Assembly (NCBI GenBank): GCA_902200405.1
Contig: CABIKN020000056.1
Coordinates: forward strand, 1-33,317
Source of the DNA: Candidatus Roizmanbacteria bacterium
GTDB lineage: Bacteria; Patescibacteriota; Microgenomatia; UBA1406; GWC2-37-13
Direction: 5' to 3'
DNA length: 33,317 nt
The position numbers were made by a program, and so were the translations under genes. Under the pieces are notes generated by a model. It did no database searches. It saw only the letters and a list, made by a program, of their open reading frames with translations, and was not told the origin of the DNA. Numbering within the stretch: position 1 is the first letter of the stretch; every line of letters starts with the position of its first letter. Positions 1 through 33,317 of this stretch are shown piece after piece.

Positions 1-466
1 TTCGGTAAAGTCAGTAAAAACAACTCTTCCTAATTGGCTCGACTCTTCATCTGATAATTTTTTAATCAGGTTGACTCTCGATCCTAAAAATGACAGGATA
101 TTGTCAATTCCGCCTTTAAATTTTTTTACAATTGACCGCTTTAAATTTAATCCCCACTTTTTAAGCAGAGGTAATAATTTTTTGTGGTTAATTATTACTC
201 CTTGTTTTTTAAGCTCTGGGATTAGTCTCCTGTATCCGTAGGCGGGATTATCCTCAATAACCTTAATGACTTTTTGTTTCAGGTCATCTTCCTCCAATTC
301 TTTTTTCCTAATTGTTAAAGTGCGGGAGCGTATATGGTAATAGTAACTTGATTTTAAAACCTCCAAAACCCTACAACAGAAATTTAGACCGTACTCTCTT
401 TTAAACTTTAAAATGAGCCTAAATTTATCAGATATTGTTAACCCACACTCCCCAAGAATTTTTTTA
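1..466 (-). CDS. IS3-family transposase OrfB (DDE integrase), partial, read by -1 frameshift
   Basis: This frame has no usable start of its own. It joins OrfA one base back at the run of seven A residues on the minus strand (459-465) and then stays open to base 1. The translation after the junction runs ILGECGLTISDKF, and later contains NPAYGYRRLIPELKKQG, the usual HTH_21-type segment of IS3 OrfB proteins. Just before the window edge it reads VVFTDFTE, where the Asp fits the first D of the DDE catalytic triad. In the family this protein cuts and joins the IS ends, made as an OrfAB fusion by programmed -1 frameshifting. The rest of the catalytic domain, including the second Asp and the Glu, is outside the window, so activity cannot be judged. 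Confidence 0.8.
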
Positions 467-731
467 AAAGTTCTATCTCAATTTCTTTCTTACCGATCAT
501 CCGTGTCAAATCTTCAATCTTCTTTTGTGATTCATCAGATTTCCTTTCTTCAAATATTCCAGGACCTTTTTCCTCGAATTGTTTTTTCCATCTGGGAAAC
601 AATGTTGGGTGAAACCCATAAAGTCGGGCAACCTCTCCAACCGCTTTTCCTTTAATTACTTCCATTACCGCCTGAAATTTAACTACCGAGGAATACCCCT
701 TCCTCGTGGGTTTTTTGGTTATGTTATCCAT
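438..731 (-). CDS. IS3-family transposase OrfA (HTH)
   Basis: A 97-residue protein of the HTH_Tnp_1 kind: FQAVMEVIKGKAVGEVARLYG (residues about 19-39) is the helix-turn-helix that binds the terminal repeats, and the C-terminal third (SQKKIEDLTRMIGKKEIEIE) is the leucine-zipper-like coiled coil that carries into OrfAB. It overlaps OrfB in the -1 frame at an A7 slippery run, the normal arrangement for IS3 elements. The ATG lies about 75 bases inside the proposed IS end, also normal. The family is clear; the exact IS3 subgroup is not. Confidence 0.88.
   Translation of the reverse strand: MDNITKKPTRKGYSSVVKFQAVMEVIKGKAVGEVARLYGFHPTLFPRWKKQFEEKGPGIFEERKSDESQKKIEDLTRMIGKKEIEIELLKKFLGSVG
459..465 (-). 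promoter_or_regulatory. A7 slippery heptamer for -1 frameshift between OrfA and OrfB
   Basis: The minus strand reads CTTTTAAAAAAATTC. In the OrfA frame this is CTT TTA AAA AAA TTC. One base back gives ATT CTT GGG and the OrfB frame, which is open to the window edge. A AAA AAA(G/A) is the usual slip site of IS3-family elements. Confidence 0.75.
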
Positions 732-804
732 ATATTTATTCTATCGAAGAATCGTCCTGAAGAAGATCAAAATCTAGACTAGGTAGTGGTACAGTTTTTT
801 GGGT

Positions 805-1287
805 TCATATCCGAGCAAAGATGACACCGGCATTGATAACTGGTTTATTTTTGATCACTTTCCAGATTTTTTCTTTAATTTTTTTTTCAAAATTATCAAA
901 AATAAACCATTCAAAAAAAAGAACTTCCATGCCTAGAGGAACGACCCGAAAAGTATTTTTATCTTTATTAAAAACGTCAGTAATATCTTCCTGAAAAATA
1001 GTATCTCCACCGTCTATAAAAAGAATTTGATCATATTTATTTTTACTTAAAAACTTTCCGGCATCAAAAAATCTTTTATTAACGATATGATATTTTTTTA
1101 TTCCCTTAAATAAAATTACTTTCTCTTTGAGTAACTTTGTCTTTTGAAAATTATTCAGACCATAGTCAATAACTACAACATCAATGTTTTTAAGATCGAC
1201 ATTCTTTTTTAGTGATTTGATCCAATGATTGGTTAGAAAATCTCCACTCTTTTCATTTGAGCAAGTAATAATGACGTTTTTCAACAT
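805..1287 (-). pseudogene. Glycosyltransferase-like protein truncated by the IS
   Basis: About 160 residues remain. An Rossmann-like start (LKNVIITCSNEKSGDFLTNHW) is followed by YDQILFIDGGDTIFQEDI, which looks like the nucleotide-sugar/metal-binding D-x-D region of small glycosyltransferases. The remnant ends in PVINAGVIFARI, a segment that in such enzymes precedes further conserved sequence. The stop TGA coincides with the TGA of the proposed IS terminus, so the IS itself seems to supply the stop. Start: a TTG at 1296 is possible, but ATG at 1287 sits 5 bases after the murI stop and is preferred. It is the last gene of the hflX-murI run. Family assignment is by motif only; substrate unknown and the gene is probably inactive. 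Confidence 0.6.
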
Positions 1288-1292
1288 GTTAT

Positions 1293-2090
1293 TCAAAATA
1301 ATATTTTTTCTAATTTTCCAGGAAATTTTCCGTCAAAAAAAATATTGACGGTCTTTTCGGTTTGAGGAGTTATGTCAGTGAAATAAAAATGACGGGTCGG
1401 GTTTTTTGAATTTCCTAAAACATTTTTTTCTTTCAATAAATTAATTAACTGTTTTGTAGTTGGTATTGCCGGATCAATAATTTTTACGTCTTGTCCAACC
1501 ACATCTTGAATGATATTTTTCAATATTGGGTAGTGAGTACAACCTAGTATTAAGGTATCAATTTTTTTATCTTGGAAATATTGTAAATATTCTTGAACAA
1601 TTATTTTTGTTGCTGGGTGAGAAATAAAGCCTTCTTCTGCCAGCGGGACGAGTAGGGGGCATGATTGAGAAAAAACCACTGTTTTTCCATCAAGTTTTTT
1701 TATTTCCAGCTCATAACTATTGCTATTTATAGTTGCCCTTGTCCCGATGATGCCGATATTTTTTGTTTTCAAATTATTCACAACTTTATTAACAGTTGGT
1801 TTAATAACTCCAATGACTGGAACAGAAGAAAGTTTTTGTAATTCCGGTAAGCAAGTGGCCGAAATGGTATTACAGGCAACAACGATGGCTTTAACATTTT
1901 TACCAATAAGAAATCTTACTAATTCAAAAGCAAACTTTGTTATTGTCTCCCTATTTCTGACGCCGTAAGGAACGCGGGCCGTGTCTCCCAAATAAATAAT
2001 ATTTTCATTAGGTAAGGATCTGATTATTTCTTTGGCAACAGTAAGTCCACCAATTCCCGAATCACAGATTCCTATGGGGAGATCATTCAT
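1293..2090 (-). CDS. murI: Glutamate racemase
   Basis: Converts L-glutamate to D-glutamate for peptidoglycan stem peptides, in the cytoplasm. The 265-residue length is normal. Key motifs are all present: IGICDSGIGGLTVAKEI near the N-terminus, GDTARVPYG, VVACNTISA with the first catalytic Cys (about residue 73), and LILGCTHYPIL with the second catalytic Cys (about residue 184). Its ATG overlaps the hflX stop as ATGA (2087-2090), indicating translational coupling. A lone D-Glu enzyme implies the cell still makes or remodels peptidoglycan. Confidence 0.97.
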   Translation of the reverse strand: MNDLPIGICDSGIGGLTVAKEIIRSLPNENIIYLGDTARVPYGVRNRETITKFAFELVRFLIGKNVKAIVVACNTISATCLPELQKLSSVPVIGVIKPTVNKVVNNLKTKNIGIIGTRATINSNSYELEIKKLDGKTVVFSQSCPLLVPLAEEGFISHPATKIIVQEYLQYFQDKKIDTLILGCTHYPILKNIIQDVVGQDVKIIDPAIPTTKQLINLLKEKNVLGNSKNPTRHFYFTDITPQTEKTVNIFFDGKFPGKLEKILF

Positions 2091-3202
2091 AGTTGTTTTT
2101 CTACCTCAGTTAATAGTTTATTAATTCCATAATCAGTGGTCACGGAAATATATTGTGGAGAATTGAGAGCGTAAGCTTTATTAATTTTTTTTAATAACTC
2201 CTCTGCATTTCCTTTGAATGCATCGATCTTATTAAATACATAAATTATTTTTTTAGAATGAACCTCAAGTTCCCTTAAAATTATATTAACGATAGCAATT
2301 TTTTGATCCATTTCCGGGTCTTTAATATCGATGACGTGCAGAATAATATCAGCATTGATTGATTCAAGTAGTGTTGACTTGAATGATTCAATAAGGGATG
2401 GTGGGAGATCTTTAATAAAACCAATTGTGTCAGAGATTGTCACTTCTTTTTTTAAACTGGGGAGGTAAAGTTTTCCGGTGACACTATCTAAAGTGACAAA
2501 CAGAGCATTATCAACGACTTTATCTCTTTTGGTTAAATAATTGAATAAAGAAGTTTTCCCGGCGTTGGTATAGCCGACGATAGAAATACTTTGAATATTA
2601 TTAAATTTTCTTCTCTCGATCTGCAGTTGGTGTTGTAGAGATAATTTATTTAATTCCTCTTTTTTGAGTCGTATTTGAGTTCGAAAATGGCGCTTCATTA
2701 TCTCAATGTTGGTTTCACCCTGTCCTTTTGTGTTAGTGCCGCCGCCTCCCTGACGGGAAAAATAATCCTCACCTAAGTTGTAAATTCTCGGTCCCATGTG
2801 ATGCATGCGGGCCAGTTCGATCTGCAGTTTTGCCTCAGCTGTATGGGCGTGTTTATCAAAAATATTTAAGATCAGGTCAAACCGGTCCCAGACTTGAATA
2901 TCCGGCCGATCATTCCATATATATTGGGTAAGGTTAAATAAAACGCTTGGATTAACGATGGCGTTGACAACAACAATATCGATTTTTTGTTTATTGACAA
3001 TGCCAACTAATTCTTCTACTTTTCCACGACCAATAAAAGTAGCTTTATCAGGACGTGTCCGATGTTGGATTACGTCAACCACATCAATTCCGTGATATGT
3101 AGAGACCAAAGATTTTATCTCTTCAAGATTTCGCTTAGCTTCCTCAATCTTTTGATAAGGATTAACTACATCGACGATGACAACCCTTTTTAGCTTTGAC
3201 AT
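2087..3202 (-). CDS. hflX: Ribosome-associated GTPase HflX
   Basis: Splits or rescues stalled ribosomes in the families studied. 371 residues, slightly shorter than the E. coli protein. The N-terminal HflX domain includes IQHRTRPDKATFIGRGKVEEL and the glycine-rich turn SRQGGGGTNTKGQGETNIE before the coiled linker. The G domain follows: G1 GYTNAGKTSLFN, G3 DTIGFIKDLP, G4 NKID, G5-like SVTTD near the C-terminus. It is the first gene of the leftward hflX-murI-glycosyltransferase run. The ATG at 3202 is preceded 9 bases upstream by TATAAT with no Shine-Dalgarno, so a leaderless message is likely. tRNA-Tyr is divergent from it, 72 bases away. Confidence 0.96.
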   Translation of the reverse strand: MSKLKRVVIVDVVNPYQKIEEAKRNLEEIKSLVSTYHGIDVVDVIQHRTRPDKATFIGRGKVEELVGIVNKQKIDIVVVNAIVNPSVLFNLTQYIWNDRPDIQVWDRFDLILNIFDKHAHTAEAKLQIELARMHHMGPRIYNLGEDYFSRQGGGGTNTKGQGETNIEIMKRHFRTQIRLKKEELNKLSLQHQLQIERRKFNNIQSISIVGYTNAGKTSLFNYLTKRDKVVDNALFVTLDSVTGKLYLPSLKKEVTISDTIGFIKDLPPSLIESFKSTLLESINADIILHVIDIKDPEMDQKIAIVNIILRELEVHSKKIIYVFNKIDAFKGNAEELLKKINKAYALNSPQYISVTTDYGINKLLTEVEKQL

Positions 3203-3211
3203 TTATAGCAA

Positions 3212-3217
3212 ATTATA
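3212..3217 (-). promoter_or_regulatory. -10 box (TATAAT) of hflX, leaderless arrangement
   Basis: The minus strand reads TATAATTTGCTATAAATG, with a perfect TATAAT 9 bases before the hflX ATG, so transcription would start at or next to the start codon. No convincing -35 was seen. Confidence 0.6.
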
Positions 3218-3219
3218 CT

Positions 3220-4836
3220 CTAAATAATATTTTTGCCGCAAATAACAAACATTTTTTGATAAAATGGAAAGATACCAGAGGTACCCAAGTGGCCAACGGG
3301 GGCAGACTGTAAATCTGCTGGGTTTTCCCTTCGAAGGTTCGAATCCTTCCCTCTGGACACATTAGAACGATACTCGGGAATAAGCAAGACATCATATGGC
3401 TTTTGGTAAGTCCAGACAAGCTTTCCTTCTTTTAGCTTGAGGTTCCAACCGACTTTTTGCACCGCTTTTCTTTTTTCATCCAACAACTTTGATTCAATCA
3501 TTTTTCGTGCGTAATAGGCTGTATCAAAAAAATCTACTGCAAGTTCCAACCAATTACGCTGATTATGAACAGCGTTATCTATCTTCTCTTGAATGGCGTT
3601 TTGTTCATTAATAATCTTGTCTTTTTTCTCTTGAAATTCTTCAGCTGTTATTTCTTCTTTGGCTCTCATCTTAAAATATCCATCCAGTTCATCTTGCTTT
3701 TTTTGATAACTTGTCTGTAGATTTATTGAGATAAGCTTTCTTTGTTTTGCTTCACTTTCATATTTTGCTTGAAGTAATTCAACCCCTAATTTCCAAGTTT
3801 CCTCATCTATCCTGACTGCTTCCAACTTTTCTACTATTTCCGCTTCCAAGTCCTCAAGGGTAGTTCCTTTTTCAAGACAATGACCACATCGTCTACTTGA
3901 ACGAGCATAGGTATACTCTGCATCCCTATCAGTTTTTTTGTAATGCTTAGTTTTGGTTTCAAAGACAATAGAAGCTCCACATTCACAACCGCATTTTAAC
4001 AGAGTAGCATAGGCCCAACTATTCTTTTGTTTTTTAGGCTTGGCTCGGTTATGTAAAACATCTTGAACCATATCAAAAAGTGATTTTGAAATTAAGACTT
4101 CGTAATTTCCTTTATGTAATTCACCCCCGTGACGATACCAACCATAATAAGTAGGATTTGATAAGATTTTTTGAAGGTGGGATTTACCTATCGGTTTTCC
4201 TTTCTTTGTTTTTAATCCCCATTTATTTATTAGCTCTGCCATTGTGCCAAGTGAATATTTGCCGGTTGAATATTCTTCAAATATTTTTATAACTATTGGT
4301 GCTTCATTAGAATCAATAATAATATTGGGATTACCATTTACTTTTTCGTTGCTATATCCTAAGGGAGCCCAACCACAGTATTCACCCCTTAAATATTTCT
4401 GTCGGTTTCCTCTTTTGATATTGTCACTTAAATCGTCAGAATATTTTGTTGACATTCCAAATTCCAAACTCATAAAAAATTTATCGTCTCCGGTATTTCT
4501 ATATTGTTTATGGGGAGTATCAACTTGTTTGATGATTCCGTCCGTAATAAGTTGTAAAAAATTTCCTCCGTCTTTATGATTCCTGGCTACTCGGTTAATC
4601 TGCCAAACTAAAACAGCATTTGCTTCTCCGGCTTCAATCTTTTTAATCATTTCGTTAAAAATTTCTCTTCCAGGCTTACGAGCAGATTTGCTTTCTGTAA
4701 GTATATTAACAATATGGAGATTACATTTTGAAGCATATTCTTTAAGCTCTCTTAACTGTGCATCAATAGAAAGGATTTGTCTCTTTTCATCTTCTTCTGA
4801 TTTCCTACAATAAATAAAATGCCTTAGCTTTTCCAT
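3220..4836 (-). CDS. Large serine recombinase whose C-terminus is antisense to tRNA-Tyr
   Basis: Site-specific recombinase of the large serine (resolvase/invertase fold) family, which cuts DNA through a 5'-phosphoserine. About 538 residues from ATG 4836. Resolvase domain: YCRKSEEDE with catalytic Ser13, then GEANAVLVWQINRVARN with the conserved Arg residues. Recombinase domain: PLGYSNEK and SNPTYYGWYRHGGE. Zinc ribbon: CGCECG ... RRCGHC. Then a coiled coil (about residues 375-430). The last ~45 residues (about 494 onward) are read through the antisense strand of tRNA-Tyr and into the hflX side, ending at 3220. A GTG at 4860 would add 8 residues, but it lies in a structured leader. This is probably the integrase of an element inserted at the tRNA 3' end. 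Its N-terminal half clearly resembles the recombinase at 31311-32900. Confidence 0.9.
   Translation of the reverse strand: MEKLRHFIYCRKSEEDEKRQILSIDAQLRELKEYASKCNLHIVNILTESKSARKPGREIFNEMIKKIEAGEANAVLVWQINRVARNHKDGGNFLQLITDGIIKQVDTPHKQYRNTGDDKFFMSLEFGMSTKYSDDLSDNIKRGNRQKYLRGEYCGWAPLGYSNEKVNGNPNIIIDSNEAPIVIKIFEEYSTGKYSLGTMAELINKWGLKTKKGKPIGKSHLQKILSNPTYYGWYRHGGELHKGNYEVLISKSLFDMVQDVLHNRAKPKKQKNSWAYATLLKCGCECGASIVFETKTKHYKKTDRDAEYTYARSSRRCGHCLEKGTTLEDLEAEIVEKLEAVRIDEETWKLGVELLQAKYESEAKQRKLISINLQTSYQKKQDELDGYFKMRAKEEITAEEFQEKKDKIINEQNAIQEKIDNAVHNQRNWLELAVDFFDTAYYARKMIESKLLDEKRKAVQKVGWNLKLKEGKLVWTYQKPYDVLLIPEYRSNVSRGKDSNLRRENPADLQSAPVGHLGTSGIFPFYQKMFVICGKNII
3275..3357 (+). tRNA. tRNA-Tyr (GTA)
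   Basis: Class II tRNA with a long variable arm. The acceptor stem CCAGAGG (3275-3281) pairs with CCTCTGG (3350-3356), discriminator A3357. Anticodon stem GCAGA/TCTGC encloses loop CTGTAAA with anticodon GTA at 3309-3311. The T arm is GAAGGTTCGAATCCTTC. CCA is not encoded (CAC follows). The first pair is C1-G72, whereas bacterial tRNA-Tyr usually has G1-C72. A TAAAAT box (3260-3265) lies 9 bases upstream. Its 3' end is the boundary of the serine recombinase gene on the other strand. Confidence 0.95.
3357..3365. other. Candidate attachment-site core at the tRNA-Tyr 3' end
   Basis: ACACATTAG begins at the tRNA discriminator base. The same 9-mer with one change, ACACCTTAG, lies at the 3' end of tRNA-Leu (31403-31411) beside the second recombinase. 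The shared sequence at both tRNA/recombinase junctions makes it a candidate crossover region. No second copy for this element was found in the window. Confidence 0.4.
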
Positions 4837-4841
4837 ATTAA

Positions 4842-4922
4842 AATGCCCCCGCTGGTGCACTCAGACCGGTTAGGATCTGTCCAACGAGGGCATTAAAAAT
4901 CCCAACCGAATTTCTGAGTGCA
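4842..4922 (-). promoter_or_regulatory. Interlocking alternative stem-loops in the recombinase leader
   Basis: Two inverted repeats interlock just upstream of the recombinase ATG (4836). Stem A pairs 4856-4865 (TGCACTCAGA) with 4913-4922, extended by 4867-4876 with 4899-4908. Stem B pairs 4842-4855 (AATGCCCCCGCTGG) with 4881-4894. The order in the recombinase-sense RNA is A, B, A', B', start codon. The three mismatches are A-C on the plus strand but G-U on the minus strand, so pairing is complete only in recombinase-sense RNA. There is no linker between A' and B', so both stems cannot easily form together: they look like alternatives. B' holds the G-rich stretch nearest the start codon. Confidence 0.6.
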
Positions 4923-4981
4923 ATTTAATTATCTATCTTATTTTAAATAAAATCAACTATCTTTGCCTTTGTTTATGAGTA

Positions 4982-5533
4982 TCATTGATACTTATATTGA
5001 TTCTTTCTTTTTTTGCGAAATTTTAACAGATAAGTAAAATATCCTGCAAAGTTTTGAATATTTTGTTGACCTGTTAATTGAATTCTAAATAAATATTTAA
5101 GAGTCCGATTTAATGCTCTTGGCGTCCAATTCTGTGCAATAAAAAGCCAATGACCAGACTTACTATTAAATTCTTTGAACAATTCTTCTAAAAGAAATGC
5201 TATTTCAATTGGTGAAGTCCTGTAATTAGATTTATTTAACTTTGTGATAATTACTTGTTTACTATGTGTTAACTCAAAAATAACTGTTTGTTTACTACTA
5301 TCATTAGTCATTCCATTAGCATTAGCATTAGCATTTATATTTTTATCTTTATTTATCGGATGAGATTCTGCGACAGCTTCACAGGCAAGGAGCTGATTCC
5401 AAGCGTCAAAGTTTGGATTGTTAGGGTCGTATTCTGCTAAAGGATATTTAGTCATTATTATTTTAATTACCTGTTCAAGTGATAAGGTTTCTCTTATTTC
5501 TTCTTCTCTTGATCTATAGTTTTTAATATTCAT
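4982..5533 (-). CDS. Hypothetical protein of the integrated element
   Basis: Not recognised. 183 residues from ATG 5533; a TTG 9 bases earlier is also open. Seen: a charged N-terminus (SREEEIRETLSLEQVIKII), a low-complexity NANANANG stretch encoded by a TTAGCA hexanucleotide repeat, and a basic C-terminus with NWTPRALNRTLKYLF ... NFAGYFTYLLKFRKKRKNQ. The last part looks like a helical nucleic-acid-binding tail and recalls C-terminal parts of some replication or DnaD-like proteins, but this is only a resemblance. It is the last gene of a leftward run of small genes (4982-6903) beginning next to an XRE repressor. Confidence 0.6.
   Translation of the reverse strand: MNIKNYRSREEEIRETLSLEQVIKIIMTKYPLAEYDPNNPNFDAWNQLLACEAVAESHPINKDKNINANANANGMTNDSSKQTVIFELTHSKQVIITKLNKSNYRTSPIEIAFLLEELFKEFNSKSGHWLFIAQNWTPRALNRTLKYLFRIQLTGQQNIQNFAGYFTYLLKFRKKRKNQYKYQ
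5315..5335. repeat. TTAGCA hexanucleotide repeat inside a coding sequence
   Basis: About three and a half tandem copies of ATTAGC/TTAGCA encode alternating Asn-Ala in the 183-residue hypothetical protein. Multiples of six keep the frame, so copy-number changes would only lengthen or shorten the Asn-Ala run. Confidence 0.7.
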
Positions 5534-5548
5534 ATTTTTCAAAGTAAT

Positions 5549-5779
5549 TTAGTAAGAAAAAATTCTGCTCTTTAGTCTTGATAAAATTTCGTGATACTCT
5601 CTAAGGTTTGCTTGTAAATTACCGAAGAAAAATTGATTAGATAATTTTTGACATTCAATTTTATTTGTAAAAATGAACCAACAAACTTTTCCTTCTCTTT
5701 CTATTCTTTCTAACCCTTGTTCTTTAAGAATTAAAGCACCTGCCTCTGCCAAATCCTTAGTTTTATAGATATTTTCCAT
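5549..5779 (-). CDS. DUF5659-like small protein
   Basis: 76 residues. The pattern YKTKDLAEAGALILKEQGL, then ERIEREGKVCWFIFTNKIECQKL, then FFFGNLQANLREYHEILSRLKSRIF matches the DUF5659 layout as I know it: a 'T.DL..A..L...G' start, a central 'CWF.F' strand and a 'G.....r.y...i..lk..i' tail. The family is small, of unknown function, and frequent in Patescibacteria. It lies 15 bases after the next gene in the run and 15 before the following one, so it is probably co-transcribed. The name rests on memory of the pattern. Confidence 0.7.
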   Translation of the reverse strand: MENIYKTKDLAEAGALILKEQGLERIEREGKVCWFIFTNKIECQKLSNQFFFGNLQANLREYHEILSRLKSRIFSY

Positions 5780-5783
5780 ATTT

Positions 5784-6050
5784 TTATTTCAAATATTCCT
5801 TAATAAAAGCTTTAAAAGCCCAAAATAAATCCTCAATTTTGTTATAAGTTCCAGCATTTTGGGAACCATCAAGATAGATAACTCTGATAGTGATAATAAA
5901 ATCATTTTTTAGGTAAGGTTTAGCTTTGCTCTTAATGAAAAATTGTGTCTTTCTGATCGAAGGGTACATAAAGACCTTCTTTCCGTTTTTATTCAAAATC
6001 AGTCTAACTTTAAGCTTGTTGTAGGTCGTGATTGTTTTTTTCATTTTCAT
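5784..6050 (-). CDS. Hypothetical small protein
   Basis: 88 residues, basic, not recognised. The predicted pattern is mostly beta strand with one C-terminal helix (KIEDLFWAFKAFIKEYL). Two in-frame ATGs (6050 and 6044) give MKMKKTI or MKKTI. Its start overlaps the end of the upstream 66-residue gene by 41 bases and it stops just before the DUF5659-like gene, so the three look like a translationally coupled set. Confidence 0.55.
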   Translation of the reverse strand: MKMKKTITTYNKLKVRLILNKNGKKVFMYPSIRKTQFFIKSKAKPYLKNDFIITIRVIYLDGSQNAGTYNKIEDLFWAFKAFIKEYLK

Positions 6051-6210
6051 ATCTCAATTTAAATTTAATAATGGTTTCCATATAACCGGTCAAATTTTCA
6101 GCAATAATTAATAATTCTTTATCCGTTAATGATTGCTTGTATTTTGGCTTAAATACTTTGCGGATTTTCGCTTTCAAATCTGTTGTTAACCATTGACCTA
6201 TATCCTTCAT
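6010..6210 (-). CDS. Hypothetical small helical protein
   Basis: 66 residues, not recognised. MKDIGQWLTTDLKAKIRKVFKP followed by LTDKELLIIAENLTGYMETII looks like two or three helices. A TATATT box lies 8 bases upstream of the ATG (minus strand, 6219-6224) and there is no Shine-Dalgarno, so this is probably the leaderless first gene of the three-gene set 5549-6210. Confidence 0.55.
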   Translation of the reverse strand: MKDIGQWLTTDLKAKIRKVFKPKYKQSLTDKELLIIAENLTGYMETIIKFKLRYENEKNNHDLQQA

Positions 6211-6218
6211 AGAAAAAG

Positions 6219-6224
6219 AATATA
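6219..6224 (-). promoter_or_regulatory. -10-like box before the 66-residue gene
   Basis: TATATT on the minus strand, 8 bases upstream of the ATG at 6210; same leaderless spacing as many genes here. Confidence 0.4.
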
Positions 6225-6267
6225 AAAGGAGATATTGATTTTTATTGAGTCAATAAAAACATCAATA

Positions 6268-6903
6268 CTATTTCTTCAAGAAGTTAAAAAAATATGGGTC
6301 AATTTCTACGTAGTTTGTTGAAAATTTTAAAAAGTCTTTTAGTCCTGTTTTAAGTTCTATTCTTTGATTTATAGCTTTACACATATTATAAAAATTATTT
6401 TTATATTTATTACTTAATTCTGTATATTCACCTGCCCAAATATCTATACTGACTTTTTTCTTTTGTTTAAAAATCTTCTCTAACAAAGAAATTCTACCCT
6501 TACCGTCATTAAACTTAATTGAAATATCATTAATAAATAGTTCATTATTTTTGAATAAAATTCTTTTTATATCATTTCTGGTAATTATTATTTCTTTTGT
6601 ATTTTGATATGTAAATTTAAGATATTCTTTAAGTTCTTTTAAATTTATATAATCATCGGAATTACAATCTATGAAAAAAACACCACTAACATCGGTTGTT
6701 GGAATATTTGAAAGTAGATACTTTTCAAATAAGGCAGAAATTATAGTTTCGTTTTCATCAGTTCTCTTTATTTGAACAATACTATATTCTTTCAGATCGC
6801 ATTTAAATTCAATATCCTTTAAAATATTTTCAAGTAAAACTATCTTTTCTTTAGGAAATATTTGAAGAAACATTTTAATATTCTTTTTATTTTGCATATT
6901 CAT
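6268..6903 (-). CDS. Hypothetical protein with possible C-terminal winged-helix domain
   Basis: 211 residues, family not recognised. The N-terminal ~125 residues look alpha/beta, somewhat like a degenerate receiver or sensor fold (GVFFIDCNSDDYINLKELKEY). From about residue 130, GKGRISLLEKIFKQKKKVSIDIWAG ... NMCKAINQRIELKTGLKDFLKF ends in NYVEIDPYFFNFL. The spacing resembles the winged-helix output domain of OmpR-type regulators, where a long helix is followed by a wing ending in Y.L. A regulatory role is inference. TAAAAT lies 9 bases upstream of ATG 6903. Confidence 0.55.
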   Translation of the reverse strand: MNMQNKKNIKMFLQIFPKEKIVLLENILKDIEFKCDLKEYSIVQIKRTDENETIISALFEKYLLSNIPTTDVSGVFFIDCNSDDYINLKELKEYLKFTYQNTKEIIITRNDIKRILFKNNELFINDISIKFNDGKGRISLLEKIFKQKKKVSIDIWAGEYTELSNKYKNNFYNMCKAINQRIELKTGLKDFLKFSTNYVEIDPYFFNFLKK

Positions 6904-7111
6904 ATAACTAATATTTTATCATTTTAGCTTGTTATTATCCTATATTTTTTGCATAAGTATGGAGATGGGTATACATATTAACAACAAGATAAAATACCCC
7001 CACCCTTGCTGTCCAGCCCCCCCGTATGTTTTTAGTCTACCCACCCATAATAGAAATAGTTATTTTTTATAATGCAGTATAAAGAAGATTGCCTACCTAC
7101 AAAACAGGAAA
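6904..7111. other. Intergenic stretch with G-rich tract on the minus strand
   Basis: No gene seen in these 208 bases. The minus strand has runs of 7, 3 and 5 G (7023-6997, GGGGGGG ... GGGTGGGGG), striking in so AT-rich a context and able in principle to form a G-quadruplex. It lies about 95 bases upstream of the leftward gene at 6903. A TAAAAT box (6913-6918) precedes that gene. Confidence 0.45.
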
Positions 7112-7330
7112 TTAAAAAGGAAGAAGGTCTGAAGATTTAATATTAAGAGCTTTGACGAGCTTAAATATAGTGTAGGCAGAAGGCATATAGCGACCAACTT
7201 CTATGTGTCCAACATATGTTCTATAAAGTCCAGATTTATAAGCTAATTCCTCCTGAGAAATACCTTTCTTTTCACGAAGTCTTCTTAGATTTTTCCCGAT
7301 TATTCCTGATAGAGTAGTTTTGCTTATCAT
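7112..7330 (-). CDS. XRE-family transcriptional regulator
   Basis: 72 residues, essentially one HTH_3 domain: IGKNLRRLREKKGISQEELAYKSGL is helices 1-2 and YRTYVGHIEVGRYMPS is the recognition helix region, followed by TIFKLVKALNIKSSDLL. Such Cro/CI-like proteins often repress genes of mobile elements. It is divergent from the membrane/coiled-coil gene to its right with about 60 bases between, and is the first of the leftward genes leading to the recombinase, so it is a good candidate for controlling the element. Operators cannot be pinned down; TTATAC upstream is a possible -10. Confidence 0.9.
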   Translation of the reverse strand: MISKTTLSGIIGKNLRRLREKKGISQEELAYKSGLYRTYVGHIEVGRYMPSAYTIFKLVKALNIKSSDLLPF

Positions 7331-7400
7331 AGATAAATTGTTGTATAATCAGCAGTAAATAGAAACGCAGTATACATAGCACTTAGTATTGGAAAGGTTG

Positions 7401-7946
7401 ATGTTAAGGTCTCTATTAAATACTATGCCCAAAGAAAGAAAAAGCAACTATATTATTAAAATTCCTAAAAACAGCTTACCGTTTATTTTCTTGATTGTTT
7501 TCCTCTTATTTATTACTTTTTGGTATTTAAAAAATCAAACAGCAAGTGTTAAAAATAATTTAGAAAATAAAACAGTTATCGAACCAACTTCAACACTAAC
7601 GCCAACATTAAATATAGTAAATAACGACTTACAGCCGGCTACAAACAACACAAATAATAGCAATGGGGCAAATACGTTGACCTTAGAGCAAAGGCAAAAA
7701 TTAGGGCAACAGAAAGCTAAATTAGAAGAAGCCATTAGACAGACGAAAGCAGAAGAGGATAGGTTAAGAAAACAGATAGAAGAAGCAAAAATAGACTGTG
7801 AAAGTTATACGGAAACAAAAGATCAATGTTTATCAGATATAAAAGAATTAGAAAATAAACTTAATGAAATGATAAGACAGAACGATATAGCCTCTGTTCC
7901 TTTAAGAGAAAAAATATCAGAGATAAACGCTTTGTTAGGTATTTAA
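7401..7946 (+). CDS. Single-pass membrane protein with extracytoplasmic coiled coil
   Basis: About 181 residues, family not recognised. A short basic N-terminus (PKERKSNYIIKIPK) precedes one hydrophobic segment (LPFIFLIVFLLFITFWYL). A Thr/Pro/Asn-rich linker with TPTLNIV follows, then a strongly charged coiled coil from LTLEQRQKLGQQ through EAIRQTKAEEDRLRKQIE to the end. Two Cys residues (CESYTETKDQC) lie in the coil. Start is uncertain: TTG 7389, ATG 7401 (after GGAAAGG) or ATG 7425, all before the membrane segment. Divergent from the XRE gene, in the accessory block. It could be an anchored spacer or lysis-type protein; no function assigned. Confidence 0.65.
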   Translation: MLRSLLNTMPKERKSNYIIKIPKNSLPFIFLIVFLLFITFWYLKNQTASVKNNLENKTVIEPTSTLTPTLNIVNNDLQPATNNTNNSNGANTLTLEQRQKLGQQKAKLEEAIRQTKAEEDRLRKQIEEAKIDCESYTETKDQCLSDIKELENKLNEMIRQNDIASVPLREKISEINALLGI

Positions 7947-8093
7947 TGATCAAATACGAAATGAAAATATTGTTTTTTGGAGTAAGGGGCAGACTGCTTT
8001 TTTTGAAGATAATGGTTTTATTACCCACTCAAATTGTTTTGAAAAGTAACACTTTCAAACAAACAAATTACAAAAGTACTATAATATCCCCAA
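7947..8093. other. Intergenic region before the kinase gene
   Basis: 147 bases with no gene seen. GGGGCAGACTGC followed by seven T (about 7986-8004) could be a weak terminator for the membrane-protein gene, though the stem is short. The right end holds the kinase -10 box. Confidence 0.3.
8080..8085 (+). promoter_or_regulatory. -10 box (TATAAT) of the kinase gene, leaderless
   Basis: TATAAT sits 8 bases before ATG 8094 with no Shine-Dalgarno. No clear -35 seen. Confidence 0.55.
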
Positions 8094-10151
8094 ATGGAAA
8101 AGGTTGATTTTATTTCTTTAATAAAGGACTTATTTCCTGATTTTAAAGATGCAAAAATTACTTCTCAACGAAGAAGTAATAATGGTTTTTCCTTCTTAAT
8201 TCAAAAGGATGCTCTTTCAAGATGGGCAAAGATACCCACGTCATCTCAATACGAAGAAGATTTAATTGGAATAGAACAAAAGGCTTTAAGCGGAATAAAT
8301 AATCCCTATTTAATAAAATTATACGATGTTAGAACTCAATACATAAAAGGTCAAAGATATGATGTTTTAATGTTTGACTATATTGATGGGCAGGATTTAA
8401 AAAAAATATTAAAAAATGCTGATAAACCTTTTTCAGAAAAAGAAACTATCTCATTAATTAGCAATATAACTGAGGCAATTAAATCAATATGGGATAAGGG
8501 TTGGGTTCATCAAGATATTAAACCAAAAAACATAATCTTTGATAAAAATCAAAACAAATTTGTTTTATTAGACTTAGGAATTGCTTATTATGCAAATGAG
8601 TTTGCTTATAGTTCCGGAAGACATCCAAGTGAATATGTATCTCCTGAACAATTAAAGGCGCAAATGGGAGAAAGAGTCCAGGTAACTTTTAGCAGTGACC
8701 TATTCCAGTTAGGAATAATTGCTTATGAATCGTTAACTTTACAACACCCTTTTAAAGATGACCAAAAAAAATCAAAAATTAATTTTAAAAGAATTATAGA
8801 AGGTCAATATAAGCCCATCAGTGATTTTGATAGTCAAGTAAGCAAACAAACTGTACAAATTATTGAGAGATTGCTGAATCCAAATGCTGGCCATCGTTAT
8901 AGAGATCCAGAAGATTTATTATGTAATCTATCGGGTAAAGAATATAAGAAGCCATTAAATTTTAAAGAAGGTGTATATTTTCAGGTTTGGCCAGGTCCAC
9001 AAGGTTATAATAATATACTTGATTTTATTAGTAGTAAAAAGCCATCGGGGGTTGTTATCGGAGCAAGTCAAATACCATCAAATGATTTTATAGTTACTGT
9101 TAAAGAAAAAGGTTATAAATTAATTATTGACCCTGAAACATTTCTTCTCCAAGAAGGAATCCATCATTCTTGGCACGGTGATTTAGCTAAACAAAACTGG
9201 TATATGTCAGATTTAAATCCAAGCCTTTTTGCAAAGCCAAATTATATAAAAACTTTGATAGCTGGAGTTTTCGGTTTAGAAGCATCTCATAATGTTGATT
9301 ATTTTATTCCTCCTTATTTTAATATCCCAAATTATGATGATGAATGGAGACATATTAATAGGACAATGTTTTTAGAATTCCTCAAATATTCAAGAAGATT
9401 ATCGGAGAATAAACCTATTTTGTGTGGCATATCTATTTCTGAAAGTATTATAAACACAGAGAAAACCAGAAAAGAAATTGTTGATTTTTATTCTCAATTT
9501 TATTATTTCGATGCTTTTTTTCTCAGATTAGATGTAATGAAAAATAATTCCCCAACTTTAATAAAATCAGTTTCCAAGCTTATAGAAGAGTTACAATATC
9601 ATAAACCTGTTCTTTTGGCAGACGCAGACTTGGTCGCATTTGGGTATATGGCAAAGGGCTTATCTTCTTTATCAACATCTACAGCAGAAAGTAAAAGAAA
9701 ACATAATCTTGCCTCAAAAAATACTGAAAAAAAGGGTGGTGGTGGTGGAAAAGGTGGACCAAAAGATAAATTCTTCGTCCCAAAGTTACTACAATTTGTA
9801 AAAGTCGAAGGAGATTTGAGCGCATTAATTAGGGTTATTGGCGACGATGCGTTATGTGCTTGTGATTTGTGTAAAACTATAAACAAGAATAAAAAAATTG
9901 GAAAAGAAACAATAGAAGAATTTGTTACTAATTGGAAAAAAGGTGACAAAAATAATCATTTCTTCTGTTGTCTAAGCGAGTGGAAAGATTATATAAATAG
10001 CCATAAGCCTGAGGAGAGATTAGGAAAATATAAAGAATTAATTGATAGGGCAAAGAACATATACAAAAAGAATAAAGAAGATTTAAAATTCGTTCAAATA
10101 ATTTCTAATGGATGCTTTAAAGACTGGGAAGACGCTTTTTTCTCTACGTAA
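8094..10151 (+). CDS. Protein kinase fused to a TGT-like (zinc-binding, TIM-barrel-like) domain
   Basis: 685 residues. Residues ~15-280 are a Ser/Thr kinase domain: candidate ATP-binding Lys46, catalytic loop HQDIKPKN (Asp141), DLG in place of DFG (160-162), SPEQL (183-187) as the APE motif, and SDLFQLGIIAYESLT (Asp202). The glycine-rich loop is poorly preserved. Residues ~293-540 are a second alpha/beta domain, then a Gly-rich linker (547-556). At 588-622 there is CACDLC followed 28 residues later by His: CxCxxC-x28-H, close to the zinc site of tRNA-guanine transglycosylases. PVLLADADLVAFGYMAKGLS fits the TGT segment before the nucleophile, but the usual Asp nucleophile is not evident. The kinase is sure; the TGT link is inference. 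Its 3' end overlaps the convergent nuclease gene by 58 bases. Confidence 0.8.
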   Translation: MEKVDFISLIKDLFPDFKDAKITSQRRSNNGFSFLIQKDALSRWAKIPTSSQYEEDLIGIEQKALSGINNPYLIKLYDVRTQYIKGQRYDVLMFDYIDGQDLKKILKNADKPFSEKETISLISNITEAIKSIWDKGWVHQDIKPKNIIFDKNQNKFVLLDLGIAYYANEFAYSSGRHPSEYVSPEQLKAQMGERVQVTFSSDLFQLGIIAYESLTLQHPFKDDQKKSKINFKRIIEGQYKPISDFDSQVSKQTVQIIERLLNPNAGHRYRDPEDLLCNLSGKEYKKPLNFKEGVYFQVWPGPQGYNNILDFISSKKPSGVVIGASQIPSNDFIVTVKEKGYKLIIDPETFLLQEGIHHSWHGDLAKQNWYMSDLNPSLFAKPNYIKTLIAGVFGLEASHNVDYFIPPYFNIPNYDDEWRHINRTMFLEFLKYSRRLSENKPILCGISISESIINTEKTRKEIVDFYSQFYYFDAFFLRLDVMKNNSPTLIKSVSKLIEELQYHKPVLLADADLVAFGYMAKGLSSLSTSTAESKRKHNLASKNTEKKGGGGGKGGPKDKFFVPKLLQFVKVEGDLSALIRVIGDDALCACDLCKTINKNKKIGKETIEEFVTNWKKGDKNNHFFCCLSEWKDYINSHKPEERLGKYKELIDRAKNIYKKNKEDLKFVQIISNGCFKDWEDAFFST

Positions 10152-10840
10152 TCATTAAATAATCTTTCAAAAGTTACTGCTGAAAATTCTTTAGAATATG
10201 GTTTATCAAATTTTGGTCGATGTATTAATTTAATATTGTTTTTGATTGTATCAACTGTAACAAGGCCTATATTATGTTTCTTAAATAGTGATAAATTTTT
10301 TATTACTGGACGTTCGTATTTTTCATAAATAGCTAAAAAGGAATAATTTGAAAACCATTTATATCTATATGCTTGATAAAAACCCCTTTTCCAATCGGAT
10401 ATTTTTGCTTCTATAGAAAATAGATTATCAAGACAGGATTGATAATGATTTTCTACCCAATAATTTTCATCTTTAAAAGATTTACTCAAATAATTATTTT
10501 TAATCAAAAAATTAATGATTTTATACTTGATTACTTTTTCATCGTACGGAAGAGTTTTTAGTAAAAATGACATAGTTATTTTTTTCTTTCCTTCGATTAC
10601 AAGTAACGTTCTTAATATGTCTTTAGAAAGAATAGGCCCAACATTGTCATCTACTCTTTTTTTAAAAACTGACTTGTTAAATCTATAAAAAATTAAATCT
10701 GGGATGCCGTATGAAGAAGCAAATTCTTCACGAATGGAGTAATTTTTTAAATCATTAAATTTAGAATATTTATTTATGAAATCTTTTTTCAAAATTGGGA
10801 TTAATTCAGTTTCATAAACAATTTGTTGAGAAGAACTCAT
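10094..10840 (-). CDS. PD-(D/E)XK nuclease-like protein
   Basis: 248 residues. YGIPDLIFYRF (Asp48) and FSIEAKISDWKRGFYQAYRYK (Glu144-Ala-Lys146, then Asp149-Trp and Gln156-Ala) form the D ... E-x-K core plus helix of a restriction-endonuclease fold. SFLAIY ... HNIGLVTVD are the following strands. Between the two halves lies a winged-helix-like insert (LRTLLVIEGKKKITMSFLLKTL ... IINFLIKNNYLSKS). Proteins of this layout occur as stand-alone defence or regulatory nucleases; the true substrate is unknown. It has its own well-formed promoter and converges on the kinase-TGT-like gene, overlapping it by 58 bases. The nuclease fold is well supported by motifs; a partnership with the kinase is inference. 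Confidence 0.75.
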   Translation of the reverse strand: MSSSQQIVYETELIPILKKDFINKYSKFNDLKNYSIREEFASSYGIPDLIFYRFNKSVFKKRVDDNVGPILSKDILRTLLVIEGKKKITMSFLLKTLPYDEKVIKYKIINFLIKNNYLSKSFKDENYWVENHYQSCLDNLFSIEAKISDWKRGFYQAYRYKWFSNYSFLAIYEKYERPVIKNLSLFKKHNIGLVTVDTIKNNIKLIHRPKFDKPYSKEFSAVTFERLFNDYVEKKASSQSLKHPLEII

Positions 10841-10846
10841 AAATTT

Positions 10847-10875
10847 ATTGTAGACAACTTTTAAACAATTATCAA
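10847..10875 (-). promoter_or_regulatory. Promoter of the nuclease-like gene
   Basis: On the minus strand TTGATA (10875-10870) and TACAAT (10852-10847) are exactly 17 bases apart, a near-consensus housekeeping promoter. The ATG follows 6 bases after the -10, so the message is probably leaderless. Confidence 0.7.
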
Positions 10876-10943
10876 TTGAATGAAAAAATACTAACGATTA
10901 TACTAATTGTCAGTAATCAAAAAATTATAAGTTTGTTGTTGAT

Positions 10944-10961
10944 AATACGTTCCAACGTATT
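10944..10961. promoter_or_regulatory. Perfect inverted repeat upstream of the rhodanese gene
   Basis: AATACGTT-CC-AACGTATT, 8-base arms with a 2-base centre, flanked by GTTG and CAAC that also pair after a small bulge. It overlaps GATAAT (10941-10946), a possible -10. It could be an operator, or a boundary mark of the accessory block. There is no following T run, so a terminator is unlikely. Confidence 0.45.
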
Positions 10962-10976
10962 CAACCAACCTGGACC

Positions 10977-11306
10977 ATGTTTCAAACAAATACCCCTCAA
11001 ATAACAGTTGACGAAGTTCAAAAAGCAATTAATGAAAAGAAAGATATTATTTTATTGGATGTGAGGACACCTGAAGAATATAGTAGGGGAAAGATAGAAG
11101 GAAGCATAAATATTTCAGTTGAAAATATCTCCGATCAGATATCTACCGCTGTTCCTGATAAAAATAAAACAATATATGCGTATTGTTTGAGCGGATCAAG
11201 AAGTGAGGTTGCAGTTGCTATGATGAAACAGATCGGTTATGCAAATGTATTCAGTATGACCAGCGGTCTTCTTATGTGGCGTTCAAAAAAGTACCCACTT
11301 GTATAA
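10977..11306 (+). CDS. Rhodanese-like sulfurtransferase domain protein
   Basis: 109 residues, a single rhodanese domain without signal peptide, so cytoplasmic. ITVDEVQKAI starts the domain, IILLDVRTPEEYSRGKIEGSINIS is the CH2A-type motif, and YCLSGSRSEVA is the active-site loop with the persulfide Cys. GYANVFSMTSGLLMW is the C-terminal part, usually 'V..l.GG...W'. These proteins carry sulfane sulfur between thiol partners. A glutaredoxin gene lies 0.8 kb away, facing the other way. First recognisable chromosomal-type gene right of the accessory block. Confidence 0.93.
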   Translation: MFQTNTPQITVDEVQKAINEKKDIILLDVRTPEEYSRGKIEGSINISVENISDQISTAVPDKNKTIYAYCLSGSRSEVAVAMMKQIGYANVFSMTSGLLMWRSKKYPLV

Positions 11307-11360
11307 GCACATTTTTTTATATATACCTATAGATATATCCCATCTATTAAAAATTTTTAA

Positions 11361-11366
11361 TATAGT
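11361..11366 (+). promoter_or_regulatory. -10-like box of the secreted coiled-coil gene
   Basis: TATAGT lies 6 bases before ATG 11373, the leaderless spacing seen elsewhere in this window. Confidence 0.4.
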
Positions 11367-11372
11367 AATACT

Positions 11373-12080
11373 ATGAAAAAGCTACTAGTCTTCGTTGGTA
11401 TTATCGCAATTTTATTTTCTAGCTCAGCGGTCTATTCATCAAAAAATGAAGGAACCGGGTCACAGGAAGCAGACCAAGATAATGAAGTGATAGAAACGTC
11501 CCCATCTCCCACTGGAAGTATGGTTAAAAACGAAAATGAAATAAAAACTCAAAATCAGGGAGAAGATTCACAATTAAAAGTTGAGAATCAAGAAGAAGAA
11601 AAACTTGGAGAAAATGAAGATAGTTTGGATAAATCAAAAGATGAATCACCAAGGAGTGATACAGCAAAAGCAAACATGAGTGACGTTGCAAAAAAAGTAG
11701 AGGAACTATTAACGACAGAATCTGCTCAAGGAGGGATAGGTGAACAGGTAAAGGAGGTTGCACAAGAACAAAAACAAGCTCAAGAAAGCATAAAAACAGA
11801 GTTAGGAAAAATTGATGACAGAAGTAAATTACTAAAATCATTAATAGGACCTAACTATCAAGCATTAAAGAACATGCAAAAGCAAATGGAGCAAAATCAA
11901 TCACGTATAAAAGAACTTGAGCAATTAATGAACCAACTAACAAATCAAAGTGAGATTACAATGGTTCAAGAAACTATTAAAGCGCTAACATATCAAAATG
12001 TATCCTTACAAGATCGTATCGCTCTTGAGGAGCAATCACGAAGCTTGTTAGGATGGTTTTTTAAATTATTCGCCAAATAA
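11373..12080 (+). CDS. Secreted or membrane-attached coiled-coil protein
   Basis: 235 residues, family not recognised. A signal peptide or anchor (KKLLVFVGIIAILFSSSAVYS) is followed by a long acidic, Glu/Asn/Ser-rich low-complexity region (about 25-105). A coiled coil follows (about 108-220), rich in Gln, with LLTTESAQGGIGEQVKEVAQ, LKSLIGPNYQALKNMQ and SRIKELEQLMNQLTNQ. A hydrophobic tail, LLGWFFKLFAK, ends it. The tail could associate with the membrane. It is likely an envelope protein; nothing indicates an enzyme. The stop is next to the end of the convergent glutaredoxin gene (2-base gap). Confidence 0.7.
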   Translation: MKKLLVFVGIIAILFSSSAVYSSKNEGTGSQEADQDNEVIETSPSPTGSMVKNENEIKTQNQGEDSQLKVENQEEEKLGENEDSLDKSKDESPRSDTAKANMSDVAKKVEELLTTESAQGGIGEQVKEVAQEQKQAQESIKTELGKIDDRSKLLKSLIGPNYQALKNMQKQMEQNQSRIKELEQLMNQLTNQSEITMVQETIKALTYQNVSLQDRIALEEQSRSLLGWFFKLFAK

Positions 12081-12081
12081 T

Positions 12082-12315
12082 TTACAGACCTAAAAGGTGA
12101 TCGATAACGGGCTTATTAAAACCGATGACGATTTGGTCGTCAATCCATAACTGAGGTACTCCCATTTCTCCTGACCTCTCAACCATTTTTTGTGCTTGTT
12201 GTTGATCTTGAGAGACATCTATGTCTTCAAAGGAAACTTTTTTATCTGTCAAATAATCCTTTGCCATGTGGCAGTAGGGACAGGTTGGGGTTGAAAAGAC
12301 TTTTACTTTTTTCAT
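12082..12315 (-). CDS. Glutaredoxin-like protein (CPYC)
   Basis: 77 residues, the size of NrdH/small glutaredoxins. VKVFSTPTCPYCHMAKDYLTDK has the CPYC active site. VSFEDIDVSQD is the second strand, and GVPQLWIDDQIVIGFNKPVIDHLL holds the cis-Pro and the GF glutathione-contact region. Reduces disulfides in the cytoplasm using glutathione or a thioredoxin reductase-type donor; which one cannot be told. Its ATG overlaps the stop of the PadR gene by 4 bases (ATGA), so the two are coupled, suggesting redox-linked control by the PadR protein. Confidence 0.92.
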   Translation of the reverse strand: MKKVKVFSTPTCPYCHMAKDYLTDKKVSFEDIDVSQDQQQAQKMVERSGEMGVPQLWIDDQIVIGFNKPVIDHLLGL

Positions 12316-12653
12316 ACTATTTTTTTATAATTTTTAATTAATAAACTTATAACATCTTTTTGTTTTTTTAATCCGTCAATCCAACTTGATAAATATATTT
12401 TTCCGTTGTCAGTAATCGTGTAACTATATTTTTTTGGTCCGATTTTGCTTTTCACAGCCATACGCTTTACATATCCTTGTTTATTTAAACGAGATAGACA
12501 GCGATACAAGTTTCCTATATTTACTTCACAGATGCATTGTTTTTTCAGATCTTTTTGTAGTTCGTATCCGTAACTTGGTTTTTTTAAAAGCAAGTACAGA
12601 ATTCCGGGCTCAAAAAAATTTTCTACAACAATCTGTGAACAATTGTTTCTCAT
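12312..12653 (-). CDS. PadR-family transcriptional regulator
   Basis: 113 residues. The winged-helix core is ILYLLLKKPSYGYELQKDLKKQC ... VNIGNLYRCLSRLNKQGYVKRMAVKSK ... KKYSYTITDNGKIYLSSW, in the order usual for PadR (GYEL; 'lYr.L..L...G.i'; 'y.iT..G...l'). Four Cys residues (Cys5, CICEV) are more than usual and could make it redox sensitive, in keeping with the coupled glutaredoxin gene; that is inference. It begins a two-gene leftward unit. TGTAAC and TGTAAG lie upstream as a direct repeat (about 12660-12675), a possible self-regulatory site. Confidence 0.88.
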   Translation of the reverse strand: MRNNCSQIVVENFFEPGILYLLLKKPSYGYELQKDLKKQCICEVNIGNLYRCLSRLNKQGYVKRMAVKSKIGPKKYSYTITDNGKIYLSSWIDGLKKQKDVISLLIKNYKKIV

Positions 12654-12722
12654 GTTTTTATGTAACTATATGTAAGTTTAATATAGAGCATTACTTTTGT
12701 CAAGACTATTTCAATTTCTATT

Positions 12723-13430
12723 TCAATTTCTCATCATCCTTTTTCGTTGTCCTTGACCAGGAGTAGGTCCCTGATCAATATCAGTGAAAACTCTAACACC
12801 GATCGCCTTAAAACTATCGTTTTCCCAATTACCGACTGATCGAATATTACTTTCAATTTTCGGCGTACCATATGAGAAGTGAGTATTATCATCAATTATT
12901 ATTCTTATTTGTTTTGTGTCACTTTTTATTATTATTAAATTTTTTTGCAATTCAATAACTGTTCCTGAAACAGAATTTTGATTATTTCTCATACCAATAC
13001 CAAACATTCTTCCTTCACGTTGATATAATTTTTTACCAAAATTTTGCTTGCTAGAAAACCAGCCGAAAATAAGTATGAGGGAAAATATTAATGAAAGAAT
13101 AATAGCGAACGGTTTTTTATATGAAACATCAAATTTACGAAATAGAAAGGTCAGTAATACAAATAGAAAAATAAATGTGACAAGTAGGAGATAGGGGAAA
13201 GACTTAACAAATGACAATAGTCCATATCTTCCATAGCCGGCAAATAACAGATCATTGTTATTATTTGCCCAATAAGATATTAATCCTGCAATAAGAACGA
13301 GCGAGATCAAAATTAATGTTATGCCACTGTCAATTCCTACTTTTTCAAACAAAATAGATAATCGGGAACGCATTTTTATCTCTCCGTTATTTATTTTTTG
13401 CTTTATTTTATCAGCGACTGTTTTTTTCAT
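12723..13430 (-). CDS. Membrane protein, probable sigma-factor partner
   Basis: 235 residues, not recognised by name. A basic N-terminal cytoplasmic part (KKTVADKIKQKINNGEIKMRS) is followed by three hydrophobic helices: TLILISLVLIAGLISYW, FPYLLLVTFIFLFVLLTFLF and FAIILSLIFSLILIFGWF. The C-terminal domain NSVSGTVIELQKNLIIIKSD ... IRIIIDDNTHF looks like an OB-like beta domain of the DUF5666 sort. It starts inside the end of the ECF sigma gene (20-base overlap), the classic position of an anti-sigma factor, and its short soluble N-terminus would fit sigma binding. The anti-sigma role is inferred from position. Confidence 0.65.
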   Translation of the reverse strand: MKKTVADKIKQKINNGEIKMRSRLSILFEKVGIDSGITLILISLVLIAGLISYWANNNNDLLFAGYGRYGLLSFVKSFPYLLLVTFIFLFVLLTFLFRKFDVSYKKPFAIILSLIFSLILIFGWFSSKQNFGKKLYQREGRMFGIGMRNNQNSVSGTVIELQKNLIIIKSDTKQIRIIIDDNTHFSYGTPKIESNIRSVGNWENDSFKAIGVRVFTDIDQGPTPGQGQRKRMMRN

Positions 13431-13968
13431 AACATATTTTTTTAACTTGTAATTTACCTCTGTGTATCAAAACTCCAACATTTCTTATTGGAATACGCAA
13501 AATATCACTTATCTCTTCGTATGTTTTTTCTTCATAATAAAAAAGAATCAACGGTTCTTTATATTTTAAATCCAATTGTTCAACGCAATTTTTTAACTGT
13601 TTTTTTATCTGTCTATTATCAAGTTCTTCTTCAGTGTTATCTTTTGCCCCTATATCAAACCAGTCCGGCATGGAAATAAATTTTTGTATAAATCCGCTAC
13701 CGATAAAATTAACACTTTCATTGTGGGCAATTCTATAGATCCAACTTGAAAATTTTAGACTTTTATTAAATGTCGGCAAATTCTTATATGCTTTTAAAAA
13801 TACATTTTGTAAAACGTCATCAACATCATTTTTTCTATTTGTGATAGTAAAAATATATCTCGCCAATTTTGTTTCATAACGTTTGACCAAATGATAAAAC
13901 AGCTCTTTTTTTCCAGAGACAACCACTCCAACAAGTTGTTCATCGGTAATAGTTTTATAATTTGGCAT
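13411..13968 (-). CDS. ECF-type RNA polymerase sigma factor
   Basis: 185 residues with region 2 (LFYHLVKRYETKLARYIFTITNRKNDVDDVLQNVFLKAYKNL ... SSWIYRIAHN) and region 4 (LDLKYKEPLILFYYEEKTYEEISDILRIPIRNVGVLIHRGKLQVKK). Region 3 is missing, as in extracytoplasmic-function sigma factors. It directs core polymerase to a small regulon, usually in response to envelope stress. Overlaps the membrane-protein gene (13430) by 20 bases. A strong 12-base-pair hairpin lies 6 bases before its ATG, which may separate or control its expression from the upstream secreted-protein gene. Confidence 0.93.
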   Translation of the reverse strand: MPNYKTITDEQLVGVVVSGKKELFYHLVKRYETKLARYIFTITNRKNDVDDVLQNVFLKAYKNLPTFNKSLKFSSWIYRIAHNESVNFIGSGFIQKFISMPDWFDIGAKDNTEEELDNRQIKKQLKNCVEQLDLKYKEPLILFYYEEKTYEEISDILRIPIRNVGVLIHRGKLQVKKICYEKNSR

Positions 13969-13974
13969 ATTTGT

Positions 13975-14009
13975 ACCAAGACTCTGACTTTTTTAGCCAG
14001 AGTCTTGGT
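13975..14009. terminator. Hairpin directly before the sigma-factor start
   Basis: ACCAAGACTCTG (13975-13986) pairs perfectly with CAGAGTCTTGGT (13998-14009) around an 11-base loop. On the minus strand it follows the 14022 gene and ends 6 bases before the sigma ATG at 13968. No U run follows, so it may be a processing or translation-control element rather than a simple terminator. Confidence 0.6.
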
Positions 14010-14021
14010 TATACTTAGTCG

Positions 14022-14387
14022 TTATTTATTTCGGCCCATTCCCATTCCATATCCATTTCCGTTTTGAAGACCTAAACCGAGTTCTGTTCTAATTTTATTA
14101 GCTTCATCGGTTTTTCCATCTTCAACCAATTCGTGAATTTTAGCGAAGCGGGCAAAATTATCCTTATTAATAACTTGCGTAACCCGACCTCGTCCATTCA
14201 TCAAATTTTTCCAGGCATTATAGTCATTTGACTCAAATGCTTTTTCCATAGCAGAATGTCTTTCTTCTGTATAGTTTGGACCTTTTACTGTTGGATCTCC
14301 TCGATAGGCGCTAGTAGCTTTTGGCAAAGCAAATAATCCACCTATCACCAATGCTGTTAAACCCAAAGTCAATATTGTTTTATTCAT
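14022..14387 (-). CDS. Small secreted protein
   Basis: About 121 residues. A signal peptide (NKTILTLGLTALVIGGLFALPKATSA) is followed by YRGDPTVKGPNYTEERHSAMEKAFESNDYNAWKNL, a helical region (FARFAKIHELVEDGKTDEANKIRTELGLG) and a Gly/Met-rich tail (GNGYGMGMGRN). The ATG at 14387 is chosen because AGGAGG lies 7 bases upstream, one of the few real Shine-Dalgarno sites in the window; the upstream in-frame ATG at 14405 would overlap it. It sits just upstream of the ECF sigma factor on the same strand and could be a target or a sensor of that system. Function unknown. Confidence 0.7.
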   Translation of the reverse strand: MNKTILTLGLTALVIGGLFALPKATSAYRGDPTVKGPNYTEERHSAMEKAFESNDYNAWKNLMNGRGRVTQVINKDNFARFAKIHELVEDGKTDEANKIRTELGLGLQNGNGYGMGMGRNK

Positions 14388-14637
14388 ATTTTTTCCTCCT
14401 TTCATATAAATTAATACAAAGGAGTAAAGAAAATATTACATAATTACATTAAATATCCAACCCATTTTATTGTCCTTCTCAAGATCATTTATTCGGTTAT
14501 ATATAGTAATAATAGCAGTCAAATCCAAAATGGGTAATTGACATATTTTGTATAATCTAATACCATTGAAGTATTAGTTATTTTTAATAAAATAAAAAAA
14601 TATTGATATTTTTTAAGAAACAATTCAAGTCAAAAAG
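14388..14637 (-). promoter_or_regulatory. Upstream region of the small secreted-protein gene
   Basis: 250 bases without a gene. ACCCATTTT (14460-14468) and AAAATGGGT (14527-14535) form a 9-base inverted repeat around the likely promoter; TTGACT followed by TATATA-like sequence lies between on the minus strand. CTAATAC ... GTATTAG (near 14550-14572) is a small hairpin. This could be a regulator site; none is proven. Confidence 0.4.
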
Positions 14638-15555
14638 TTATATCGAAATCAAACTTAATATTTTTGTTAAAAACGATTCTTGTTCAGATAATACGTTTCC
14701 TGTACTATCGGAAACACTCAAATTTTTTGTCAGATCAACAGGGATAACTCCAGCTATTTTTTTGCGCTTCACCTCTTCAATATGGTAGACGATTTGACCA
14801 TTCTCTATTTGCAGATTTATCTGTACCTTTGAACCTGTTCCTAATTTTTTTTCGGCTTTTAATTTATCTATCACTTCATCTGGTAGAGACTCAAGGGTTT
14901 TGTTTCCGTCAGCTGTTGCAATAACAAGTTTTTTAAGTAATGGATCGACAGAAAGGGGTAATTCAATTGAAGCCGATACTCCATTTTTCTTTATCTCAAA
15001 CTGGGTTTTTTCTGGAGAAAGCTCAACATGGACCTTATCTCCGTTTTCTGTTTCCATTTCAAAGGATTCTTGTTTTTCCTTCAATTCTTTTTTATCAACT
15101 TTTTTTATATCAACTTCAATATCACCTTCACCACTTGCCTCAATTTCATCTGTATCTTTAACCTCATCTTCATTTTCAGGTTCTGATTTGTGTATTTCAA
15201 CAGACTCTATTTGCTCTTGTTTGATCTTGTTTATGGACTTCATTTCTTTTACTTCGTTTGTTTTGCTATTTGTTTCACTTGTTTTATTTGATTCATTTGA
15301 TTTATCTGAGCTTTCATTTTTATTTTCCTCGGCTTTTTTTTCTTCTTCATGCTTTTTTTCTGTTTCTTTCTTTTCTTCCTCTTTATTTTTGTCTTCTTCA
15401 CCTAATACTTGACTAGAGGAGCTTTTATATTGAATCATATTTCCATTTTTATCCATGCTCCAATATCCATGTGCATCTGAAATGGGATTAAAAATAACAA
15501 GAATAGCTAACAGGCCAACAATCGCAAACCTCTTATCTCTATGAATAGACTTCAT
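14638..15555 (-). CDS. Secreted Glu/Lys-rich protein
   Basis: 305 residues, family not recognised. Signal segment FAIVGLLAILVIFNPISDAHG, then YWSMDKNGNMIQYKSSSSQVLGEED. The QVLG motif near the mature N-terminus is something I associate with Microgenomates secreted proteins. A very charged low-complexity stretch (about 55-150) comes next. The C-terminal half (KVHVELSPEKTQFEIKKNGVSASIELPLSVDPLLKKLVIATADGNKTLESLPDEVIDKL) is a compact beta-rich domain, followed by ENGQIVYHIEEVKRKKIAGVIPV. It ends hydrophobic (LTKILSLISI). Probably exported and surface-associated. The low-complexity middle could be a spacer through the wall. Confidence 0.7.
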   Translation of the reverse strand: MKSIHRDKRFAIVGLLAILVIFNPISDAHGYWSMDKNGNMIQYKSSSSQVLGEEDKNKEEEKKETEKKHEEEKKAEENKNESSDKSNESNKTSETNSKTNEVKEMKSINKIKQEQIESVEIHKSEPENEDEVKDTDEIEASGEGDIEVDIKKVDKKELKEKQESFEMETENGDKVHVELSPEKTQFEIKKNGVSASIELPLSVDPLLKKLVIATADGNKTLESLPDEVIDKLKAEKKLGTGSKVQINLQIENGQIVYHIEEVKRKKIAGVIPVDLTKNLSVSDSTGNVLSEQESFLTKILSLISI

Positions 15556-15627
15556 AATTATTTTAATAAAAATATTTAATAATTAAATATACACTATTTA
15601 CATTAAGAGTAGATTAAGAAGTAAAAA

Positions 15628-16623
15628 CTATTTGATTAAGTATGAAAATTTTTTCTTGGTCAAATGGTCAAATAAAAAACAAAAGCCATAGCAGCTGATC
15701 GTAAACAAAAAGAGAAACAATAACGAATAATGATTGTTAAAGGTTTTAATGTTAGGAAATGTCTTCACGAGCTTCTCAAGAAATATTATGTGAAATAAAT
15801 AGACACCAAATGAATATGCTCCTAATATATTTATGAATTGACCTGCCTTTGGGGGTAATTGAAACTTACCGATCAGAAGTGACAAAGATAGAACAAAGAT
15901 CGTCCCAATAAACAGGTTAGCCCCCGAATAATTAAATCCGTGAGTCTCAGGAAATTTATAATAGGTCATTATAAAAAACGATATAACTGTCAGGAAAAGG
16001 AGAAAAATGGTTTTTTTATTTTGTTTATTCAAAGTTGCAAATAGGATTCCAAGTGATGCGTATTTTATTAGCTCTACTATCTGCCCATAGCTTCTTTTTA
16101 CTTCATTGATCATTGGGTTGAAGAAACGAAAACTGATACCCGAATAATCAAGGGTCAACGCCGCAATGATTATTACAAAATGCAGAGGAGTTCGGAGTTT
16201 TTGAGGAAGATACGTAATAAGCCAATAGATCAGTGTAAATAAGATCAATACATCCAAATAGTATAAAGGGGTATTAACTACCTTACCTGTGAGAATCTGA
16301 AGAAAAGCATTTTTAATGCTGAATAATTTTGGATTAAATATAAAACCCACTGCTGACCAAAAAATAAGAGGAAGGAATAATCTTTTTATTCTTGCCAAAA
16401 CAATTGAAAACGATAATTTCATTTGAGAAAAATATTTGTTCATAAAAAAGAAAGAAAGGGTCATAAATATCGGTACTGTGTAGGACCAAAGAGAACCAAA
16501 CAGATGAGCGTTGCTTGGAGTGATTACTCGGATATGAATATTTACAACTAAAAATATAAGGGCTATTTTTAATAGGTCAAAGAGTATGATCCTTGGGGAC
16601 TTAATAGTTTTTTTAGAAACCAT
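15628..16623 (-). CDS. Membrane acyltransferase (acyltransferase 3 family)
   Basis: 331 residues, about ten membrane helices. RIILFDLLKIALIFLVVNIHI is the start typical of the family, where an active-site His lies in the first helix (here NIHI). VLARIKRLFLPLIFWS is the conserved R-x-x-R-L-x-x-P segment. YSFGVYLFHIIFLEKLV is the late helix with 'Y..Hp' pattern. The family O-acylates sugars or glycans at the membrane. Divergent from the GT39-like gene with 27 bases between; the pair probably serves surface glycan. The exact substrate is unknown. Confidence 0.85.
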   Translation of the reverse strand: MVSKKTIKSPRIILFDLLKIALIFLVVNIHIRVITPSNAHLFGSLWSYTVPIFMTLSFFFMNKYFSQMKLSFSIVLARIKRLFLPLIFWSAVGFIFNPKLFSIKNAFLQILTGKVVNTPLYYLDVLILFTLIYWLITYLPQKLRTPLHFVIIIAALTLDYSGISFRFFNPMINEVKRSYGQIVELIKYASLGILFATLNKQNKKTIFLLFLTVISFFIMTYYKFPETHGFNYSGANLFIGTIFVLSLSLLIGKFQLPPKAGQFINILGAYSFGVYLFHIIFLEKLVKTFPNIKTFNNHYSLLFLFLFTISCYGFCFLFDHLTKKKFSYLIK

Positions 16624-16630
16624 AGTGGAT

Positions 16631-16643
16631 ATTATAGTAAAAT
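16631..16643. promoter_or_regulatory. Overlapping divergent -10 boxes
   Basis: ATTATA (16631-16636, TATAAT leftward) is 7 bases from the acyltransferase ATG. TAAAAT (16638-16643, rightward) is 7 bases from the GT39-like ATG. The two divergent, apparently leaderless promoters are side by side, so each polymerase would block the other. Confidence 0.6.
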
Positions 16644-16650
16644 ACTCAAT

Positions 16651-18042
16651 ATGAAGGGCAAGATATTTTTGATTTTAACGTTGATCTTTCTATCGGTTGT
16701 TTTTTTTACTCAATTTAAATTGATCAACAAACCGGTTGTGGATAATGATGAGGGGATATATCTAACGTCATTTCTTCTTGTTGATAAAGGATATCCTGCC
16801 TATAAAAAAACTTATTTTTCCCAACCTCCCGGGTTTTTGCTAAGTGTCTATCCAGGCTTCGTATTATTTGGAAAAACACTGTCCGCCACGAGATTGACTG
16901 TTGGTCTCTGGTCTTTTATTGGGCTTTTGGCAATCCTTTGGATCAGCTTTGAATTAAAGAGTAAATGGACAGGACTGTTGGTAATTAGTTTATTGTTTCT
17001 GATTCCGCCTTATTATAATCAAACATTAACATTTCAATCGGATATTTTAATCACAACTTTTTCGTTAATAAGTTTAGCTACTTTAATAAGATTCAGAAAA
17101 AATTATTACTTACCTTGGTTTATCATCTCAACAATATTTTTGAACTTAGCTTTTTGGACAAAATTTGATATAACTTTTTTTCCTTCTTTTATCTTGGTCT
17201 TATTTTTATTATTTAAAGAGAAGAAAATCTTAACTAAAAATATTATTAATTTATTCCTCATATTTTTTGCAGTTAGTCTTGGATTTTTTGTTATTTTAAT
17301 TCTTCCATTTGGGATAAAAGAAGTTTTTAACAATTTGATTCTTCTCCGTTTTCAAGCGGCTTCAAGTTCCACAGCCTCATTTTTATTATTTGATTATTTG
17401 AAAAAAGATATAGTTTTGTTAGTAATTATTTTGGGAAGTTTGATTTTAAGTTACTTCAAAATAAATAAATCGAGCTTTTCGCAAAAAATTATTTTTCTTT
17501 GGAGTATTTTTGTTTTAATATTATTTATTTTTTACCGACCATTATTTCCTCATCATTTGGTGATATTGACAGTACCAATGGTTTTGCTATTCTCACAGTT
17601 AATTGATTCGTTATTTAGTAATAAAAAATTATTCCAATTCATAGTCTTAATTATGGTAATTATTTCTTTAAGTAATCGAATCTATGCGATGGCCAATACT
17701 TCTACAAAAATTATTAACGACCAACAACAGTCTGCTGTTGATACTATTAAAAAATATACACATCCTAATGATGTGGTTGTTAGCGATGAAGAAATTTTAA
17801 ATGGTTTATCTGGCCGATTGCCACCTCCGGAACTATCTGACATTTCATATGTTCGGATCAAATCAAATAATTTATCTCCGGAAAATTTTAAGAAAATAAT
17901 TAATACTTATAAGCCAAAACTGATTATTCCTTGGAATGGGAGATTGGAATCAATGAAGAATTTTAAAGAAAATCTAACAGTCTACAAGATATTAACTTCA
18001 TTTTCGTCTACAAAAAATATTTATATAAGAATTTCTCAATAA
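16651..18042 (+). CDS. GT39-like membrane glycosyltransferase
   Basis: 463 residues, ~10-11 hydrophobic helices. VVDNDEGIYLTSFLLVDKGYPAYKKTYFSQPPGFLL has the D-x-E motif in the first extracytoplasmic loop and the Q-P-P-G segment seen in ArnT/PMT-like (GT39, GT83) enzymes. These transfer a sugar from a polyprenyl-phosphate carrier to a target outside the membrane. The C-terminal soluble part (VDTIKKYTHPNDVVVSDEEILNGLSGRLPPPEL) is typical of the wider family. Divergent from an acyltransferase. ldh follows after 18 bases but has its own -10, so co-transcription is uncertain. Confidence 0.82.
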   Translation: MKGKIFLILTLIFLSVVFFTQFKLINKPVVDNDEGIYLTSFLLVDKGYPAYKKTYFSQPPGFLLSVYPGFVLFGKTLSATRLTVGLWSFIGLLAILWISFELKSKWTGLLVISLLFLIPPYYNQTLTFQSDILITTFSLISLATLIRFRKNYYLPWFIISTIFLNLAFWTKFDITFFPSFILVLFLLFKEKKILTKNIINLFLIFFAVSLGFFVILILPFGIKEVFNNLILLRFQAASSSTASFLLFDYLKKDIVLLVIILGSLILSYFKINKSSFSQKIIFLWSIFVLILFIFYRPLFPHHLVILTVPMVLLFSQLIDSLFSNKKLFQFIVLIMVIISLSNRIYAMANTSTKIINDQQQSAVDTIKKYTHPNDVVVSDEEILNGLSGRLPPPELSDISYVRIKSNNLSPENFKKIINTYKPKLIIPWNGRLESMKNFKENLTVYKILTSFSSTKNIYIRISQ

Positions 18043-18048
18043 TTTGGT

Positions 18049-18054
18049 TATACT
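18049..18054 (+). promoter_or_regulatory. -10-like box of ldh, leaderless
   Basis: TATACT lies 6 bases before ATG 18061, just after the preceding stop. No Shine-Dalgarno. Confidence 0.5.
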
Positions 18055-18060
18055 CAATTT

Positions 18061-18975
18061 ATGAACGGAAAAGTTTCTATTATTGGCGGGGGACACGTGG
18101 GGATGAGTGCGGCTTTTGCCATGTTACTCAAGAATACTACTCGGGAACTGGTTCTTTTTGACCGCAATACCGATAAAATGAAGGGTGAACAGCTCGAATT
18201 TGAACATAGCTTGACATTTTTAGGGACGACAAAGATCACGGTTGCCGAATCACCCAAAGATTTGAAGGATAGTGACGTAATAGTTTTTACAGCCGGTCGT
18301 GCCCAGCTTCCCGGAGAGTCAAGGCTCAACTTAGTAAAAAGTAATCTTGAAGTTATTAAAACAATCCTTCCGGATGTCATTAAATATTCGCCCAACAGTG
18401 TGGTCTTAATGGTAACGAACCCGGTTGACATTTTGACCTATCAGGCAAGCCAACTTCTGAAACTGCCCCAAGGAAAGATTTTTGGTAGCGGGACAAGTTT
18501 AGATTCGGCGCGGTTTAGATTTCATCTTTCAGAGTTTTTAGGAATTAATCCAAAAAATATTCATGCATATGTTTTAGGAGAGCACGGTGACAGCTCCTTT
18601 CCAACAATTTCTCATGCCGATATTGGCGGACAACCTATATCAACGATGAAAGATTTTTCCTCAGAAAAAATACAGGAAGCCTTTTTAAAAACCAAAAGTG
18701 CGGCTAGCACGATTATTGCTGCTAAAGGATCAACCTATTATGCGATCGGCGTTGTCATTAATCAACTGGTGGACGCGGTTTTGAGAGATACCAAACGGGT
18801 CTACCCAGTTTCTGTTCCTCTTGCCGGCCAGTACGGTTATAATGATGTTTCGATTAGCGTTCCTTGCGTCATTGGAAAAAATGGCGTAGAAAAAATCTTG
18901 GAAGTGCCATTGTCTGATGAAGAAAAAAAGCTGATGGACAGGTCAGTCAAAATTTTAAAAGAAACAGTTATTTAA
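18061..18975 (+). CDS. ldh: L-lactate dehydrogenase
   Basis: 304 residues. NAD-binding start KVSIIGGGHVGMSAAFAML with acidic FDRN. Substrate loop AGRAQLPGESRLNLV: Gln at the position that is Gln in lactate and Arg in malate dehydrogenases, so lactate is favoured. VTNPVDILT, GSGTSLDSARFR with the catalytic-site Arg, and GEHGDSSFP with the catalytic His are all present. It regenerates NAD+ by reducing pyruvate, as expected for a fermentative cell with reduced metabolism. Length and motifs are complete. Local GC looks higher than in neighbours, but it appears to be a normal core gene. Confidence 0.95.
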   Translation: MNGKVSIIGGGHVGMSAAFAMLLKNTTRELVLFDRNTDKMKGEQLEFEHSLTFLGTTKITVAESPKDLKDSDVIVFTAGRAQLPGESRLNLVKSNLEVIKTILPDVIKYSPNSVVLMVTNPVDILTYQASQLLKLPQGKIFGSGTSLDSARFRFHLSEFLGINPKNIHAYVLGEHGDSSFPTISHADIGGQPISTMKDFSSEKIQEAFLKTKSAASTIIAAKGSTYYAIGVVINQLVDAVLRDTKRVYPVSVPLAGQYGYNDVSISVPCVIGKNGVEKILEVPLSDEEKKLMDRSVKILKETVI

Positions 18976-19022
18976 TCTCACCTTAGTGGTTTAATTCTTC
19001 GATACTTGTATCAAAATATGTT

Positions 19023-19055
19023 TGTCATCCCCTTGAAGAAGGGGATCCAGTCTAT
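19023..19055. repeat. Palindromic repeat, half copy
   Basis: TGTCATCCCCTTGAAGAAGGGGATCCAGT is nearly identical to the left half of the unit at 26000-26065. It contains the hairpin CCCCTTGAAGAAGGGG. The right half (GATTCCCGC ... ATGACA) is missing here. Confidence 0.8.
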
Positions 19056-19082
19056 AATCACCTCTTTTTAAAATTTGACTTT

Positions 19083-19103
19083 TAGTAGTAGTAGTAGTAG
19101 TAG
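19083..19103. repeat. (TAG)7 trinucleotide repeat
   Basis: Seven perfect TAG units in the leader of the 68-residue gene, 22 bases before its Shine-Dalgarno. Copy-number change would alter the leader length. Confidence 0.9.
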
Positions 19104-19142
19104 ACTTCCATATAAATTAATCCGAAGGAGGTGATTAAAAAA

Positions 19143-19349
19143 ATGCAAGAAACAGTAGCGCCACCAGTAAAAATAAGAAAAATTAAGCAGGTCCCGGTCG
19201 AAAAACATGGGATTGAATGGTTGGCAGAAAATCGCCCTGACTTATTAGCGGATCAGGCAGCGAAACCAGGAACATTTAGTGGTTTAGGAGCAAGATTCGT
19301 TTTAGGGGAAATAGAAGCAGCCAAAAAAGAGAAGAAAAAGAAAAAATAA
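19143..19349 (+). CDS. Small Lys-tailed hypothetical protein with strong ribosome-binding site
   Basis: 68 residues from ATG 19143, not recognised. Basic start (VKIRKIKQVPVEK), then HGIEWLAENRPDLLADQAA and GTFSGLGARFVLGEIEAAKKEK ending in a run of Lys. AGGAGG (19126-19131) lies 11 bases upstream of the ATG. The GTG at 19131 overlaps it, so the ATG is taken. This is one of only two good Shine-Dalgarno sites noticed, suggesting high expression. The Lys tail suits RNA or ribosome binding, but that is a guess. AAAGATAA ... TTATCTTT followed by T (19348-19400) may be its terminator. Confidence 0.7.
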   Translation: MQETVAPPVKIRKIKQVPVEKHGIEWLAENRPDLLADQAAKPGTFSGLGARFVLGEIEAAKKEKKKKK

Positions 19350-19434
19350 AGATAAGAACTTTTAATAAAAGAAACCTAATTTTATTTTTATCTTTTTTTT
19401 TATTTGGTTGATTTTTTAATTTTCTTTTGGATGG

Positions 19435-20115
19435 TCATTTAATTACCACAGTAACTTCCCCCTTATAATCTCTTTTTATCAACTCATCAATCGGCCCACG
19501 GATGATTTCTTCAAATTTTTTTGTCATCTCCCGGCAAATGACAACCTCAACATTCCACTTTAATCGTTTAATCGATTGAAGTGTATTATTTATACGCAGT
19601 GGAGACTCATAGAATACAAAAACCATGTCCGGAAAAATTGTTTTTATTTTTTTTAATCTATCAATTAATTGAATTATTTGAGATTCTTTTTTGGGAAAGA
19701 AGCCGAAAAACATATGCTCCCCAGGATTAAAACCGGAGTAGACCAAAGCAGTTGTTATTGCCGATGGACCGGGGATAACGGTGACAGGAATATTTCGTTG
19801 GATGCAACTTCTTACCAATAAATAACCTGGATCGGAAACGAGGGGAGTCCCGGCCTCAGAAATTAGGGAAATATTTTTTTCTTGTTTTAACAGGTCAATA
19901 ATTTCCGGCAATTTTTCAAACTCTTTTTCTTGATAGTAAGACCAAACAGTCGAGCAAACAACTGGTAAATTAAAACGAACTTTAATTGCATCGAGCAATG
20001 TTTTGGCTGATCGTGTGTCTTCGGCTAAAATAATATCAGAAGCAGCCAATGTTTTTGCTTGACGGAGGGACAGGTCATCGAGATTGCCGATGGGGGTGGA
20101 GACGATGTAAAGCAT
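19435..20115 (-). CDS. rsmI: 16S rRNA (cytidine-1402 2'-O) methyltransferase
   Basis: 226 residues, SAM-dependent tetrapyrrole-methylase fold. MLYIVSTPIGNLDDLSLRQAKTLAASDIILAEDTR is the unmistakable RsmI start. ISLISEAGTPLVSDPGYLLVR and VTVIPGPSAITTALVYSGF are the SAM-binding loops, and FVFYESPLRI and VVICREMTKKFEEIIRG follow. Modifies the decoding centre of the small ribosomal subunit. Slightly shorter than the E. coli protein, which carries an extra C-terminal domain. Its start lies 5 bases from a 110-base repeat that also fills the gap to dedA, so the upstream sequence of this gene is repeat-derived. Confidence 0.96.
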   Translation of the reverse strand: MLYIVSTPIGNLDDLSLRQAKTLAASDIILAEDTRSAKTLLDAIKVRFNLPVVCSTVWSYYQEKEFEKLPEIIDLLKQEKNISLISEAGTPLVSDPGYLLVRSCIQRNIPVTVIPGPSAITTALVYSGFNPGEHMFFGFFPKKESQIIQLIDRLKKIKTIFPDMVFVFYESPLRINNTLQSIKRLKWNVEVVICREMTKKFEEIIRGPIDELIKRDYKGEVTVVIK

Positions 20116-20119
20116 AGAT

Positions 20120-20229
20120 ATAAGTCAAAATTCAAAAATCAAAAGTCAAAATTGAAAGTCAAAAATAAAAAGTTTTAAAACTTTTAACTTTTTAATTTAA
20201 CTTTTGACTTCTAACTTTTAACTTTTGAA
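20120..20229 (-). repeat. 110-bp inverted repeat, copy 1
   Basis: Almost exact reverse complement of 22995-23103. Made of AAAGTTAAAAG / CTTTTGACTT motifs around a central AAAAGTTTTAAAACTTTT. Its two halves are themselves imperfectly complementary, so it could form a long hairpin. Lies between the dedA stop and the rsmI start, and supplies the last ten codons of dedA. Confidence 0.85.
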
Positions 20230-20854
20230 TTCTATTCTTGAAGATTTCTATAAAAATTGGAACTAGGGAAATTATTATTACTCCAATGATAACGAGTGAG
20301 AAGTTTTCTTTAATGAATTCCATATTTCCAAAAAAGTATCCGGCAAATGTAGCTACGGCGACCCACAATATACCACCAGTTACGTTATATAAAAAAAACT
20401 GTTTATAATTCATCCTGCTTACTCCGGCCACAAAAGGAGCGAAGGTGCGGATAAACGGCATGAAACGAGCCAGTATTATAGTTTTACCTCCGTGTTTATG
20501 AAAGAATTTTTGGGTTTCTGCAATATGACTTTCGTCAATGGGAATTTTCGGGTGGGCAACAATTTTTTTACCAAAAAAATAACCGATCCAATAGTTTGCG
20601 GTATCGCCGAGGATAGCAGCAATTGATAGTAATAGAAATAACAACCAAATATTTAAAGAGCCTATAGCGGCAAAAGCACCGGCGGCAAAAAGAAGAGAAT
20701 CACCCGGTAAGAATGGTGTAAAAACCAGTCCGGTTTCCATAAAGACAATAAGAAATAAAATAATATAGGTGGCAATTCCGTAGGTAGAAATAATAGTCCC
20801 CAAGTGCACATCAATATTAAGAATGAAATCGATCAAGAACTTAATAATATCCAT
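20192..20854 (-). CDS. DedA-family membrane protein
   Basis: About 220 residues. GLVFTPFLPGDSLLFAAGAFAA is the E-x-G-x-x-x-P-x-x-P-G-D-S-L family motif, and ILGDTANYWIGYFFGKK follows. FFHKHGGKTIILARFMPFIRTFAPFVAGVSRM has the F-x-R-x-x-P-x-x-R signature. Five or so membrane helices. DedA proteins act as lipid-carrier or proton-coupled transporters, some recycling undecaprenyl phosphate. ATG 20854 (MDIIKF) is chosen because TATAAT lies 7 bases upstream; an earlier start would put the promoter inside the gene. The C-terminus (KLKVRSQKLN) is encoded by the inverted repeat, so it is not family sequence. Confidence 0.93.
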   Translation of the reverse strand: MDIIKFLIDFILNIDVHLGTIISTYGIATYIILFLIVFMETGLVFTPFLPGDSLLFAAGAFAAIGSLNIWLLFLLLSIAAILGDTANYWIGYFFGKKIVAHPKIPIDESHIAETQKFFHKHGGKTIILARFMPFIRTFAPFVAGVSRMNYKQFFLYNVTGGILWVAVATFAGYFFGNMEFIKENFSLVIIGVIIISLVPIFIEIFKNRIQKLKVRSQKLN

Positions 20855-20861
20855 GAATATC

Positions 20862-20867
20862 ATTATA
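20862..20867 (-). promoter_or_regulatory. -10 box (TATAAT) of the dedA gene
   Basis: TATAAT on the minus strand 7 bases before ATG 20854; it decides the start codon. Leaderless spacing. Confidence 0.6.
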
Positions 20868-21004
20868 TCTATAAAATTAGAGAAAAGTATTATAAAATTA
20901 AAGGTTAACTATTTTTTTATTATAAAAGCTTGATACCGAAATTTTTTATCGGAAAACAACAAACCGAAAAAAATTTATTATCTTCGCTTTTAATATTGAA
21001 CTAA

Positions 21005-23005
21005 ATGTTTAAACTTAAATCCACATTTTCCCCAACTGGAGATCAGCCACAGGCGATTGAAAAATTAATTGCCGGAATTAAAATGGGAAAAAAAGATCAG
21101 GTGCTTTTGGGCGTGACCGGATCAGGAAAAACTTTTACCTTAGCAAATGTTATTGAAAAATTACAGATGCCGGCTCTCATCATTTCCCATAATAAAACTT
21201 TGGCCGGCCAGCTTTATCAGGAATTTCGTGATTTTTTTCCGGAAAACGCCGTTTCATACTTTGTTTCATATTACGATTACTATCAACCAGAAGCATATAT
21301 GCCATCTTCCGATACTTATATCGAAAAGGAAGCCCAGATCAATGAGCTAATTGATAAACTCCGTCTTAAAGCGACGACTAATATTTTAACCCGAAAAGAT
21401 GTGATTGTTGTTGCCTCAGTTTCCTGCATTTATAACATCGGTTCGCCTATTGAATATGGACGTTTTATTTTGGAACTGAAAGTAGGACAGAAGATAGAAA
21501 TAAAAAGCATTGCTCGTCGCTTAATTGAACTTCAATATTCCCGTAGTGAGTTTGATTTCAAGCGAGGAACTTTTAGAATTCGTGGGGACAGAATCGATAT
21601 TTATCCCGCCTATGAAGACATCGGTTACAGGATAACTTTGGAAGATAATATTGTTAAAAAAATAGAAACGTTTGAACCTTTAACTGGAAAACTAATCACT
21701 AATCACCAGCCACTAGCCACTGAATTAATAATCTATCCCGCCAAGCATTATCTGATGGATCCGGCTGTTTTTAAAGACGCCGAGCAACAGATTAGAGATG
21801 ATCTTAAAAAAGAATCAGAAAAGTTAAAAAAACAAAATAAGTTGGTTGAAATGCAAAGACTTGTCCGTAAAGTCAACTACGATTTAGAGATGATTAAAGA
21901 AGTTGGTTATGTAAATGGCATTGAAAACTATTCCCGTTATTTTGATGGGAGAAAAATTGGAGATCCGCCCTACAGTTTGATAAATTATTTTAATCAACAA
22001 TATGGAAGAGATTGGCTTTTGTTTATTGACGAATCCCATATGACCGTTCCTCAGATTAGAGGGATGTTTAATGGAGATTATTCCCGTAAAAATACTTTAA
22101 TTGATTATGGTTTTCGTTTAAGATCTGCTCTTGATAATCGTCCGTTAAAATTTGAGGAATTTTATCCGATGGCATCAAAGATAGTCTATGTTTCGGCAAC
22201 CCCTAATGAGTGGGAAATAGAAAAATCATCTGTGGTAGAACAATTAATTAGGCCGACAGGAATAATTGATCCGGAAATTATTATTAAACCATCGACAAAT
22301 GAGGTAGAAGATCTGATCATTGAAATTGCAAAAAGAGTCAAGGTAAAAGAAAAAGTACTTGTAACCACTTTAACAAAAAAAATGGCTGAAGATCTATCTG
22401 TTTATTTAAAAGAAAAAAAAATAAATGCTGCCTATATCCATAGCGATGTCAAAACTCTTGAAAGATCAAATATTTTGGATAATTTAAGAAAAGGAAATTT
22501 TGATGTTTTGATTGGTGTTAATTTACTTAGAGAAGGATTAGATTTACCGGAAGTAACATTGGTTGCAATTCTTGATGCCGACCGTGAGGGGTTCTTAAGA
22601 TCGAAGACTTCACTTGTCCAAACTATGGGAAGAGCATCCCGTAATATTACCGGCAAAGTTATTCTTTACGCTGATATAATGACAAAATCAATTACGCAAG
22701 CAGTCAGTGAGATTAACAGAAGAAGAAAATATCAGGTTAAGCATAATGTAAAACACAATATTACCCCAAAGACGATTTACAAACCAATTAGAGAAAAAAT
22801 CGTTAACCAAGATGAAAAAAATTTATTTTATGACCGTGACTTTGACGCAAAATATTTAGACGAAATGAATATTGAAAGTCTTACACCATTTGACAGAAAA
22901 AAATTAATTAAAAAAATGGAAAAAGAGATGAAGAACCAGGCAGAAAATTTAAATTTTGAGTTGGCGATTAAGATAAGAGAGAAGGTGAAAGAAATCAAAA
23001 GTTAA
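21005..23005 (+). CDS. uvrB: Excinuclease ABC subunit B
   Basis: 666 residues, full length. DNA-damage verification helicase of nucleotide excision repair, loaded by UvrA, then recruiting UvrC. Walker A GVTGSGKTFTLA; beta-hairpin region YFVSYYDYYQPEAY; DESH box FIDESHMTVPQIRGMF; motif V-VI GVNLLREGLDLPEVTLVAILDADREGFLRS and QTMGRASRN; UVR domain near the C-terminus (LIKKMEKEMKNQAENLNFELAIKIREKVKEI) for UvrC contact. The final residues and stop are made by the inverted repeat at 22995. Upstream 140 bases hold only AT-rich sequence and TAATAT 9 bases before the ATG. Confidence 0.98.
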   Translation: MFKLKSTFSPTGDQPQAIEKLIAGIKMGKKDQVLLGVTGSGKTFTLANVIEKLQMPALIISHNKTLAGQLYQEFRDFFPENAVSYFVSYYDYYQPEAYMPSSDTYIEKEAQINELIDKLRLKATTNILTRKDVIVVASVSCIYNIGSPIEYGRFILELKVGQKIEIKSIARRLIELQYSRSEFDFKRGTFRIRGDRIDIYPAYEDIGYRITLEDNIVKKIETFEPLTGKLITNHQPLATELIIYPAKHYLMDPAVFKDAEQQIRDDLKKESEKLKKQNKLVEMQRLVRKVNYDLEMIKEVGYVNGIENYSRYFDGRKIGDPPYSLINYFNQQYGRDWLLFIDESHMTVPQIRGMFNGDYSRKNTLIDYGFRLRSALDNRPLKFEEFYPMASKIVYVSATPNEWEIEKSSVVEQLIRPTGIIDPEIIIKPSTNEVEDLIIEIAKRVKVKEKVLVTTLTKKMAEDLSVYLKEKKINAAYIHSDVKTLERSNILDNLRKGNFDVLIGVNLLREGLDLPEVTLVAILDADREGFLRSKTSLVQTMGRASRNITGKVILYADIMTKSITQAVSEINRRRKYQVKHNVKHNITPKTIYKPIREKIVNQDEKNLFYDRDFDAKYLDEMNIESLTPFDRKKLIKKMEKEMKNQAENLNFELAIKIREKVKEIKS

Positions 23006-23103
23006 AAGTTAGAAGTCAAAAGTTAAATTAAAAAGTTAAAAGTTTTAAAACTTTTTATTTTTGACTTTCAATTTTGACTTTTGATTTTTTAATTTTGACT
23101 TAT
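22995..23103 (+). repeat. 110-bp inverted repeat, copy 2
   Basis: Reverse complement of 20120-20229 with only a few differences. It spans the uvrB stop to 5 bases before the uvrA ATG. In both copies the repeat has the same polarity relative to its genes: it starts at the stop of one and ends just before the start of the next. Confidence 0.85.
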
Positions 23104-23107
23104 AAAT

Positions 23108-25993
23108 ATGGATTACATAAAAATAAGAGGCGCTCGTCAGCACAATTTAAAAAACATCAACGTCGATATTCCAAAAAATAAATTCGTTGTTATTACAGGA
23201 ATTTCCGGATCGGGGAAATCGTCACTCGCTTTCGACACGATCTATGCCGAAGGACAACGACGTTATGTTGAGTCACTTTCAGCTTATGCCCGCCAGTTTT
23301 TAGGAATTATGGATAAACCTGACGTCGATTTGATCGAAGGTCTTTCTCCAGCCATATCAATAGATCAAAAAACAACTTCACATAATCCTCGTTCAACTGT
23401 TGGAACAATTACCGAAATTTACGACTATTTGCGTTTACTTTTTGCAAAAGTCGGCCATCCTCATTGCCCAAATTGTGGTCGGGAAATCAGCAAAATGTCA
23501 GTTGACGAAATTGTGGTAAGGGTAATGAAGGAAATTGAAAACAAAATTCTTACGGATAAAATTAAACCACATAAATTTTTAATAATATCTCCAATTGTGA
23601 GAAATAAAAAAGGCGAGTTTAGAGATCTTTTTGATAATCTTCGTTCAAAAGGATTGAATCAGATTATTGTTGATGGGAAAACTTTTAGCTTGGATGATGA
23701 GATTGATTTAATCAAAACGAACAAACATAAGATAGAGACAATCCTTGATACGATTTCTTTTGGTAATAAGGAAATGAAAAATAAAACTTTTGTAGAAAGT
23801 TTAAGGTCGAGATTAGTTACCGCTATTGAGCAATCTTTGAAACTTTCAGATGGGCTTGTGATTGTTAAGACCGGCGAGATAGAACATCTATATTCAGAAA
23901 AATTCTCCTGTCCAGTTTGCAATCTTTCGCTCCCTGAAATAGAACCAAGGATGTTTTCTTTTAATTCACCTCTTGGAGCTTGTGAAAATTGCCGAGGCTT
24001 GGGAACTATTTTTGCCGTTGATCGTGATTTGATTTTAAATAAGAATCTTTCTCTTCTTGAGGGTGGGATTCTTCCTTTTAATAAATTATTTTTTCATGAA
24101 ACTTGGTATGTTCGTTTAATAAAACGGGTATGTGAAGAGGAGGGGATTGACATGAATGAACAAATAAACAAATTAACAAATAAACAAATAGACACGCTTT
24201 TAAAAGGAACCAATAAAATTTATAGAGTTGAGGGTGTAAATCGATTCGGTCGGGCAACGACGATTACGGAAAAATTTTCCGGAATTATTGCTGAATTAGA
24301 ACGTAGATTTGTTGAAACTCAAGGAGATTACTCGGCTATGGAAATACAAAAATATATGCGGGAAGAAACCTGCCCAAAGTGCAAGGGTCTCAGATTAAAA
24401 CCGGAAATTTTGGCGATCACAATCGACAAAAAAAATATCACCCAAATTTCCGATCAATCAATCAATAATCTAACCAGTTATTTTAGGGAAAAATTAGAAA
24501 CAATTTTATCAGTTTATGAAAAGCAAATTGCCAAATCTATTGTCAAAGAAATTTTAACGAGATTAAATTTTTTAAATAGTGTTGGTCTATCTTATCTGAC
24601 AATTAGTCGAAAAGCCGGGACTTTATCCGGTGGAGAGCTGCAAAGAATTCGCCTGGCCTCCCAAATCGGGAGCGGTTTGACAGGTGTTCTTTATGTGCTT
24701 GACGAACCGTCGATCGGTCTTCATCCACGCGATGTTGCTTCATTAATTAAAACTCTAAAAAATCTTCGGGATTTAGGTAATAGCTTAATCGTCGTTGAAC
24801 ATGACCGGGAAACGATGGAATCGGCCGATTATTTGGTTGAGTTGGGCGAAAAAGCCGGTAAGAACGGGGGCAAAATAATTTTTAGTGGCCAACTTTCTGA
24901 AATGAAAAAAACAAAGTCCTCATTAACCGGTCAATATTTGACTGGGGAAAAATTAATCCAAATAAAGGGCGGAAAGACACCGCCCCTACATACGAATCAT
25001 GGTGAATTGATTTTTACAGGAATTACTCATAACAATTTAAAAAATATCAATATAAAAATTCCTTTAGGCAACCTAATTGGGGTGACAGGAGTCTCTGGCT
25101 CCGGAAAATCTTCCCTGGTGACAGAGACAATTTATCCAGCCCTTAAATATTATTTGGATGGTTATTTTCATGATAAAATTGGCGAGTTTAAAAAAATTGA
25201 AGGTTATCAATATCTTGATCGAGTTCATATGGTTGATCAATCGCCAATTGGTAGAACTCCTCGCTCTAATCCAGCTACTTATATTGGTTTTTTTGATGAA
25301 ATTAGGGAGATTTTTGCCTCGACAGTCGATGCCCGTGAACGAGGGTACGAAAAAGGAAGATTTTCTTTTAATATTAAAGGCGGCCGTTGTGAAAAGTGCC
25401 AGGGAGCTGGAGTTTTAAAAATAGAGATGCAGTTTTTGGCCGATGTTTACATCATTTGCGATGTCTGTCAGAGTAATCGTTATAACAAAGAAACACTTGA
25501 AGTTAAATATAAGGACAAAAATATTTATGAAATTTTAAAGATGACAGTTGATGAAGCTCTGATTTTTTTTAATAATCATTTTAAAGTATATTCTAAACTA
25601 AATTTTTTGCAAAAAACCGGATTAGGTTATTTGGAATTAGGCCAGCCGGCGCCAACATTGTCCGGAGGAGAAGCTCAGCGGTTAAAATTAGCTAATGAAT
25701 TATCAAAGCGTGATACGGGTAGAACTATTTACATACTTGATGAGCCGACGACCGGTTTACATTTTTATGACATTAGTAAATTACTTCATACGATTACTGA
25801 GTTAGTTGACCGCGGTAATACGGTGATTGTTATAGAACACAATCTTGATGTTATTAAAAGCTGTCAATATATAATTGATCTTGGACCCGATGGAGGAGAT
25901 AATGGGGGAAAGGTGATTTATCAGGGAGAAATGAATGGTATTCTTAAAGAAAAGGAATCATATACGGGGGAATATCTCAGAAAAATAAAATAA
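23108..25993 (+). CDS. uvrA: Excinuclease ABC subunit A
   Basis: 961 residues, full length. DNA-damage sensor, an ABC-type ATPase dimer. First Walker [15 protein letters not shown]; first zinc-type motif CPNCGREIS ... [21 protein letters not shown]; signature [38 protein letters not shown] (residues about 505-545); second Walker [12 protein letters not shown]; second zinc finger [17 protein letters not shown] ... CDVCQ; second signature [16 protein letters not shown] and [12 protein letters not shown] short palindromic insert is visible at [15 protein letters not shown] before the second ATPase half. Follows uvrB directly. The upstream gap is a repeat. Confidence 0.98.
24967..24985. repeat. 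GC-rich palindromic insert inside uvrA
   Basis: GGGCGG-AAAGACA-CCGCCC, followed by CTACA, in frame within uvrA and coding for GGKTPP. UvrA proteins usually have only a short variable linker here, so this looks like a small palindromic element tolerated in a loop. Confidence 0.55.
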
Positions 25994-25999
25994 TGTAGT

Positions 26000-26065
26000 T
26001 GTCATCCCCTTGAAGAAGGGGATCCAGTATATTTAGTCTAGATTCCCGCCTCCGCGGGAATGACA
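26000..26065. repeat. TGTCAT-ended palindromic repeat unit, full copy
   Basis: A 66-base unit: TGTCAT at the left end, ATGACA at the right end, with hairpins CCCCTTGAAGAAGGGG and TCCCGCCTCCGCGGGA inside. The left half recurs at 19023. Lies between uvrA and the transglutaminase-like gene and may act as terminator for uvrA. Confidence 0.8.
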
Positions 26066-26076
26066 ATAACCAAATT

Positions 26077-27912
26077 ATGAAATTTTTATTCAAGTATTTA
26101 TTTTTCGTACTTATATCATCTATCATCTTTCATCTATCATCTGCCAGTGTTCTTGCTGCTGAATTTAAGACCGACTATCAAGTTGAATATAATCTTTCTC
26201 AATCACAAAATAATTTAAATTCTCAAGTGATTTTTAAAATAAAGATCATTAATTTAAAAAGTGAAGTATTTGTCAGTAAATTTTCTATAAGTATTCCTAA
26301 TACTTTTTCAATTACTAATCTTAAAACCTCTGATGACAACGGATATATTACACCTAAAATTACGACTGACGAAGATAAAACTAAGATAGAATTGGAATTT
26401 TCAAATCCAGCCGTTGGAAAAGATTCAGTGAACACTTTTTTTTTGAACTTTGATCAAGCTAATTTATTTAAAGTTAACGGTAAGATCTGGGAAGTAGTTT
26501 TACCCGTCATAGAAAGTAAAGAAAATGAATCTCATACAGTGACGGTTAATCTACCGGAAACAACGAACAAAAAAATTTCTATTTCAAAACCAAAACCCGA
26601 CTTGGTTACAGGAAATAAAATAATTTGGAACAACCCAAATACTAGAACGATCTATGCTGTTTTTGGGGAGAGTCAAGTTTACCAATCAGAATTAACATAT
26701 CACTTGAAAAATGACCAAATTTACCCAATTTTTACAGAAGTCGCTTTTCCACCAGAAACTCCTAATCAGAAGATATTTTTACAATCAATAAATAAACCAC
26801 CAGAATCTGTCCGCATAGATGAAGATGGAAATTATTTGGGGAAATATTTTCTTAAGCCGCTAGAAACAAAAACAATTGTTTATAAAAGTTTAATTGAGGT
26901 TTATTCAAAAACAAGAGATGAAGCCACTCCATATTTTAGATCAATAATTAATCAGCAAAAAAATCACTTACTTACAGCAAAAAAATATTGGCAGATAAGT
27001 AAAGTTGATTTCGCTGAAAACATTAATACCCCAAAAGAGATCTATAATTTTGTCACGAGTAGCCTTAAATATAATTACAGCAAAATTAATTCAAATAATA
27101 AACGTTTAGGAGCAGAGGCTGTTTTATCAAACCCTGACCAAGCAGTTTGTATGGAATTTACTGATCTTTTTATTGCTATTGCTAGGGAAAAAGGAATTTA
27201 TAGCCGGGAAATACAAGGTTATGGTTTTTCTTTGGATCCCAAGCTACAACCTTTATCTTTATCGTCTGATATTTTACATGCTTGGCCGGAGTACTATGAT
27301 TTAAAAACTGAAAGCTGGATAGCGGTTGATCCAACTTGGGAGAACACTTCGGGGATTGATTATTTTTCTTCATTTGATCTTAATCACATAGCTTTTGTTA
27401 TTCATGGAAAAAATCCGGAGTATCCGCAGCCTGCCGGGATGTATAAGATAGAAAATTCCCGCGACGTCTCTATCAAACCAACGACGGACAAACCAATAGA
27501 AAAAAAGGAAATTGTTATTGAAGGAATAAATTTTCCAACCACAATTTCTGACAAAAAATCTTATAAAGGAAAATTTATTATTAAGAATAATGGGAATAGT
27601 TATCTTTGGCAGGTTCCCGTTAATCTAGAAGCAAAAAACATCATCATTGAGAAAGAAAAATTTGTTATTCCAGTTTTGGCCCCTTTTGAAAAAAAGTCGA
27701 TTACTTTTAACTATTCTTCAGGGGAAAAAAATAAAAGAATCCAGGGAATATTAACGATAAATGTTTTACAAAAACAGCTTTTAGAACAAAAAATTAACAT
27801 CATTCCTTTTATCTATACTTTAATAATTAAAATTTTTGCCGTTCTTTTAGGTCTATCTGTTCTATTTTTAATTTATAGAGTAATTTTAAACATAAAGCGT
27901 CATGATCACTAA
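26077..27912 (+). CDS. Exported transglutaminase-like protein, C-terminal anchor
   Basis: 611 residues. Signal peptide (FLFKYLFFVLISSIIFHLSS ... SVLAAEF). Two beta-rich segments (about 30-270). Transglutaminase core about 320-460: AVCMEFTDLFIAIAREKG (Cys), DILHAWPEYYD (His), WIAVDPTWENTSG (Asp), the Cys-His-Asp triad in its usual order. Then an immunoglobulin-like region (YKGKFIIKNNGNSYLWQVPV) and one membrane helix near the C-terminus (LIIKIFAVLLGLSVLFLIYRVIL). Bacterial members act as cysteine proteases or amide transferases outside the membrane; the target is unknown. Its last bases overlap uvrC by 11, so co-transcription with repair genes is likely positional, not functional. Confidence 0.88.
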   Translation: MKFLFKYLFFVLISSIIFHLSSASVLAAEFKTDYQVEYNLSQSQNNLNSQVIFKIKIINLKSEVFVSKFSISIPNTFSITNLKTSDDNGYITPKITTDEDKTKIELEFSNPAVGKDSVNTFFLNFDQANLFKVNGKIWEVVLPVIESKENESHTVTVNLPETTNKKISISKPKPDLVTGNKIIWNNPNTRTIYAVFGESQVYQSELTYHLKNDQIYPIFTEVAFPPETPNQKIFLQSINKPPESVRIDEDGNYLGKYFLKPLETKTIVYKSLIEVYSKTRDEATPYFRSIINQQKNHLLTAKKYWQISKVDFAENINTPKEIYNFVTSSLKYNYSKINSNNKRLGAEAVLSNPDQAVCMEFTDLFIAIAREKGIYSREIQGYGFSLDPKLQPLSLSSDILHAWPEYYDLKTESWIAVDPTWENTSGIDYFSSFDLNHIAFVIHGKNPEYPQPAGMYKIENSRDVSIKPTTDKPIEKKEIVIEGINFPTTISDKKSYKGKFIIKNNGNSYLWQVPVNLEAKNIIIEKEKFVIPVLAPFEKKSITFNYSSGEKNKRIQGILTINVLQKQLLEQKINIIPFIYTLIIKIFAVLLGLSVLFLIYRVILNIKRHDH

Positions 27913-29173
27913 GAATCAGATAAATAACCTACCTAATACGATAGGTCTCTATTTTTTTAAGAATAACAAAGTAATTAATTACATTGGCAAATCGGTCAAT
28001 ATCAAAGCTAGAGTATTATCTCATCTGGAAAATGCTAAATTGGATAATAAAGAAAGATTGATAATTGATAATTCAAATAAAATTGAAACAATTGTCACCG
28101 AATCGGAATTTAAGGCCTTAATTCTTGAGGCGAAATTAATTAGAGAATTTCAACCGAAATATAATTCGATTTGGAAAGATGATAAAAGCCCGCTTTATGT
28201 TAAAATAACCAATAATGACGAATTTCCAAAGATAGTTATTACTCGCAAACCCTCGGATAAATCGTTATATTTCGGTCCTTTTTCATCAGTCAGAATGGTT
28301 GAAAAAATTATTAATGATATCAGACGAATCATACCGTTTTGCACCCAAAAAAAAATCAGTAAAAAGGCTTGTTTTTATTCCAAAATTAATCTATGCGATC
28401 CTTGTCCGAATGAGATAAATAATTGTAGAGACGAGGCATGCCTCGTCTTAAAAAAACAATATAAAAAAAATATAAAACAAGTAATCTCTATATTAAATGG
28501 GAATGTAAAAGAAATTATAAATAGTCTAAATCATCAATTAAATATATTGATAAGAGATGAGCATTATGAGGAAGCTATTGTTATTCGCAATAAAATATTT
28601 AGATTCAACCGATTACTAAGTTTAAAAGATGACTATGACTTTTCTGTCAATAATAATGAAAAAAGAATAGGTAAATTGCTTGTTATTTTGAAAAAATATT
28701 TTCCAAAAATTAAGGCGCTTAATCGAATCGAGACATATGATATTAGCAATTTAGGATTAAAACAGGCAGTTGGATCGATGGTAGTGATGAAAGACGGTCA
28801 GATTGATAAAAAAGAATACCGCAAATTTAAAATAAAACAATTTGGTTTGAGATCAGACTTTGACAGATTAAAGGAAGTTATAAATAGAAGACTTAAACAG
28901 AAATGGATGTTCCCTGATTTGATTATTATCGATGGAGGTAAACCGCAAATCAAGGCAATTTTAACAGTGTTTGAATTTAATAAAATATCCATACCTTTAG
29001 TTGGAATAGCCAAAAATCCAGATAGAGTGATTGTGGGAATTGAAGGCTATCCAAATTTATTCCTAAAAAATGACAGTAGTGTCTTAAATGTTATTAGACT
29101 TATGCGTGATGAATCACACCGCTTTGCCCGTAAATATCATCTGTTTTTAAGAAGTAAGGACTTTTTGATATAA
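27902..29173 (+). CDS. uvrC: Excinuclease ABC subunit C, short form
   Basis: 423 residues against ~600 in typical bacteria. GIY-YIG nuclease at the N-terminus: GLYFFKNNKVINYIGKSVNIKAR, with Glu in ESEFKALILEAKLIREFQPKYN. Cys cluster CFYSKINLCDPCPN. UVR motif near residues 215-240 (EEAIVIRNKIFRF). C-terminal RNase H-like nuclease: ETYDISNLGLKQAVGSMVV, LIIIDGGKPQ, RDESHRFARKYH with the catalytic acids. The tandem helix-hairpin-helix domain that normally follows is absent; the gene stops right after the nuclease. A 20-base perfect palindrome lies inside (28429-28448), coding RDEACL. It makes the two incisions with UvrB. Confidence 0.95.
   Translation: MITKNQINNLPNTIGLYFFKNNKVINYIGKSVNIKARVLSHLENAKLDNKERLIIDNSNKIETIVTESEFKALILEAKLIREFQPKYNSIWKDDKSPLYVKITNNDEFPKIVITRKPSDKSLYFGPFSSVRMVEKIINDIRRIIPFCTQKKISKKACFYSKINLCDPCPNEINNCRDEACLVLKKQYKKNIKQVISILNGNVKEIINSLNHQLNILIRDEHYEEAIVIRNKIFRFNRLLSLKDDYDFSVNNNEKRIGKLLVILKKYFPKIKALNRIETYDISNLGLKQAVGSMVVMKDGQIDKKEYRKFKIKQFGLRSDFDRLKEVINRRLKQKWMFPDLIIIDGGKPQIKAILTVFEFNKISIPLVGIAKNPDRVIVGIEGYPNLFLKNDSSVLNVIRLMRDESHRFARKYHLFLRSKDFLI
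28429..28448. repeat. Perfect 20-bp palindrome inside uvrC
   Basis: AGACGAGGCATGCCTCGTCT is its own reverse complement. It is in frame within uvrC, just after the Cys cluster, and GC-rich in an AT-rich gene. It looks like a small mobile palindrome inserted in frame. Confidence 0.7.
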
Positions 29174-29174
29174 T
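29169..29174 (+). promoter_or_regulatory. -10 box (TATAAT) across the uvrC stop
   Basis: TATAAT contains the uvrC TAA and lies 11 bases before ATG 29186 of the holin-like gene, giving that gene and possibly secG their own promoter. Confidence 0.5.
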
Positions 29175-29185
29175 GATTGGGTCAT

Positions 29186-29584
29186 ATGAAAAAAATATTT
29201 AGAATGATAGTTTTTTCCGCAGTAGCCATATTTCTTACGGCTCTTTGGAATAAAGGTTTTATTATAAAATCTGATCCGATGATATATATAAAAGCAGCCT
29301 TACTAATCGCAGCGGTTTATTATCTGGTTCTGCCGATTAGCAAATTAATTTTATTGCCATTAAATATTATTTCTTTAGGTTTAGTTTCAGTGATATTTTA
29401 TTCGGCGGTTCTGTTTTTTTTGTTCAATCAGTTTGATTTAATAGCTGTTAAAGAGTGGATTTTTCCAGGTGCTAAGATATTTGGAATTACATTAAGTAAG
29501 ATTCAAATTTCAGGTACGGCCAATATCTTTGTTTCCTCTTTTTCGATTTCTACCATTATTAATTTATTAGAAAAAATAATATGA
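29186..29584 (+). CDS. Small membrane protein, phage-holin-like (Hol4-type)
   Basis: 132 residues with four hydrophobic segments: MIVFSAVAIFLTALW, IKAALLIAAVYYLVLPISKLILLPLNIISLGLVSVIFYSAV as two to three helices, and a C-terminal NIFVSSFSISTIINLL. The P-I-S-K-L-I-L-L-P-L-N pattern after the second helix is that of the 'phage holin family 4 / mycobacterial 4 TMS' proteins, widespread chromosomal membrane proteins despite the name. A TTG at 29177 is open, but ATG 29186 fits the TATAAT spacing. Overlaps secG by 4 bases. Confidence 0.7.
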   Translation: MKKIFRMIVFSAVAIFLTALWNKGFIIKSDPMIYIKAALLIAAVYYLVLPISKLILLPLNIISLGLVSVIFYSAVLFFLFNQFDLIAVKEWIFPGAKIFGITLSKIQISGTANIFVSSFSISTIINLLEKII

Positions 29585-29799
29585 AGGATTTTCTTTTAAT
29601 TCTCAATATCGTTTTCAGTGTTTTAATTGTTGTATTTATATTAATTCAGGGAAGAGGCGCAGGCTTGGGTAGCGCTTGGGGTGGCGGAGGTGAAATGTTC
29701 CAAACTCGACGAGGAATGGAAAAAATAATTCTTTGGTTAACAACAATTTTTATTATCATTTTTTTAGTGGTTTCTTTGATAAATCTTTTTGTTAAATGA
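29581..29799 (+). CDS. secG: Preprotein translocase subunit SecG
   Basis: 72 residues, the usual size. Two membrane helices flank the family motif: LNIVFSVLIVVFILIQGRGAGLGSAWGGGGEMFQTRRGMEK, then IILWLTTIFIIIFLVVSLI. The Q-x-(G)-R-G-x-G-L-G ... F ... R-R-G pattern is characteristic. Assists SecYEG export. Coupled to the upstream (ATGA overlap) and downstream (ATGA overlap) genes, so the three make an operon. Confidence 0.93.
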   Translation: MKDFLLILNIVFSVLIVVFILIQGRGAGLGSAWGGGGEMFQTRRGMEKIILWLTTIFIIIFLVVSLINLFVK

Positions 29800-31160
29800 G
29801 CAAAAAAACTTTTCGATATTACTATTGGTTACTCTTAGAGTTTATTAAGAAATACTCGCGATTAATCTTAATGAGCTTTTTTATCGGATTCATCAGTTTG
29901 ATTGGTTTTTTGTCAGTTTCTCCGTATTTAAAATCTTTCTTTAATAAACAAGAATCAATTGGTTTGGTGGGTAAATATGACTTTACTAATCTACCTGATG
30001 AAGTTATGGTAAAAGTTTCTAATGGACTGATAAATATAAATGAAAAAGGGGAAATAGTTCCCGTTTTAGCAAATTCTTGGGAAGTTAAGGATGGTGGAAA
30101 ACAATATCGATTTTATTTAAAAAATAATCTACTTTGGAATGACGATAAAAAATTTACAGCATCGGATGTGAATTATCAATTTAATGATGTAAAAATAAAA
30201 GTCGTTGATAAAAATGTATTGGATTTTTACTTAAATAAACCACTTGGAATTTTTCCAACCTATTTAAGCAAGGCTTTAATGCGTCCGCCCTTAATAGGAA
30301 TTGCAGGTTTTTATAAATTAGGAAAATATAAAATGCTCAATGGTTCTTTGGTAGACCTAACCCTTGTGCCCAATACTAAAGATCTGATGACGATCAAATA
30401 TAAATTTTATAGTAATGAGTCCGATCTAGTAACGGCCTACAAAAAAGGCGAAATTAATAAAATGACCTTATCAAAAAAGTCAGTAGCAGATACTTTCATA
30501 AATTGGAAAAATAGCGAGATAATAAAGTCCGTTGATCATACCCGTTTATTAACATTATTTTTTAACAATAAAGGAAAAACATTTTCAAATAAGGATATTA
30601 AAGATGCATTTGCTATGATGATGGACTATCAAAAGCTTTCCAATTTTGGAGAAATTGCCAGAGGGCCGATCTCACCTGCATCCTGGGCATATAATTCGAA
30701 CCTGAAAACCAACAGTTACGATATTGATACGGCCACAAAAATTGTTAAAAAAGATATGGATGCCACTGAATCGGGTCAATTAAATTTATTAACATCATAC
30801 GATTATTATGATGCAGCAGATAGTATTGCCGGAGAAATAAAAAAAACAGGATTAAAAGTAGACATTAATATGATTTCCTACGATTTACCGGACAACTTTG
30901 ATTTATTGTTGGTTTTCTGGAATGTACCTAAAGACCCAGATCAATATTATTTCTGGCACTCAACCCAAATAGGTCCGAATAAAAGCAATATTAGTAATTA
31001 CCAAAATGTTAAAGTTGATAAACTTTTAGAGGAAGGGAGATCGACCGTTAACATTGAAGAGAGAAGTAAGTTCTATCAAGAGTTTCAGAAAATAATTCAG
31101 GATGATCCGCCGGCTTTATTCTTATATTATCCGTATGTTTATACGATTAAGAGGAAATAA
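29796..31160 (+). CDS. Peptide-type ABC solute-binding protein, family 5
   Basis: 454 residues. An N-terminal membrane anchor (IKKYSRLILMSFFIGFISLIGFLSV) is followed by an SBP_bac_5 fold: NLPDEVMVKVSNGLININEKGEIVPVLANSWEVKDGGKQYRFYLKNNLLWNDDKKFTASDVNYQF is the typical start, where 'p.La..w...dg..y.f.Lr.gv.f.dG.p.tA.Dv.f' is usual. Later FDLLLVFWNVPKDPDQYYFW and DPPALFLYYPYVYTIKRK. Captures oligopeptides or similar compounds outside the membrane. No permease or ATPase genes are next to it. Overlaps secG by 4 bases. Confidence 0.88.
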   Translation: MSKKTFRYYYWLLLEFIKKYSRLILMSFFIGFISLIGFLSVSPYLKSFFNKQESIGLVGKYDFTNLPDEVMVKVSNGLININEKGEIVPVLANSWEVKDGGKQYRFYLKNNLLWNDDKKFTASDVNYQFNDVKIKVVDKNVLDFYLNKPLGIFPTYLSKALMRPPLIGIAGFYKLGKYKMLNGSLVDLTLVPNTKDLMTIKYKFYSNESDLVTAYKKGEINKMTLSKKSVADTFINWKNSEIIKSVDHTRLLTLFFNNKGKTFSNKDIKDAFAMMMDYQKLSNFGEIARGPISPASWAYNSNLKTNSYDIDTATKIVKKDMDATESGQLNLLTSYDYYDAADSIAGEIKKTGLKVDINMISYDLPDNFDLLLVFWNVPKDPDQYYFWHSTQIGPNKSNISNYQNVKVDKLLEEGRSTVNIEERSKFYQEFQKIIQDDPPALFLYYPYVYTIKRK

Positions 31161-31172
31161 CTGCATAATCAG

Positions 31173-31302
31173 ACCAATACTACCAATCCGACCAATAAGC
31201 CAATAAATGTAAAAATAATTGAATAAACAAATGAAGAAATAAATTTAATTATTTTATTATTTGTTTATTTAATCATTCATTGGTAGTATTTGTAGTATTG
31301 GT
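31173..31302. terminator. Large imperfect inverted repeat after the SBP gene
   Basis: ACCAATACTACCAAT (31173-31187) is complementary to parts of 31279-31302, and AATAAACAAAT (31222-31232) pairs perfectly with ATTTGTTTATT (31259-31269). The region could form a long, bidirectional terminator-like hairpin between the SBP gene and the end of the recombinase gene. Confidence 0.45.
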
Positions 31303-31310
31303 TTATTTAA

Positions 31311-32900
31311 TTATTTTAAAAAGTCGGGGTGGCGAAATGGTATACGCGCAAGCTTGAGGGGCTTGTGGTCGCAAGACTGTGGAGGTTCAAGTCCTCTCCC
31401 CGACACCTTAGTCCCGACTTGTCGGGCGGCGCGGAGCGCCGCCCACTGTTCCGGAAGGTCACAATCGACTATTCTGTCTTTTAGAGTGAGGTTCGAGCCG
31501 GTCTTTTTTAGGAACTCTCTTTTTTGAAAAAGATTTATGTTGTCCGATGCGATTTTATCTGCTTCTACCGCCGTATCAAAGAATTCTCTCATAGGTTCGA
31601 GCCACTTATTTGGTGATTGTTCAAGAGTCTCTATTCTCTGCTCAATAGTCTTCTTCTCACTCATAAACTTTTCCTTTCTGTTAAGGTAATCCTCTCGGCT
31701 AACAACATTATCTAAGTAAGAATCTAAAAGTTTGTTGAGTTTGTCATTGATATTGAGCAGATCTTTCTTGAACTCTTGAACAATCACCAACACTTCTGAC
31801 CGCTGTTGGCATTTATCATCTTCAAGTCTTTTTATTAGCCAACTGTGGTCAGAAGTGGACAAAGAAACTTTTTGAATATGTTGGTTAAGTTGGGTGGTTA
31901 AAATCTCTTGACTGATAAAGGGTTGCGAACAGGGAATAAACCTACTTTTACGGGTACAGTGGTAATAGATAAAGTCTTTCTCATGGTTAACCGTTTCATA
32001 ACGCCTAAAGTGATGTTCGGCGGTAACCATCATTTGACACTCTCCACAACGGATCAAACCCGTAAAAGGGAATTCAAGAGATTTTATGGGAAAAGTATGG
32101 CTTTTAGCCTTCTTAACCAACTGCACTTCATCAAAAAGTTTCTTTGTAATAAGTGGCTCATGGATTCCTTGATATATTTCCTTTTTGAAGCGAAAATGTC
32201 CATAGTAAAAGGGGTTTGAGAGATAAAACTTTATCTTATCTTTTTTGAAAAATTTACCTTTGCTAGTCATGATACCTTTTTCCCCAAGAAATATACTTAA
32301 TTTTTCAAAAGTATATTGACCGGTTGAATAAAGTTCGAATATTTCCTTTATGGCAGGCGATACTTTAGGGTCAACTACTATCTTTTTATTCAACCGGTCA
32401 TTGAGATAACCTAGGGGAGCTTTACCGGGGCATTCACCTTTACGTACCTTCTGCCTCAAACCCCTTTTAGTATTTTCGCTCAAGGAATCCACATAGTATT
32501 TGCTTTGACCAAAAGCAATTGATAACATGAAAAGTCCCTGCGGGGTATTCTGAAACCAGAAAGTCGGGAACTTAAGATCAGTTAAGATGTCACGATCAAG
32601 AAGATATACAACTTTGCCAGCATCAACTGCGTTACGAGCTAATCTATCCGGGTGCCATGCCAAGATACCTTGAGCTTCGCCCGCCTCAATTTTGCCCAAC
32701 ATTTGGTTAAATATATCTCTCCCTGGAACTTTAGCAGTTTTACTCTCAATAAATGTTTCAGCTATATTTAACCCCTCTTTTTGGGCAAATTCACGAAGCT
32801 CATCAATCTGGGCAGGGATAGATAGCAGTTGATGCACTTGATCGTCAGTCGACTTTCTGGCATAAAGAAAATATTTTGAAGCTGGAGCAGGGCTTTTCAT
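31311..32900 (-). CDS. Large serine recombinase whose C-terminus is antisense to tRNA-Leu
   Basis: 529 residues. Resolvase domain YARKSTDDQVHQLLSIPAQ with catalytic Ser17, and GEAQGILAWHPDRLARN. Recombinase domain PLGYLNDR, SNPFYYGHFRFKKE. Zinc ribbon GLIRCGECQMMV ... YYHCTRKS ... C. Coiled coil about 380-440. Residues 499-526 are read from the antisense strand of tRNA-Leu (GLEPPQSCDHKPLKLARIP), ending 12 bases beyond it. Just before this, a GC-rich pair of palindromes (GGCGGCGCTCCGCGCCGCC and CCCGACAAGTCGGG) codes for ALRAARQVGT. ATG 32900 directly follows a leader of interlocking repeats. Clearly related to the recombinase at 3220-4836, though far from identical. Confidence 0.92.
   Translation of the reverse strand: MKSPAPASKYFLYARKSTDDQVHQLLSIPAQIDELREFAQKEGLNIAETFIESKTAKVPGRDIFNQMLGKIEAGEAQGILAWHPDRLARNAVDAGKVVYLLDRDILTDLKFPTFWFQNTPQGLFMLSIAFGQSKYYVDSLSENTKRGLRQKVRKGECPGKAPLGYLNDRLNKKIVVDPKVSPAIKEIFELYSTGQYTFEKLSIFLGEKGIMTSKGKFFKKDKIKFYLSNPFYYGHFRFKKEIYQGIHEPLITKKLFDEVQLVKKAKSHTFPIKSLEFPFTGLIRCGECQMMVTAEHHFRRYETVNHEKDFIYYHCTRKSRFIPCSQPFISQEILTTQLNQHIQKVSLSTSDHSWLIKRLEDDKCQQRSEVLVIVQEFKKDLLNINDKLNKLLDSYLDNVVSREDYLNRKEKFMSEKKTIEQRIETLEQSPNKWLEPMREFFDTAVEADKIASDNINLFQKREFLKKTGSNLTLKDRIVDCDLPEQWAALRAARQVGTKVSGRGLEPPQSCDHKPLKLARIPFRHPDFLK
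31323..31405 (+). tRNA. tRNA-Leu (GAG)
   Basis: Class II tRNA. Acceptor GTCGGGG (31323-31329) with CCCCGAC (31398-31404), discriminator A31405. Anticodon stem CAAGC/GCTTG with loop TTGAGGG, anticodon GAG at 31356-31358. Long variable arm TGGTCGCAAGACTGT. T arm GGAGGTTCAAGTCCTC. CCA is not encoded (CCT follows). It overlaps the antisense 3' end of the second recombinase gene. Confidence 0.95.
31403..31411. other. Candidate attachment-site core at the tRNA-Leu 3' end
   Basis: ACACCTTAG spans the last tRNA bases; compare ACACATTAG at 3357-3365 and GCACCTTAG (reverse complement of 33271-33279). Present at all three recombinase 3' ends in the window. Confidence 0.4.
31404..31474. repeat. Inverted repeat, tRNA-Leu side
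   Basis: About 70 bases inside the recombinase 3' end match the reverse complement of 33208-33278 with one mismatch (GGAACAG versus GGATCAG). It contains two GC-rich palindromes and the candidate crossover sequence. Confidence 0.85.
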
Positions 32901-33047
32901 GTTATCAAATTAAAAAAATGTCTAATTGCAAAATAATAATACGCTTCTAGAAATATTTTTCAATATCAATAGCAATTCCGCTACCACAATAGTACGGACT
33001 AAGTATTGACTTGATAACGGGGAGCTCGTTATTAGACATTTTTTTAA
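32901..33047 (-). promoter_or_regulatory. Interlocking inverted repeats in the second recombinase leader
   Basis: GTTATCAA (32901-32908) pairs with TTGATAAC (33011-33018), extendable by two pairs in the minus-strand RNA with a G-U. TTAAAAAAATGTCTAAT (32910-32926) pairs perfectly over 17 bases with 33031-33047. The order in recombinase-sense RNA is D, C, D', C', ATG, the same A-B-A'-B' plan as at 4842-4922 but with unrelated sequence. The last arm touches the start codon. Confidence 0.6.
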
Positions 33048-33104
33048 ATAAAATTACCTTTTTTTATTGCTTTTGGTCAAACCCACCGCTTGGCGGGGAA
33101 AAAG
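33048..33104. other. Spacer between recombinase leader and remnant
   Basis: 57 AT-rich bases with no gene seen. CCCACCGCTTGGCGGG (about 33082-33097) is a small GC-rich hairpin resembling other short palindromes in this window. Confidence 0.4.
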
Positions 33105-33278
33105 AGATAAAATCGCATCCTCCCGCCCTAAGCGGGAGAATGTTTTAGTCAAAAAAGGAGGGGGACAATATAAATCTTTTTGAAAAAAACTAAAAAAGAG
33201 GATGAGAGAATAGTCGATTGTGACCTTCCGGATCAGTGGGCGGCGCTCCGCGCCGCCCGACAAGTCGGGACTAAGGTG
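33105..33278 (+). pseudogene. Decayed inverted copy of a recombinase 3' end
   Basis: Aligns to the sense strand of the recombinase 3' part (complement of about 31404-31556). AGATAAAATCGCATC matches, then a ~40-base insert with hairpin CTCCCGC ... GCGGGAG, then GGACAATATAAATCTTTTT, small deletions with in-frame stops, and finally ~70 bases nearly identical, coding RIVDCDLPDQWAALRAARQVG. After 33278 the sequence no longer matches and there is no tRNA. It is a remnant of a second, oppositely oriented element copy. Confidence 0.75.
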
Positions 33279-33317
33279 CGTTTATATAATTTGGTTCGAA
33301 CTTATTTTATCAAAAAT
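33279..33317. other. Window edge, no feature seen
   Basis: 39 AT-rich bases after the remnant. They extend the remnant reading frame (RLYNLVRTYFIKN) to the window edge but show no tRNA or recognised coding sequence. Confidence 0.4.

Follow-up and report, generated by a model that had tools for sequence, protein, structure and literature searches.

Phages can shield their DNA with modified bases, some of them deazaguanines that are produced with the help of TGT relatives; one such relative, DpdA, puts deazaguanines into DNA alongside restriction genes. Enzymes of the TGT superfamily typically carry a CxCxxC...H zinc site, and in TGT the Asp of the FDC motif acts as nucleophile while the Asp of SDSGG serves as general acid/base.

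In Dpd (7-deazaguanine DNA) systems, a TGT-superfamily protein is found in a DNA-conflict setting (PMC6884629), and in BRC systems (BREX-related capture with TGT and GNAT) a TGT homologue has become part of a composite defence locus (PMC12839542). Here, we analyzed a gene pair from a Candidatus Roizmanbacteria contig (CABIKN020000056.1; “the window” refers to the whole stretch of 33,317 nucleotides), in which a kinase–TGT-like fusion gene faces a predicted nuclease gene. We propose that the two genes make up a single conserved module that moves horizontally and is most likely an anti-invader (phage or plasmid) defence system, a reading to which we give a probability of about 0.5. From its predicted domains, the module is best read as an undescribed multi-gene candidate defence built from known domain superfamilies. 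No description of the kinase–TGT-like plus nuclease combination was found in the open literature, which takes in few subscription papers and bioRxiv preprints. Since Pfam and PADLOC contain no dedicated family for either the TGT-like domain or the nuclease, current defence finders miss the module.

Architecture of the gene pair

The fusion and nuclease genes are convergent, with 3′ ends overlapping by 58 bp in the open reading frame list of the window (Table 1). The predicted architecture of the module is well supported by conservation and structure models, beginning with the kinase domain. The sequence-only reading had described a 685-residue kinase fusion, and this description held: the open reading frame is present, the Pfam scan matched PF00069 (Pkinase) at residues 56–269 with E = 1.6e-31, and the motif table lists HQDIKPKN, LLDLG, SPEQ, and the lysine in WAKIP, the kinase motifs being intact in nearly all family members. 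The Lys, HxD...N, and DxG motifs are thus combined with a Pfam domain, as in Hanks-type Ser/Thr kinases. PADLOC matches of the fusion gene to PD-T4-6, mad6, and others were set aside as confined to the kinase domain, and phage protein matches to the fusion protein covered essentially the kinase half only.

Table 1 Features of the window. Positions are window coordinates; residues are those of the encoded protein.
Feature	Position	Strand	Basis
Large serine recombinase of the island, 3′ end extending across tRNA-Tyr	3220..4860	-	Resolvase + Recombinase Pfam
tRNA-Tyr, integration site; synteny breaks at 3358-3360	3275..3358	+	Comparison with relatives
Kinase–TGT-like fusion gene, 685 aa	8094..10151	+	ORF, Pfam, AF2, hhalign, conservation
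Hanks-type protein kinase domain, N-terminal, residues 1-281 (HQDIKPKN, DLG, SPE)	8094..8936	+	PF00069 1.6e-31, motif table
TGT-like (beta/alpha)8 barrel, residues 292-685	8967..10148	+	AF2 pTM 0.85; hhalign vs TGT P 3.2e-5
Asp346-Pro-x-Thr motif, end of barrel strand 3	9129..9140	+	Asp, Pro kept in 24/25
Zinc cysteines Cys588, Cys590, Cys593	9855..9872	+	Conservation, global alignment with TGT
Zinc ligand His622	9957..9959	+	Conserved 25/26
Predicted PD-(D/E)XK nuclease gene, 248 aa, inserted winged helix	10094..10840	-	ORF, conservation, AF2, Foldseek
Winged helix-turn-helix insertion, nuclease residues about 73-129	10454..10624	-	AF2 pLDDT 90; Foldseek, HMM matches
Nuclease Glu144-Ala145-Lys146 (ExK)	10403..10411	-	Glu144, Lys146 invariant in 22 sequences
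Nuclease Asp48	10697..10699	-	Nearly invariant, 22 sequences

The kinase is not joined to the barrel everywhere. Among 28 loci with both genes, it is fused to the TGT-like domain in about 21, a count that includes genes evidently fused but cut by a contig end. It is a separate neighbour gene in three loci (Pullulanibacillus L025, Doudnabacteria L035, and G929 in L060), and no kinase gene was seen beside the pair in the remaining four, of which L017 and L019 have a PIN-domain gene, L036 a SIR2-like gene, and L059 neither. Given these four lineages with no kinase gene beside the pair, a kinase relay would not be universal.

The partner gene had been taken for a PD-(D/E)XK nuclease on account of Asp48, Glu144, and Lys146, an assignment that both residue conservation and the modelled core topology bear out. 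Across 22 nuclease homologues, no variation occurs at Glu10, Glu144, Lys146, Lys151, and Gln156, and very little at Glu39 and Asp48. The AlphaFold2 (AF2) model (pLDDT 90) has a helix-strand-strand-strand-helix-strand core, in which a winged helix is inserted between the Asp48 strand and the Glu144-x-Lys146 strand; in alignment and model, the D, the E-x-K, and the flanking E and Q lie on the expected topology. Foldseek matches to solved structures were weak (best E 1e-3 to 4e-3, none below 1e-3) and split between nuclease-type folds (3dnx, XisH, and the Cas4-like ACE1) and winged helices, the winged helix being also matched by sequence and HMM searches. We take 3dnx and XisH to be PD-(D/E)XK folds. 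No Pfam, NCBIfam, or PADLOC family was found for the core. On the conserved residues and the model, the 248-aa protein is a predicted PD-(D/E)XK nuclease with its own winged helix. Because the motifs recur in family sequences that are mostly 15–30% identical, their sharing is far above chance.

Probable TGT ancestry and the question of base exchange

From a 21-sequence alignment, AlphaFold2 predicted a (beta/alpha)8 fold for the barrel, with strands and helices alternating in barrel order (pTM 0.85); structure prediction thus did not yield a fold unrelated to TGT. Single-sequence Pfam and PADLOC scans gave no TGT or DpdA match to the barrel. The PDB sequence searches returned nothing significant, the top match being the zinc region of an archaeosine TGT; a gasdermin match (E 0.047) was dismissed as chance. 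The PDB fold search placed assorted unrelated TIM barrels on top, with no TGT among the best 50 matches, and in the viral-library fold search a Sulfolobales virus queuine tRNA-ribosyltransferase ranked second, among the highest TM-scores, with two more annotated phage TGTs within the first 30.

The mixed TIM barrels leading the PDB fold search, and a sequence identity to TGT of about 15%, would fit a generic TIM barrel that gained its zinc motif independently. We consider such an origin rather improbable, because the deciding test, a profile-versus-profile comparison of 26 barrel-family members with 42 Patescibacteria TGTs, gave a match well beyond its controls. Specifically, hhalign scored the match at 45.5 (P 3.2e-5), with strands 4–8 in their correct barrel register. 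The reversed TGT profile scored 18.6, the best of 30 column shuffles 23.7, and the dihydrouridine synthases, another TIM barrel represented by a profile of only seven sequences, 20.1. Known phage DpdA scored only 25.6 against the same TGT profile. In addition, global alignment places the barrel CxCxxC on the TGT zinc cysteines, and both the archaeosine TGT zinc region, despite its non-significant score, and the viral TGTs among the highest-TM fold matches speak against an unrelated barrel. Descent from the TGT superfamily, the relationship first suspected from the sequence, is thus highly probable on the profile evidence.

The zinc site had been read as CxCxxC-x28-H at Cys588, Cys590, Cys593, and His622; these positions proved exact, and the site is kept family-wide. 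Among aligning sequences, the ligands are conserved in 21/22, 23/23, 22/23, and 25/26, respectively, and some or all of them are missing in five of the 26 TGT-like members. Besides the zinc ligands, D346-P347, Tyr370, Pro407, Gly522, and Ala653 are near-invariant in the family alignment. The usual Asp nucleophile, not evident in the single sequence, is absent throughout: the position of the strand 8 FDC Asp is occupied by Glu, Ser, Thr, Gly, Ala, or Val, and by Asp in none of the 26 sequences. Asp346, which ends a plausible strand, may be the counterpart of the SDSGG general acid/base Asp; the two are left unpaired in the global alignment.

The genome of the window lacks both PF01702 TGT and a convincing full-length QueC, which would supply preQ0, and a convincing full-length QueC was found in six of 19 host genomes (13/19 without). 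Since Asp never occupies the nucleophile position and neither TGT nor a convincing QueC is present in the host, base exchange by the barrel is unlikely, and we infer that the barrel binds rather than exchanges. The kinase-controlled base exchange suggested by the sequence-only reading is accordingly not supported. A Dpd-like restriction-modification system, in which the TGT-like domain places a modified base in the host's own DNA, the nuclease attacks DNA without that modification, and the kinase acts as regulator, would draw on the TGT ancestry of the barrel, the nuclease partner, an Asp346-Pro that could be catalytic, and the restriction-modification genes adjoining several relatives. It is nonetheless very unlikely: the missing nucleophile (26/26) and the host gene content, including the 13 hosts without convincing QueC, count against it, as do the lack of any DpdA match in PADLOC scans and in hhalign comparisons with ten phage DpdA-type proteins, and the lack of deazaguanine genes among the scanned neighbours.

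Pairing, distribution, and genomic setting

Among 380 sampled genomes of the phylum, profile searches detected the TGT-like half in five and the nuclease in six, all TGT-positive genomes being nuclease-positive (hypergeometric P 9e-11). In the sixth nuclease genome (G261), a TGT-like gene one gene away from the nuclease was recognised from its sequence, and the pair was located together in 6/6 genomes having the genes. A nuclease-profile scan blind to the other gene, with one genome per species, yielded 23 loci; a TGT-like gene lay in the same cluster at 22 of them, and at the 23rd the nuclease is cut at the contig start. These loci span Patescibacteria (Microgenomates, Adlerbacteria, Dojkabacteria, WWE3, and Doudnabacteria), Firmicutes (Bacilli, Pullulanibacillus, Lachnospiraceae, Clostridia, and Halanaerobiales), and one bacterium binned as UBP11. 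The reverse scan with the TGT-like profile matched one of 291 Clostridia and, credibly, four of 300 Bacilli, and the nuclease adjoins the TGT-like gene in 5/5 of these, of which two are query genomes and three are independent and new relative to the nuclease scan. A match in G933 was rejected as a spurious fragment with stops. The pairing claimed from the sequence is thus upheld in both scan directions, and the 22/23 nuclease loci contradict the converse expectation that homologues of the two genes almost never occur together.

Pairwise distances of the two proteins were correlated across 26 loci (Mantel r 0.94, P 2e-4; r 0.61 for divergent pairs only), and sequence comparison supports co-inheritance of the barrel and nuclease genes. 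The pair is sporadic, at about 0.3–1.7% of genomes sampled, and its gene order varies, being convergent or co-directional in different orders. A Priestia megaterium plasmid, p6_CACC119, carries the same convergent overlapping pair, whose products are WP_322552809.1 and WP_322552810.1, and viral contigs scanned with nuclease and TGT-like queries contained no relative. One Patescibacteria genome (G387) holds two divergent module copies, L061 and L070. On Gordonia (L037, 5968-7212) and Clavibacter (L038, 5851-7125) plasmids, a TGT-like barrel gene stands next to RES/Xre with no nuclease; these barrels are possibly a further branch of the TGT-like family.

The window copy of the module lies on a tRNA-Tyr island with a serine recombinase, in line with the mobile block proposed at the outset. 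Three same-genus relatives are collinear with the window until 3358-3360 and then diverge, and in one same-genus relative synteny returns at window position 15628 after only 626 bp. A right-hand att repeat of the island was sought and not found, and its right end was not located. Serine recombinases or an integrase also occur near several other module copies.

Defence genes are frequent among the neighbours listed at the scanned loci, which is a listing rather than an enrichment figure against random loci. The module adjoins a complete Type I restriction-modification set and an SMC-like ATPase in L063, a MmeI-type enzyme in L030 (with similar upstream genes, by sequence, in L026 and L031-L033), an Eco57I-type methylase and an ABC-3C CTD1 protein in L027, and a Cap4 nuclease and AbiEii in L029; PIN, SIR2_2, and RES genes were further neighbours at Pfam-scanned loci. 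Taken as such a listing, the nearby defence genes and mobile elements, together with the sporadic distribution, fit the context expected of a defence system.

Part of this setting could also reflect other roles. The module might serve control of its host element or housekeeping, i.e., excision, conjugation, or DNA repair of the island rather than immunity, as the recombinases near several copies and weak fold matches of the nuclease gene to XisH-type excision factors (2inb, 2okf) might suggest. We regard this as distinctly improbable, however, as many copies have no adjacent recombinase, the accompanying recombinases are unrelated, and the module occurs with diverse defence genes. A toxin-antitoxin or addiction module, in which the kinase-TGT protein neutralises a nuclease (or PIN, or SIR2) toxin and thereby stabilises the island or plasmid, would agree with the location on a plasmid and islands, the convergent overlapping genes in several lineages, and the RES/Xre toxin-antitoxin genes adjoining the actinobacterial plasmid relatives. 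Yet the kinase-TGT protein is large, with two enzyme-like domains, unlike classical antitoxins, the alternation between convergent and co-directional order is unusual for such pairs, and chromosomal copies often lie near restriction and defence genes, which makes this role unlikely.

Several other features of the window were recorded. A second large serine recombinase (31311-32900, -) has a 3′ end overlapping tRNA-Leu (31323-31407, +) and probably belongs to a second tRNA-borne element that extends beyond the window. One stretch (21005-29173) holds uvrB, uvrA, a transglutaminase-like protein gene, and uvrC; PADLOC matches to mad3/mad8 and PbeA-type models at 21-26 kb are UvrA and UvrB, not defence. 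Directly behind uvrC, a small membrane protein (29177-29584) has weak similarity to phage holin family 4_2. A 41-nt intergenic, REP-like repeat, 90% identical between its copies at 19015-19055 and 25992-26032, contains TCATCCCC...GGGGATCCA, and a 118-nt repeat occurs at 20117 and 22987.

Proposed function and comparison with known systems

Under the defence reading, the TGT-derived domain, without base exchange, would recognise a nucleic-acid feature of infection, candidate triggers being an altered tRNA or, in invader DNA, a base that is modified or exposed. Recognition would activate the attached kinase, which might phosphorylate the nuclease or an associated inhibitor, and the nuclease, placed by its winged helix, would then cut DNA. 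Fusion and operons suggest that the kinase transmits and the nuclease executes. Since some lineages have a PIN or SIR2-like gene and no kinase, the TGT-like protein and the nuclease may be the constant core and the third part (kinase, PIN, or SIR2-like) an exchangeable relay or effector. More tentatively, the module could represent a new immune-signalling class, in which a TGT barrel without its nucleophile senses nucleic-acid bases, for instance in modified phage DNA or altered tRNA, and drives the attached Ser/Thr kinase, which in turn licenses the winged-helix nuclease; other lineages would use PIN or SIR2 modules.

A host module in which a catalytically altered TGT barrel is joined by a kinase and a nuclease would make a natural counter-sensor to modified phage DNA and, if true, would show how a tRNA-modifying enzyme could turn into an immune receptor. 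For Patescibacteria, whose defences are poorly known, the module would add a candidate immune system. The Priestia megaterium plasmid is mobilizable and its host is cultured, so the module is testable in laboratory Bacillus.

The nearest described systems are Dpd, BRC, and the kinase-based systems, none of which has the combination seen here. The nuclease shares the E, D, ExK, and Q residues and the alpha-beta topology of PD-(D/E)XK nucleases, but has a winged helix inserted after the Asp strand and ahead of the ExK strand. PD-T4-6, MADS mad6, and BREX PglW likewise have a Hanks-type kinase, and PADLOC and NCBIfam models match the kinase domain only; no model of these systems matches the barrel or the nuclease gene. 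The BREX/Pgl partners PglZ and BrxC/PglY were absent among Pfam-scanned genes of the window and selected relatives. With the TGT family (PF01702), the barrel shares the (beta/alpha)8 fold, the CxCxxC..H zinc site after strand 8, and profile similarity over strands 4-8; unlike TGT, it has no Asp nucleophile and no Pfam-level match, is fused to a kinase, and occurs in genomes without queuosine genes. As in BRC systems, a TGT homologue is recruited into a composite locus (PMC12839542), but here with a kinase fusion and a PD-(D/E)XK partner, and with no PglZ, DUF6079, STAND, or HerA among the scanned genes. Finally, as in Dpd systems and phage DpdA, a TGT-superfamily protein occurs in a DNA-conflict setting (PMC6884629), but here with no detectable DpdA similarity, no deazaguanine synthesis genes among scanned neighbours, and a kinase in place of DpdB/C.
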